Positions 1 through 64,000 of a stretch of DNA of 64,000 nucleotides are shown piece after piece. Under the pieces are notes generated by a model. That model was not told where the DNA came from. It saw nothing but the letters and a program-made list of their open reading frames with translations, and searched no databases. This DNA comes from an uncultured Alphaproteobacteria bacterium (GTDB lineage: Bacteria; Pseudomonadota; Alphaproteobacteria; HIMB59; GCA-002718135), in assembly GCA_902623585.1 (NCBI GenBank), contig CACNUO010000001.1, positions 136,314 to 200,313 of the forward strand. Reading direction: 5' to 3'. The translations under genes and the position numbers were made by a program. Numbering within the stretch: position 1 is the first letter of the stretch; every line of letters begins with the position of its first letter.

Positions 1-218
1 AACGAAAATCCATCTAAAATAAGGAAAAATATTCTAAAGTATTGTCCTAGAGCTATGGAAGTATCTGATAGAAGAAAAGCAATTAAATTAGCTATTAAAG
101 AATTAAAATGAATGAAATTTTAATAGTAGCAGGTAAAGGGCATGAAAAATTTCAAATTTTAAAAAATAAAACAATTAAGTTTGATGATTTTACAGTTGTT
201 AAAGAATTATTAAATTAA
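1..218 (+). pseudogene. murE: MurE C-terminal end (UDP-MurNAc-tripeptide synthetase), truncated by window start and split into two frames: 1..111 (ends TGA) and 108..218 (MNEILIVAGKGHEKFQILKNKTIKFDDFTVVKELLN)
   Basis: Manual translation: frame 1 gives NENPSKIRKNILKYCPRAMEVSDRRKAIKLAIKELK*, and the next frame continues with the MurE motif VAGKGHE..Q....FDD; located directly before murF. Confidence 0.75.
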
Positions 219-1582
219 TGATCGAATTAAATCAATTAGAGAAGTATATAATATCTAAAAAAGATAAAATTCAAATATCAAGTAAAGATATTAAAAGTGG
301 CGATATATTTCTTTCTTTAAAAGGTAAAAGGTTTCATGGAAACAAGTTTTTAAATGAAGCAATAAATAAAGGTGCAAAATTTTGTGTAACTGATAATAAA
401 AATTACAAAAAAAATAAAAAAATTTTATTTGTAAATAATATTTATAAGTATCTTTCAAAAATAGCAAAAACGAAACGAGATTTATACAAAGGTAAAGTAA
501 TAGGCATTACAGGCAGTGCTGGTAAAACTACTTTAAAAGAAACGTTAGCATTTTTCTTAAAAAAAGATCATACCATTTCTTACTCAAAGAAAAGTTATAA
601 TAATCAGTTAGGTGTATTAATTTCTTTACTAAATTTAAATTTAAAATCAAATTATGCGATTTTTGAAATTGGAACAAATAATTTTGGTGAGATAAAATTT
701 CTTAGTAATTTAGTCAAACCATCAGAGGTATTTATTACAAATATACAATCAACTCACCTTGAAAATTTCCAAACTAAAAATAATATTGCCAGAGAAAAAG
801 CTGATATATTTATTTCTAAATATAATAATAATAGGAAAAAGCTATATCTCAATGTTTCTTCTAAATCTGAAAATATTTTAATCACAAAAGCAAAAAAAGA
901 AAAAAATCTAAAAATAATTCGTATTGATAATTCTTCAAAAAAATATTTTATTAAAAAAATATCTCCCTATAAAAAATTGCATAAAGTAACTTTATCAATT
1001 AATAAAAAAAAGGTTAACATTGTTACTGATGCAATAGTAATGCATAGATTAAATAACTTATTATTTTGTCTTGCATTTTATAATGAAAATTCTCTGAACA
1101 TTAAATCAGTTCTAAATCGTTTCAAGTTTTTAAAACCAGTGGAAGGTAGGGGATTAGTTCATAAAATTTCTTTAAATAAAAAAAAAATAAATATTATTGA
1201 TGAATCTTATAATGCTAATCCTGATACAATGTTGCAAAGCATAAAAAACTTAGAAAATATCAAAGTAAAAAATAATAAAAAAATAATAATTCTAGGGACA
1301 ATGAATGAATTAGGAAATAATTCTTATAAAATTCATTATAAATTACTACAACAATTAGATGCCACTATTTTTAAATTTGTAATTTTATGTGGCGAATTCT
1401 TTGAATTATCTGTAAAAAATTTAAATCCAAATAATGAATTTATCCATTTTAAAAATACAAATAAAATTATGCAATTTTTAAAAGAGAAAGTACATAATAA
1501 TGACATTATTTTAATTAAATGTTCTAATTCGACAAAAATAAATAAGTTTGCAAAAATATTATTAAAACAGGTATCGATTTGA
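218..1582 (+). CDS. murF: UDP-N-acetylmuramoyl-tripeptide--D-alanyl-D-alanine ligase MurF
   Basis: GITGSAGKTTLKE P-loop, DESYNANPDTM motif, dcw context. Confidence 0.95.
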   Translation: MIELNQLEKYIISKKDKIQISSKDIKSGDIFLSLKGKRFHGNKFLNEAINKGAKFCVTDNKNYKKNKKILFVNNIYKYLSKIAKTKRDLYKGKVIGITGSAGKTTLKETLAFFLKKDHTISYSKKSYNNQLGVLISLLNLNLKSNYAIFEIGTNNFGEIKFLSNLVKPSEVFITNIQSTHLENFQTKNNIAREKADIFISKYNNNRKKLYLNVSSKSENILITKAKKEKNLKIIRIDNSSKKYFIKKISPYKKLHKVTLSINKKKVNIVTDAIVMHRLNNLLFCLAFYNENSLNIKSVLNRFKFLKPVEGRGLVHKISLNKKKINIIDESYNANPDTMLQSIKNLENIKVKNNKKIIILGTMNELGNNSYKIHYKLLQQLDATIFKFVILCGEFFELSVKNLNPNNEFIHFKNTNKIMQFLKEKVHNNDIILIKCSNSTKINKFAKILLKQVSI

Positions 1583-2667
1583 TTAAATATTTGGCCTTTG
1601 AATACCAATCTTTATTTAGTTTTCTAAATATTTTTAGCTATATAACATTTAGAGCTGGCGCCTCTATTCTTACTGGATTATTTTTTTCTCTCATATTTGG
1701 AAATTATATTATTAACAAATTATCAAATGTTCAGCCAACTGGCCAGCCAATAAGAGATGATGGTCCAGAGTCACATATAATTGCAAAAAAAGGTACTCCT
1801 ACAATGGGTGGCCTGTTGATTATTTTAAGTGTTTTTGTTTCAACAATTATTTGGGCTGATTTGCAAAATATTTTTATATGGATTTTACTTTCAACTATTT
1901 TAATTTTTGGATCTATTGGTTTTGCAGATGACTACAGTAAAATCAAATCAAATACCAGTAAGGGTATTTCATCAAAAATAAGAATTATATTTCAAATCAT
2001 TTTTTCTTTTTTCATTACATATTTAATTCTTATCAATTTAGATCCAAGTATAAGCAAATCTATGACATTTCCTTTCTTTAAAAATTTAATTATAGATTTT
2101 GGAATATTTTATTTTCTAATTTCCATATTTATAATTATTGGATCGGCTAATGCAGTAAACCTAACTGATGGACTTGATGGTTTAGCAATTGTCCCTGTAA
2201 TGATAGTTGCTATGTCTTTTGCTTTCATAGCTTATGTTTCAGGTAATATAGTTTTTTCTAATTATTTACTTATCCAATATATTCCTGGAACCGGTGAATT
2301 AGCAGTTTTTTGTGGTTCTTTAATTGGAGCCGCTTTAGGTTTTCTTTGGTTTAACGCACCACCTGCTAAAGTTTTTATGGGTGATACAGGATCTTTAGCA
2401 TTAGGCGGCTCTTTAGGTTCATTAGCAATAATATGCAAACATGAAATTCTTCTTGCAATAATAGGAGGTTTATTTGTTCTAGAAACCTTGTCTGTAGTAA
2501 TCCAAGTATTCATTTTTAAAATGACAGGAAAAAGAGTTTTTTTAATGGCTCCACTACATCATCATTTTGAAAAAAAGGGATGGCCTGAGTCAACAATAGT
2601 TATTCGTTTTTGGATAATTACTATTGTATTAGCATTGATAGGTCTTGCAACTTTAAGAATAAGATAA
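1579..2667 (+). CDS. mraY: Phospho-N-acetylmuramoyl-pentapeptide transferase MraY
   Basis: KKGTPTMGG, NLTDGLDGLA, FMGDTGSLALGG, APLHHHFE motifs; TTG start. Confidence 0.97.
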   Translation: MIKYLAFEYQSLFSFLNIFSYITFRAGASILTGLFFSLIFGNYIINKLSNVQPTGQPIRDDGPESHIIAKKGTPTMGGLLIILSVFVSTIIWADLQNIFIWILLSTILIFGSIGFADDYSKIKSNTSKGISSKIRIIFQIIFSFFITYLILINLDPSISKSMTFPFFKNLIIDFGIFYFLISIFIIIGSANAVNLTDGLDGLAIVPVMIVAMSFAFIAYVSGNIVFSNYLLIQYIPGTGELAVFCGSLIGAALGFLWFNAPPAKVFMGDTGSLALGGSLGSLAIICKHEILLAIIGGLFVLETLSVVIQVFIFKMTGKRVFLMAPLHHHFEKKGWPESTIVIRFWIITIVLALIGLATLRIR

Positions 2668-3985
2668 TGTATTTAATTTATGGAATTCAAAAATCAGGAC
2701 TTTCTATAGTAAATTATTTTGAAAATAAAAAAATAAAATTTAAGATGTGGGATGATAATCCAAAAGTAAGAAAGGCTATAAAAAAAAATTACAATAAAGA
2801 TTATTTTTTTAATATAAAAAAAGATAATTTGAATGATTTTAAAAAAATTTTTGTTAGCCCAGGAATATCTTTAAGACAAAAAAAATTTAAAAGAAAAAAT
2901 ATATCTAAAAAAGTAAATAGAGATTTAAATTTATATATTTCGAATTTAACAAATCAAAAGATTGTAGCTATTACTGGTACAAATGGGAAATCAACAACAA
3001 CCAAATTAATAGGAGACATTTTAAAAAAAAATAATATTAAAACATTTGTTGGGGGCAATATTGGAGAATCATTATGCAATGCTTTTCTTCTTAAAAAAAA
3101 AATATAAAGTTCATGTTATCGAATTAAGTTCTTTTCAATTAGAAACAGTTAAGTCACTTGATAGTAGAATATCAGTAATAACAAATTTATCTGGTGATCA
3201 TTTAGATAGGTACAAAGGTATTAGTGATTATGTTAGTCAGAAGAAAAATATTATTACTAAAAATGGAATTAATTTGTTATCAATTGATGATATTTATTCA
3301 AGAAAGATATTTAATCGAAAAAAAATTAAAAATAAAATTAGTTTTTCCTTAGTCGATAAATCAGCTGATTGTTTTGCTAACAATGATTATATTCTAGATA
3401 ATTACTTCAAAAAAAACAAAAAATTATTTATAAAAAAAATCTCAAAAGATTTAGAAGGTAATTTTAATATTCAAAATATTTTAATAGCATACATATGTAG
3501 CAAAATATTAAAAATTCCAGAATCTAATTTTCTTAAGGTTATTAAAACATTTAAGGGCTTGCCATTTAGATCATCTACAATTTTTACAAATAATAAATTA
3601 AAAATAGTAAATAATAGTAAATCTACTAATTTAAATTCAACAATAAATTCAGTTGTAAATTATAATAATATTTACCTAATCTTAGGAGGCATAGCTAAAG
3701 AAAAAAATTTTGAAATTCTTCTAAAATATAAAAATAAAATTAGCTGTGTATATACTTATGGAAAATCAGGAAATTTCATTGAAAAAAAATTAAAAAAAGA
3801 ATTGGTTGTAAAAAAAATTGGCAAATTTAAAATCAGTTATCAAACAAACCTTCAAGGATATTAAAAAAAATTCAAATCAATCAACTATACTATTCGCTCC
3901 TGCATGTGCCTCTTATGATCAATACAAAAATTTTGAAGAAAGAGGCATACATTTTAATAAATTAATTAAAAATTATATAAATTAA
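2667..3985 (+). pseudogene. murD: UDP-N-acetylmuramoylalanine--D-glutamate ligase MurD, interrupted by two frame changes at poly-A tracts (about 3093-3102 and about 3810-3817)
   Basis: Frame 0 (ATG 2667) carries GTNGKSTT and ends at 3107; frame 1 carries ELSSFQLE and ends at 3864; frame 2 carries [17 protein letters not shown] and ends at 3985; together they cover a full-length MurD between mraY and ftsW. Confidence 0.88.
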
Positions 3986-3987
3986 CC

Positions 3988-5049
3988 ATGGAATATTTAA
4001 AGAATTGGTGGAGTTCAATTGATAGAATTAATATTATCTTAATATTATCATTGGGTTTTACGGGATTAATACTTTCATTTTCCATAGATGAAAATTTATC
4101 CATAAATAGACACTCTATTTTTTTTCTTTTTTCAGTTTTCTTACTTATTGCGTTATCAGACTTAGATAGTAAAAATATAAGAAGAATTTCATTATTTTTA
4201 TTTATTATTTTATTAATAATAATACTGCTAATACTTTTTTTAGATTACGAAGTTAAAGGCGCTAAGAGATGGTTTCAAATATTTAACTTTACACTTCAAC
4301 CTTCAGAGATAATTAAGCCTATTTTTGTCATATTGACTGCATGGTGTATAAGTAAATCTATAGATGATAAAAAATTTTATTTACCTTTACTGTTTGTTTT
4401 TTTCTTTTTGCTTTTATCTTTAATACTTATGCAGCCTGATTTGGGAATGACAGTTTTACTGTCAGCAACTTTTTTTTGCCAGTTATTCGTTGCTGGTTTA
4501 TCAATTTTTTTAGTTATAGTTGCATTTTTATTTATATTAGGAATTTCAATTTTTTCTTACTTTATTTTTGATCATGTTCAATCAAGAATTAATTCATTTC
4601 TTGGAGGGTTAGGTGGGACTGATACATACCAAATAGATTTAAGTATTCAAGCTTTCAAAAATGGTGGGCTACTTGGAAAGGGTCCAGGGCAAGGTATTTT
4701 AAAAGAAAAAATTCCTGATGCTAACACTGATTTTATTTTTGCTGTTGCTGGAGAAGAATTAGGATTTATTTTTTGTTTAATAATTATTTTTATAATTTTA
4801 TCTATTATAATAAGAAGCTTATTAAAAGTTCTACAACTTGAAGATCCATATAAAATTATAGCAATTAGTGGTTTAATTTGCTCATTTGGATTACAATGCT
4901 TAATTAATATTTTTAGCTCCCTGGGCCTTATACCAACAAAGGGTATGACACTGCCATTTGTAAGTTATGGAGGTTCTTCTATGATATCAATAGCAATTTT
5001 ATTTGGTTTTTTATTATCTCTTACAAACAAAAAAAATGAAGAATTATGA
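3988..5049 (+). CDS. ftsW: Peptidoglycan glycosyltransferase FtsW (SEDS family)
   Basis: Polytopic SEDS protein (GAKRWFQ, QPSEIIK, PFVSYGGSSM) between murD and murG. Confidence 0.93.
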   Translation: MEYLKNWWSSIDRINIILILSLGFTGLILSFSIDENLSINRHSIFFLFSVFLLIALSDLDSKNIRRISLFLFIILLIIILLILFLDYEVKGAKRWFQIFNFTLQPSEIIKPIFVILTAWCISKSIDDKKFYLPLLFVFFFLLLSLILMQPDLGMTVLLSATFFCQLFVAGLSIFLVIVAFLFILGISIFSYFIFDHVQSRINSFLGGLGGTDTYQIDLSIQAFKNGGLLGKGPGQGILKEKIPDANTDFIFAVAGEELGFIFCLIIIFIILSIIIRSLLKVLQLEDPYKIIAISGLICSFGLQCLINIFSSLGLIPTKGMTLPFVSYGGSSMISIAILFGFLLSLTNKKNEEL

Positions 5050-6131
5050 AAGAAAATTTTTTACTAATTACAGGAGGAACAGGTGGACATGTTATACCAG
5101 CAAAAAATTTTGCTAATTATTTATCTAATAAAAATATAAATTGCACAATTATAACTGACAAAAGAGGATATAAATACTTTGATAATTATAATGGAAAAAT
5201 TTATATAATTAGCTCGTCAAATTTGAATGGAAACCTAATATTTAAAATCTTTGGCATATTTAAAATTTTATTAGGATTAATTCAATCATTCATTATTATA
5301 TTTTTATTAAAACCATCTCATTCTATTTCTTTTGGAAGCTATGCTTCATTTTCTCCAATGTTAACATTTATGTTATTTAAACCAATTTATAAAGTTAAAC
5401 TTTATATACATGAACAAAATTCAATAATAGGAAGAACGAATAAATTTTTTTTGAATTTTTCGAATAAATTATTTTTAAATTTTGATATTAAATCTAAAAT
5501 CAATTCAAAGTTTAAAGATAAAATATTTGTAGTTGGTTCTCCAGAAAATAATTTTCAAAAAAATAATAACATAAGCAATAAAAATTCTGAGAGTAATTTT
5601 ACAATTTTTATTTCTGGCGGCAGTCAAGGATCAGAATTTGTATCAAATTTTGCAACAAATCTAATAAAAATTATAGATGACGAAAAAATTATAAAAGCTA
5701 AATTTATATTTCAGTGTTCTAAACATTTGATAAAAAAAAATGAAGCAGAATTACAAAATATTAAATCACCAATAATTTTGAAAGATTTTTTTACAAATGT
5801 AGATGAAATACTAGCTAATTCTAATTTAGCAATATGCAGAGCTGGAGCAGGAACAATTGTTGATTTAATTAACTTTAAACTTCCCTCGATATTAATTCCT
5901 TTACCTTCTTCAAAAGATAATCATCAATTTTTTAATGCTGAAATATTAGCTAAACATGACTTAGCCATAATTTTTGATCAAAATAATGATGATTTAGACA
6001 AAGCAAAAAGACATATTTATGAAACATATAATAATGAAAGTAAATTAGAATCAATGAATAAAAAATTTGATATGATTAAAGTTAAAAACTCTAATACTTT
6101 AATTTATAAATTAATACTAAATGCAAATTAA
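5046..6131 (+). CDS. murG: UDP-N-acetylglucosamine--MurNAc-pentapeptide N-acetylglucosamine transferase MurG
   Basis: TGGTGGHVIPA, HEQNSIIGRTN, GGSQGS, ICRAGAGTI motifs. Confidence 0.95.
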   Translation: MKENFLLITGGTGGHVIPAKNFANYLSNKNINCTIITDKRGYKYFDNYNGKIYIISSSNLNGNLIFKIFGIFKILLGLIQSFIIIFLLKPSHSISFGSYASFSPMLTFMLFKPIYKVKLYIHEQNSIIGRTNKFFLNFSNKLFLNFDIKSKINSKFKDKIFVVGSPENNFQKNNNISNKNSESNFTIFISGGSQGSEFVSNFATNLIKIIDDEKIIKAKFIFQCSKHLIKKNEAELQNIKSPIILKDFFTNVDEILANSNLAICRAGAGTIVDLINFKLPSILIPLPSSKDNHQFFNAEILAKHDLAIIFDQNNDDLDKAKRHIYETYNNESKLESMNKKFDMIKVKNSNTLIYKLILNAN

Positions 6132-7491
6132 CAGTAAAATTCATTTTATAGGTATTTCAGGAATAGGAATGTCTGGTATTGCAGAATTGATGCTAGATAA
6201 AGGATATTCGATCCAGGGTAGTGATATATCAGTAAATGACAATACCAAAAGATTAAAGAAAAAAGGTATAAAATTTTTTTTAGGACACAATAAAAAAAAT
6301 ATTAAAAATGCTCATGCTATTGTTTATTCATCAGCTATTAAAAAAAATAATCCTGAAATAAGAGAGGCATATATTAAAAAAATACCAGTTCTTTCTCGAG
6401 CTGATATGCTTTCTGAATTAATGAAAAATAAAAAATCTATTGCCATAGCTGGATCTCACGGAAAAACTACTACTACTAGTTTGGTAGGAAATATTTTCAA
6501 TGAAGCAGGTTTAGATCCTACTATTGTAAATGGTGGTATTATAAATTCTTTTTCTAACAATAATCGTTATGGAAAAGGTGAATGGATGATTGTTGAAGCA
6601 GACGAGAGTGATGGTACCTTTTTAAAGCTTCCACATCAAATATCAATTATTACTAATTTAGATATTGAACACATGGATTTTTATAAATCAAAAAAAAATT
6701 TAATTAATGCATTTGAAAAATTTATAAATCTGCTTCCATTTTATGGAACCACAATAATGTGTTATGATGATAAGAATCTTAAATTACTAATTAACAAAAT
6801 AAAAAATAGAAATATTTTAACTTACTCAATAAAAAATAAAAAAGCAGATGTATTAATCTTTGATATTATACAAAACAAACTAAAAACTTCTTTTAAATTA
6901 AAAATTAACAATAAAATTAATCATTCTTCTAGTTATAAATTTACTATCAATGCAATTGGCAATCATAATATTTTAAATGCAACTGCAAGTATTATTGCAG
7001 CCAAACTAAATGGAATTAAAAATAAAGATATTAATAATGCTTTGATTAATTATGTAGGTGTAAAAAGAAGGTTCTCATTTATTGGAAAAAAAAATAAGTC
7101 CTTTGTGTATGATGATTATGCACATCATCCAACAGAAATTGCAGCTACAGTAAGTGCAGCTAAAACTCTAAAAAATAAAGTAATAGTTGTTTTTCAACCA
7201 CACAGATACACTAGAACTAAAATACTAATTAGAGAATTTATAAAAGTTTTATCTAAAGTTGATTATTTATTTTTATTAGAAACTTATTCAGCTGGAGAAA
7301 AGATTATCAAGGGCGCAACTTCAAAAGACATATATTCTAAAATATTAAAAAAAAATAAAAATACTATATATTTAAAAAATATAAGTGATTTAAATAAATT
7401 AATGAAACCTTATACATTGCATCAAAATACAATTGTTTTTATGGGCGCGGGTTCAATATCAAGTATTGCAAAAAAATATTTGAATAACTAA
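6121..7491 (+). CDS. murC: UDP-N-acetylmuramate--L-alanine ligase MurC
   Basis: FIGISGIGMSGIAE, GSHGKTTTTS, DDYAHHPTEI, FQPHRYTRT motifs. Confidence 0.97.
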   Translation: MQINSKIHFIGISGIGMSGIAELMLDKGYSIQGSDISVNDNTKRLKKKGIKFFLGHNKKNIKNAHAIVYSSAIKKNNPEIREAYIKKIPVLSRADMLSELMKNKKSIAIAGSHGKTTTTSLVGNIFNEAGLDPTIVNGGIINSFSNNNRYGKGEWMIVEADESDGTFLKLPHQISIITNLDIEHMDFYKSKKNLINAFEKFINLLPFYGTTIMCYDDKNLKLLINKIKNRNILTYSIKNKKADVLIFDIIQNKLKTSFKLKINNKINHSSSYKFTINAIGNHNILNATASIIAAKLNGIKNKDINNALINYVGVKRRFSFIGKKNKSFVYDDYAHHPTEIAATVSAAKTLKNKVIVVFQPHRYTRTKILIREFIKVLSKVDYLFLLETYSAGEKIIKGATSKDIYSKILKKNKNTIYLKNISDLNKLMKPYTLHQNTIVFMGAGSISSIAKKYLNN

Positions 7492-8384
7492 TGTCAAAAA
7501 AAATTATACAATTAGCCGATAAACTTAAAAGTAAAATTTACTCAGATTATAATGCTGGTAAACATACTTGGTTTAGAACAGGAGGTAATGCAAAAATATT
7601 TGTAATAGTTGAAGATAATTTAGAGTTAGAAATTATTTTAAATGAAATAAATAATGAAAATTTTTATATAATAGGTTCAGGCTCAAATCTATTAATTAGA
7701 GATAATGGTTATAATGGAACTCTTATAAAATTAGGCAAGGGTTTTAATACTATTAAAATCAATGATAACAAACTTGAAGTTGGCGCTAGTATTTTAGATA
7801 TTAATTTATCAAATTATGCATTGAGACAAAATATAGAGGGTTTTGAATTTTATAGTGGTATTCCAGGATCAATAGGTGGAGCAGTTAAAATGAATGCTGG
7901 CTGTTATGGTTCGGAAACTGTAGATGTTATAAATAGTATAGAAATATGTGATAAATTTGGTCAAAGAAAAATAATTACAAAAGATAAACTAAATCTAAAA
8001 TATCGATCTTCAAAAATAAATAATACAGATATAGTTACAAAAGCTATATTTAATTTTAATTATGCAGATCAAAATTTAATTAAAGATAAGATTAATGAAA
8101 TAAAGAATAAACGTTTAGAATCTCAGCCAATAAAAAATAAAACTTCTGGTAGTACTTTTAAAAATCCTGAAAATCTTCATGCGGCAAAACTAATTGAGGA
8201 AGCAGGATGTAAAGGTACCAATTTTGGAGATGCATATGTGAGTGATAAGCATGCAAATTTTTTAATTAATAGGGGAAGTGCTTCAGCAACTGATATAGAA
8301 AATCTAGGTAAAAGTATTGTTGAGAAAGTATATGCCAAATTCAATGTAAAATTAGAATGGGAGGTAAAAATAATAGGTGAGTAA
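7491..8384 (+). CDS. murB: UDP-N-acetylenolpyruvoylglucosamine reductase MurB
   Basis: HTWFRTGG, GSGSNLLIRD, GIPGSIGGAVKMNAGCYG motifs. Confidence 0.96.
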   Translation: MSKKIIQLADKLKSKIYSDYNAGKHTWFRTGGNAKIFVIVEDNLELEIILNEINNENFYIIGSGSNLLIRDNGYNGTLIKLGKGFNTIKINDNKLEVGASILDINLSNYALRQNIEGFEFYSGIPGSIGGAVKMNAGCYGSETVDVINSIEICDKFGQRKIITKDKLNLKYRSSKINNTDIVTKAIFNFNYADQNLIKDKINEIKNKRLESQPIKNKTSGSTFKNPENLHAAKLIEEAGCKGTNFGDAYVSDKHANFLINRGSASATDIENLGKSIVEKVYAKFNVKLEWEVKIIGE

Positions 8385-9327
8385 TAAAAAAATTTTAATT
8401 TTAGAAGGCGGTAATAATGAAGAGCATGATGTATCTTTAGTAACATCTAGAGAAATTCAAAAAATTCTTAATCAAAATAAATTGAAGTTTAAGACTTTAA
8501 GAGTTAATCCAAAAAACTTTCATAAAAAAATAATTAATTATAAAAATTTTGTTTGTATTAATGCTTTACATGGGCCTTTTGGTGAAGATGGACAAATTCA
8601 AAAAATTTTAAAAAAAAATAAAATTCCTTTTTCTCATTCAAATATAAAATCATCTAATCTATGTTTTAATAAATCTGCTTCTAAGAAAGAAATTATTAAA
8701 AATAAATTAATGTCTCCAAAATATTATCTTTTAAATATAAATGATTTAACTGAGAAGAAATTAATTATTATCAAAAGTAAGTTAAAAAAATTTGTTATTA
8801 AGCCCAATAGAAGTGGTTCAAGTTTTGGTATAAAAATAATTAAAAATCAAAAAGAATTTGATATTTTAATTTCTAATTTAGATGAATTTAAAAGGAAACT
8901 TACTAATCACAAAGAAATTTTAATAGAAGAGTATATATCTGGAAGAGAGCTCACAGTTTCAACTATTAAATTGGATAAAAAAATTCACGCAATTGCTGTT
9001 ACAGAGATAAAATCGAAAAATAATTTTTTTGATTATAAAGCAAAATATTCAAAAGGTTATGCTAAACATATTTTGCCAGCTAAGTTAAATAAAATAAATT
9101 ATGTTAAATGTCTTAAATTTGCTATTAAAGCTCATAAGCTCTTAGGTTGTAATTCACTTGCAAGAACTGATTTTATTTTTGATACAAAAAAAAATAAAAT
9201 CTTCTTTTTAGAAACAAATACTCAACCTGGACTTACTCCTATATCACTATTACCCGAACAAGCTAATTATAAAGGCTTATCTTTTGAAGAAATCATCTTT
9301 ATTTTGATCAAAAATTTAAATTATTAG
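8377..9327 (+). CDS. ddl: D-alanine--D-alanine ligase
   Basis: ALHGPFGEDG, RSGSSFGI, FLETNTQPGLTP; GTG start overlapping murB. Confidence 0.95.
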   Translation: MSNKKILILEGGNNEEHDVSLVTSREIQKILNQNKLKFKTLRVNPKNFHKKIINYKNFVCINALHGPFGEDGQIQKILKKNKIPFSHSNIKSSNLCFNKSASKKEIIKNKLMSPKYYLLNINDLTEKKLIIIKSKLKKFVIKPNRSGSSFGIKIIKNQKEFDILISNLDEFKRKLTNHKEILIEEYISGRELTVSTIKLDKKIHAIAVTEIKSKNNFFDYKAKYSKGYAKHILPAKLNKINYVKCLKFAIKAHKLLGCNSLARTDFIFDTKKNKIFFLETNTQPGLTPISLLPEQANYKGLSFEEIIFILIKNLNY

Positions 9328-9328
9328 T

Positions 9329-10102
9329 ATGAACAATATTAATAGAAGAAGATATGTTTTAAGCATCAGATCATTTACTTATTTTTTTATTTTCTTATTT
9401 TTAATTATTTTTTCTTTTTTACTATATTTTTACAAAAATAATTTAATTGAGACATCTAAAAATATAATTCAGAGTTTTTCAGAAAACTTCCAATATCAAT
9501 TTACAAAATTTGATATTTCAGGTTTAGAGAAAATAGAATTAAAATTTGTAGAGGATAAACTGCAAAATTATTTAGGATCTTCGATTTTTTTATTACCATT
9601 GAATCAAATTAATAACTCAATAAAAGAAAATAATTGGGTCAAAGAAATAAAGTTGAATACAAATTACAAAGATACTCTATTTATTAGGATTGAAGAATAT
9701 AAACCAACTGGAATTTATTTTTTTAACGAAAAATACTTTGTTTTTGATGAAAATGGAAAAATTATTGATCAAATTTACAATACTGATTCAACTCACCAGT
9801 CTTTATTAATTTTTAAGGGTAATTCTTCAAACTTAAAAGCTAATTCTATAATTAATTTTTTAAAAAATAATGATTTTGAAAAAAAATATCAAATAGAAAG
9901 TTTGGAATTTATTAATAAAAGAAGATGGGATATAAATTTATACAGTGATGTGAAATTAATGCTTTCAGAAGAAGATCCAAATAAATCTATTCTAAATTTT
10001 ATTATGATACGAAATAAACTTAGCGAAACAGATATTAATAATATAAAAACATATGATTTAAGAAATTTAAAAAAAACAATTTTAATTAAATTAAATGATT
10101 AA
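9329..10102 (+). CDS. ftsQ: Cell division protein FtsQ (POTRA/DivIB)
   Basis: Single N-terminal TM, POTRA-like segment, position between ddl and ftsA. Confidence 0.85.
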   Translation: MNNINRRRYVLSIRSFTYFFIFLFLIIFSFLLYFYKNNLIETSKNIIQSFSENFQYQFTKFDISGLEKIELKFVEDKLQNYLGSSIFLLPLNQINNSIKENNWVKEIKLNTNYKDTLFIRIEEYKPTGIYFFNEKYFVFDENGKIIDQIYNTDSTHQSLLIFKGNSSNLKANSIINFLKNNDFEKKYQIESLEFINKRRWDINLYSDVKLMLSEEDPNKSILNFIMIRNKLSETDINNIKTYDLRNLKKTILIKLND

Positions 10103-11315
10103 AGCTGGTCTAGATATTGGTAATTCAAAAATTTCATGTGTCATTGCTGATTATAAGACTACCGAAAAAATTAATATCTTATCCATTGTTAGTGTTCCTA
10201 ATAATAATATTAAAAAAAATATTATTTTAAATTTTGAAAATTTGCATAATCAAATTAAATCTTTAGTTAACGAGGCTGAAAAACTATCTCAAACTAAATT
10301 AAATTCTATTAATCTAAATTTATCTCTATTGAATTCTAATTCTTATTACTATGACTCTGCAATAGAATTAAAAAATGAGAGAATTTCAGAATTACATCTG
10401 AAAAAAATTATTAATCAATCAGAATATTTTAATAATCAAAGTGAAAAATTTGAAGTTTTTAATAATATAACCTCATATGATATCGATAATAACCTGTATT
10501 TTAATGCACCAATAGGAAATTATTCAGATAATATCAAAATTAACTTTTATAAAATAAATATACAAAAAAAATATTCAGATAATATTTCAAGTGTCATCAA
10601 AAAATTGAAACTTAATATTGATAATTATATTCCTTCTCCATTATCTTCATCTTTATCATCCCTAACAAAAGATGAAAAAGAACTTGGAACTATTTGTATT
10701 GATTTAGGTCATTCAACATCGTCTATATCAGTTTTTGAAAATAATAAATTTGTATATGGAGATGCAATAGGTGTTGGCAGTAATAATGTTACATTAGATA
10801 TTGCTCGAGGTTTATCTACTAATATTTCCAGTGCTGAAAGATTGAAAACTTTATACGGTTCTCTAGTTTCATCGCCCAGCGATGATCACGAAATAATAGA
10901 AATTCCAATAATTTCAGGTGATAAAAATTCATTTAAACAAATAACAAGATCTAGCTTAAATGCTATTATTAGACCGCGTATCGAAGAAACTTTAGAGATG
11001 ATATGGCAAAAAATTAAAGACAATAATTTAAATAATAAAAAATTAAATAATGTAGTTCTTACCGGTGGTGGGGCAATGATGGACAATATTGAAAAATATG
11101 TTGAAACAATTTTTGCAAGTGGAGTGAGAGTATCAAACCCCTTAGAACAATTAAATTTGGATAATAATTTTAAAAAACCCAATTTTTGCGACATTATTGG
11201 ATCTATCTTGTATGACCAAGATTTATTTAAAATTGATTTTTTAGCAAATCAATCAAAAAATTCAAAAAAACGAGGAATATCAAGCTTTTTTTCTTGGCTT
11301 GATCAGTATATTTAG
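10095..11315 (+). CDS. ftsA: Cell division protein FtsA
   Basis: AGLDIGNSKISCVIAD, IDLGHSTSSISVF, VVLTGGGAMM actin-fold motifs; precedes ftsZ. Confidence 0.93.
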   Translation: MIKAGLDIGNSKISCVIADYKTTEKINILSIVSVPNNNIKKNIILNFENLHNQIKSLVNEAEKLSQTKLNSINLNLSLLNSNSYYYDSAIELKNERISELHLKKIINQSEYFNNQSEKFEVFNNITSYDIDNNLYFNAPIGNYSDNIKINFYKINIQKKYSDNISSVIKKLKLNIDNYIPSPLSSSLSSLTKDEKELGTICIDLGHSTSSISVFENNKFVYGDAIGVGSNNVTLDIARGLSTNISSAERLKTLYGSLVSSPSDDHEIIEIPIISGDKNSFKQITRSSLNAIIRPRIEETLEMIWQKIKDNNLNNKKLNNVVLTGGGAMMDNIEKYVETIFASGVRVSNPLEQLNLDNNFKKPNFCDIIGSILYDQDLFKIDFLANQSKNSKKRGISSFFSWLDQYI

Positions 11316-11319
11316 ATAA

Positions 11320-11364
11320 TACTATATATAGTAAATTATATTGACGATTTCGAACATAAATCGT
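11320..11364. promoter_or_regulatory. ftsA-ftsZ intergenic palindromes: TACTATATATAGTA (11320-11333) and ACGATTT-N7-AAATCGT (11344-11364)
   Basis: Perfect dyad symmetry read directly; lies 31-75 nt upstream of ftsZ ATG. Confidence 0.45.
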
Positions 11365-11394
11365 TAAAAACTATTTAAAACGGCGGAGATTACA

Positions 11395-13047
11395 ATGACT
11401 ATCAATATTTCAATACAAGATGTAGCGCAAAACTTACATCCCAAAATAACAGTTTTAGGTGTAGGTGGATCTGGGGGAAATGCAGTTAACAACATGATTA
11501 ATGCTAATTTAGAAGGCGTAGATTTTTTAATAGCTAATACAGATGCGCAAGCTTTACAAATTTCAAGTTGTCCAAATAAAATTCAATTAGGATTAAACAG
11601 TACCAAAGGTTTAGGTGCGGGAATGAGACCTGATATTGGCAGACAGGCAGCAGAAGAAGCAATTCAAGATCTAAGTGAAAAGTTTGAAGGTAGTCATATG
11701 CTTTTTATAGCAGCTGGAATGGGTGGTGGTACTGGCACAGGAGCTGCACCAGTGATTGCTAAACTAGCAAGAGAAAAAGGAATACTAACTGTAGGTGTTG
11801 TAACAAAACCATTTCATTTTGAAGGCTCTCAAAGAATGAAGTTAGCCGAGAAAGGAATTGAAGAATTGCAACAGTATGTTGACACATTACTAACAATACC
11901 TAATCAAAATTTATTTAGAATTGCTAATGAAAAAACCACTTTTTCTGATGCTTTTAAAATGGCAGACGACGTTTTATATGCAGGTGTAAGAGGCGTAACT
12001 GATCTTATGGTTCAGCCTGGAATGATAAATTTAGATTTCTCAGATATCAAAACTGTAATGTCAGAAATGGGTAAAGCTATGATGGGTACTGGTGAAGCAC
12101 AAGGCGAAGGTAGAGCAATTGCGGCTGCTGAAGCAGCTATTGCAAACCCATTAATTGATGACGTATCCTTAAAAGGTGCAAAAGGTCTAATAATTAATAT
12201 TACTGGCGGTAAAGACATCACATTGTATGAAGTTGATGAGGCTGCAAATAGAATCAAACAAGAAATTGATGAAGAAGCTAACATTATTTATGGAACTACT
12301 TGCGACGATAGACTTGAAGGTGTTGTAAGAGTAAGTATTGTTGCTACAGGCATTGATGCAAACAATAATATATCAGCTAAACCAATAGAAAACTTTGCAC
12401 CAATAAATATAAATAATGATATTTATAAACAAGATATAGAAAAACCTGAGTTATTGTCTGAAAATCCAATTATGCAGGAAAATGCCTCAGAAGATGGGGG
12501 CATTATAGATGAAGAGATTAATGAGATAGCAAATGAAGGAATACTCAATAATCAAATTTCTGATAATACTCATGTAGATGAGCAATCAAATATAGACCAA
12601 TTAGAGACTTCAAGCTTAAAAGAAAATATTGATGATAAAGCATTTGTTCAAAACGAAGCTACACAAACTTTAGATCAAATTGAAACTGATAATATCTCTG
12701 TTGAAGTATCAAGCTCATCTTTGGATATAGATAAACCAAATGAGGCAAGTGTAAGAAGGTTAAGTTTATTCGATACCCTTTCTACTGAAAATAAATCTCA
12801 AGATATAGCTTCAGAAAATGATATTCTTACAAAGAATGAACCTGTCTTTGCATCTTCAGAGGAAAAGATTGAAGAAAATGATTCTGATGAGGATAACAAT
12901 TCTGAAGAAGTTAATTTAGGTATCGTTGAAAAAGAAGAATTCAGTGCTGAACAGAGTGAATCCTCTGAAATAGATGATGAATTCAATCAGGAAACAGAGG
13001 AAGAACTTTTAGATATACCAACTTTCCTTAGAAGACAGGCTAATTAG
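11395..13047 (+). CDS. ftsZ: Cell division GTPase FtsZ with long acidic linker and conserved C-terminal tail ([15 protein letters not shown])
   Basis: [23 protein letters not shown] motifs; tail peptide. Confidence 0.98.
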
Positions 13048-13113
13048 TAAATCAACTATTATCTGCAATATTTTGAAATATTAGGTTAGTTGTTAAGAAC
13101 GTCAAAAATATAT

Positions 13114-13141
13114 AAAAAAAGTGCTGAAATCAGCACTTTTT
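13114..13141. terminator. Rho-independent terminator-like hairpin AAAAAAAGTGCTGA-AA-TCAGCACTTTTT between ftsZ and lpxC
   Basis: 7-bp GC-containing stem (13121-13127/13130-13136) flanked by A and T runs. Confidence 0.8.
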
Positions 13142-13145
13142 AAAA

Positions 13146-14018
13146 ATGATAGACACATCAAATAATTCTAAAAATCAACAAACAATAGCTGAGCCAGTAT
13201 CAATTAATGGAATAGGGTTGCATTCAGGAGTAGATGTAACAATGAAATTATATCCTGCTGAAGCTGATTATGGAATAAAGTTTATCCGAAAGGATCTGAA
13301 TAAAAATAACATCATTGAAGCTATATGGTCAAATGTAACTAATACAAATTTAAGCACAACTATAAGTAATCAAAATGGTGCAAGTGTCTCAACAATTGAA
13401 CATTTGATGAGTGCTTTGTCTGGACTACACATAGATAATATCAAAATTGAAATTGACGGACCAGAAGTACCAATAATGGATGGAAGTTCAATAAAGTTTG
13501 TTGAACTTATTGATCAAACATTAACCCAAAGTTTAAATAAAAGAAGAAAAATTTTAAAAGTTAATAAAAATATTAAAGTAGAAAATAATGACTCATCTGT
13601 AGAATTAAAACCAAATAATCAATTTTCAATTGATTTTGAAATTGATTTTCCTAGTAAATTAGTCAGTAAACAAAGCTGTCAACTACAACTAGTAAATGGA
13701 AACTATAAAACTGATATTGCATCAGCACGTACTTTTGGATTTGAAAGAGATGTTGATATGCTTAGATCAAATGGTTTAGCACTAGGGGGGTCTTTAGATA
13801 ACGCTGTTGTTGTTGGAGATAGTAAAATACTTAATTCTGATGGATTGCGCTTTAAGGATGAGTTTGTAAGACATAAAATTCTTGATTCTATCGGAGATTT
13901 GTATTTAGCTGGAGCTCCAATTCATGGATATTTTTTAGGTAACAAATCAGGTCATCATTTAAACAACTTATTATTAAGGTCGTTATTTGCTGATAAAAAT
14001 AACTACGAATATATTTAG
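13146..14018 (+). CDS. lpxC: UDP-3-O-acyl-N-acetylglucosamine deacetylase LpxC
   Basis: GIGLHSG, STIEHLMSAL, DGSS, HKILDSIGDLYL, GHHLNN motifs. Confidence 0.96.
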   Translation: MIDTSNNSKNQQTIAEPVSINGIGLHSGVDVTMKLYPAEADYGIKFIRKDLNKNNIIEAIWSNVTNTNLSTTISNQNGASVSTIEHLMSALSGLHIDNIKIEIDGPEVPIMDGSSIKFVELIDQTLTQSLNKRRKILKVNKNIKVENNDSSVELKPNNQFSIDFEIDFPSKLVSKQSCQLQLVNGNYKTDIASARTFGFERDVDMLRSNGLALGGSLDNAVVVGDSKILNSDGLRFKDEFVRHKILDSIGDLYLAGAPIHGYFLGNKSGHHLNNLLLRSLFADKNNYEYI

Positions 14019-15404
14019 TTAAATCATTTTCTTTGGATCAACTATCTTATCAAATTCCTTTTCTGAAATTAATTTTAATTTTAATGCCGCTTCTTTTAGA
14101 GTCAAATTTTCATCAAATGCTTTTTTAGCAATTTTTGCTGCATTATCATATCCAATACTTTTATTTAGGGCAGTTACAAGCATTAAAGAGTTATTTAAAT
14201 GATTATCAATCATTATTTTATTTGCCTTTAATCCTTTTAAACAATTTTTATTAAAACTTTTTATTCCATCATTAATAAGATTAATAGATTGAATTATATT
14301 CAAGGCTATAACTGGTTTATACGCATTTAATTGAAAGTGACCATTTGAACCTGCAATATCTACTGTTGTACTATTTCCAATTACTTGGACGCAGACCATA
14401 CTCAATGCTTCAATTTGAGTTGGATTTATTTTTCCTGGCATTATTGATGACCCAGGTTCATTTGCAGGTAATATCAATTCTCCTAAGCCTGATCTAGGTC
14501 CAGAGGCTAAAAATCTAATGTCATTTATTATTTTCAATAATGAAATTGATAAAGTTTTTAAAGAATTTGAAAAATTAATTAGTGGATCATGAGAAGCTAA
14601 AGACTCAAATTTATTTTGAGCAGGTTTGTAATTATCCCTAGTAAGTTTATTCAAATATTTACAAAATACTTTATCAAATTTTTTTGGTGCATTAATTCCA
14701 GAACCTACAGCAGTGCCACCCTGAGCAAGATATTTTAATTCTAATTTTGAAACTTCTATTCTTTTTAAACAAGCTTGTAATTGAGTACAAAAAGCAGAAA
14801 ATTCATCACCTAAAGTAATTGGCGTTGCATCTTGAGTATGCGTTCTTCCTATTTTAATTATTTTTTGAAATATTTTTTTCTTTTTTTGAAATTCTTTTAT
14901 TAAGTCTTTTAGATTTGGAATCAAATCTTTTATTGATAACTCGTTAATTGCAACATGCATAATTGTTGGAAAGGTATCATTTGATGATTGAGATAAATTT
15001 ACATGATCATTTGGATGAATAGGTTTTTTACTTCCAATTCTTCCTTTTAATTTTTTGATAACATGATTACTAATTACTTCATTTGCATTCATATTAGTTT
15101 GAGTTCCAGATCCAGTTTGCCATACTGATAATGGAAACTCTTCAATAAGTTTTAAATTAATAATATCATCACAGGCTTTTGATATTAATAGTCCCAATTT
15201 TTTATCTATAACACCAAGTTCTATATTAGCTTCTGCAGCCGCTTTTTTTTGCTGTCCCAATGCTATAATTAATTCTGATGGTATTTTTTCACTGCCAATT
15301 TTAAAATTTTCTAAGGATCTTTGAGTTTGTGCACCCCAAAGTTTATTTTGATCAATTTTTTTAGAACCTAAACTATCAAATTCTATTCTTTTTTTATTAG
15401 CCAT
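14019..15404 (-). CDS. fumC: Class II fumarate hydratase
   Basis: WGAQTQRS, SGTQTNMNANEV, GSSIMPGKINPTQ signature. Confidence 0.96.
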   Translation of the reverse strand: MANKKRIEFDSLGSKKIDQNKLWGAQTQRSLENFKIGSEKIPSELIIALGQQKKAAAEANIELGVIDKKLGLLISKACDDIINLKLIEEFPLSVWQTGSGTQTNMNANEVISNHVIKKLKGRIGSKKPIHPNDHVNLSQSSNDTFPTIMHVAINELSIKDLIPNLKDLIKEFQKKKKIFQKIIKIGRTHTQDATPITLGDEFSAFCTQLQACLKRIEVSKLELKYLAQGGTAVGSGINAPKKFDKVFCKYLNKLTRDNYKPAQNKFESLASHDPLINFSNSLKTLSISLLKIINDIRFLASGPRSGLGELILPANEPGSSIMPGKINPTQIEALSMVCVQVIGNSTTVDIAGSNGHFQLNAYKPVIALNIIQSINLINDGIKSFNKNCLKGLKANKIMIDNHLNNSLMLVTALNKSIGYDNAAKIAKKAFDENLTLKEAALKLKLISEKEFDKIVDPKKMI

Positions 15405-15445
15405 TATTTATTAACAAATACTCTATAACATATTATATAGAACAT

Positions 15446-16075
15446 ATGAACAAACTTGTTTTACTAAGACATGGTCAAAGTCAGTGGAATTTAGAAAATA
15501 GATTTACTGGCTGGAAAGATGTTCCATTAACTGAAAAAGGTATTAATGAAGCTAATAATGCAGGACATTTATTAAAAAAACATAATATAAAAATTGATAA
15601 AGTTTTTAGTAGTGTTTTAGAAAGGGCAAATAAAACAGCAGAAATAGCTATAAAGGCATCAGAGATAGAAAATTTACATAAAAATGGAAAACTTATTTAT
15701 GAAAAAGATCAAAAACTGAATGAGAGGGATTATGGAGATTTAGTTGGTTTAAATAAAGCTGAAACTGCTGATAAATTTGGAAAAGAACAAGTTCACATAT
15801 GGAGAAGATCTTATGATACACCGCCTCCAAATGGAGAAAGTCTTAAGGATGTGGTAGACCGAGTTTCTCCATACTTTACTGAAATAATTGAACCTCATAT
15901 TTTAAATAAAAAAAATATTTTAATTGCAGCACATGGTAATTCCTTAAGAGCAATAATGATTAAAGTTGGTATGTATAAGCCTGAAGAAATATCTTCAATA
16001 GAACTTCCAACTGGTAGTCCATTATGTTTAGATTACCAAAATGGTAAATTAATTGAACATTATTACTTAGATTAA
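15446..16075 (+). CDS. gpmA: 2,3-bisphosphoglycerate-dependent phosphoglycerate mutase
   Basis: LVLLRHGQSQWN, RFTGWKDVPLT, LNERDYGDL, AHGNSLRA motifs. Confidence 0.95.
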   Translation: MNKLVLLRHGQSQWNLENRFTGWKDVPLTEKGINEANNAGHLLKKHNIKIDKVFSSVLERANKTAEIAIKASEIENLHKNGKLIYEKDQKLNERDYGDLVGLNKAETADKFGKEQVHIWRRSYDTPPPNGESLKDVVDRVSPYFTEIIEPHILNKKNILIAAHGNSLRAIMIKVGMYKPEEISSIELPTGSPLCLDYQNGKLIEHYYLD

Positions 16076-16503
16076 TTTTTTTTATAATTTGAAAAATTAA
16101 TTACATTATCTTTTTTTGATTTATTATTTTCTAATTTTTTATTTTCTTTATTCTTAATGTTACTTTTTTGTAAAATTAAACCAAAATTGGCTGAAGGATC
16201 TGCAAATGAAATAATAGCATTATAATTAATTTTTAAGTTTGTTTTAATATCACCAAATGATAGTGTAATAGAAAAATCATTTTTATTTATTTCTAAATCA
16301 TAATATTCATATTGAATAATAATTGTCATTTCTTGGGGATATTTTTGTTTTAACCAATTAGGTAATTCAACGTTTTTATGATTCGTTAAAAATGTAATGT
16401 AGAGATGATTATTATTTGATAATCCATTATCTTTTATGTTTTTAAGAATATCTTTAAGTACATTTAGCATATTTTTATCTAGTATCTTTTGATATTCAAT
16501 CAT
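16072..16503 (-). CDS. sspB: SspB-family ClpXP adaptor (alphaproteobacterial type)
   Basis: LPNWLKQKYPQEMTIIIQYEYYDLEI and FADPSANFGLIL match the SspB-alpha family pattern. Confidence 0.8.
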   Translation of the reverse strand: MIEYQKILDKNMLNVLKDILKNIKDNGLSNNNHLYITFLTNHKNVELPNWLKQKYPQEMTIIIQYEYYDLEINKNDFSITLSFGDIKTNLKINYNAIISFADPSANFGLILQKSNIKNKENKKLENNKSKKDNVINFSNYKKN

Positions 16504-16551
16504 TTCAGTTTTATTTTTTTATTAAATATTTAAAGTATTGCAATAAAATTT

Positions 16552-17064
16552 ATGAGTTTAGATAAAAATAATTCGCAATATAGTAAAATAGCAAAATTAT
16601 TTCATTGGGGATTTGTTTTTTTATTTGTTTATGGTGTAGCAAAGCAAGTAGATGATATTAATCAACTTGAAGATACAGCCTTTTTTAGATTTGAAATTAT
16701 TTTTGCAGTAATTTTTCTATTCCTTCTATTAATCCGTCTAATTTATATGAAAACTACACAGAAATCATCCTTACCTGAAGATACTCCTAAAGCTCAAAAA
16801 TTAGCTGCTAAAATTGTTCACAACGGGATGTATGCTTTATTAATAGGTACTGTGTTATCAGGATTATTGATTGGATTTTTATTTTGGATAGAACTTAAAG
16901 ATGGAAATATAATTGATATTGTTATTCTTCTTCACGAATTAAACATTAATTTACTTTATTGGCTAATAGGTATTCATATTTTAGCAGCAACCTATCATCG
17001 TTTAAAAAGAGATGGTGTTTGGACTGCAATGGTGCCTTTTTTGAAAGAAAAAAACCCCAAATAA
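16552..17064 (+). CDS. Cytochrome b561-family membrane protein
   Basis: KLFHWGFVFLF and conserved His in four TM segments. Confidence 0.8.
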   Translation: MSLDKNNSQYSKIAKLFHWGFVFLFVYGVAKQVDDINQLEDTAFFRFEIIFAVIFLFLLLIRLIYMKTTQKSSLPEDTPKAQKLAAKIVHNGMYALLIGTVLSGLLIGFLFWIELKDGNIIDIVILLHELNINLLYWLIGIHILAATYHRLKRDGVWTAMVPFLKEKNPK

Positions 17065-17082
17065 ATTTTTAATTAAATGAAA

Positions 17083-17448
17083 TTATTTTTTTAACTTTTC
17101 CCATTCAGCCATACCGCCAGTAATATTCTTAACATTTTTAATACCCATATCTTTCATTGTTTTAGTTGATAAGGTTCCTTGCCCACCTACGCCACAAAAT
17201 ACAACATATTCTTTATCTGGGTTTTCTTTAAAAAATTTATTTTCTAAAGGACTACCTTCTGCCAAATAAAATTCAAGAAAAGCTCTATCTAAATGTATCG
17301 CATTTCCAATTGTTCCTTTAGAAAAACTCTCTTTATCCCTAACATCAATAAATTGTACGTTTGGATCATTGAGCTTTTCCTTTGCTTCTGTTGCAGAAAT
17401 ATTTTCAATTTCATTTTTAACACTCATCAAATCTTCAAATTTTTTCAT
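17083..17448 (-). CDS. Rhodanese-domain sulfurtransferase
   Basis: FIDVRDKESF, VVFCGVGGQGTLS active-site loop, GGMAEW. Confidence 0.88.
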   Translation of the reverse strand: MKKFEDLMSVKNEIENISATEAKEKLNDPNVQFIDVRDKESFSKGTIGNAIHLDRAFLEFYLAEGSPLENKFFKENPDKEYVVFCGVGGQGTLSTKTMKDMGIKNVKNITGGMAEWEKLKK

Positions 17449-17468
17449 TTTCTCCTTACCTTATTTTT

Positions 17469-17482
17469 ATGGGGTGTTCTGT
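17469..17482. repeat. Direct repeat copy A, ATGGGGTGTTCTGT (candidate att-like core), immediately upstream of the rhodanese gene
   Basis: 13/14 identical to copy B at 18259-18272, which covers the ssrA 3' end. Confidence 0.55.
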
Positions 17483-17533
17483 AGAACGACTACTAAATTA
17501 TTATTAACAGAAATTAAGGACTTTTGGAAACTT

Positions 17534-18210
17534 CTTCGTAGAAACTTCGTAGTAAGTTTTCTTTATTTTTCAGATTTCTTGTTTTAGTTCTTCGTAGTCT
17601 TTTTTATTCTTTAATTAAGGATAATAATTTCTTTGCTAGTCTAGAAACTGCCTTTCTTCTATCTTTTGAAAGTTTTTTAATAATTTTTATATTTTCTTTT
17701 ATTGTTTTATTATCAATTTTATTGAAAGTTATTAGAGCATTCATTGATTGACACAAAACAATCCAATCACTGGAATTATTAAGATAATCAGATACAATTT
17801 TTTTTGCTTTTTTTTGTTCTTTATTTTCTAATTGATTAACTAATTCTGAAAATAATTGAGCGCAGGTCCATTGTGTGGAAGATTGTTTTATTTTTGAAAT
17901 TTTGTTTAAGAAAATATGTTTAAAATCTAAAAACCATTCTGGTTTTTGTCTAAATATTCTTTTAAAAGCATTTGATGTTCTTAATCTTACTATTTGGTCT
18001 GTGCTTGAATAACACTTAATTAATGGATTAATTCTATTTTTTTTAACAATAACATGTTCAACAACTTTTATTGTATTACCTAGTGAATTTGGATGACCTC
18101 CAGTTAGTTCAGACTCATAATTCATTATCAATTAATTTGTTTAAATAAATCTGACAATTAACATTACCTAATAATAAATTATATATTTTCCTTAGTAGTA
18201 AACTTCGTAG
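17534..18210 (+). repeat. Four copies of CTTCGTAG (17534-17541, 17545-17552, 17590-17597, 18203-18210), same orientation, flanking the 17604..18131 gene
   Basis: Exact 8-mer matches read in noncoding flanks. Confidence 0.7.
17604..18131 (-). CDS. HEAT-like alpha-helical repeat protein of unknown function
   Basis: Intact 175-aa ORF; repeated helical pattern (VRLRTSNAFKRI, WTCAQLFSELVNQL, WIVLCQSMNALI). Confidence 0.7.
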   Translation of the reverse strand: MIMNYESELTGGHPNSLGNTIKVVEHVIVKKNRINPLIKCYSSTDQIVRLRTSNAFKRIFRQKPEWFLDFKHIFLNKISKIKQSSTQWTCAQLFSELVNQLENKEQKKAKKIVSDYLNNSSDWIVLCQSMNALITFNKIDNKTIKENIKIIKKLSKDRRKAVSRLAKKLLSLIKE

Positions 18211-18258
18211 AGAGGTTTTTAAAAGAAATTGTTGATTTGATTAGATAATATTTAAAAA

Positions 18259-18272
18259 ATGGGGCGTTCTGT
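18259..18272. repeat. Direct repeat copy B, ATGGGGCGTTCTGT, overlapping the 3' end of the ssrA coding piece
   Basis: 13/14 identical to copy A, 790 bp away. Confidence 0.55.
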
Positions 18273-18500
18273 TGCTCGGTGCCCCGGACCGCGCTCACCT
18301 AGAATCTAGGCAGCAAGTGCTAATCTATTATCGTTAGCGTTTATAAAATAGCCCGATAACGGTGGTACAATTCCGGATAAAGTCTTTGTCTTTGAATTAC
18401 CGTCAAACCTATTTCGTCCCCATATATGGTGGAGACGCCGGGTACCGCCCCCGGGTCCGAATAACTTATTGCACAAAGCATTTATTATCTTAGTTGCAAA
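18261..18500 (-). ncRNA. ssrA: Circularly permuted two-piece tmRNA; acceptor piece about 18427-18500 (5' end uncertain), coding piece about 18261-18421, tag ORF 18306-18338 = ANDNRLALAA*
   Basis: Minus strand reads ...GGACCCGGGGGCGGTACCCGGCGTCTCCACCA-TATAT-GGGGACGAAATAGGTTTGACGG...GCTAACGATAATAGATTAGCACTTGCTGCCTAG; 7-bp acceptor stem GGGGACG/CGTCTCC with G3-U70-type wobble. Confidence 0.95.
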
Positions 18501-18608
18501 GCAACGTTATTATTATACCTTAAACTAATTATACTTGAAAGTTTTGTCTTGAAACCTAGCAATTAAAAAAAAATATTGTTACTAATAAAAAGATAAAACA
18601 AACAAAAT

Positions 18609-19097
18609 ATGATTAAAGCAATAATGGCTATTGATGAAAAGGGAGGCATAAGTAAGGGCCAAAGTATGCCTTGGCCAAAAAATTCAATTGACCTAATGTG
18701 GTTTAAAGAAAATACTATAAATAATGTAGTAGTAATGGGTAGGAAGACCTGGGAAGATCCTTTTATGCCTACACCTCTAAAATCAAGAATAAATGTTCTA
18801 ATTACAAAAAAAAATAAAGAATTAATTGAAGGAGCAGATTATTATTTAAGTGGAAACGTGAATAATGAAATTCAAAATATTCAATCCGAATATATAAATA
18901 AGGATATTTTCATAATTGGCGGTTCAGAAATAATAAATTTAACATTTAATTTAATAGAACAATTTTACCTAACCAGAATCTACGGTAATTATAATTGTGA
19001 GAAATTTATAGATGTTTCTTTAATAGAAAATAATTTGAATATGATAAAAAAAATTGATGGCGATTCAACATGTCATTTTGAAATTTGGGAAAAATGA
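18609..19097 (+). CDS. folA: Dihydrofolate reductase
   Basis: MIKAIMAIDEKGGISKGQSMPWPKN, VVMGRKTWE, IFIIGGSEI motifs. Confidence 0.88.
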   Translation: MIKAIMAIDEKGGISKGQSMPWPKNSIDLMWFKENTINNVVVMGRKTWEDPFMPTPLKSRINVLITKKNKELIEGADYYLSGNVNNEIQNIQSEYINKDIFIIGGSEIINLTFNLIEQFYLTRIYGNYNCEKFIDVSLIENNLNMIKKIDGDSTCHFEIWEK

Positions 19098-19924
19098 AAC
19101 AATACTTAGATGCTTTAAAATATTGTTATGATAATGGAACTGATGTTCAAAGCAGAGCAGGTAGCGTTAGAAAATCATTTGGGTTTCAAATGCATTATGA
19201 TTTATCAAAAGGTTTTCCTGCTATAACAACTAAAAAACTAGCATGGAAATCTGTAATTTCAGAGTTACTATGGTTTATTGAAGGTTCTGATGATGAGAGA
19301 AGGTTAGCTGAAATTTTATACAATGATTCAAGAAAAAACTTAAAAGATAAAAAAACCATTTGGACACAAAATGCTGAAGCAGATTATTGGAGGTCAAAAG
19401 CTCGATTTGATGGTGATGTTGGAAAAATTTATGGTGTTCAATGGAGAAATTTTAATGGAGAGGATCAAATTGTAAATTTAATAAAAGGACTAAAAGAAGA
19501 ACCCAATGGAAGACGACATATAATTTCAGCTTGGAATCCTCCTGAGATAAAAAATATGTCATTACCCCCATGTCATGCATTCTCGCAATTTTTTATTTCA
19601 AATAACAAATTAAGCTGCCAATTATATCAAAGATCATGTGATATGTTTTTGGGAGTTCCATTTAACATAGCTAGTTATAGTCTTTTGACTCACATGTTAG
19701 CTAGAGAGTGTAAATTAGAAGTAGGAACGTTTATTCATTCTTTAGGAGATTTTCATATTTATAGAGAACATTTTGAGCAAGTTAAAATACAATTACAAAG
19801 AGAGCCCAAAAAATTACCTGAGCTTCAATTTGAAACAAAAGATTTTTTTAAATACAATGTAAATGATTTTAAATTAATAAACTATCAGCATCATGAAAAA
19901 ATTGATGCTTTGATGAATGTTTAA
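19094..19924 (+). CDS. thyA: Thymidylate synthase ThyA (ORF track start 19085; MKQYLDAL start preferred)
   Basis: LPPCHAF active site, CQLYQRSCDMFLGVPFNIASY. Confidence 0.96.
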   Translation: MKQYLDALKYCYDNGTDVQSRAGSVRKSFGFQMHYDLSKGFPAITTKKLAWKSVISELLWFIEGSDDERRLAEILYNDSRKNLKDKKTIWTQNAEADYWRSKARFDGDVGKIYGVQWRNFNGEDQIVNLIKGLKEEPNGRRHIISAWNPPEIKNMSLPPCHAFSQFFISNNKLSCQLYQRSCDMFLGVPFNIASYSLLTHMLARECKLEVGTFIHSLGDFHIYREHFEQVKIQLQREPKKLPELQFETKDFFKYNVNDFKLINYQHHEKIDALMNV

Positions 19925-20964
19925 TCCAGAGATTTTATTAAATTTTTAGCAATTGATATAAAATTTTGTGAAATTTCACCATCTGGATTATCTATCAGAG
20001 CAGGTATTCCATTGTCTGATTGAATTCTTAAATTTGTATTAATAGGAATTTCTCCTAAAAAAGGTATCTTAGATTCTTCAGCTTCTTTTTTCACACCACC
20101 TTTTGAAAATATATAATGTTTCTGATTACAATTATCACATACGAAATAACTCATATTTTCAACAATACCAAGAATATCAACATTTACTTTTTTAAACATA
20201 TTTATTCCTTTTCTAGCATCAGTAAGAGCTACATCTTGAGGAGTAGAAATTACAATTGATCCGGAAAGTTTTGAACTTTGGGCTAAAGTTAGTTGAGCAT
20301 CTCCAGTCCCAGGAGGGAGATCAATTATAAGATAATCTAATTCACCCCACTCAACTCCATTAAACATTTGCTCTAAAGCTTTCATGACCATAGGCCCTCT
20401 CCAAATTGTTGGAGCCTCTGAGTCTAGAATAAAACCTATAGACATTAATTTTATTCCATAATTTTCTAAAGGTTCAAGTTTTTTGTTTTCATTCATTATA
20501 GGTTTTTTTGAAATACCCATCATTCTAGGAATGCTAGGGCCATAAATATCTGCATCAAGTAAGCCAATTTTAAGATCTAGTGAGCTTAATGCTGTGGCAA
20601 GATTTACAGAAAATGTTGATTTACCAACTCCTCCCTTACCACTAGCGATAGCTACTATATTTTTTGCATCAATTTTAAATCTTTTATTATCATTATTATT
20701 TGTTTTAGTATTTTCTACATCTGAGTTTATAATTACATTCACAGAAAGTATTCCAGAAATTTGTTCAACATTATTTTTTAGCAATCTTGCTATATTTAGA
20801 TAAAGATCTTCTTTTTGACCTTTTACAAGTAAGGAAATGTTAACATTGCCATCTTTTACAACTGCTGAAATATTTTGATTTTTAGGATCAAAACTAAGAT
20901 TTGTTTCAGGATCACTAAATTTCTTAGAAAATGTGTAAATTAAAGATAAAATTTCATCAGACAT
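19921..20964 (-). CDS. mrp: Mrp/NBP35-type Fe-S cluster carrier ATPase (ApbC)
   Basis: ASGKGGVGKSTFSVNLA, DLPPGTGDAQLTL, VENMSYFVCDNC. Confidence 0.94.
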   Translation of the reverse strand: MSDEILSLIYTFSKKFSDPETNLSFDPKNQNISAVVKDGNVNISLLVKGQKEDLYLNIARLLKNNVEQISGILSVNVIINSDVENTKTNNNDNKRFKIDAKNIVAIASGKGGVGKSTFSVNLATALSSLDLKIGLLDADIYGPSIPRMMGISKKPIMNENKKLEPLENYGIKLMSIGFILDSEAPTIWRGPMVMKALEQMFNGVEWGELDYLIIDLPPGTGDAQLTLAQSSKLSGSIVISTPQDVALTDARKGINMFKKVNVDILGIVENMSYFVCDNCNQKHYIFSKGGVKKEAEESKIPFLGEIPINTNLRIQSDNGIPALIDNPDGEISQNFISIAKNLIKSLD

Positions 20965-21050
20965 ACTTGATTTTTCCAGATTTACTCAAATATTAGTTAT
21001 TAAATAATATAATTAGTGTTAGTAGATAGAGCCAATATTATCAATAATAT

Positions 21051-22157
21051 ATGAACTGGAATAAAAATAACAACGACAATAATCCTTGGGGATCAGGTGG
21101 AAATAACAACCCTTGGGGTTCAAGAGGGTCTGGAGACGGTCCAAACAGAAGAGATTTTGAAGATTCCATTAGAAAAGCAAAAGATAGATTTGGTAATTTT
21201 AAATTTGGTGGAAGGCGTAATCTTTCAATATTTATAATAGTAGCTATTTTACTATGGTTAGCTACTGGTTTTTATAGAGTGGAGCCTGATGAGCAAGGTG
21301 TTGAACTTTTATTTGGAAGATGGAATGGTCAAACAACCGAGCCTGGATTACATTACTTTTTTCCAACTCCAATCGGTCAAACTGTTACGCCTAAAGTTGA
21401 AGTAATTAGAAAAATCAACGTTGGATTTAGAAGTGCAAGTGATCTTGGTTTTGGATCAAATTCAAATGCAGAGCGAAAAGTAATTGAAGAAAGTCTAATG
21501 CTTACCGGTGACCAAAACATAGCAGATGTTGCATTCACAGTACTATTCAAAATAAAAGACGCTGGAAATTTTCTATTCAAGCTCAGAAATCCAGAACTTA
21601 CCGTCAAAGATATGTCTGAAAGTGTTGTGCGTGAAGTTGTGGGTCAAAGAGATCTTCAATTCTTACTTACCGAAGGTCGTCAAGAAGTTGAACAAGTTGT
21701 AAGAAATGAATTACAACTAGTTTTAGATTCTTACGAAAGTGGTGTTTTGATTCAATCAGTACAGCTTCAAAGTGTTGATCCCCCCGATCAAGTTATTGAT
21801 GCTTTTGATGAAGTTCAAAGAGCAAGACAAGATAAAGAAAGACTAGTTAACGAAGCAAACACTTATTTAAATAGAATTGTGCCTAATGCTCGTGGTGAAG
21901 CAGCCAAACTTGTTGAAGCTGCTACAGCATATAAAGAACAGGTAGTTAAACAAGCAGAGGGTGTGGCACAAAACTTTATAGATGTTTACAACAGTTACAA
22001 AGATGCGAAAGAAGTAACTAAAAGAAGAATTTATTTAGAAACTTTAAGAGAAGTTTTAGAAGGTAAAAACAAAATAATTTTAGATGATACTGGAAATGGA
22101 CAAGGTGTAGTTCCTTACCTCCCATTGAATGAACTTAAAAAGTCAGGAAATAATTAA
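21051..22157 (+). CDS. hflK: FtsH protease modulator HflK
   Basis: SPFH domain, N-terminal Asn/Gly-rich region plus TM; precedes hflC. Confidence 0.93.
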   Translation: MNWNKNNNDNNPWGSGGNNNPWGSRGSGDGPNRRDFEDSIRKAKDRFGNFKFGGRRNLSIFIIVAILLWLATGFYRVEPDEQGVELLFGRWNGQTTEPGLHYFFPTPIGQTVTPKVEVIRKINVGFRSASDLGFGSNSNAERKVIEESLMLTGDQNIADVAFTVLFKIKDAGNFLFKLRNPELTVKDMSESVVREVVGQRDLQFLLTEGRQEVEQVVRNELQLVLDSYESGVLIQSVQLQSVDPPDQVIDAFDEVQRARQDKERLVNEANTYLNRIVPNARGEAAKLVEAATAYKEQVVKQAEGVAQNFIDVYNSYKDAKEVTKRRIYLETLREVLEGKNKIILDDTGNGQGVVPYLPLNELKKSGNN

Positions 22158-22158
22158 G

Positions 22159-23034
22159 ATGAGATTTAGTGCAAGAAATTTACTTATTGTTTTAGTTTTA
22201 TTTATTCTTTTCCTTACTTTCACAGGAGCTTTCTTTATTGTAAATGAAACTAAGCAAGCTTTAGTGCTTCAATTTGGTGATCCAAGAAAAGTTGTTACAA
22301 AACCTGGACTTCAATTTAAAATTCCATTTATTCAAGATGCAGTTTTTTTAGATTCTAGATTACTTAATCTCGATCCCCAACCTGAAGAAATGATTCTTTC
22401 AGATCAAAAAAGGATAATTGTTGATTCATTTGCAAGATACAACATTGTTGATCCTCTAAAGTTTTATCAGACAGTTAGAAATGAAACTACTTTTTCGGAT
22501 AGATTTGGAAGAATTATAAATGCGGCGGTTAGAGGTGTAATTGCACAATACTCTTTAACATCACTACTGAGTGATGAACGTATTAATATTATGAATGAAA
22601 TTGAAAAACAAATTAAGGTTAATGAGAATTCTTTTGGAGTTAAAATTGTAGATATCAGAATTGGTAGAACAGATTTAACAGAACAAGTATCTAATAACGT
22701 TTATCAAAGAATGCGTTCTGAACGTGAAAAAGAAGCAAATTTATTAAGAGCAGAAGGCGAAGAACTTTCTAAAGAAATTGTTGCATCAGCAGATAGGCAA
22801 CAAACAGTAATTCTAGCCGAAGCTGAGAGAACTTCATCAATTCTAAGAGGTGAAGGAGATGCTGCTAAAAATAGAATATTAGGTGACGCTTATAGTCGTG
22901 ATGAGGAATTTTTTGATTTCTTAAGAACTATGCAAGCTTGTAAAGATACTTTTGGAGACACAGAGATGTCTATGGTAATTGCTCCAGGTGAAGTTTGTGA
23001 AAAATTTTTTGGTGAAATAGATATCCAAAATTAA
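22159..23034 (+). CDS. hflC: FtsH protease modulator HflC (ORF track start 22129; ATG 22159 preferred)
   Basis: SPFH domain, ALVLQFGDPRKV, follows hflK. Confidence 0.93.
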   Translation: MRFSARNLLIVLVLFILFLTFTGAFFIVNETKQALVLQFGDPRKVVTKPGLQFKIPFIQDAVFLDSRLLNLDPQPEEMILSDQKRIIVDSFARYNIVDPLKFYQTVRNETTFSDRFGRIINAAVRGVIAQYSLTSLLSDERINIMNEIEKQIKVNENSFGVKIVDIRIGRTDLTEQVSNNVYQRMRSEREKEANLLRAEGEELSKEIVASADRQQTVILAEAERTSSILRGEGDAAKNRILGDAYSRDEEFFDFLRTMQACKDTFGDTEMSMVIAPGEVCEKFFGEIDIQN

Positions 23035-23234
23035 TGTTTGAAATATTACTAATAAGCATAGGTCTAGTGCTGATCATTGAAGGTATATTCTATTTTTTCT
23101 TAGCGAACAATTTAAAGAAATATCTCAATATTCTTTCCCTTATTAATCCACAAACTGTAAAAAATATTAGTTTATTTTTTGCTCTTTTAGGACTGTGCCT
23201 TATTTATTTCACCTTCAAATACTATGATAATTAA
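23034..23234 (+). CDS. DUF2065-like small membrane protein
   Basis: 66 aa, two TM; conserved position between hflC and degP. Confidence 0.7.
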   Translation: MFEILLISIGLVLIIEGIFYFFLANNLKKYLNILSLINPQTVKNISLFFALLGLCLIYFTFKYYDN

Positions 23235-24597
23235 TATGAGAATTAAATTTATATTCTTAATTTCTATTTTATTTTCAAAACCATTACTTGCTGTACCTGA
23301 GAGTTTTGCTGATTTAGTCGAACAATTATCTCCTGCAGTAGTTAGTATTGCTTCAACTACTATCGTTGAAAATAATAACCAAAATCAAATACCGCAATTT
23401 CCAGAGGGATCTCCCTTTGATGATTTTTTTAAAGAATATTTTGACCGTGATCAAAGACGGTCACAACGACCAATGACAGGACTTGGGTCAGGTTTTATAA
23501 TAAGTGAAGACGGTATAGTTGTTACAAATAATCATGTAATTGAAGGAGCTGATGAAATAACTGTTATTCTAAATGATGAAACAGAGTTTACAGCTGAATT
23601 ACTTGGAAGAGATCCCAAAGCAGACATAGCTGTATTGAAAATTGATCCAAAAAACAAAAAACTTACATATGTTGGTTGGGGAGATTCAGATAAGATGAGA
23701 GTTGGAGATTGGTCAATTGCAATCGGAAACCCTCTTGGTTTGGGAGGAACTGTCACAGCAGGAATTATATCTGCAATCTCAAGAGATTTAGGTAGTGGAC
23801 CATATGTTAAATTTTTACAAACAGATGCATCAATTAACCGTGGTAATTCTGGTGGACCATTATTTAATTTAGATGGAGAAGTAATAGGAATTAATACGGC
23901 AATTGTTTCGCAAACAGGTGGAAGTATCGGTTTAGGATTTGCAATACCTGCGAACAGTGCCAAAAAAATAGTACAACAATTAAAAGATTTTGGAAAAACT
24001 AAGAGAGGTTGGTTAGGTGTACAAATTCAACCTGTAACTAAGGATTTTGCGGAAAGTCTTGGATTACCTGATCAAAAAGGTGCATTTATATCCAATGTCA
24101 ATCCTAATGGTCCCTCTAAAACTGCTGGGTTAGAACCAGGCGATGTAATTTTAAAATTTAATAATATAGAAATTAAAAAGATGCCTGATCTACCAAGAGT
24201 TGTTGCAGAGTCAGATGTAGGTTCTACTGCAATATTAGAGGTTTGGAGAAAAAATAAAAAGATTAATATTGAGGTAATATTAGGTGAATTACCTGGGGAG
24301 GTAGTTACGGAAAGAAAAACAACTTCAAATATTGAAAGAAATTTAAAAATAGAATCTTTAGGAATTACTATTGAAGATCATGACAGTGGAGTTAAAGTAA
24401 TTTCAATAGATGATGTTGATAGTAGTTTGCAAAATGGAGATATAATTACAGAAGTTAATAGAGAGATTATTAATAACATGAATTCATTTGAAGAATTAGT
24501 AAATTCTTTGGAAAAAACAGGTAGATCCTCATTATTACTAAAAATAATTAGAGATGATGAGCAAAATTGGGTAACAATTAAATTTAAGAATAATTGA
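23224..24597 (+). CDS. degP: Do-like periplasmic serine protease (DegP/DegQ family)
   Basis: GSGFIISEDGIVVTNNHV, DIAVLKID, RGNSGGPLFN catalytic triad, PDZ regions. Confidence 0.94.
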   Translation: MIINMRIKFIFLISILFSKPLLAVPESFADLVEQLSPAVVSIASTTIVENNNQNQIPQFPEGSPFDDFFKEYFDRDQRRSQRPMTGLGSGFIISEDGIVVTNNHVIEGADEITVILNDETEFTAELLGRDPKADIAVLKIDPKNKKLTYVGWGDSDKMRVGDWSIAIGNPLGLGGTVTAGIISAISRDLGSGPYVKFLQTDASINRGNSGGPLFNLDGEVIGINTAIVSQTGGSIGLGFAIPANSAKKIVQQLKDFGKTKRGWLGVQIQPVTKDFAESLGLPDQKGAFISNVNPNGPSKTAGLEPGDVILKFNNIEIKKMPDLPRVVAESDVGSTAILEVWRKNKKINIEVILGELPGEVVTERKTTSNIERNLKIESLGITIEDHDSGVKVISIDDVDSSLQNGDIITEVNREIINNMNSFEELVNSLEKTGRSSLLLKIIRDDEQNWVTIKFKNN

Positions 24598-25517
24598 AAA
24601 CTCAAATCTATTTTGTATTAGGACCCACTGCATCAGGAAAATCAAAATTTGCTTTAAGCTTAGCTAAAAAACTAAATGGTGAGATTATAAATGCAGATAG
24701 TATGCAGATTTATAAAGAGTTAAGTATCTTAACAGCTAGACCTACTATACATGATCAAAAAAAAATAAATCATCATCTTTATGGGTTTGTAAAAGGCGAT
24801 ATTAGATTTAATGTACAAAAATGGTGTGAGGAAGCATCATCAAAAATTAATTATTTGGTTGATAAAAACATAACTCCTATTTTAGTTGGAGGTACAGGTC
24901 TTTACATAGAGTCTTTAATTAATGGAATAGTTTCAATTCCATTTATTCCAGAAAAAGTAAAAAAAGAATCAGAAAAAATGATTTTAAAAATTGGTAAGGA
25001 AAATTTTTTTAATTTAGTTAAAGAACATGATGTTGATGCAATGAAAAATATTTCACCCAATGATATTCAAAGAATAAGAAGAATTTGGGAAGTAAATTTT
25101 TTTACTAAGAAAAAATTTAGTGACTGGAAACAAAATAAAAATAAAAAATTAATTAATTTAGGAGATTATAAAATTTTATTATTTCTTCCTGAAAGAAAAG
25201 AAAATTATAAAAGAGTTGACCATAGAACACATCTAATGATTGAAGATGGTGCGATAGATGAAGTCAAAAATTTGCTTAAATTAAATTATAATAATAGTTT
25301 ACCAATAATGAAAGCTCACGGAGTTCCTGAAATTCAATCTTATCTTAATAACGAAGTATCAATTGAAGAATGTATTTCAAAAATTCAGCAGGTCACAAGA
25401 AACTATGTAAAAAGGCAACACACTTGGTGGAGATCTTCAAATCTTAATATTTTTAAAAAATTTGATCAATTTCCGGACGAAATTGACATAAAATCCATTA
25501 ATTTAGACCAAATTTAA
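24594..25517 (+). CDS. miaA: tRNA dimethylallyltransferase MiaA
   Basis: LGPTASGKSKFALSLA, INADSMQIYKEL, VGGTGLYIESL, RQHTWWRS. Confidence 0.95.
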   Translation: MKTQIYFVLGPTASGKSKFALSLAKKLNGEIINADSMQIYKELSILTARPTIHDQKKINHHLYGFVKGDIRFNVQKWCEEASSKINYLVDKNITPILVGGTGLYIESLINGIVSIPFIPEKVKKESEKMILKIGKENFFNLVKEHDVDAMKNISPNDIQRIRRIWEVNFFTKKKFSDWKQNKNKKLINLGDYKILLFLPERKENYKRVDHRTHLMIEDGAIDEVKNLLKLNYNNSLPIMKAHGVPEIQSYLNNEVSIEECISKIQQVTRNYVKRQHTWWRSSNLNIFKKFDQFPDEIDIKSINLDQI

Positions 25518-25564
25518 ACTAATTTATTGATTTTATTTTATCCACAGCCTATGAGCTAAAGTCA

Positions 25565-27330
25565 ATGAATAATGAAATTACAGGCGCTGAAATTGTCTTA
25601 AAAAGCTTAGCTGAACAAGGCGTAGAAGTTGTATTTGGATACCCTGGCGGAGCAGTATTACCTATATACGATACTTTATTTAAACAGAATTCAATTAAGC
25701 ATGTTTTAGTAAGACAAGAAGGTGGTGCAATTCATGCAGCTGAAGGTTATGCTAGGTCTACTGGTAAAACTGGAGTAGTTCTTGTAACGTCAGGACCTGG
25801 AGCAACAAATGTTGTAACTGGTTTAACTGACGCTATGATGGATAGTGTTCCGATTGTATGTATTACCGGACAAGTTCCACAACACTTAATTGGTAGTGAT
25901 GCATTTCAAGAATGTGACACAACTGGTATTACAAGACCTTGTACTAAACATAATTACTTAGTTAAGGATGTAAATAAATTATCTTCTGTGTTTCATGAAG
26001 CATTTACTATTGCTCAAAATGGAAGACCAGGTCCTGTATTAATTGATATACCTAAAGATGTTCAATTTGCTTCAGGAACTTATGAAGAAAAAAATAAAAT
26101 TATTATTCCTTCACATAGATTGTTTGAGCCAAGTCCTGATTTTGAAAAAAATAAAATTGAAGAAGCAGTAGAATTAATTTCAAAAGCAAAAAAACCAATT
26201 TTTTATATTGGTGGTGGATGTATTAACTCTGGCCCAAAAGCTTCAAAATTAGTTAGAGAATTTATAAATATGGTTGGATCACCAGTTACAATGACTTTAA
26301 TGGGTCTCGGTGTAGTAGGTTCATCAGATAAAAATTCACTTGGCATGCTTGGTATGCATGGAATGTATGAAGCTAATATGGCAATGCATGAATGTGATGT
26401 TATGATTAATATCGGCGCAAGATTTGATGACCGTGTTACAGGAAGACTTGATGCTTTCTCGCCAAATTCAAAAAAAATCCATATTGATATTGATGAAAGT
26501 AATATTAATAAAACTATAAATGTTGATGTTCCAATAATAGGTGATGTAAAACAGGTTGTTGAAAAAATGATCACTGTTTGGAAAGAAAAGAAATTTCAAA
26601 TAGATGATAAAGCGCTAAAATTATGGTGGGATAAAATAAATAAATGGAAACAGGTAGATTGTTTAAATTACAATAATGAAGGTAAACAGATAAAACCACA
26701 ATACGCAGTTCAAAGACTCTATGAGTTAACAAAAAATACAAAAACTTTTATTACAACTGAAGTAGGTCAGCACCAAATGTGGGCTGCTCAATTTTATAAA
26801 TTTGAGGAGCCTAACAGATGGCTTACGTCAGGTGGTTTAGGCACTATGGGATATGGATTTCCTGCTGCAATTGGGGCTCAAGTTGGACATCCAGATGCCT
26901 TAGTAGTCGATATAGCAGGAGATGCTTCTATACTCATGAACATTCAAGAAATGAGCACGGCTGTTCAATATAGATTGCCAGTAAAAATATTTATTTTAAA
27001 CAATGAATATATGGGAATGGTAAGACAATGGCAGGAACTGTTACATGGTGGAAGGTATTCTGAAAGTTATACTGATAGCTTGCCTGATTTTGTTAAATTA
27101 GCTGAAAGTTATAAAGCTGTTGGTTTAAGAGCAAAAACAACTGATGAACTTGATGACGTTATAACTCAAATGATTGAAACAAAAAATACAGTAATTGCTG
27201 ATATCTGGGTTACTAAAGAAGAGAATTGTTTTCCAATGATTCAAAGTGGATCTGCTCATAATGAAATGATGTTAAGTAAAGATCAAAAACAAGATAAAAA
27301 ATCAGCCGAAAAAGGAAAAATTTTAGTTTA

Positions 27331-27331
<1 letters not shown>
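25565..27331 (+). CDS. ilvB: Acetolactate synthase large subunit
   Basis: GYPGGAVLPIYD, RQEGGAIHAAEGYAR, ThDP motif GDASILMNIQE. Confidence 0.96.
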
Positions 27332-28892
<1,561 letters not shown>

Positions 28893-28934
28893 ATGAAAGT
28901 TTAATTAAATTTTGATTAGTATATAAATAGATAA

Positions 28935-30491
28935 ATGACTGAAAAAATCTACATTTTTGACACAACTCTTAGAGATGGAGAGCAATCTCCAGGAGCATCA
29001 ATGAATTTAAATGAAAAGATTCAAATTGCTGAAGTACTTGATGCTATGAGAGTTGACATTATTGAAGCAGGATTTCCAATTGCTTCAAATGGAGATTTTG
29101 AAGCAGTTTCTGAGGTTAGTAAACACGTAAAAAATTCAACGATAGCGGGTTTGGCAAGAGCAAGCTTTAAAGATATTGATCGTGCTTGGGAAGCAGTACA
29201 ACATGCTAAGTCTCCAAGAATCCATACTTTTATTGCAACCAGTCCACTTCACATGAAATATAAATTAAAGAAAACTGAAGAAGAAGTTTTAGAAGCTATT
29301 CAAAAAACTGTCTCTCATGCAAGAAATCTTTGTGACAACATTGAATGGAGTTGTGAAGATGGTGGAAGGTCAGAGTTAGAATTTTTATATAAATGTATCG
29401 AGCTTGCAATTAATTCTGGTGCTACAACTATAAATATTCCAGATACTGTTGGTTATACATTACCAGAGGAATTTGGTAAAATTTTTAAAAATGTTAAAAA
29501 TAATGTTCCTAATATTGATAAAGCAATTCTTTCAACACACACACACAATGATTTAGGTTTAGCTACAGCTAATAATGTTTCCGCAATAAAAGAAGGTGCA
29601 AGACAGGTTGAGTGTACTATTAATGGTATGGGTGAAAGAGCTGGAAACTCATCTTTGGAAGAAATTGTAATGACTTTGAAAGTAAAAAAAGATCTTATGC
29701 CCTATCATACTGATATTAAAACTGAATCTATTATGAAAGCTTCTAGATTAGTATCATCAATAACAGGTTTTCCAGTTCAGCCAAATAAAGCAATAGTTGG
29801 AGCAAATGCTTTTGCACATGAAGCTGGTATACATCAAGATGGTATGCTTAAACATGCTGGTACATATGAAATAATGACACCTGAATCAATAGGGCTTAAC
29901 AAATCTTCATTAGTTCTTGGGAAACATTCAGGTAAACATGCTTTTTCAGAAAAATTAAAAGAACTTGGTTATGAAGTTGGCGATAATGCTTTGATGGAAT
30001 TATTTGGTAGATTTAAAGATTTAGCTGATAAGAAAAAAGAAATTTTTGAGGAGGATTTAATAGCCTTAGCAGAAGATAGAACATCATCTTATGATGAACA
30101 CATTAAATTTGTATCTTTAGAAGTAAATGCTGGTTCTGTTGAAAAAGCTGAAGCTAAATTAAAGATAGAAATTAACAATAAAGTGGAAAATACTAAAATT
30201 AATGGTAACGGTCCTGTTGACGCTACATTTAATGCAATAAAAAAACTTACTAATACTGAATTTAAACTCAAACTTTACCAAGTAAATGCAATTACAGCAG
30301 GGACTGATGCGCAAGGGGAGGTTACTGTCAGACTTGAAGATGATAATCTTTCATCACAAGCAAAAGGAAGTGATCCTGATATAATTGTCGCCTCTGCAAA
30401 AGCATACATTAATGCATTAAACAGATTGATCTTTAAAAAAACTAAATCTATTAAAGAGAATTCAGCAAGTTTAAAAATTGAAGGGGTTTAA
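28935..30491 (+). CDS. leuA: 2-isopropylmalate synthase
   Basis: FDTTLRDGEQSPGASM, NDLGLATANN, HEAGIHQDG. Confidence 0.96.
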   Translation: MTEKIYIFDTTLRDGEQSPGASMNLNEKIQIAEVLDAMRVDIIEAGFPIASNGDFEAVSEVSKHVKNSTIAGLARASFKDIDRAWEAVQHAKSPRIHTFIATSPLHMKYKLKKTEEEVLEAIQKTVSHARNLCDNIEWSCEDGGRSELEFLYKCIELAINSGATTINIPDTVGYTLPEEFGKIFKNVKNNVPNIDKAILSTHTHNDLGLATANNVSAIKEGARQVECTINGMGERAGNSSLEEIVMTLKVKKDLMPYHTDIKTESIMKASRLVSSITGFPVQPNKAIVGANAFAHEAGIHQDGMLKHAGTYEIMTPESIGLNKSSLVLGKHSGKHAFSEKLKELGYEVGDNALMELFGRFKDLADKKKEIFEEDLIALAEDRTSSYDEHIKFVSLEVNAGSVEKAEAKLKIEINNKVENTKINGNGPVDATFNAIKKLTNTEFKLKLYQVNAITAGTDAQGEVTVRLEDDNLSSQAKGSDPDIIVASAKAYINALNRLIFKKTKSIKENSASLKIEGV

Positions 30492-31535
<1,044 letters not shown>

Positions 31536-31543
31536 AAATAAAA

Positions 31544-32365
31544 ATGGCACCTAAGTTCCAAATAAAGGTTTTTCAATTATCAAGATTTTTAAAAAATTTT
31601 ACAATTGTTTCTGTTATTTCCCTTTCATTTCTTTTAGTCTTTTTTTCAAAAACTGATTATTATGTTATTTATGGGATAAAAAATATTTCAAGTTCCTTAG
31701 TTGTTCCAGTTACAAGATTTATTTCAGCTCCTATAAACGCTTTCTCAAATTTAGTTTATGAATATAATCAATTTAAAAGTTTAAAATTTGAAAATAAAAT
31801 TCTTCAAGAAGAAATAATGCGTTTAAAAAAATGGCAAACATTAGCAATACAAAATTCAAGAGAGAATAAAGTTTTAAAAAAATTATTAAATGCAACTGAT
31901 AATAATTTAATTTTAATCAAAACGGCATCTCTTATTAATAGAAATGACACTATTTATAGTAAGCTTATAAATTTGAATGCTGGTTATGAAGATAAAATTA
32001 AGAAAAATATGTCAGTTATTAATGAAAGAGGATTAGTTGGGAAGGTAATTGATGCAACTGCTAAAAATTCAAGAGTAATACTTTTAACTGATCCAAATTT
32101 ATCTATTTCAGTAAAATCTATATCAGATGGTGTTTTTTCCTTACTTACTGGCAATGGAGATGGTAAATATCTAGTAAGTTCTTTTGTGAAAGAAAATAAA
32201 ATGCCAAGATTGGGGGATATTGTTGTGACGAGTGGCACAGCACAAATTTTCCCAGTAGATTTATTAGTTGGTAAAGTGACTAAAGTCGAAAAAAATAGAT
32301 TTTTTGTTCTACCATTTGTTGATTTTGAAAATATTGATTATCTTCAAATCGTTACTTCAAAATAA
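31544..32365 (+). CDS. mreC: Rod shape-determining protein MreC
   Basis: N-terminal TM, coiled coil, GLVGKVIDAT; follows mreB. Confidence 0.93.
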   Translation: MAPKFQIKVFQLSRFLKNFTIVSVISLSFLLVFFSKTDYYVIYGIKNISSSLVVPVTRFISAPINAFSNLVYEYNQFKSLKFENKILQEEIMRLKKWQTLAIQNSRENKVLKKLLNATDNNLILIKTASLINRNDTIYSKLINLNAGYEDKIKKNMSVINERGLVGKVIDATAKNSRVILLTDPNLSISVKSISDGVFSLLTGNGDGKYLVSSFVKENKMPRLGDIVVTSGTAQIFPVDLLVGKVTKVEKNRFFVLPFVDFENIDYLQIVTSK

Positions 32366-32850
32366 TGGAGTTTTCCAAATTCCTTAACTCCTCAATAAAA
32401 CTAAATTTTATTTTAATTATAAGTTTTTCAATTTCTGTAAATTCTTTTATTATATTTCCTAATGTTAATAATGCATTTTATGTACTTTTCCATTTAACTT
32501 TTATTTATCTAATTTTTTACCACTATCATTATTATCTTTATGTTGTTGCTTTGGTATATGGAATTCTATTTGATATATTATTATTAAATTACATAGGAGT
32601 ACATTTAATTACTTTTTTATCTCTTTTAGTCTTTTTTGTTTTACTTAAAAAATATTTAATAAGGTTATCTTCTAATCAAATAATTTCTATTTATTTTATA
32701 ACTTTAATAGTTTTACTTTTCTTTGAACAATTTTTAGCAAACATCATATTTGACTATAAGTTTAATATATTTTTAATTTTAAATTTCTTTTTAATATCTT
32801 TAATTATTTTCATTCCTACTATATTTTTGTTTAATAAATTGGATAAGTAA
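32365..32850 (+). CDS. mreD: Rod shape-determining protein MreD
   Basis: Polytopic about 160 aa between mreC and mrdA. Confidence 0.85.
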   Translation: MEFSKFLNSSIKLNFILIISFSISVNSFIIFPNVNNAFYVLFHLTFIYLIFYHYHYYLYVVALVYGILFDILLLNYIGVHLITFLSLLVFFVLLKKYLIRLSSNQIISIYFITLIVLLFFEQFLANIIFDYKFNIFLILNFFLISLIIFIPTIFLFNKLDK

Positions 32851-32857
32851 AAATAAT

Positions 32858-34660
32858 ATGTTCTATTCAGATGACAAAAAACAATATTCAGTACTCAATA
32901 GAAGAACCTTTTTTTTATATTTTTTAAAAGTATCTTTTTTTGGTATTGTAGGATGGAGGTTATATGATATTCAAATAAAAGATTCTCAAAAATATAAAAC
33001 TCTTTCTAAAAATAATCAAATAGATGTAGAAATTATTTATCCTCTTAGAGGAAACATTTATGATATTAATAATAAGATTTTGGCGTCCAATATTAAAGTA
33101 TTTGATGTATATATAATTCCTGAAAATACAAAAAACATAAATAAATCTCTAAACGAATTAAATCAAATAATAAAAATAGATTTTAGTGATAGAAGAAAAA
33201 TAATAGAATTATCAAAAAAAGTTAAAAAATTTGAAAAAATAAAAGTATTAGAAAATATTAATTGGTCAGAACTTGAAAAAATTGAATCAAACAAACTTAA
33301 TATTGAGGGAATATTTATTTCTCAAGATTATATGAGAACTTACCAGTATAATAATACTGTTTCACATTTAATTGGTTACACTAATAAACCTAATCGAGAA
33401 GAAGTGGACTTGCCTTTTATTGCAAATATGCCAAATTTAGAAATAGGAAAAGATGGAATTGAAAAAAGTTTTAATCCTAATCTAATTGGTAAATCAGGAC
33501 AAAGAGAGATTGAAGTAAACTCTTATGGAAGAGTAATTCGTGAAATATCTAGGCAAGATAGTCAAAAAGGGAATGATATTCAGATTACTATTGATCTAAG
33601 AATTCAAAAATTTGCTTTGAATTTATTAAAAGAACATAAGGCAGGATCAGCGGTACTTATGGATATTAACAATGGAAACATCTTATGTATGGCTTCTACC
33701 CCATCTTATAATCCTAATAAAATTATACAAAAACCAAATAAAAAATATTGGGATTCAATTTTGGAGAATGAACTCTCACCACTTACTTATAGATGTATTC
33801 AGGGTTTGTACGCTCCAGGTTCAACTTTTAAAATGGTTGTTGCGATTGCTGGAATAGTACATGGGGTAATAGACACTAATACTAAACATTTTTGTAGTGG
33901 AAAAATCGGTTTGGGTGATAGACTTTATCATTGTTGGAAAAATAATGGTCATGGATTAATGAATGTAAATAATGCAATTAAAGAATCATGTGATGTTTTT
34001 TTCTATGAAATCTCAAAAAAAATAGGCATAGATAAAATTGCAAAAGTTGCTGAAGATTTTGGTTTAGGAAAAATTTATGATGTTCCATTGCCTAATCAAA
34101 AAAAAGGAATTATTCCTTCTCGTGATTGGAAAAAGAAAAAATATGATGAAAGTTGGTATCCTGGAGAGACTTTAATCTCAGCAATTGGGCAGGGTTTTGT
34201 ATTAACTAATCCACTACAACTTGCTGTAATGACTTCCATTATTGCTTCTAATGGAAAAAATGTAAAACCAAATATTATCAAACAAAAAAATGAAATTGAA
34301 TTTGAAAAATTGGAAAAATATCAAAATGCAATTAAAATAATTAAAAATTCGATGTTTAAAGTAGTTAATGAAAGTAAAGGTACAGCTTATAATTCAAGAT
34401 CTGAAACTGCTCCTTTTGCAGGTAAGACTGGAACTTCGCAAGTTAGAAGAATTACTGTAGCTGAAAGAGAAAGTGAAGATTTTAGGAAAAAAGAAGTAGA
34501 ATGGAAAAAAAGAGATCACGCTTTATTTGTTGGATATATGCCGATTGAAAACCCGAGATATGCTGTTTCGGTTGTTATTGAACATGGAGGCTCAGGTGCA
34601 TCAACTGCTGCACCTATAGCAAAAGAAATTTTTCAATTTACAAAAAAATTAGAAACTTAA
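32858..34660 (+). CDS. mrdA: Penicillin-binding protein 2
   Basis: LRGNIYDINNKILA, APGSTFKMV (SxxK), AGKTGTSQV (KTG). Confidence 0.95.
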   Translation: MFYSDDKKQYSVLNRRTFFLYFLKVSFFGIVGWRLYDIQIKDSQKYKTLSKNNQIDVEIIYPLRGNIYDINNKILASNIKVFDVYIIPENTKNINKSLNELNQIIKIDFSDRRKIIELSKKVKKFEKIKVLENINWSELEKIESNKLNIEGIFISQDYMRTYQYNNTVSHLIGYTNKPNREEVDLPFIANMPNLEIGKDGIEKSFNPNLIGKSGQREIEVNSYGRVIREISRQDSQKGNDIQITIDLRIQKFALNLLKEHKAGSAVLMDINNGNILCMASTPSYNPNKIIQKPNKKYWDSILENELSPLTYRCIQGLYAPGSTFKMVVAIAGIVHGVIDTNTKHFCSGKIGLGDRLYHCWKNNGHGLMNVNNAIKESCDVFFYEISKKIGIDKIAKVAEDFGLGKIYDVPLPNQKKGIIPSRDWKKKKYDESWYPGETLISAIGQGFVLTNPLQLAVMTSIIASNGKNVKPNIIKQKNEIEFEKLEKYQNAIKIIKNSMFKVVNESKGTAYNSRSETAPFAGKTGTSQVRRITVAERESEDFRKKEVEWKKRDHALFVGYMPIENPRYAVSVVIEHGGSGASTAAPIAKEIFQFTKKLET

Positions 34661-35757
34661 TGTTAAATAAAATTCAAAACTTAAATTATTTATTGATTTT
34701 TTTAGTAATATTAATTTCATTTATTGGAGCAGCAGGTTTATATTCTGCTGCAGGAGGATCATATGGTCCTTGGGCATCAAGACATTTAATTAGATTAGCT
34801 TTTTTTATTTCTTTAGCAGTTATTCTAGCCTTATTAAATATAAAGTATATTTATCAATTTGCTTATGTCTTTTTTATTTTATCTTTGCTACTCTTGCTTT
34901 CTGTAGAATTAATTGGTGTTTTTGGTAAGGGTGCAACTAGATGGATAAATCTATTTGGTTTTAGTATCCAACCATCGGAATTAATAAAAATAACCATAAT
35001 ACTAGCGCTAGCAAGATTTTATCATGATTTAAAATTTGATGAAATTAAGCGAATAAAAAATTTATTTTTTCCAATATTAATTTTATTTCTACCGTTTGCT
35101 TTAGTCGTTATACAACCAGATCTTGGAACTGCTTTAAGCATAGCAATGCTAGGGGTTCTCATTCTATTTGCAAGTGGAATAAGAATTTGGAAGTTTGGAT
35201 TAGGATTATTAGTTATAATTTTATCAATTCCTTTGTCATTAAATTACTTACAACCATATCAAAAAGATAGAATTTTTTCTTTTTTGAATCCTGAAGCAGA
35301 TGCTCTTGGAAGAGGATATCAACTCATACAATCTAAAATTGCTTTAGGATCTGGTGGTCTAACCGGTAAAGGATTTTTGGAAGGCTCTCAATCTTATCTA
35401 CAATATTTACCTGAAAAACAAACTGATTTTATATTTACATTAATTGGAGAAGAATTTGGCTTTATTGGTACTATGTTTATTATTCTACTCTTTCTTTTGT
35501 TAATATCAGTGTGTTTTTATATAAGCATTAAATCAAATCATATCTTTGGCAGAATTCTTTCAATCGGAGTTGGCAGCAATTTATTTATATATGTGATAAT
35601 GAACATATCTATGGTCTCTGGTTTAATGCCTGTTGTTGGAATTCCATTACCTTTAGTTTCTTATGGGGGGTCAGCAATGCTTGCTATAATTATATCTCTA
35701 GGACTAGTTCTTAATGTAGAATTGAATGGAAACTTAAAAAAATTACATAATGCTTGA
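34660..35757 (+). CDS. rodA: Rod shape-determining protein RodA (SEDS)
   Basis: GKGATRWINLFGFSIQPSE, LPLVSYGGSAM; follows mrdA. Confidence 0.95.
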   Translation: MLNKIQNLNYLLIFLVILISFIGAAGLYSAAGGSYGPWASRHLIRLAFFISLAVILALLNIKYIYQFAYVFFILSLLLLLSVELIGVFGKGATRWINLFGFSIQPSELIKITIILALARFYHDLKFDEIKRIKNLFFPILILFLPFALVVIQPDLGTALSIAMLGVLILFASGIRIWKFGLGLLVIILSIPLSLNYLQPYQKDRIFSFLNPEADALGRGYQLIQSKIALGSGGLTGKGFLEGSQSYLQYLPEKQTDFIFTLIGEEFGFIGTMFIILLFLLLISVCFYISIKSNHIFGRILSIGVGSNLFIYVIMNISMVSGLMPVVGIPLPLVSYGGSAMLAIIISLGLVLNVELNGNLKKLHNA

Positions 35758-36517
35758 AATAAATAATGTTAATAAATTTTTTGGAGGATTAAAAGCAGTC
35801 CATAACGCATCAATGAAAGTTGAAATGGGTTCTATTACAGGATTAATAGGTCCAAATGGAGCAGGAAAAACAACATTATTTAATACTATTGCAGGATTAT
35901 ATGATCCAGATGAAGGAAATATAATTCTTAATAATGAAGATATTTCTTTTTTAAAACCTCACGAATTATTTGCTAAAGGTGTTCTAAGAACTTTTCAAAT
36001 TGCCCATGAATTTTCAACTTTAACTGTTCTTGAAAATTTAATGATGGTACCACCAAATCAATTTGGTGAAAAATTATCATATGCTTTATTAAGTAATGCT
36101 AAAGTAAAACAACAAGAAGAAGAAATAAGACAAAAAGCTATAGAAGTTATAAATTTTTTAAATTTAAGTCACTTAACTCAAGAACTTGCGGGCAACTTAT
36201 CTGGTGGTCAAAAAAAACTACTTGAGTTAGGGAGAACCATGATGGTTGATCCTCAAATCGTTTTACTTGATGAAGTAGGAGCTGGAGTTAATAGAACACT
36301 TCTCAATGAAATTACGGATGCAATATTAAGATTAAATAAAGAAAAGAATTATACTTTTTTCGTAATTGAACATGATATGGACCTCATTGAAAAAATTTGT
36401 AACCCTGTAATTGTGATGGCGGAAGGTTCAGTTTTATTTAAAGGAAATTTTAATGAAGTGAAAAATAACGATACAGTTATAGAGGCTTATTTAGGTAAAG
36501 GTATTAATAAGAATTAG
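35750..36517 (+). CDS. livG: Branched-chain amino acid-type ABC transporter ATPase LivG
   Basis: GPNGAGKTTLFN Walker A, LSGGQKKLLELGR, HDMDLI. Confidence 0.88.
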   Translation: MLEINNVNKFFGGLKAVHNASMKVEMGSITGLIGPNGAGKTTLFNTIAGLYDPDEGNIILNNEDISFLKPHELFAKGVLRTFQIAHEFSTLTVLENLMMVPPNQFGEKLSYALLSNAKVKQQEEEIRQKAIEVINFLNLSHLTQELAGNLSGGQKKLLELGRTMMVDPQIVLLDEVGAGVNRTLLNEITDAILRLNKEKNYTFFVIEHDMDLIEKICNPVIVMAEGSVLFKGNFNEVKNNDTVIEAYLGKGINKN

Positions 36518-36523
36518 AATTTT

Positions 36524-37228
36524 ATGAATAATTTGATTGGTAAAAATTTAACAGCTGGATATGGAGGGGTTGATATAATTAAAGATATAAATCTAGAAGT
36601 TAAAGAGGGTGAAATTGTTGTCATCGTTGGTCCAAACGGAGCAGGGAAATCAACAGCAATGAAAGCATTGCTTGGCATGCTAAGTTTAACTTCAGGTTCT
36701 GTAGAATATTCAAATGAGGAAATTTCTTCAATGCTACCACAAAACAGAATTAATTTAGGATTGGCATTTGTTCCTCAAACAAACAATGTATTCACTGGAA
36801 TGACAGTAGAGGAAAATTTAGAAATGGGAGGGTTTTTAAGAGAGGATGATATTATCCATACCATTAATGATGTTTATGACCTTTTTCCTATTTTAAAAGA
36901 AAAAAGATATCAAAGTGCAGGAGAATTATCTGGAGGTCAAAGACAACAAGTAGCTTTTGGAAGAGCACTTATGACAAAGCCAAAGATTTTAATGTTAGAT
37001 GAACCGACTGCAGGTGTATCACCCATAGTAATGGATGAGTTATTTTCAAGAATAATAGAAGTACGTAAAACAGGCGTAGGTATACTAATGGTTGAACAAA
37101 ATGCAAAACAAGCACTTGGTATTGCTGATAGAGGATACGTATTAGTAAATGGAAAAAATAGTAGAGACGGCTCGGGTGAAGAACTATTGAATAATCCAGA
37201 AGTTAGAAAGTCATTTTTAGGAGGTTAA
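36524..37228 (+). CDS. livF: Branched-chain amino acid-type ABC transporter ATPase LivF
   Basis: GPNGAGKSTAMKAL, LSGGQRQQVAFGRALM, VEQNAKQAL. Confidence 0.88.
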   Translation: MNNLIGKNLTAGYGGVDIIKDINLEVKEGEIVVIVGPNGAGKSTAMKALLGMLSLTSGSVEYSNEEISSMLPQNRINLGLAFVPQTNNVFTGMTVEENLEMGGFLREDDIIHTINDVYDLFPILKEKRYQSAGELSGGQRQQVAFGRALMTKPKILMLDEPTAGVSPIVMDELFSRIIEVRKTGVGILMVEQNAKQALGIADRGYVLVNGKNSRDGSGEELLNNPEVRKSFLGG

Positions 37229-37229
37229 A

Positions 37230-38243
37230 ATGATTGATTTTCTAAATTCTATAATTGTACTTCTAAATTTTATTATCATTCCAGGCATTTCTTATGGCTC
37301 TCAACTTGCACTTGGAGCACTTGGAGTTACATTTGTTTATGCAATACTTCGTTTCGCAAATTTTGCACACGGTGAAATCATGTCATTTGGAGCAATGATA
37401 ACAATTTTATTTACGTGGTTTTTTCAATCACAAAATATTAGTTTAGGAATTCTCCCAACTGCTTTGTTGGCGTTACCTATAGGAATAATAGCTACAATTA
37501 TCTTGTGCATTATTTCTGATAAATTTGTTTTTCAATATTACAGATACCAAAAAAGTGTTCCTGTTGTTTTAGCAATGGTTTCAATAGGAGTTATGTTTGT
37601 AATAAATGCGATAATAAGAATCATAATTGGAACAGAAACCATAAAATTTTCCGATGGACAGAAATTTATAATGAAAGCAAAACAGTTTAAATTAATGACA
37701 GGTTTAAATGAAGGATTAGCATTAAAATCGTCTCAAGTTATTACAATATTAATTACAATTTTGCTTTTAACTTTTACTTTCTGGTTTTTGCAAAAAACAA
37801 AAACTGGAAAATCAATGAGAGCATTTTCTGATAATGAAGATCTAGCATTATTGTCAGGTATTAATCCTGATAGAGTAGTATTCACTACTTGGATTATCGT
37901 AGGAGTCTTGGCTTGTGTTGCCGGAACACTTTATGGTTTAGATAAAAGTTATAAACCTATTATTTATCTCAATTTAGTCTTACCAATATTTGCATCAGCA
38001 ATTGTTGGAGGCATTGGCAGTCCATTTGGAGCTGTAGTAGGTGGTTATGTCATCGCGTTTTCAGAAATTATGGTAACGTATGCTTACAAGAAATTTTTTG
38101 TTTATTTACTCCCAAGTTCTATAGAGCCAACTGGTTTAGTACAATTACTTTCAACAGATTATAAATTTGCTGTATCATTTTCAATTTTAGTAATCGTTTT
38201 ATTGATTAGACCATCAGGCATATTTAAGGGAAGGGTCTTATGA
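37230..38243 (+). CDS. livH: Branched-chain amino acid-type ABC transporter permease LivH
   Basis: Polytopic; LRFANFAHGEIM, VGGIGSPFGAVVGG. Confidence 0.88.
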   Translation: MIDFLNSIIVLLNFIIIPGISYGSQLALGALGVTFVYAILRFANFAHGEIMSFGAMITILFTWFFQSQNISLGILPTALLALPIGIIATIILCIISDKFVFQYYRYQKSVPVVLAMVSIGVMFVINAIIRIIIGTETIKFSDGQKFIMKAKQFKLMTGLNEGLALKSSQVITILITILLLTFTFWFLQKTKTGKSMRAFSDNEDLALLSGINPDRVVFTTWIIVGVLACVAGTLYGLDKSYKPIIYLNLVLPIFASAIVGGIGSPFGAVVGGYVIAFSEIMVTYAYKKFFVYLLPSSIEPTGLVQLLSTDYKFAVSFSILVIVLLIRPSGIFKGRVL

Positions 38244-39613
38244 TGAAGTTTGAAAGATATGAATGGGTAGCTATTACAATAATGATCTCTCTCTTTATTT
38301 TTGTAGGTTTCATTCAAGGATGGTCAGTAAGTTTAGTAATTTTAAACATGTGTATTATTTCAGCAATAATGACAATGGGAGTTAATATTTCTTGGGGTTA
38401 TGCAGGAGTAATTAATTTTGGTGTAATGGGTTTTCTTGCCATGGGTGGATTAGCGGCAGTTCTTGTTTCTTACCCTCCTATTACAGAGTCATGGCAGGCT
38501 GGGGGTAGAGGGCTAGGTATCAGTTTTGCTTTGCTTATCGTATTGGTAATTGCTGTTATGTATATTAATAAAACGGTAGTCCAAAAAAAAAATAGGTATA
38601 TTTTAAATTCTCTCATAATTTTTTTTGGGATTTTAATAATCAGACACTTTTATTTAAATGCTACACATAATATTGAAGATGTTAATCCAGCAATAGCAGG
38701 TTTTTTAGGTGGTCTTGGACTACCAATAATTTTCTCTTGGATAGTAGGAGGTTTATTTGCTGCAGGTGTTGCATTTGTAATTGGTAAAGTAGCTCTGGGA
38801 TTACGATCTGATTATTTGGCAATTGTAACTCTAGGAATTTCAGAAATAGTTGTTAGTGTTTTAAAACATGAAGAATGGTTATCTAGAGGTGTAAAAAATG
38901 TAATCGGTTTGAAGAGACCAGTTCCTTATGAAATTGATTTACAAAACGCAGATTGGTTTATAAATTTAATTACATATCTCAATTCATCAAAGTTAAATAA
39001 TATTTTTGATGTAAGTGATAGACAACAAGTATTAAACAATCTTATTATTGATGGCTCAGGAATATTTGTAAAATTATCTTACGCCATTTTATTTCTGATT
39101 GTTATGTTGATAATTTTTTATTTTGCTAACAAAGCTCAATTATCTCCATGGGGAAGGATGATGAGAGCTATAAGAGACAATGAAACTGCTGCAAATGCAA
39201 TGGGTAAAGATGTTGTAAAACAACATTTAATAATTTTTGTTATAGGGGCTGCAATTGTAGGCGTTGCGGGTGCAATGCTTGTTACTTTGGATGGATTATT
39301 TACTCCATCTGGATATAGACCACTTCGTTTTACTTTTATTATTTGGATTATGGTTATAGTAGGTGGTAGTGGTAATAATTTAGGTGCTATATTTGGTGGT
39401 TTTGTCATATGGTTTTCTTGGATTGAAGCAGCACCACTTACAACATTCATTATTAATCAACTTACAGTAGGATTAGAACCTACTAATGCTCTAAAATTAC
39501 ATTTACTTGATAGCGTTCCTTACTTTAGATACTTATTTATGGGTTTAATTTTATTATTAATTTTACGCTATAGACCTAAAGGAATTATACCAGAGAAAGT
39601 AAGGCACTCATAA
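38240..39613 (+). CDS. livM: Branched-chain amino acid-type ABC transporter permease LivM
   Basis: Polytopic; WGYAGVINFGVMGF, AIRDNETAANAMG, GGSGNNLGAIFGG. Confidence 0.88.
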   Translation: MMKFERYEWVAITIMISLFIFVGFIQGWSVSLVILNMCIISAIMTMGVNISWGYAGVINFGVMGFLAMGGLAAVLVSYPPITESWQAGGRGLGISFALLIVLVIAVMYINKTVVQKKNRYILNSLIIFFGILIIRHFYLNATHNIEDVNPAIAGFLGGLGLPIIFSWIVGGLFAAGVAFVIGKVALGLRSDYLAIVTLGISEIVVSVLKHEEWLSRGVKNVIGLKRPVPYEIDLQNADWFINLITYLNSSKLNNIFDVSDRQQVLNNLIIDGSGIFVKLSYAILFLIVMLIIFYFANKAQLSPWGRMMRAIRDNETAANAMGKDVVKQHLIIFVIGAAIVGVAGAMLVTLDGLFTPSGYRPLRFTFIIWIMVIVGGSGNNLGAIFGGFVIWFSWIEAAPLTTFIINQLTVGLEPTNALKLHLLDSVPYFRYLFMGLILLLILRYRPKGIIPEKVRHS

Positions 39614-39618
39614 AAAAA

Positions 39619-39637
39619 CCCCAGCTAAAAGCTGGGG
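39619..39637. terminator. Bidirectional terminator CCCCAGCT-AAA-AGCTGGGG between convergent livM and livK
   Basis: Perfect 8-bp stem with A-run upstream and T/A-rich tail downstream. Confidence 0.92.
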
Positions 39638-39661
39638 TTAAATTAAAATAATTTTTAAGTA

Positions 39662-40843
39662 TTAAAGAGCGCCAACAGTAACGAATTCGCCACCACTAAC
39701 TTCTAACTCTTTAAAAGCACCAGCTGCATCACCTAATGCATTAAACTCTACGTCTGTTGCACCTTGGTAATCAATATCTTTACCAGCAGCTAACATTTGC
39801 AAGCCGTATGATAATTGACCAGGATTAATTACGATACCTGGAGCATTAGATACTTTAGCAATATTTTTTAAGATTGATTGTTTATCAGCAGATCCACCAG
39901 CTTGAATTGCAAGAGCAATAATTGCTGCAGCATCATAAGATTCACCAACATAAGGTGCGCTTCCATCCATGCCATTAGCAGCTGCTAATTCACCAAATTT
40001 AGCTGAACCTTTTGAAATAGCACCTGGCATAGAACCAAATGATCCTTCTAAGTCTGCACCAATATTATCTACAATTGATTGACCTATCATACCATCAGAA
40101 AGAACAAAAGTGTCAAATGCACCTGAATCTAAAGATGCTTCGATCATTCCTTTTCCACCATCATCAATATAACCAATTACTAATAAAGCATCACCACCAG
40201 CTGATGCAAGAACACCAACTTCTGATGAATAATCAGCTTTACCATCTTCGTGTGCAGCAGATGCTGTAATAGTTCCACCACCACGAGCAAATGAAGCTTC
40301 AAATACTTCAGCTAAACCTTTTCCGTAGTCATTGTTAGTATACGTTACAGCTATACTTTCAATTCCTCTGCTTAAAGCAAGTTTAGCTAATACTTGACCA
40401 CCTTTTGCATCAGATGGGGCAGTACGCCAAAAAGTTCCATTATCAGGAACCTTACTTAAACCTGGTGAAGTTGCAGATGGAGATACCATTAAGATACCAT
40501 TTGGTACTGCAACATTTGCATTAATCGCACCTGTTACACCTGAGCAGTCAGCACCCATAATAGCAGTTACACCTTGTGCAACTAGATCTTCAGCAGCGGC
40601 AGTTGCAGCAGCAGAGTCTACACAAGTTGAGTCAGCTTCTAAGATAGTAATTGATTCACCACCTAAAAGATTTCCAGAGTTTGATGCTTCATCAAATGCC
40701 ATTCTAGCACCATCTCTCATAGCAGGAGTTAAAGATTCAATTGGTCCTGTAAAACCAAGAATAATTCCTACTTTAATTTCTGCTAATGCAGCAGTCGTTA
40801 CAGTCGACAAACTTACAATAACAGCTAGAAGTAATTTTTTCAT
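39662..40843 (-). CDS. livK: Branched-chain amino acid-type ABC transporter substrate-binding protein (ORF track extends to 40897; MKKLLLAVIVSLS start preferred)
   Basis: Signal peptide, IKVGIILGFTGPIESLTPAMRDGARMAFDEA periplasmic-binding pattern. Confidence 0.9.
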   Translation of the reverse strand: MKKLLLAVIVSLSTVTTAALAEIKVGIILGFTGPIESLTPAMRDGARMAFDEASNSGNLLGGESITILEADSTCVDSAAATAAAEDLVAQGVTAIMGADCSGVTGAINANVAVPNGILMVSPSATSPGLSKVPDNGTFWRTAPSDAKGGQVLAKLALSRGIESIAVTYTNNDYGKGLAEVFEASFARGGGTITASAAHEDGKADYSSEVGVLASAGGDALLVIGYIDDGGKGMIEASLDSGAFDTFVLSDGMIGQSIVDNIGADLEGSFGSMPGAISKGSAKFGELAAANGMDGSAPYVGESYDAAAIIALAIQAGGSADKQSILKNIAKVSNAPGIVINPGQLSYGLQMLAAGKDIDYQGATDVEFNALGDAAGAFKELEVSGGEFVTVGAL

Positions 40844-40852
40844 ATTTCCTCC

Positions 40853-40868
40853 AAAAAGTATACTTTTT
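40853..40868. promoter_or_regulatory. 16-bp perfect palindrome AAAAAGTATACTTTTT in livK leader
   Basis: Dyad symmetry, adjacent to the livK ribosome-binding region (AGGAAAT). Confidence 0.5.
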
Positions 40869-40992
40869 ATATATGGTACCTCATATACTAGTTCCAAAAA
40901 TCAATCATGCAGTTTTTTTATAAAAATACTCAAGATTTTAGCCAAAAACCATAAATTGACTTCATTTGCCTCACCGGATAAAGACCAAAGGT

Positions 40993-41973
40993 ATGTCAAT
41001 TGGAATTTTAGGTGGAGGAGTTTGGGGTAGTGCACTTGCCCGAGTACTAAGTAATAATAAAGTTATTATTTATGCTCGAGATGAAAAAATTGTCAAATCA
41101 ATAAATGAACATAAAATTAATCCAAAATTAAAATACAGTTCATTTAATGAAAATGTCACTGCCACTACCTCTTTAAAAGAAATTAGAAATGTTAAATTTT
41201 TATTTATAACTTTACCTGCTCAAAATATTAGGGAGGTAATTAAAGCTTCATCGTTACATAATAAAAATCATCATATTATTATATGTTCTAAAGGCATTGA
41301 AATATCTTCATCAAAATTTTTAACAGATGTATTTAAAGAAATCATGCCGTTTAAATCAATGAGCATTTTATCTGGCCCATCTTTTTCAAATGAAGTATCT
41401 CAAAGTTTACCAACTGCAGTAACCCTTGCAACAAAAGATAAAAAAGATTTTGAGAATATTTCTAAACTTATACCTAGCAAGGAGTTTAGAATTTATTATT
41501 CAAATGATTTAATCGGAACGCAAATAGGTGGTGCATTAAAGAATATATATGCAATAGCAGCTGGTATTGCAGAAGGATTGAATTTAGGCGAAAATGCTAA
41601 AAGTGCACTTATATCTAGATCCTTTGCAGAAATGACAAGGTATGCAAAAAAATTTAAAGCTGATAAAAATACATTATTTGGTTTATCTGGGCTTGGTGAT
41701 CTAATTTTAACATGTAGTTCTAAAAATTCTCGTAATACACAGTTTGGTATTAAATTAGCTTCTTCAAAATATGATAATTTTTTAGATCTTTTAAAATCGC
41801 AAGAAGTAACAGAGGGTTATTATACAGCTAAAGCAGTCTATAATATTTCACAAAAAAAAAATATTGATATGCCAATTATGGAGTCTGTATACAATATACT
41901 TTATAAGCAACATGATTTAAAAGAAGAATTAAGTAATTTACTGAGTAGACCAATAACAGAAGAAAAAATTTAA
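40993..41973 (+). CDS. gpsA: Glycerol-3-phosphate dehydrogenase [NAD(P)+] (ORF track start TTG 40966; ATG 40993 preferred)
   Basis: IGILGGGVWGSALARVLS, SGPSFSNEV, GLSGLGDLILTC. Confidence 0.95.
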   Translation: MSIGILGGGVWGSALARVLSNNKVIIYARDEKIVKSINEHKINPKLKYSSFNENVTATTSLKEIRNVKFLFITLPAQNIREVIKASSLHNKNHHIIICSKGIEISSSKFLTDVFKEIMPFKSMSILSGPSFSNEVSQSLPTAVTLATKDKKDFENISKLIPSKEFRIYYSNDLIGTQIGGALKNIYAIAAGIAEGLNLGENAKSALISRSFAEMTRYAKKFKADKNTLFGLSGLGDLILTCSSKNSRNTQFGIKLASSKYDNFLDLLKSQEVTEGYYTAKAVYNISQKKNIDMPIMESVYNILYKQHDLKEELSNLLSRPITEEKI

Positions 41974-41977
41974 TTCG

Positions 41978-42922
41978 ATGACAAAGAAAATATTTTATAA
42001 CTTAGATACAAGCTGGGTGAACAATACACAAATTAATTTGAGTGCTGTAGAGCGTCGAACATTTACCTTAACTAAAAGAAGAACTGTAAAAAAGGAATTT
42101 CAAGTTGCTTGGTTGTTAAAAGCTATTACTTTAATTGATCTTACTACACTAAGTGGCGACGACACTTTTGGAAAAGTTGAAAGACTGTGTAATAAAGCTC
42201 TTAATCCCATTGATGATTATATTCTTCAGGATTTAGGACTAGAAAATAATGCAGTAAGAGTAGGAGCTGTGTGTGTCTATCACCATCTAATAAAAGATTG
42301 TACAAAACTAATTCAAAACAAAATCCCAATTGCAGCAGTTTCTACGGGTTTTCCTGCAGGTTTATCATCTTATACAACTAGAAAAAAAGAAATTTCTGAC
42401 TCTATTAAAGATGGTGCTGATGAAATCGATATTGTTATAAATAGAGGATACGTTCTCCAAAATAATTGGAAAAAATTATATGATGAGGTTCGCGGTTTTA
42501 AAGAAACTGCAGGTAAAACAAAAATTAAAGCTATTCTTGGTGTTGGCGATCTTGAGACTCTTCGAAATGTAGCAAAGGCATCTTTAGTTTGTATGATGGC
42601 TGGTGCTGATTTTATTAAAACATCAACAGGAAAAGAAAGTATAAATGCTAACTTAAATAATAGTCTTGTCATGTTGAGAATGATTAGAGATTTTTATACA
42701 AAAACTGGAAAAAAGATTGGTTTTAAACCTGCAGGCGGAATATCAACATCAAAATCTGTTTTAGAATTTTTAATATTGGTTGCTGAAGAGCTAGGATTTG
42801 AATGGGTTAATCCTAAATTATTGCGAATTGGTGCTTCTAGTTTATTAATTGATATAGAAAGACAACTCTATCACTACACTAGTGGCAGGTATGCAAATAA
42901 AGAGAAACTTGCAATAGGATAA
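41978..42922 (+). CDS. deoC: Deoxyribose-phosphate aldolase
   Basis: LIDLTTLSGDDT, DEIDIVINRG, FIKTSTGKE, GFKPAGGIST. Confidence 0.94.
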   Translation: MTKKIFYNLDTSWVNNTQINLSAVERRTFTLTKRRTVKKEFQVAWLLKAITLIDLTTLSGDDTFGKVERLCNKALNPIDDYILQDLGLENNAVRVGAVCVYHHLIKDCTKLIQNKIPIAAVSTGFPAGLSSYTTRKKEISDSIKDGADEIDIVINRGYVLQNNWKKLYDEVRGFKETAGKTKIKAILGVGDLETLRNVAKASLVCMMAGADFIKTSTGKESINANLNNSLVMLRMIRDFYTKTGKKIGFKPAGGISTSKSVLEFLILVAEELGFEWVNPKLLRIGASSLLIDIERQLYHYTSGRYANKEKLAIG

Positions 42923-42923
42923 T

Positions 42924-45284
42924 ATGGATAAAGTTATTAAAAATTTTCAAAATATATCTTATGGGCCAGCACCAGAAGACAGCAAAGAAGTTAATAGTTG
43001 GATAAAAAATTTAGAAAATCCAAATAATCATTTTATTAATGGTAAATTTGTAAAATCGTCTAGCTCAAAAAAATTAAATGTAATTAACCCTTCTACAAAT
43101 AAAAAAATTGCAACATTATCTGTTGCTTCAAAAAAAGATGTTAATGCTGCAATCAGTGCTGCCAAAAAAGCTCATATCAAATGGTCAAAACTTTCATCTT
43201 TTGATCGATCAAAATATTTATATGCTCTCGCACGTCTAATACAAAAAAATTCTAGGTTTATTTCTGTTTTAGAAACCATTGATAATGGTAAGCCAATAAG
43301 AGAAACAAGAGATATAGATATTCCACTAGTTGCAAGACATTTCTACTATCATGCTGGATGGGCTGCAAGGAATACAAATAATTCTGATAACTCTATTGGT
43401 GTTGTAGGACAAATTATACCGTGGAACTTTCCATTATTAATGTTAGCGTGGAAAATTGCTCCTGCAATTGCTCTTGGAAATACAGTAGTCTTAAAGCCCG
43501 CAGAATATACTTCTTTAACAGCGCTTTATTTTGCTGAACTTTGTGAAAAAGCTAAAATTCCACAAGGTGTAATAAATATTATTACAGGAGATGGTTCTAC
43601 TGGCGAACATATAACATCACATAAAGATATTAAAAAAATTGCCTTTACTGGATCAACTGAAGTTGGAAAGAAAATAATTCAAACAAATACTAATCCAGAT
43701 AAAAAAATGACAATGGAACTTGGTGGTAAATCGCCTTTTATTGTTTTTGAAGATGCAGATTTAGATAGTGCTGTAGAAGGTGTTGTTGATGCGATTTGGT
43801 TTAACCAAGGCCAAGTATGTTGTGCAGGATCGAGACTCTTAGTACAAGAAAGTATTGAGAAAAAATTTATCCAAAAACTTAAGAAAAGAATGGAAAAACT
43901 TCGGGTTGGTGATCCATTAGATAAGTCTATTGATATTGGAGCTATAGTTGCGCCTGCCCAACTTAAAAAAATTAATTCTTTAGTAAATAAGGCACAAAAG
44001 GATGGAAATAAATTATGGCAGCCTTCATGGTCATGTCCAACAAATGGTTTATTTTATCCTCCATCTTTATTTACAAATGTAACACCGTCATCTTTTATTG
44101 CTCAAGTAGAAATATTTGGACCAGTTTTAACAACAATGACATTTAGAACACCTAGTGAAGCTGTATCCATTGCTAATAATACGCCTTACGGACTTGCAGC
44201 AAGTATTTGGTCTGAAAATATTAACTTAGCTTTGGATATTGCTCCAAAAGTAAAAGCTGGAGTTATCTGGATAAATTCTACAAACTTATTTGATGCTGCG
44301 TGTGGTTTTGGGGGATACAAAGAAAGTGGTTTTGGAAGAGAAGGTGGTTCAGAAGGTATTAGAGCATATTCAAAATTACCACTTCCTCTTTCTCAGTCAA
44401 AAAGAGGAAAAAAATTATTTAAAGGTCAATCATCTAATTCTATAGATAGAACTCCTAAATTATATATTGGAGGTAAGCAAAAAAGACCTGATAGTGGTTA
44501 TTCCTTTTCCTCTTATGATGTCCATAATAATTTTATTTGTGATGTTCCAAATGCAAATCGCAAAGATGTAAGAGATACAGTCGAGACTGCTTCAAAAGCA
44601 GTTAGCAAATCTTCTACTAATTTTAATAGAGCTCAAATTCTTTATTACTTAGCTGAAAATTTACAAGATCGAAAAAATACCTTTTCTAGTTTACTATCAT
44701 CTCTAATTGGTATTTCACAAAAAGATGCCGAAAAAGAATTTGATCAATCAATTGAAAGATTATTTTATTATGGTGCTATGGCTGATAAGTTTGAAGGCTC
44801 CATACATAATCCCCCTATAAGAGGTTTAACATTAGCTGTTAAAGAACCTATAGGTGTTATCGCAAATATTTTAAATGATGATTATCCACTATTAAGTTTA
44901 ATAACTACATTAGGGGCAAATTTTGCAGCAGGAAATGCTAGTATTATTGTTCCAGGTCAAAATACGTCTCTTTTAGCAACAGAATTATATCAACTACTTG
45001 AAACTTCTGATGTTCCAGCTGGGTATATTAATATCCTTACAACTAAACAAAATAGTTTGAATAAAATCTTATCCGAACATGAAAATATTGATGGTATTTG
45101 GTTTTTTAGTGAAAATAATAATGAGCGTCTGAAGGTTATTCAAAGCACAACATCAAATTTAAAAAGAACTTGGTGTCCACAATCAAAAAATCTTGATTGG
45201 TCTTCTAAAGAAGAAGATTTCTTAGAAGAGTTTTTATATCAAAGTACACAAGTAAAAAATATTTGGATCCCTTACGGAGAGTGA
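42924..45284 (+). CDS. Aldehyde dehydrogenase with complete N-terminal ALDH domain and degenerate second ALDH-like domain
   Basis: PWNFPLLMLAWKIAPA, MELGGKSPFIVF, NQGQVCCAGSRL (catalytic Cys); C-terminal half is ALDH-like (KEPIGVIANI) without the Cys motif. Confidence 0.9.
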   Translation: MDKVIKNFQNISYGPAPEDSKEVNSWIKNLENPNNHFINGKFVKSSSSKKLNVINPSTNKKIATLSVASKKDVNAAISAAKKAHIKWSKLSSFDRSKYLYALARLIQKNSRFISVLETIDNGKPIRETRDIDIPLVARHFYYHAGWAARNTNNSDNSIGVVGQIIPWNFPLLMLAWKIAPAIALGNTVVLKPAEYTSLTALYFAELCEKAKIPQGVINIITGDGSTGEHITSHKDIKKIAFTGSTEVGKKIIQTNTNPDKKMTMELGGKSPFIVFEDADLDSAVEGVVDAIWFNQGQVCCAGSRLLVQESIEKKFIQKLKKRMEKLRVGDPLDKSIDIGAIVAPAQLKKINSLVNKAQKDGNKLWQPSWSCPTNGLFYPPSLFTNVTPSSFIAQVEIFGPVLTTMTFRTPSEAVSIANNTPYGLAASIWSENINLALDIAPKVKAGVIWINSTNLFDAACGFGGYKESGFGREGGSEGIRAYSKLPLPLSQSKRGKKLFKGQSSNSIDRTPKLYIGGKQKRPDSGYSFSSYDVHNNFICDVPNANRKDVRDTVETASKAVSKSSTNFNRAQILYYLAENLQDRKNTFSSLLSSLIGISQKDAEKEFDQSIERLFYYGAMADKFEGSIHNPPIRGLTLAVKEPIGVIANILNDDYPLLSLITTLGANFAAGNASIIVPGQNTSLLATELYQLLETSDVPAGYINILTTKQNSLNKILSEHENIDGIWFFSENNNERLKVIQSTTSNLKRTWCPQSKNLDWSSKEEDFLEEFLYQSTQVKNIWIPYGE

Positions 45285-45296
45285 TATACTAAAAAT

Positions 45297-45755
45297 ATGT
45301 TAATCAACGTCGATCCTATTTTAAGTCCTGATATATTAAAAACATTACGTGAAATGGGTCATGGTGATAGACTCGTTATATCTGATATTAATTATCCTGC
45401 TCATTCGAACCACAATAGAGTTCACCGATTAGACGGCCTTGATATGACAACTGTTATGAGAGCTGTTTTATCTGTTTTTCCATTGGATAGTTTCGTAGAC
45501 TCAGCTGTTCACCGAATGGAAGTTGATAATCAACCAGATGAAATTAATGATGCAAATAAAGAAGTAATTGATGCAATTAAGGAAGTATCAGGAGATCATT
45601 GGAAAATTGGTTCATACGAAAGACAAGAATTTTATAAGCAATCAAGATCAACCTATGCATATATTACAACAAGTGAAAGACGACCTTACTGTAATTTTAT
45701 TTTAACAAAAGGTGTTATTAAGCCAGATGGTACTGTTTGGATAATCGATAAATAA
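45297..45755 (+). CDS. RbsD/FucU-family sugar mutarotase
   Basis: MGHGDRLVISDINYPA, CNFILTKGVI. Confidence 0.9.
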   Translation: MLINVDPILSPDILKTLREMGHGDRLVISDINYPAHSNHNRVHRLDGLDMTTVMRAVLSVFPLDSFVDSAVHRMEVDNQPDEINDANKEVIDAIKEVSGDHWKIGSYERQEFYKQSRSTYAYITTSERRPYCNFILTKGVIKPDGTVWIIDK

Positions 45756-45757
45756 TT

Positions 45758-46672
45758 ATGTCGATTAGTATTCTTGGTATTTTTGTTGCTGATCTCGTTT
45801 TTTTTGGAGAAAAAATTCCTGTTGAGGGAGAAACTATTCTTGGTAAAAATTTTGTTATTGGTCCTGGTGGCAAAGGATCAAACCAAGCAGTAGCTGCAGC
45901 TAAGGCTGGTTCAAAAACTTTTTTTATTTCAAAGATTGGTGATGATCAATTTGGATCGATGGCAACAGAGATTTATGAAAATTCTGGTGTTGATTATAGT
46001 AATGTAATTATTTCAAAAGATCATTCGACTGGTGCTGCAGGCATACTTGTAAATGAAGGAACTGGAGCCAATGCTATTAATGTTTTTCCGGGTGCAGCAG
46101 GTGCAATTACAATTGAAGATATAGATATAGCAGAAGACGCAATTAAAAACTCAAGTATATTTCTTACACAACTAGAGGCACCAAAGGATGTCGTTACATA
46201 TGCATTAAAAAAAGCACATAATTTAAATGTAAAAACAATTTTAAATCCTGCTCCAGCTTCTGAAATAGATGAATCTTTATTTTCTATGATTGATTATTTT
46301 ACACCAAATGAAACGGAAGCAAGTTTTTATGTTGATCACAATGTTGAAACTCATGAGGATGCTGAAAAAGCTGCAATTCAATTATTAGAAAAAGGAATTA
46401 AAAATGTCGTTATTACTCTTGGAGAAAAAGGAGCTTTTTTTGCCAACAATGATGAAAAATTTTCATTACCTATAGCTAATCTTTCAAATCCAGTAGTTGA
46501 TACTACTGGTGCTGGCGATGCATTTAACGCTGGTTTTGCTGTGGCACTTACCGAAGGTCAAAATATTAAAGATGCACTTAAATTTGCCAGTGCAACAGCT
46601 GGTTTATCAACGACGAAAATTGGAACAGCAAATTCCATGCCTTCTAGAGAGGAAATTGATAAACTTCTATAA
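45758..46672 (+). CDS. rbsK: Ribokinase/PfkB-family sugar kinase
   Basis: GPGGKGSNQAVAAAKAG, DTTGAGDAFNAGFAVAL. Confidence 0.9.
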   Translation: MSISILGIFVADLVFFGEKIPVEGETILGKNFVIGPGGKGSNQAVAAAKAGSKTFFISKIGDDQFGSMATEIYENSGVDYSNVIISKDHSTGAAGILVNEGTGANAINVFPGAAGAITIEDIDIAEDAIKNSSIFLTQLEAPKDVVTYALKKAHNLNVKTILNPAPASEIDESLFSMIDYFTPNETEASFYVDHNVETHEDAEKAAIQLLEKGIKNVVITLGEKGAFFANNDEKFSLPIANLSNPVVDTTGAGDAFNAGFAVALTEGQNIKDALKFASATAGLSTTKIGTANSMPSREEIDKLL

Positions 46673-46693
46673 TTATTGTATAATAGAATCAGT

Positions 46694-46873
46694 ATGCAAT
46701 TATTTTTAGAAAGACTGATCTATTTTTGGGCTGGGATAACAGCTATTGGTCTTTTAATAGCTGTAGCTTACTGGGCAATCGCAACTATAATTTATGTTGC
46801 CTTTATCTCTCTTTTTGTTGCCATTGCAGCTACTATTTTCTATCATTTTTATTGGTCCAAAAGAGATAATTAA
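46694..46873 (+). CDS. Small two-TM hypothetical membrane protein
   Basis: ORF about 59-65 aa in gap between rbsK and sbcB, hydrophobic. Confidence 0.5.
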   Translation: MQLFLERLIYFWAGITAIGLLIAVAYWAIATIIYVAFISLFVAIAATIFYHFYWSKRDN

Positions 46874-46905
46874 TAGTCTATAAATACCAATAAGGTTATT
46901 TATCA

Positions 46906-48417
46906 GTGTCAAAATATATATTTTACGATTTAGAAACATCAGGAAGAGGTAAGAAAGAATATCCAACTGCCTTTGGTACTACTCCAAAATGGGAGCAGAT
47001 AATGCAAATTGCTGCAATAGTTACTGACTCCAAGTTTAATCAAACAAATCAAAATATGAATGAGTTCTGCAGACCTCGAACATCAGTGATTTCTCAACCT
47101 GGTGCATTAATAACAACACTCAAAGGTATGAGAGAGGCACTTGATGCCCCACAGTCATCTTACGAATTAATGAAAAAAATTAATGAAACTTTTGATGAAT
47201 GGAAAAAAGATGATCCAAGTTCTACTTTTATAGGACACAACATAATAGAGTTTGATGAACCAGTTCTCGAATATAATTTGTTTAGTCATATGTTTTATCC
47301 TTATGTAACAAGAAAGAGTAGGGGCGATACATTAAATTTAGCGAGAGGTTTATATGCCATCAACCCATCAAGTATAAAAACACCTTTAACAGAAAGAGGT
47401 AATCCTAGTTTTAAATTAGAAAAAATTGCCGAGATGAACAACTTGCCTGTTGAATTTGCTCACGATGCATTTTCAGATGTTAAGACATCCATCGCTCTGA
47501 CAAAATATATTAACGAAGCAGACACAACTAATTGGAGTCAGCTTCAAATGACAATGAGTAAAGAAGATGCAATTGAATATATAAATAAAAATAAAGGTTT
47601 TTGTTTTATGACAAGCTTTGGAGGAAGAATTAAACTTCAAGCATTATCGATGGTATGTGAGTCACAATACAATGGTTGGTTTCATACAATTGATTTAGCT
47701 CATGATCCGACACCATTACTAGAAGCTAATTCTGAGGAATTTAAAAAACTGATTAAAAGAAAAAATAGATACGTCATTACTAATCAGCATCCTATTATTC
47801 TACCAGGCAAGATTGCTGCTAATTACGAACCTTACGATGAAATTGGTTCGGATGTTCTTAATGAAAGAGCAAAAATAGTTTTTAAAAATAAAGATTTAGC
47901 AGACAAGTTTAAACTTATGGAAATTGATAGGCGTATTGAAAAAGAAGACGAAAAATCTCAAGATAATGTATTTCCTGAAAGTGCAGCAAATGCTTTTCTT
48001 GATTTTAAACAATCAACAGAAATAGCTAAATTTCATGAACAGAATGACTGGAATGAAAAATATAAAATTGCTCTTTCAATTAAAGAGCCAAGAGCAAACT
48101 TTATTTTAAAAAGACTTATATTTGATGAAAGTCCAAAAACTCTATCAAACGAAGATTTTAAAATGATTCACCGGGAGTTACATGAAAGGTTAGTTATTAA
48201 TCAGGAGAGGCCTTTTACGACAATACCAGAAGCAATGTCTCAAACTGATACAGAATTAGTTAAAATGGAAGAGAGTGATGATGAAAATAAAGCTCAAAAA
48301 ATGCAAATTTTAAAAGATTACAATGTCTATTTAAATTTTATGGAGAAATATTATTCTAATAAAAATGCTGAACCCCTTCCAAGTGGTAAGGAACTGAGCA
48401 AAATAATCTTTGGTTAA
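46906..48417 (+). CDS. sbcB: Exonuclease I-like DEDDh 3'-5' exonuclease (SbcB family)
   Basis: FYDLETSGRGKKE, FIGHNIIEFDEPVL, HDAFSDVKTSIALTKYI; GTG start. Confidence 0.85.
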   Translation: MSKYIFYDLETSGRGKKEYPTAFGTTPKWEQIMQIAAIVTDSKFNQTNQNMNEFCRPRTSVISQPGALITTLKGMREALDAPQSSYELMKKINETFDEWKKDDPSSTFIGHNIIEFDEPVLEYNLFSHMFYPYVTRKSRGDTLNLARGLYAINPSSIKTPLTERGNPSFKLEKIAEMNNLPVEFAHDAFSDVKTSIALTKYINEADTTNWSQLQMTMSKEDAIEYINKNKGFCFMTSFGGRIKLQALSMVCESQYNGWFHTIDLAHDPTPLLEANSEEFKKLIKRKNRYVITNQHPIILPGKIAANYEPYDEIGSDVLNERAKIVFKNKDLADKFKLMEIDRRIEKEDEKSQDNVFPESAANAFLDFKQSTEIAKFHEQNDWNEKYKIALSIKEPRANFILKRLIFDESPKTLSNEDFKMIHRELHERLVINQERPFTTIPEAMSQTDTELVKMEESDDENKAQKMQILKDYNVYLNFMEKYYSNKNAEPLPSGKELSKIIFG

Positions 48418-49202
48418 TGTTTGAGCTTCAATATTTTACTATTGGCATTGTCCAAGGTTTTACTGAATTTTTGCCAATTAGTTCTTCTGGGCATTTAGTT
48501 CTTGTAACAGAATTAACGAGTTGGCAAGATCAAGGTCTTTTTACTGATGTTGCTGTTCACGTTGGAACATTATTAGCAGTTATAATTTATTTAAGATCTC
48601 ATATAACATCATTACTTAAAAGTTTTTTCTCTTTCCAGCTTACTCAAAATGATAATTTAATTAAAATTATTATTGCAACAATACCTGCAGTTATAGTTGG
48701 GTTTTTTATTTTTGATTTTGTTCAATTATATTTTAGAGATATCAAGGTTGTGGCAGTGACAAGTGTTGTTTTTGCTGCTCTATTATTTGTAGCAGATCAT
48801 TTTAAGATGAAATTATCTTCCTGGGAGAATATGAGTTATGTGCAGGCCTTTATCATAGGTGTATTTCAGGTGCTGGCCTTTATACCTGGAGCAAGTAGAG
48901 CAGGTGTTACGATTACTGGAGCTCGTTTTTTAGGATTTAATCGATCATCTGCAGCAATTTTTTCTATGCTTTTATCTATTCCGATTATTTTAGCATCTTT
49001 AGTTTTAACAAGTTTAGACTTTCTAAGTAGTTCTCAAGTAAATATTAATTTATACCAATCTTTATTTGCAGCAATAGTTGCGTGTATTACTGCTCTAGTT
49101 TCAATTAACATCATGATGCGAATAATACAAAGTTCAACCTTTAATATTTTTATTATTTATAGAGTTTTACTAGGATTTATCTTATTATATTTTTATGCAT
49201 AA
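48417..49202 (+). CDS. uppP: Undecaprenyl-diphosphatase UppP (BacA of the C55-PP phosphatase family)
   Basis: GIVQGFTEFLPISSSGHLVL, PGASRAGVTITGARFLG. Confidence 0.96.
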   Translation: MFELQYFTIGIVQGFTEFLPISSSGHLVLVTELTSWQDQGLFTDVAVHVGTLLAVIIYLRSHITSLLKSFFSFQLTQNDNLIKIIIATIPAVIVGFFIFDFVQLYFRDIKVVAVTSVVFAALLFVADHFKMKLSSWENMSYVQAFIIGVFQVLAFIPGASRAGVTITGARFLGFNRSSAAIFSMLLSIPIILASLVLTSLDFLSSSQVNINLYQSLFAAIVACITALVSINIMMRIIQSSTFNIFIIYRVLLGFILLYFYA

Positions 49203-50124
49203 AATATCTGGTGTCTTTAGTGCTGCACTAACACCTGTCAAAAATGATTTATCGATCAACAAAGATTTATATCTTCGTCATTGCCAATATTTAATGAGAC
49301 AAGGACATGACGGCCTTGCAATATTTGGTACTACTGGAGAAGCTAATAGTTTCTCAGTTCAAGAAAAAAAAGATCATCTAGATTTTTTAGTATCAAATCG
49401 TATTGATCCAAATATCCTTATACTTGGAACAGGATCTTCATCCTTGAATGATGCAATTGATATGACTAAACATGCTGCTAGCCATAAGGTTAAAGCAGTT
49501 CTTTTACTTCCACCTTTTTATTATAAGAATGTTACAAATGAAGGTGTCATAAATTATTACCGTCACATAATTGAGAGAGTAGGAGACAGTGATTTACAAT
49601 ATGTTTTGTATCATATCCCTCAAAATTCTTACGTATCAATTGATTTTAAGATGATTGAAATTTTAATAAAACTTTATCCAAATAACGTCGTTGGATTAAA
49701 AGATTCAAGTGGGGACAGTGATAGAATGATGAAAGTTATAAAATATTTTAATGATTTTGCCGTATTTTGTGGTCATGATAGTTTAGCATTAAATATATGT
49801 AAGCGAGGAGGGGCAGGAGCAATTACAGCTGGTACTAATGTATGTGGTAAATTACTCAGCTTTATCTTAAAAAATCATAAAAATGAGAGTAGCATTAAAA
49901 ATTTTGCGGATTTACAAAACCTGCTGCAACAAATTCGTCAAGTTATTACTTCGCATGAACCAATCAGTTTAATGAAAGCATATTTTTCAATTGTCGATAA
50001 TATTCCTGATTGGAATAATGTTTTACCTCCACTTAAAAAAATTGAAGATCCTGCAAATCAAAAATTAGTATTAATATTAAAAGAATTAGTAAAAAAAATA
50101 AATCTGTTAATAGCGAATACGTGA
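49195..50124 (+). CDS. Dihydrodipicolinate synthase/N-acetylneuraminate lyase-family aldolase
   Basis: AIFGTTGEANSFS, YHIPQNSY, VGLKDSSGD (Schiff-base Lys). Confidence 0.9.
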   Translation: MHKISGVFSAALTPVKNDLSINKDLYLRHCQYLMRQGHDGLAIFGTTGEANSFSVQEKKDHLDFLVSNRIDPNILILGTGSSSLNDAIDMTKHAASHKVKAVLLLPPFYYKNVTNEGVINYYRHIIERVGDSDLQYVLYHIPQNSYVSIDFKMIEILIKLYPNNVVGLKDSSGDSDRMMKVIKYFNDFAVFCGHDSLALNICKRGGAGAITAGTNVCGKLLSFILKNHKNESSIKNFADLQNLLQQIRQVITSHEPISLMKAYFSIVDNIPDWNNVLPPLKKIEDPANQKLVLILKELVKKINLLIANT

Positions 50125-50466
50125 GTTAAAATATTTCTTTGCTTGAGTTGCAATCAAATTTTGAACGGGTTTTAAAAAGACAGCAAAACCAATACAATCA
50201 GTAAAGAAGCCAGGTGTAATTAATAGTAATCCTGATATTAATAGAAAAATACCCCCTTTAATTTCTTCAGTGGGCATTACACCTTGAGATAAGTTTCGTT
50301 GTGCATCAAATAATAATTTTATCCCTTGTCTACGCACAAGAAATATTCCCACTAAAGCAGTAGTTAGTATGATTGCGATAGTATTTAAAATTCCAATATT
50401 GGAACCAATTGTTATAAAAATACTTATTTCTATTATTGGAATAATAATAAACGCTAGAAAAATCAC
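50107..50466 (-). CDS. fxsA: FxsA-family membrane protein
   Basis: IEISIFITIGSNIGILNTIAIILTTALVGIFLVRRQG, GILLITPGFFTD-like pattern. Confidence 0.88.
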   Translation of the reverse strand: MIFLAFIIIPIIEISIFITIGSNIGILNTIAIILTTALVGIFLVRRQGIKLLFDAQRNLSQGVMPTEEIKGGIFLLISGLLLITPGFFTDCIGFAVFLKPVQNLIATQAKKYFNSRIRY

Positions 50467-51467
50467 TAACGTACTATACCAGTTTTTTCATCCTGAATGT
50501 TTTTTTCTATTTTATTTTCAAACTCTCTTAATCTTTTATAGACACTAGCTAATTCGATAATTGTTGGCCAAGCTCTAAATAAATATTGTAGTGAACCTTC
50601 TACTCTTCCAAAAGCTCTTATAATTTGTTGCATAACTCCTAGTGTCATGACACCTGCAACAATTGCTGGTGCTAAAAATATGTACGCTGCAAGTACGTTT
50701 GCTTGTAAATAAGCAAGTCTACCGATACTAAAATAAAGATAGTACAAATAACTTTTGAAGTGAATTTCTCTAACTCCTTGAAAAAGTTCTTCTAAAGATT
50801 TTGGTCTAATACTTCCATCATCTTCAGCAATAACCAAAATTTTTCTATAAGCAGCTTCTTTTTTTTGAAGATCATATTCGATACCCACTAATCTTAATAA
50901 CCACGCTAGTACTATCATTAAAATCGTACCTCCTACTGCCCATATAAATGCTCCAGATACTAAACCATACTGCCAATCACCAAACCATAAGATCGGTATA
51001 CCAACTGAAAGAGTCATTAAGAGAGGGAAAAACTCTATAAGTACTAGAACAGATTCAATTAAGCTCGTTCCAAGACCTTCCATAATTCTACTAAACTTTA
51101 TGGTATCTTCTTGAACCCTTTGACTTGCTCCTTCAATAGTTCTCGCTTGATCATAAACACTATGGTACCACTCAACCATTGCTGTCCTCCATCTAAAAAG
51201 AAAATGGGAAGTTAGGAATGAAATTGCAAGTCCTAATGCAATTGAAATAGCAGCAAGTTGAGCAAAACTAAATAAAGCACCCATGTATTCTTGCATAGTT
51301 ATAGCATTCGGTGTCCCAAGTGCTTTTTGGATCATGTCATAAAATTCACCAAACCATTCGTTGATCTGTACATCAATTTGAACTTGAACCCATATAGAAG
51401 TAAGAATGACTACAGAGCCTACATAAGCCCAGACATACCATTTTGGTTCAGTGAAAAATTTAAACAT
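50466..51467 (-). CDS. sbmA: SbmA/BacA-like peptide (SLiPT) transporter
   Basis: WRTAMVEWYHS, EGASQRVQEDTIKFSRIMEGLG pattern characteristic of SbmA/BacA; about 330 aa polytopic, no NBD. Confidence 0.85.
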   Translation of the reverse strand: MFKFFTEPKWYVWAYVGSVVILTSIWVQVQIDVQINEWFGEFYDMIQKALGTPNAITMQEYMGALFSFAQLAAISIALGLAISFLTSHFLFRWRTAMVEWYHSVYDQARTIEGASQRVQEDTIKFSRIMEGLGTSLIESVLVLIEFFPLLMTLSVGIPILWFGDWQYGLVSGAFIWAVGGTILMIVLAWLLRLVGIEYDLQKKEAAYRKILVIAEDDGSIRPKSLEELFQGVREIHFKSYLYYLYFSIGRLAYLQANVLAAYIFLAPAIVAGVMTLGVMQQIIRAFGRVEGSLQYLFRAWPTIIELASVYKRLREFENKIEKNIQDEKTGIVR

Positions 51468-51516
51468 TTTATATATATATGTTCAATTAGATTTTAAAAA
51501 AGAAGGCAGGTATTAA

Positions 51517-51600
51517 TTATTTCTTCTTTTGACGCTTTTTGTTTCTTCTATATTTAGAGCCTCTTTTACGTCTGCCTCTATGTTTTTTTGGATATCCCAT
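51517..51600 (-). CDS. Candidate 27-aa highly basic microprotein MGYPKKHRGRRKRGSKYRRNKKRQKKK
   Basis: Manual translation of minus strand in a gap between sbmA and the LysR gene; 16 of 27 residues Lys/Arg; no clear Shine-Dalgarno. Confidence 0.5.
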   Translation of the reverse strand: MGYPKKHRGRRKRGSKYRRNKKRQKKK

Positions 51601-51642
51601 AATGTAGATACGGTATACAAAAATAAAAAATTAAGTCAAAGA

Positions 51643-52530
51643 CTAATAATGCCAATCTTTAGCTTCATTAAATAAAAAATCCCTAAAAACTTCAAGTCTT
51701 CTATCGTTTTTAAAAGATTCAGAATAAACAAAGTATGTTTGATAAGACGGACCTTCTAAGTTTGGCAGAACACGTACAAGCTGAGGCTTATCTGCAACCA
51801 TGTAATCAGGTAAAGATGCTAAACCTCCACCTTTTTCAATTGCAAGTGACATCGCGTAAATACTATTTACTCTAAATTTAGGTCGTCTTTTTGTTCCTTC
51901 TTTTCCAATTTTTAATATCCAATCAATATTAGATACCGGAGAAGGTAATCCAGCTCCAAAACAAATTAAATCATGTTTATCTAAATCATTTACATTTCTT
52001 GGTATTCCACTTTTTTGTAAGTAATCTGAAGAACCGTAAATGTGGTTATGAAAATTAACAAATTTTTTAAAAATTAAATTTGCCTGTGTTGGTTTCTTTA
52101 CTCTAACTGCAACATCAGCAACTCTTGCAGATAAATCAACTTCTTCATCACTCATAATTAAATTTACATCTATCTCTGGATATTGATTAGCAAATTTAGT
52201 TATTCTTGGTGTGAGCCAAGCCGATCCAAAACCAACAGTTGTGCTTACGGTTAATTTTCCTACTGGTTTAGTTTTTTTATCTAATAATTTTTTTTCAAAA
52301 TCAGAAATTGAAAAATTTATTTGATTTACAGTATTAAATAAATTTTCACCTTGTTCTGTTAACCTTACACCTTTTTGATGTCTTATAAATAAAGGTGTCT
52401 TTAAATCATATTCGAGATCTTGTATTTGTCTACTAAGTGCAGATTGACTAATATTTAGTTTAGCACTTGCCTTAGAAATGCTTCTTGAAATTGCAATTTC
52501 GTAAAATGATTTTAATTTATCCCAGTCCAT
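51643..52530 (-). CDS. LysR-family transcriptional regulator
   Basis: N-terminal wHTH AISRSISKASAKLNISQSALSRQIQDLE. Confidence 0.93.
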   Translation of the reverse strand: MDWDKLKSFYEIAISRSISKASAKLNISQSALSRQIQDLEYDLKTPLFIRHQKGVRLTEQGENLFNTVNQINFSISDFEKKLLDKKTKPVGKLTVSTTVGFGSAWLTPRITKFANQYPEIDVNLIMSDEEVDLSARVADVAVRVKKPTQANLIFKKFVNFHNHIYGSSDYLQKSGIPRNVNDLDKHDLICFGAGLPSPVSNIDWILKIGKEGTKRRPKFRVNSIYAMSLAIEKGGGLASLPDYMVADKPQLVRVLPNLEGPSYQTYFVYSESFKNDRRLEVFRDFLFNEAKDWHY

Positions 52531-53176
52531 TATCTTAAGGAATTTATAATTTTATTATAGTTATTTTGATTTTGAGATAATAAATAAGAACCTACTGCTA
52601 ACACATCAGCTCCATTATCTTTACATATTTTTGCATTTTCATTATTAATTCCACCATCAACAGCTATCTCATAGTTATAATTATTATTTATTCTAATTTC
52701 ATCTAAATCTTTAATTTTTTGCACTTGATCATGCATAAATTTTTGACCGCCAAAACCAGGTGTGACTGTCATAACTATTATTTGTTGAACTTTACTAAAT
52801 AAATGATCAATATTTGCAATTTTTACATCAGGGTGTATGGCAATTCCTGCTTTAATTTCAGCATCACTTATTATTTTAATAATTTCTTCTGGGTTATCAT
52901 CAGCCTCAGGGTGAAAAGAAATGATATCTGAGCCAACTTCTACAAAATCATTAATATATTGCTTTACTGGTTTAATCATAAGATGCACATCTAAAATTTT
53001 AGAGGTAACCCTTCTTAATGATTTAACTATATTTGGTCCAAAAGTAATATTGGGGACATAGTGGCCATCCATTATGTCTATATGAATATAATCAGCGCCA
53101 TTCTTGTCTAAAAGTTTAACTTCTTCTTCTAATTTGAGTATATCAGCTGATAATATAGATGGTGAAATTTTTATCA
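52530..53176 (-). CDS. rpe: Ribulose-phosphate 3-epimerase (ORF track extends to 53210; MIKISPSILSAD start preferred)
   Basis: SPSILSADIL, HIDIMDGHYVPNITFGP, DVHLMI, VDGGINNENA. Confidence 0.96.
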
Positions 53177-53215
53177 TTTTAAAATAGATATATAATATAT
53201 AAATAAACATTCATA

Positions 53216-53560
53216 ATGAATTCTATTGTTCAAAAACCCTGGGGATACTATGAGATTTTAAAATCTGGTAAAAAATTTCTTGTTAAAAAACTTTTTATTA
53301 AACCAGGAGAAATGCTGTCTTTACAAAATCACGAGCATCGTTCTGAGCATTGGCTCGTTGCACAAGGTGAAGTTGAGGTTACTTTAGATAAAAAAACTAT
53401 AAATCTTGTAGAAAATGAAAATATTTTTATTCCTAAAGGCGCCCTTCATAGAATTGCTAATAAAGGTTCTAAAGATTTAATAATCATAGAAATGTGGTAC
53501 GGTGAAATACTCGATGAAAATGATATAAAAAGATATGATGAGAATTATAATATAATCTAA
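53216..53560 (+). CDS. Mannose-6-phosphate isomerase type II cupin
   Basis: KPWGYYE, KPGEMLSLQNHEHRSEHWLVAQGEVEV, IPKGALHRIAN. Confidence 0.88.
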   Translation: MNSIVQKPWGYYEILKSGKKFLVKKLFIKPGEMLSLQNHEHRSEHWLVAQGEVEVTLDKKTINLVENENIFIPKGALHRIANKGSKDLIIIEMWYGEILDENDIKRYDENYNII

Positions 53561-53943
53561 TGTTAATTAATACTCCAATCTCCTTAGGCGAATTAGTAGA
53601 TAAAATATCTATTTTAATGATTAAAAAGAAAAACATCTCTGATTCAATAAAACTTCAACATGTAAATAAAGAATTAGAATTTCTTCAGAAAACATTAAAG
53701 AAATATATTTCTGAAGATGAAATAAATGACTTTCTTCTAAAGCTAGTAAATATAAATTCTAAATTGTGGGATATAGAAGATGATATTAGAGAATGCGAAA
53801 GAAAAAAATTATTTGATCAAACATTTATTGATCTAGCAAGAAGTGTCTATTTTACCAATGATGAAAGAGCAAAAGTAAAAAATTATATTAATAAAACTTT
53901 TGGCTCTGAATTAGTAGAGGTTAAATCTTATGAGGAATATTAA
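53560..53943 (+). CDS. DUF6165-like protein
   Basis: PISLGELVDKISILMIK..., INSKLWDIEDDIR. Confidence 0.65.
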   Translation: MLINTPISLGELVDKISILMIKKKNISDSIKLQHVNKELEFLQKTLKKYISEDEINDFLLKLVNINSKLWDIEDDIRECERKKLFDQTFIDLARSVYFTNDERAKVKNYINKTFGSELVEVKSYEEY

Positions 53944-54981
53944 TTAATACATCCTTGAAACGCTTTTTGAAACAAGGGATACTAATTTTTCTTTGTAAAT
54001 ATTATCTTTAAATATATCAACTGAGTCTATAGCTACATTTGAGAAATGATTTGCTCTTGTAAGAGTATCTTCAATACATTGATATTTATTAATTATTTCT
54101 AATGCCATTTCAAAATCGCCATCATTTTGATTAAGATCAGATATTGTTCTTTCCCAAAATTTTTTTTCTTTATCATTTGATCTTCCGTATGCTAATATTA
54201 TTGGAAGAGTAATTTTACCTTCTTTAAAATCATCACCAGTATTTTTTCCTAATATTTTTTTGTTTGAAGAATAATCAATAGCATCATCAATTAATTGAAA
54301 AGTCATCCCAAAGTTTGTTCCAAATGATTTTAATGCATTAACCTCAGCTTCTGTTCCAAGAGCACTAATTGATCCAACTTCACATGCTGCACTAAATAAA
54401 GAAGCAGTCTTTGCATTTACAACTTCAAAATAAATATTTTCATTTATTTCTAAATTTTTATCATTAGCAAGTTCTAAAACCTCTCCTTCAGAAATTACTA
54501 CACTAGTATCAGCTAAAATTTTTAATGTTTCAGTGTTGCCATATTTTGTCATTAATTGGAAAGCCCTACTGAATAAAAAATCACCAACTAATACACTTGT
54601 TTTATTTTTCCATCTCTCATTTGCTGTAGGTTTTCCTCTTCTTTGTTTACTTTCATCTATTACATCATCATGTAATAGTGTTGCTGTATGAATAAATTCT
54701 ACTGCTGCAGATAGACCGATATGATTCATTTTATTTTCAATTTCACTAGTTCCATTTCTTGTCATATGAAAACTTGAAACAGTTAAAAGAGGTCGTAATC
54801 GCTTTCCCCCTGACAAGATAAGGTATTTTCCAACTTCATGAACTAAAGGTACATTGCTATCTAGTTTATCAAGGATTATAGTATTTACGGATACCAGGTC
54901 TTCTTTGCATAAATCTGTTAATTCTCTGATTTTATCTTCAAATGAAAAATCTTTTTTTCTAAGTGGAAGAACATTATCCAT
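53944..54981 (-). CDS. ispB: Polyprenyl synthetase (octaprenyl/decaprenyl diphosphate synthase type)
   Basis: GGKRLRPLL, LLHDDVIDESKQRRGKPT, LIDDAIDYSS. Confidence 0.93.
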   Translation of the reverse strand: MDNVLPLRKKDFSFEDKIRELTDLCKEDLVSVNTIILDKLDSNVPLVHEVGKYLILSGGKRLRPLLTVSSFHMTRNGTSEIENKMNHIGLSAAVEFIHTATLLHDDVIDESKQRRGKPTANERWKNKTSVLVGDFLFSRAFQLMTKYGNTETLKILADTSVVISEGEVLELANDKNLEINENIYFEVVNAKTASLFSAACEVGSISALGTEAEVNALKSFGTNFGMTFQLIDDAIDYSSNKKILGKNTGDDFKEGKITLPIILAYGRSNDKEKKFWERTISDLNQNDGDFEMALEIINKYQCIEDTLTRANHFSNVAIDSVDIFKDNIYKEKLVSLVSKSVSRMY

Positions 54982-55110
54982 ATTGTTTAACTATTAGAAT
55001 ATTATGTTAATTCATTAACTTAATTGACGCACTTAAACTCAAATTACTAAAATTACAAACAAATGCTACATAACGCTTTAAGAAAAGATTAACATTTGTT
55101 ATTAGATATT

Positions 55111-55926
55111 ATGTTTAAAAGATTATTTTCGAAGAGTACTACAATACCGGTTTTACGTTTATCTGGCATTATATCATCACAGTCGGGCTTAACAGGCTCT
55201 GGTTTAGCAATAAATAATTTAGAAAAGTTAATTGATAAGTTATTTGCTGATAAAAAATCTCCTGTTGTAGGTTTGGTCATTAATTCACCTGGAGGTTCTC
55301 CTACACAATCCTCTTTAATAGCAAAAAGGATCATTGATCTGGCAAAGGAAAAAAACAAAAAAGTATTAGCATTCATTGAAGATGTTGCAGCTTCTGGTGG
55401 TTATTGGTTAGCATGTGCTGCTGATGAAATATATATTGATCAAAACTCTGTTATTGGATCAATAGGTGTTATTTCACCAGGTTTTGGTTTTGTTGATCTT
55501 TTAAAAAAAGTTGGAATAGAAAGAAGAGTGTATACATCTGGAAAAAGTAAAAGTTTTCTTGATCCTTTCAAAGAAGAAAAACAGGAAGACATTGATAGAT
55601 TAAAAAATATTCAAGAACAAATTCATGATAATTTTATTAATTATGTAAAAGATAGAAGAGGTTCAAAACTCGATCAGAATAAATTAGATGATATCTTTTC
55701 TGGTTTATTTTGGGTTGGTAATAAAGCTATCGATTTAGGTTTAGCAGATGGTATTGGTGCAATAAAACCAATTTTAGAAAAGAAGTTTGGAAAAAAAATT
55801 AAAATTAAAATAATCAGTCAAAAAAAATCATTTTTACAACGTAGGTTTTCTTCTTCAATATTTAATTCTGATGAAATTTTAAATAAAATTGAAGAACGAA
55901 TTATGTTTTCTAGGTTTGGTTTGTAA
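55111..55926 (+). CDS. sppA: S49 family signal peptide peptidase SppA-like (ORF track start 55096)
   Basis: INSPGGSPTQSSLIAKRI, VAASGGYWLACAADEIY, SVIGSIGVI. Confidence 0.92.
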   Translation: MFKRLFSKSTTIPVLRLSGIISSQSGLTGSGLAINNLEKLIDKLFADKKSPVVGLVINSPGGSPTQSSLIAKRIIDLAKEKNKKVLAFIEDVAASGGYWLACAADEIYIDQNSVIGSIGVISPGFGFVDLLKKVGIERRVYTSGKSKSFLDPFKEEKQEDIDRLKNIQEQIHDNFINYVKDRRGSKLDQNKLDDIFSGLFWVGNKAIDLGLADGIGAIKPILEKKFGKKIKIKIISQKKSFLQRRFSSSIFNSDEILNKIEERIMFSRFGL

Positions 55927-56087
55927 TGAAATTTCTAGTTTTATTTGTAATTTTAGCTTCTATTTTATTAATTTTAAGATTTAAGAAAAAAAAACAAGAC
56001 AAATTCACTAATAATAAAGTAAATAATGACTCAGTAATCGATTTAGAGAAAGATCCAAGAACGAAAGAATATAAACCAAAAGATTAA
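55926..56087 (+). CDS. Small single-TM protein, 53 aa, [53 protein letters not shown]
   Basis: TAATG-coupled to sppA stop; fills the sppA-glyRS gap; missing from ORF track because it is short. Confidence 0.7.
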
Positions 56088-56094
56088 GAGTTAT

Positions 56095-57456
56095 ATGACT
56101 GCACAAACAATGGAAGAGTTAGTTTCTCTTTGTAAAAGAAGAGGTTTTCTATTTCAATCAAATGACATCTATGGCGGTATTAAGGGGTTATATGATTATG
56201 GACCAATGGGAGTCGAGTTCAAAAATAATCTTAAACAAGCTTGGTGGAAATCAATGGTATATGAACGAGATGATACCGAAGGTTTGGATGCCTCAATTTT
56301 AAGTTCTCCAGTAGTTCTAAAACATTCAGGCCATGAAGATACTTTTACCGATCCTCTCGTTGATTGTCGGGCATGTAAGTCAAGGTGGAGAGCAGATCAA
56401 TTATTTGAAAATAATAAATGCCCAAATTGTAAATCGGAAGATCTTACTGAGCCAAGACCTTTTAATTTAATGTTTAAAACTGCAATTGGACCAGTAGATG
56501 ATGGTTCGTCATTCGCATATTTAAGACCAGAAACATGTCAGCAAATTTTTACTAATTTTAAAAATATATTAGATTCAACTTCTAGAACTATTCCTTTTGG
56601 TATCGCACAAATGGGAAAAGCATTTAGAAATGAAATAACACCTCGTAATTTTATTTTTAGAGTTAGAGAGTTTGAACAAATGGAATTAGAGTTTTTTGTT
56701 AAACCAGGTACTGATGATGAATGGCATGAATATTGGATAAATAAGAGAATAGAATGGTGGGTTAATCAAGGCATAAAAAAAGAAAATTTAAAAAAAATTG
56801 AAGTAGAAAAAAATGAACTAGCTCACTACTCAAAAAGAACCGTTGATATCAATTATGTGTTTCCTCACGGTGAAGAGGAACTAGAAGGGGTAGCCAACAG
56901 AACTGACTTTGACTTAGGTTCTCATACTAAAAATCAATATGATTTTAAAATTACATCAGAAGTTATGAAAAACTCCTCTTCAACTACAAAACTAGCTGTT
57001 CAAGATTTAGAAGAAAAAAATTGGTATATTCCTTACGTAATTGAGCCATCAGCTGGTGTTGATAGGGGAGTTCTTGCTTTGTTAAATGAAGCTTATCGTG
57101 AAGAAAATGTAGATAAAGATAATAAAAGAATTCTTTTATCTCTAAAACCTCATCTTTCACCTATTAAAGCCGCAGTTATTCCTCTCAAAAAGAATAATGA
57201 GGAATTAGTTAATTTATCTAAAGAAATAAAATCTAATCTACAGAAATTGGGATTAGGTAGAGTTGTTTTAGAAAATTCAGGAAACATTGGTAAGAATTAT
57301 AGAAGACATGATGAAATAGGAACACCAATTTGTTTAACTGTAGATTTTGAAACTCTAGAAGATAAAAGTGTTACTGTTAGGGATAGAGATACTATGAAAC
57401 AGGAGAGAGTTTCTATCGAAAATTTATCTGAATATTACAAAAAATATTTTAATTAA
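56095..57456 (+). CDS. glyQS: Glycyl-tRNA synthetase, single-chain (alpha2) type
   Basis: [28 protein letters not shown], Cys4 zinc-like CRACKSRW...[16 protein letters not shown]. Confidence 0.92.
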
Positions 57457-57465
57457 TATAATTGT

Positions 57466-58614
57466 ATGAAAAAAGTTAGTGATATTCATGCTATAAAAAT
57501 TATTTTTTTTATAACTGCTTGTTATGTAGGTTTATGGGCTATTAGGATCCCTACCATAAAGGATCAACTTCAAACTGATTATGTTGGTGTTGGTTATATT
57601 ATGTTATCATTTGCAATTGGTTCAATTGTTGCAATGATTTTTGCAAATGCTCTTATTCTGAAAACTTCTACAAAATCTATTTTAACATGCACCTTAATTG
57701 CTGAAGGTTGTTTGTGGTTGCCAGTACCTTTCATTCAAGAGCTATGGCTTTTTATGGTTTTCTCATTTGTTTTTGGTATGAGTTATGGTGCATTCGAAAT
57801 AGCATGCAATGTTTATGCATCAAATTTAGAAGTTAGAGAAAAAAAATCAATGATGTCAGGCTTTCATGCATTTTGGAGTCTTGGAGTTTTATTTGGATCT
57901 CTAATTACAAGCTTTTTACTAGAGTGGAATTATTCTTTTATTTTTAATATACTTTTGTATGTCATCATTCTTCTTCCTTTGAGTTTGTATTTTGTACTTT
58001 GTTTAGAGTCACGAGTTGAAACAAAATCAGAAGACTCCAGTAAAAAAAATATATTTTTTATTTGGCCCTTATTGATTTTTTTATTAGCATTAATTGCAAT
58101 GGCAAATGCTTTAACGGAAGGAAGTGTTGATGCATGGGGAGCTCTCTATATGAGAGATTTTATTCAAGTTGATGGTTTCTATATCGGCTTAGCAACTCTA
58201 AGTTTTAATATTTTTATGGTTATCGGAAGATTTAGTGGTGATTGGGTAAGAGATAAAATTGGAGTTTTTCTTTTGATTTTCTTTTTATTTTTATCGACGA
58301 TTATAAGTTTAATAATTTTATCTAATTTCAGCAGCATTTATGCAGCTATTATTGGTTTTTCATTATTAGGTATCGGAGCATCCTCAATTGTTCCTATCGC
58401 ATATAGTTTAGCTGGAAAAATTGAGGGAATTGACAGTGGAGTAGGCATAACAATAATTTCAATTGCAGTTTATGGAACATTTATAGGGGCTCCAGCATCA
58501 TTAGGATTTATAGCAAACAACTATGGAATTAATAATATATTTATTCCAATGCTAATAATTTTTATGATTTTAATAATTCCTGTAAGTTTTTATAGAAAAA
58601 AATTTTCAGTTTAA
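57466..58614 (+). CDS. MFS transporter
   Basis: 12-TM pattern, GMSYGAFEIACNVYASNLE, GFHAFWSLGVLFGS. Confidence 0.88.
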   Translation: MKKVSDIHAIKIIFFITACYVGLWAIRIPTIKDQLQTDYVGVGYIMLSFAIGSIVAMIFANALILKTSTKSILTCTLIAEGCLWLPVPFIQELWLFMVFSFVFGMSYGAFEIACNVYASNLEVREKKSMMSGFHAFWSLGVLFGSLITSFLLEWNYSFIFNILLYVIILLPLSLYFVLCLESRVETKSEDSSKKNIFFIWPLLIFLLALIAMANALTEGSVDAWGALYMRDFIQVDGFYIGLATLSFNIFMVIGRFSGDWVRDKIGVFLLIFFLFLSTIISLIILSNFSSIYAAIIGFSLLGIGASSIVPIAYSLAGKIEGIDSGVGITIISIAVYGTFIGAPASLGFIANNYGINNIFIPMLIIFMILIIPVSFYRKKFSV

Positions 58615-59436
58615 AAAATCAAAGGATAATGAATCATTAATTACTAAATTTTGATTTTTATTTTTTATTTCATTAACAAAATTAATATTTAATGCTGCAA
58701 AAATATTTGAATTTGCTTTTGATACAATTGTACCTATTTTTTTATTATCTACTATCAACTCATCTCCCTCTAGCACATCTCCACTTTTTATTTTTAAAGC
58801 GTAAAGTTTTTTCTTGAGTAATCCACGGTATTTCATCCTTGCAGTAATTTCTTGACCCACATAGCATCCTTTATCCCAATCAATAGCATTTAAATTATCA
58901 AAATTATTTTCTAATAATAAAGATTTATTTTCTAAAATATCAAATGGTGAATAGGGTGTTGTATGATTAATTAAAATTTCATGATATTCTGTTTCATTAA
59001 TTTCTTTCAATCTCTCTTTTTCAATTAAAATTTTTTTATTCGTTATAAGTTTTTTACCTAAGTTGATATTTCTAGGATCATTTAAATAAACATTATAATC
59101 ACCCTTATAATCTATATTAAATAATGAATAAGAATTAAGATTATTAATTTCTTTAATTTCTAAATCAGAGCGAAGTTTATAAATTTTTAATCGTCCTATT
59201 AAATTACTATAAAATTTATCATTAGTTTCAAAAATATAGTTTCCATTGATATTGAATATAAAAAAATCAGCTAAAAATTTACCTTGAGGTGTTAATAGAC
59301 ATGAATAAATAATTGATCCATCGTTACATTTTTCAATGTCATTAGTAATTAAATTTTGAATAAATGATTTACTATCTTTTCCAGAAATCTCAAAAAATCT
59401 TGAATTCAGATGATGAAAAAAGTATTTATCTTTCAT
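58606..59436 (-). CDS. ygfZ: YgfZ/GcvT-domain tRNA-modifying/Fe-S protein
   Basis: DWDKGCYVGQEITARMKYRG signature. Confidence 0.92.
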   Translation of the reverse strand: MKDKYFFHHLNSRFFEISGKDSKSFIQNLITNDIEKCNDGSIIYSCLLTPQGKFLADFFIFNINGNYIFETNDKFYSNLIGRLKIYKLRSDLEIKEINNLNSYSLFNIDYKGDYNVYLNDPRNINLGKKLITNKKILIEKERLKEINETEYHEILINHTTPYSPFDILENKSLLLENNFDNLNAIDWDKGCYVGQEITARMKYRGLLKKKLYALKIKSGDVLEGDELIVDNKKIGTIVSKANSNIFAALNINFVNEIKNKNQNLVINDSLSFDFLN

Positions 59437-59481
59437 AATTATCTAAATATATATTGAATATGTTAAAAGTGTAATATTTCT

Positions 59482-60405
59482 GTGAAAATTCTAGTTATTT
59501 CGTCAAATCTTATTGGAGATACAATTCTATCAACTGGAGTAATAAATTATTTTAGTAATAAATATCCTGAAACTAAATTTACATTTGTAATTGGTCCATC
59601 TGCTAAATCAATTTTCAAAAACTTTAAATCTGTAGAAACCATAATCACTGTTTCAAAAAAAAAATACAATATGCATTGGTTAGATATAATTTCTAATTGT
59701 TATGGAAAGAAGTGGGATATAATTATTGATTTTAGAAGTTCATTATTATCATATTTTTTAAAACATAAGCAAAAATTTATTTTTAAAAAAAAATCTAATC
59801 TCAATCATGTTCAGCAATTATCTAATTACTTTAAATTTGATTGTTCAGATTTGTTCATTGAGACAAATACAGAAGAAGAAGAAATAGCTACAAAACATTT
59901 GTCCGATGAATTTAAATATTTTGTTATATTTCCAGGTGGAAATTGGAAACCAAAAATTTGGAGTATTAAAAATTATAATTCACTATTAATCAAAATTTTA
60001 TCTCAAAATAAAAATATTAAATTTATTTTAGTTGGTTCAAAGTCAGAAGAAGAAATTTATTTAAATGAATTAACAAAAAATATTGATAGTAAAAATATAA
60101 TTAATTTATTTGGTGCATCATTGACTCAAACTGCTGCTTATATGAAGAAATCAAAATTATTTATTGGAAATGATTCAGGATTATCACATATGGCTTCAGC
60201 CACAAAATTAAAGTCTATAGTATTATTTGGCCCAACAAATGATATGATTTATGGTCCATTTATGCAAGACTCACAAGTTATAAGAACAAATGAAAGCTAT
60301 GACTATTTTAAAAGTATAAATATTGATAAAACAAAGTCCTATATGGACTCTATAAGCGTAGAAAAGATTTATTTTACATTACAAAAAAATAATTATTGTG
60401 AATAA
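59482..60405 (+). CDS. Glycosyltransferase family 9 (heptosyltransferase-like); GTG start
   Basis: ILVISSNLIGDTILSTGVINYF, FIGNDSGLSHMASAT. Confidence 0.88.
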   Translation: MKILVISSNLIGDTILSTGVINYFSNKYPETKFTFVIGPSAKSIFKNFKSVETIITVSKKKYNMHWLDIISNCYGKKWDIIIDFRSSLLSYFLKHKQKFIFKKKSNLNHVQQLSNYFKFDCSDLFIETNTEEEEIATKHLSDEFKYFVIFPGGNWKPKIWSIKNYNSLLIKILSQNKNIKFILVGSKSEEEIYLNELTKNIDSKNIINLFGASLTQTAAYMKKSKLFIGNDSGLSHMASATKLKSIVLFGPTNDMIYGPFMQDSQVIRTNESYDYFKSINIDKTKSYMDSISVEKIYFTLQKNNYCE

Positions 60406-61432
60406 AAATATTGAAATAATTCAGCCTGATGATTGGCATGTACATTTTAGAGAAGGCGACATGTTAGAAATGGTTACTAATTTTTCCTCAAGAATAAATA
60501 ATAGATGTGTGGCAATGCCAAATACAGAAATTCCCATAACAGATACTAATAAAGCCTCTGCTTATAAAGAGCTTTTAAATAAAGCATCTAGTAATAATTT
60601 TGAACCACTTATACCTTGTTATTTAAATGAAAATTTAGATTTAGACGATTTTAGAAAAGGTATGCAAAATAAAGTTTTCTTTGGGTCTAAACTTTATCCT
60701 TCAAATGCAACTACAAACTCAAGTCATGGAGTGAGTGACATTTCAAAAATCTTTAAATTTTTAGAGATTTTAGAAGAAGAAAAAAGTCCATTACTAATAC
60801 ACGGTGAAAAAGTTGCTGAGAATATTGATATTTTTGATAGAGAAAAATATTTTATAGATGATGAATTAAGCATTATTAGAAAAAAATTTCCCCTTTTAAA
60901 AATCACACTTGAACATGTATCAACTTCATATGGAGTTAATTATGTAAAAGAAAATGAAAATATTGCAGGAACAATTACACCTCACCACATGCTTTTAACA
61001 AAAAAAGATGTATTTCATGATGAATCTATTAATCCCCACCATTTTTGTATGCCAGTTGTTAAAAACGAAACAGATTTAATAGAACTAAGAAAAGCTGCAT
61101 GTCACAATAATTCTAAATTTTTTTTAGGTACTGATTCAGCTCCACATCCAATTCAAGAAAAAAAACCAGATATGTCATCTAAGCCAGGAATATTTTCATC
61201 TCCTTGCTCAATAGAACTATATGCAGAAATTTTTGACCAAGAAAATGCAATTGATAAGTTAGAGATATTTTGTTCAATCAATGGTGCAAAACATTATAGT
61301 TTTCCAATTAATAATAAAAAAATTAAATTAGAAAAAAAAGAATGGATTATGTCAGAATTATCTAGTTATAATGATATTCAGGTTAAGAATTTTTATGCTA
61401 ATAAAAAAATTAATTGGAAAGTAGTTCATTAA
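60398..61432 (+). CDS. pyrC: Dihydroorotase (PyrC, homodimeric type)
   Basis: PDDWHVHFREGDM, AMPNTEIPIT, FLGTDSAPHP. Confidence 0.95.
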   Translation: MNKNIEIIQPDDWHVHFREGDMLEMVTNFSSRINNRCVAMPNTEIPITDTNKASAYKELLNKASSNNFEPLIPCYLNENLDLDDFRKGMQNKVFFGSKLYPSNATTNSSHGVSDISKIFKFLEILEEEKSPLLIHGEKVAENIDIFDREKYFIDDELSIIRKKFPLLKITLEHVSTSYGVNYVKENENIAGTITPHHMLLTKKDVFHDESINPHHFCMPVVKNETDLIELRKAACHNNSKFFLGTDSAPHPIQEKKPDMSSKPGIFSSPCSIELYAEIFDQENAIDKLEIFCSINGAKHYSFPINNKKIKLEKKEWIMSELSSYNDIQVKNFYANKKINWKVVH

Positions 61433-61449
61433 TCTTTATATAAAAATTA

Positions 61450-61806
61450 ATGTCATTAGGAACAAAAATCTATACTTGGCTTAAGGGAAATTTAGTTGGT
61501 AGTGATGATTTAGGGAATAAATATTACTCTAACTCTAAAGATTTTAAAGATTTAAAAGCAAAAAGATGGGTAATTTTTAATGGTGAAATAGAAGCATCAA
61601 AGATACCGCCGCACTGGCATGCTTGGCTTCACAAATCTATTGAAAACCCTCCAATTGACTATTCACATAAATACAAATGGCAAAAAAATCATAAACCAAA
61701 TATGACTGGTACTAGTGATGCATATTTCCCATCATCTCATCCTCTTTCAAAAAATTATGACCCAGAAAAAAAAGAAGAAGAATATAAATCTTGGACTCCT
61801 AATTAG
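61450..61806 (+). CDS. NADH:ubiquinone oxidoreductase 17.2 kDa-like subunit (NDUFA12)
   Basis: GSDDLGNKYY, KRWVIFNGEIEASKIPPHWHAWLH. Confidence 0.93.
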   Translation: MSLGTKIYTWLKGNLVGSDDLGNKYYSNSKDFKDLKAKRWVIFNGEIEASKIPPHWHAWLHKSIENPPIDYSHKYKWQKNHKPNMTGTSDAYFPSSHPLSKNYDPEKKEEEYKSWTPN

Positions 61807-62161
61807 AGTAACATTTTTTTTTCTCCTACCGTTAACTGTTTCTGCTGAGACTATTGAAAAAAAGTATGCCTCGTTCAAGTTATTAAACAAGACTACTAAT
61901 AAAGTTTCTACTAAGAATATTTTGGTAAGTTCGAAAATATCATGGGAAACTTTAAATATTGAAGTTTTGTATTGCGGTAGCACTCCTCCAACTGAAATTC
62001 CTGAAAATTATGTTTTGATAGATGTCTATGATACTATCAATAATGAAAATACTAATATTTATAAAGGCTGGATGATTTCTTCTTCCCCCGATGTTACTCC
62101 GTTAGAAAATCCTATTTATGATCTTTGGTTAGTTGATTGTAGTAACGATAAGACTTCTTGA
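61757..62161 (+). CDS. DUF2155 domain secreted protein, start overlapping NDUFA12 gene by about 50 bp
   Basis: ATG at 61757 in ORF 61715..62161; hydrophobic leader, NKTTNKVSTKNI...DLWLVDC pattern. Confidence 0.75.
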   Translation: MTQKKKKKNINLGLLIRVTFFFLLPLTVSAETIEKKYASFKLLNKTTNKVSTKNILVSSKISWETLNIEVLYCGSTPPTEIPENYVLIDVYDTINNENTNIYKGWMISSSPDVTPLENPIYDLWLVDCSNDKTS

Positions 62162-62769
62162 AAATTAATAACTTCCTTGAAACAACATTCAATCTCTAAA
62201 CTTTCTTTTAGTTTTTTTTCATAAATTTCAGTTTCTATCTCATACGCTCCAAACTGAACTAAATGAGGATTGAAAAACTGTGAATCTAAAATGGAAAAAT
62301 TATTTTTTTTCAATATTGCCAATAAATAAAGTAGACAAAACTTACTTGTATTGGTCTTTAAACTAAACATACTTTCACCAAAAAAACATGATCCTATATG
62401 TAAACCGTATAAACCACCAATTAGATTATTATCTTCATAACATTCTACACTGTGACATTTTCCTATTTTGTATAATTCAATATATGTATCTAAAATAATT
62501 TCATTAATCCAAGTATCTTGATTTTTTCTTTTAATATTTTTGCATAACTCTATAACTTTTGCAAAATTTTGATCAATTTTAAAATTATATTTTGTTTTTT
62601 TAAACTCACTAAAAAGTTTCTTTGGATAATGAAAATTTGAAATTGGAATGATAAATCTTAATATGGGTTTATAAAATTTTATTTCTTCAGAGTACTTACT
62701 ATCAGCCATTGGAAAGTAAGCTTTTTTATAAAGTTCTATTAAGCTGTTTAAATCAATTATTTTATTCAA
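62116..62769 (-). CDS. aat: Leucyl/phenylalanyl-tRNA--protein transferase
   Basis: AYFPMADS, GGLYGLHIGSCFFGESMFS, DSQFFNPHLVQFGA. Confidence 0.94.
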   Translation of the reverse strand: MNKIIDLNSLIELYKKAYFPMADSKYSEEIKFYKPILRFIIPISNFHYPKKLFSEFKKTKYNFKIDQNFAKVIELCKNIKRKNQDTWINEIILDTYIELYKIGKCHSVECYEDNNLIGGLYGLHIGSCFFGESMFSLKTNTSKFCLLYLLAILKKNNFSILDSQFFNPHLVQFGAYEIETEIYEKKLKESLEIECCFKEVINFQEVLSLLQSTNQRS

Positions 62770-64000
62770 TTAAATTTGACATAAAATTAATGTTGTAACT
62801 TCCTCTTTTAAACTCATCAGTTTGAATAATTTTTTGATGTAGTTGAATATTAGTATTTATTCCCATAATTACATATTCTTCTAGTGCTCTATTCATTTTT
62901 TTTAGAGCTTCTGATCTTGTTGCGCCGTAAGTAATTAGCTTACCAATCATACTATCATAGTGGGATGGAATTGAGTATCCATCGTAAACAGCTGAGTCTA
63001 CTCGAATACCTAGTCCTCCTGGTTGATGATATTGTGTTATCTTACCAGGTGATGGTATAAAACTCTCTGGATGTTCGGCATTAATTCGACATTCAATTGA
63101 ACTACCTTTAAGTTTTATATCTTCTTGTTTTATTGTAAGTTTTTCACCATTAGCAACGAGAATTTGCTCTTTAACAAGATCTATTCCAGTAACCATTTCT
63201 GTGACTGGGTGTTCAACTTGTAATCTTGTATTCATTTCCATAAAATAAAATTCATTATTTTCATATAAAAATTCTAATGTTCCAACTCCTTCATATCCAA
63301 TTTCTTTCATAGATTTTCTACAAAGTTCAGAAATTTTTTCTCTATTTTCATTTGTTAGTACTGAACTTGGACTTTCTTCAATAAGTTTTTGGTGCTTCCT
63401 TTGGATTGAGCAATCTCTTTCTCCAAGAGTAACAACATTTCCAAATGAATCACAAAGAACTTGGATTTCAATATGTTTAGGAGATGTTAAAAATTTTTCT
63501 AAATAAACATTTTCATCATTAAATGATTTTTTTGCTTCAATTTTTGCTTCATTTATAGCTTTATTTAAATCATCTTCTTCTGTGACAATTCTCATTCCTT
63601 TTCCACCACCACCACTTGCTGCTTTTACTATAATTGGATATTTTACTTCTTTTATAAAATCTTCAATTTTATTTTTATTGCTTAAGTCATTTATACCTTT
63701 TACTGTTGGCACCCCAGTTTCATCCATTATTTTTTTTGCATCAATTTTGTTACCCATCATTTTGATATGCTCTGATTTTGGCCCAATAAATTTAATATTG
63801 TGTTCTTCTATAATTTCGGCAAACCTTTGATTTTCACTTAAAAAACCATATCCAGGATGAATTGCATCAACATCAGTTAATGTTGCCGCAGTTATAATTG
63901 CAGGTATGTTTAAATAACTAGATTGTGCAGAGGCTGGTCCGACGCAAATACTCTCATCTGCCATTCTTACATGCATTGCATTTTCATCAACATCAGAGTG
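62762..64000 (-). CDS. accC: Acetyl-CoA carboxylase biotin carboxylase subunit, 5' end beyond window
   Basis: HPGYGFLSEN, KAASGGGGKGMR, RDCSIQRKHQKLIEESPS, EMNTRLQVEHPVTEMVTG; reading frame open to window end. Confidence 0.94.
   Translation of the reverse strand, partial: HSDVDENAMHVRMADESICVGPASAQSSYLNIPAIITAATLTDVDAIHPGYGFLSENQRFAEIIEEHNIKFIGPKSEHIKMMGNKIDAKKIMDETGVPTVKGINDLSNKNKIEDFIKEVKYPIIVKAASGGGGKGMRIVTEEDDLNKAINEAKIEAKKSFNDENVYLEKFLTSPKHIEIQVLCDSFGNVVTLGERDCSIQRKHQKLIEESPSSVLTNENREKISELCRKSMKEIGYEGVGTLEFLYENNEFYFMEMNTRLQVEHPVTEMVTGIDLVKEQILVANGEKLTIKQEDIKLKGSSIECRINAEHPESFIPSPGKITQYHQPGGLGIRVDSAVYDGYSIPSHYDSMIGKLITYGATRSEALKKMNRALEEYVIMGINTNIQLHQKIIQTDEFKRGSYNINFMSNLIE

Follow-up and report, generated by a model that had tools for sequence, protein, structure and literature searches.

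A strictly conserved, hyper-basic 27-residue microprotein of streamlined marine Alphaproteobacteria, also encoded by phages, is a candidate ribosome-associated RNA-binding protein

Results

A 27-codon gene for a hyper-basic microprotein lies upstream of sbmA

The features of the locus are compiled in Table 1. They belong to a 64-kb window, i.e. the whole stretch of DNA that was analysed, which derives from an uncultured alphaproteobacterium of the HIMB59/AEGEAN-169 order. Translation of the microgene on the minus strand yields MGYPKKHRGRRKRGSKYRRNKKRQKKK, in which 16 of the 27 residues (59%) are Lys or Arg, as stated in the earlier note that drew attention to this frame. No other ORF within the window is this basic, and none of 20,631 ATG-started ORFs of 20-40 aa from 60 simulated windows of the same dinucleotide content reached 16/27 Lys plus Arg. 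An Rfam search at the position of the microgene returned no family match. The downstream neighbour on the same strand is separated from the microgene by 49 nt (51468-51516). Spacing, co-orientation and, according to the Pfam match, the SbmA/BacA identity of the neighbour are thus as originally described.

Table 1. Annotated features of the microgene locus (positions refer to the 64-kb window).
Feature	Position	Strand	Evidence
SbmA/BacA-like transporter gene (downstream neighbour, context only)	50466..51467	-	PF05992, E 8e-129
Microprotein gene, 27 codons and stop codon TAA	51517..51600	-	translation; frame kept in relatives with synonymous changes
Promoter-like -10 hexamer TATACC, 11 nt before ATG	51612..51617	-	consensus match
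Promoter-like -35 hexamer TTGACT, 16 nt from -10, just past LysR stop codon	51634..51639	-	consensus match
LysR-type regulator gene (upstream neighbour, context only)	51643..52530	-	PF00126, PF03466

The arrangement TTGACT-16-TATACC, or TATAAA at the same spacing, is found in 60 of the 76 loci of the genus as counted by best score, and the -35 hexamer is conserved amid varying surroundings. With a conserved promoter-like sequence of its own, the microgene looks separately transcribed, and it is probably a constitutive housekeeping gene. Transcription is predicted to start about 4 nt before the ATG, which would give rise to a nearly leaderless mRNA. One SAR11 group (L163-L168) carries a near-perfect AAGGAGG before the ATG instead of the element typical of the genus. 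Of note, Pelagibacteraceae loci L119-L151 share the conserved motif GACAATGCTATATCC about 40-50 nt upstream of the microgene; it stands between the microgene and a divergent Cys/Met PLP gene and might serve both genes as a promoter or regulatory site.

Codon usage was also inspected. CGT and CGC make up 33% of the Arg codons in the microgenes of the genus; the window as a whole has 9%, and a genus member's ribosomal operon 3%. A reading of this bias as a sign of high expression was dropped, since these codons are so rare in that operon; the enrichment perhaps results from avoidance of long A/AGA runs.

Substitution patterns show purifying selection on the protein

The cellular relatives contribute 114 distinct coding sequences, which specify only 16 proteins. 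Within the genus, mean pS is 0.47 versus a pN of 0.025 (pN/pS about 0.05), the corresponding values for SAR11 are 0.56 versus 0.028, and third positions vary in 26 of the 27 codons. The large synonymous excess and the variable third positions exclude a chance ORF as well as conservation at the RNA level only; the earlier note had named a frame not conserved in close relatives, or conserved only as a structured RNA, as speaking against its proposal. Protein-level selection, for which it had suggested a Ka/Ks check, is evident in both groups. These substitutions show that the frame is a genuine protein-coding gene under strict purifying selection.

Thirteen residues (Y3, P4, K5, K6, H7, R8, G9, R10, R11, K12, G14, S15 and R18) are invariant in all aligned cellular and viral forms, giving the core YPKKHRGRRKxGSxxR; as the search pattern for the viral forms fixed Y3 to K12, only the remaining positions provide an independent test for them. 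In the cellular set, Lys is fixed at K5, K6, K12, K25 and K27, as is Arg at R8, R10, R11 and R18; positions 21-23 and 26 exchange Lys and Arg freely. The C-terminal half is of variable length, up to 40 residues in phages. A peptide acting through charge only, be it a protamine, an antimicrobial or a transported peptide, would not need a fixed choice between Lys and Arg, whereas a structured RNA pocket would. The lack of Lys/Arg exchange at the core therefore argues for a specific site on structured RNA and against loose charge.

The microprotein matched no entry in Pfam, NCBIfam, PHROG or PDB, and its core motif appeared in no paper of the open-access literature searched. Its absence from the family libraries searched is probably explained by a length of only 27 codons. 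Catalogues of small ORFs may already contain the sequence, with no function assigned.

The microprotein is widespread in a few lineages and changes its neighbours

Genome searches covered the phylum of the window's organism, and one contig scan is represented by its best 80 loci; the microprotein may therefore extend beyond the lineages described here. The microprotein is encoded in 54 of the 61 nearest genomes, with one copy per genome. It is present in 30 of 36 genomes of the genus besides the window's own (31/37 with it); most of them are 55-89% complete, hence some missing copies are to be expected. In the second family of the order, 23 of 24 genomes carry it, here with the sequence MGYPKKHRGRRKIGSRKRRAKRRAKKK. 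Among the Pelagibacterales, 97 of 119 high-quality genomes were positive, all belonging to one family (f93, Pelagibacteraceae/SAR11), and a microprotein was detectable in none of the 41 genomes of the sister family f167 (G443 and others). It is also encoded in all 6 genomes of a third order, whose genomes do not exceed about 1.1 Mb. Wide sampling of the class (386 and 385 genomes) and of the phylum (349 and 389 genomes) revealed no further convincing carrier. Weak matches in these samples (E 0.001-0.1) were taken as chance, as those inspected mostly proved to be fragments or to overlap longer frames.

The gene neighbourhoods differ between these lineages. In the genus, the LysR gene lies upstream of the microgene in 75 loci, but it is not constant in other lineages. 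The gene downstream is sbmA in 52 of about 76 genus loci; in 19 it is a gene that we take to be AhpD/CMD-like from reading its sequence, and a few loci have other genes. The second family of the order has genes for an MFS transporter and msrB as neighbours. In SAR11, the microgene is found beside the divergent Cys/Met PLP enzyme gene and is followed after 2-15 nt by a Frag1-like gene, or it lies beside an mnmA-like gene. An rpoH-like sigma factor gene lies upstream in the third order (L047, L192-L196), where the distance to the microgene is 62-69 nt in all five loci that show the upstream gene. Altogether, at least five unrelated neighbours occur across the lineages outside the genus, and sbmA is next to the microgene in none of them. 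The earlier note had suggested that microprotein and SbmA form a peptide-transporter unit, to be checked by constant linkage of the two genes. This proposal did not hold: roughly one third of the genus lacks the linkage, no other lineage has it, and neighbours change freely. Judged by this comparison of loci, the adjacency to sbmA is accidental.

Phages encode the microprotein in at least five contexts

An IMG/VR scan with YPKKHRGRRK identified 26 viral contigs encoding the microprotein in at least five phage contexts; this carriage by phages is a new observation. In the largest group, the microgene is located in head modules of HTVC023P/HTVC027P-like podoviruses, between the portal gene and the genes for GroES and the major head protein. 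In a second context, the microgene belongs to a replication module that also encodes exonuclease, endonuclease I and integrase. Two further contexts are represented by contig L208, whose small genes have no known function, and by contig L222, which carries genes for a baseplate wedge protein and a DNA ligase. The remaining context comprises tRNA islands, which contain tRNAs and tmRNA in L238 and L232 and two tRNAs in L214. On the 96.9-kb contig L238 (IMGVR_UViG_3300037483_000361), the microgene (region 8001-8078 and flanks) follows a tRNA-Ser(gga) gene by 18 nt and precedes another tRNA-Ser gene, inside an island of 20 tRNAs and tmRNA; the island of L232 encloses it among 13 tRNAs and tmRNA. 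No tRNA genes were present in the searched stretches of L208, L213, L216 and L222.

The phage cores are likewise under purifying selection (pS 0.87 vs pN 0.11, with Y3 to K12 fixed by the search pattern). The homologous regions of the cultured phages HTVC023P and HTVC027P, which are portal-protein relatives of the largest group, lack the microgene, and none was seen in the stretches read of EXVC032P, 023Pt_psg01, DSL-LC04 and CRP-902. A tblastn search of annotated phages with the 27-mer gave no match, although the low-complexity filter may hide one. As a side observation, the HTVC023P-like carriers encode a very Lys/Arg-rich protein of 80-84 aa two genes upstream of the microgene (7053-7307 in L213; same place in L216).

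The microprotein resembles known tiny ribosomal peptides in size and charge, not in sequence

Precedents for tiny basic ribosomal peptides are bTHX, which is seated in a cavity of the 30S head, the mycobacterial, flavobacterial and Borrelia bS22 proteins, mS38 and eL41. Like bTHX (TIGR04560; PSRP4 and bTHXm in organelles), with 26-27 aa, the microprotein is hyper-basic, starts with MG and ends with KKK, but it lacks the Thx core RRGKIxxGTYGKxRP. No NCBIfam or Pfam profile, that of bTHX included, matched it at E<=10, no solved Thx chain was hit in PDB, and its alignment to bTHX scored within the range of shuffled sequences (p 0.15-0.93). TIGR04560 detected the Thermus control and nothing above cut-off in 192 Alphaproteobacteria genomes.

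The bS22, mS38 and eL41 peptides have 24-33 aa with about 60% Lys plus Arg, are nearly invariant and often lack annotation (PMC10618245). In size, basicity, near-invariance and missing annotation the microprotein is like these occupants of the h44-h45/H68 pocket (mS38 being AURKAIP1/COX24). However, they are single or bent helices, whereas the microprotein has an invariant, Pro- and Gly-containing N-terminal half followed by a basic tail. The bS22 pocket is formed by 16S h2/h27/h44/h45 and touches 23S H68 (PMC10618245). In Borrelia, the unannotated and nearly invariant bS22 (61% Lys/Arg) was found only by cryo-EM, and its discoverers predicted more such cases in other bacteria (PMC10618245). 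Neither Pfam nor NCBIfam models of bS22/AURKAIP1-COX24 matched the microprotein at E<=10, and alignments to bS22-type peptides remained within the shuffled range (p 0.37-0.89). When M. smegmatis bS22 itself was used as phmmer query, only actinobacterial bS22 and mitochondrial mS38 chains were listed; lack of similarity is therefore compatible with use of the same pocket. For bL35, p values of 0.06-0.56 were obtained against the E. coli protein and a consensus. The microprotein was not assigned to bTHX, bS22 or bL35, since neither profile searches nor shuffle tests yielded anything clearly beyond composition, but the microprotein may still work like bTHX or bS22. A structure of a SAR11-type ribosome was not found.

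Phage genomes are known to encode ribosomal proteins, mostly bS21, which is enriched in aquatic phages, pelagiphage included (PMC6375957). The microprotein shares with phage bS21 that it is a small host-type protein under purifying selection in aquatic phages, including relatives of pelagiphage. It differs in that it is unnamed and without PHROG match, and in that its incorporation into ribosomes is only putative.

Discussion

In our assessment, the microprotein is probably a lineage-specific ribosomal or ribosome-associated RNA-binding protein, most likely of the small subunit, of streamlined marine Alphaproteobacteria that has also been captured by phages. This reading is favoured by the extreme conservation, the apparently separate transcription, the changing neighbours and the phage copies in tRNA/tmRNA islands. 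A tiny ribosome-associated protein travelling alone, the second possibility raised in the earlier note, thus fits the evidence better than a peptide-transporter unit; the names bTHX and bS22 suggested for it were not borne out. RNA binding, ribosome membership, an rRNA pocket and an effect on translation are predictions from sequence comparison. The invariant N-terminal half, YPKKHRGRRKxGS, would be seated in extended form in one particular rRNA pocket, where Tyr, Pro, His, Gly and Ser together with the basic residues would make specific contacts. The C-terminal half, xxRRxxRRxKKK, whose length is variable and whose choice of Lys or Arg is free, may form a basic tail or helix and thereby neutralise the rRNA backbone close to it. 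In this way the microprotein might stabilise the subunit or initiation, as bTHX and the bS22/mS38/eL41 peptides do in other ribosomes, and the phage copies would probably influence host translation, a role already proposed for phage bS21. Several findings count against the ribosomal reading. There is no sequence link to a known ribosomal protein or solved ribosome chain, Arg codon use is unlike that of the ribosomal operon (33% vs 3%), and three of the five phage contexts are not tRNA islands but modules for replication or the head, or unassigned ones. Absence from f167 and from nearly all other Alphaproteobacteria speaks against a universal ribosomal protein.

The main rival is a non-ribosomal tRNA-, tmRNA- or other RNA-binding factor. 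Here, the microprotein would act outside the ribosome as a chaperone or processing factor of tRNA, tmRNA, RNase P RNA or an sRNA, and phages would use it for their own tRNA and tmRNA transcripts. Two phages indeed encode it inside tRNA/tmRNA islands, once at 18 nt from a tRNA gene, and the fixed Lys-versus-Arg identity of the core implies a specific structured partner. However, four phage carriers (L208, L213, L216 and L222) have no tRNA in the searched stretch, and across lineages no RNA-processing gene recurs beside the microgene in the bacterial neighbourhoods examined. We consider this explanation rather unlikely, albeit ahead of the following ones. It is improbable that the microprotein acts like a protamine or a nucleoid-associated peptide to compact DNA inside cells and phage heads. 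The Lys plus Arg content of 59% and the position among head genes (portal, GroES-like and major head protein) in the largest phage group would suit such a role, but Lys and Arg are never exchanged at the core, invariance extends to Tyr, Pro, His, Gly and Ser, and other phages carry the microgene in replication or tRNA modules.

Two explanations tie the microprotein to known proteins. It is quite improbable that it represents a true bTHX or bS22 orthologue diverged beyond sequence detection. Such an origin would agree with its size class (27 aa for bTHX, about 30-33 aa for bS22) and charge, and the narrow reach of the M. smegmatis bS22 query leaves room for the same pocket; against it stand the missing profile matches, the silence of TIGR04560 in Alphaproteobacteria next to a positive Thermus control, and alignment scores inside the range of shuffled sequences. 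SbmA-type transporters take up cationic peptides, and the adjacent, co-oriented sbmA gene at a distance of 49 nt would agree with a peptide handled by this transporter. Nevertheless, this idea appears scarcely credible, because roughly one third of the genus has other genes in place of sbmA, sbmA neighbours the microgene in no other lineage, a promoter-like element of its own precedes the microgene, neither a signal peptide nor an export gene was seen, and the phage stretches read carry the microgene without sbmA.

SAR11 and AEGEAN-169 bacteria rank among the most abundant marine cells, and the window's order, HIMB59/AEGEAN-169, is SAR11 'subclade V'. The relation of HIMB59 to SAR11 is disputed (PMC10308909; see also PMC3815206). 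The distribution of the microprotein provides a rare character for this question, reflecting either shared inheritance or a gene spread by phages. Moreover, an almost invariant gene of nearly all good Pelagibacteraceae genomes is missing from every family library searched. Tentatively, and at somewhat less than even odds, we propose in particular that the microprotein is an unknown ribosomal protein specific to the SAR11 family, the HIMB59/AEGEAN-169-type order and another small-genome order, that it occupies a defined rRNA pocket, and that several unrelated phages captured it to act on host translation. If the microprotein is ribosomal, its phage versions would lengthen the short list of phage-borne ribosomal proteins, and the ribosomes of the most abundant heterotrophs would contain an unlisted part.
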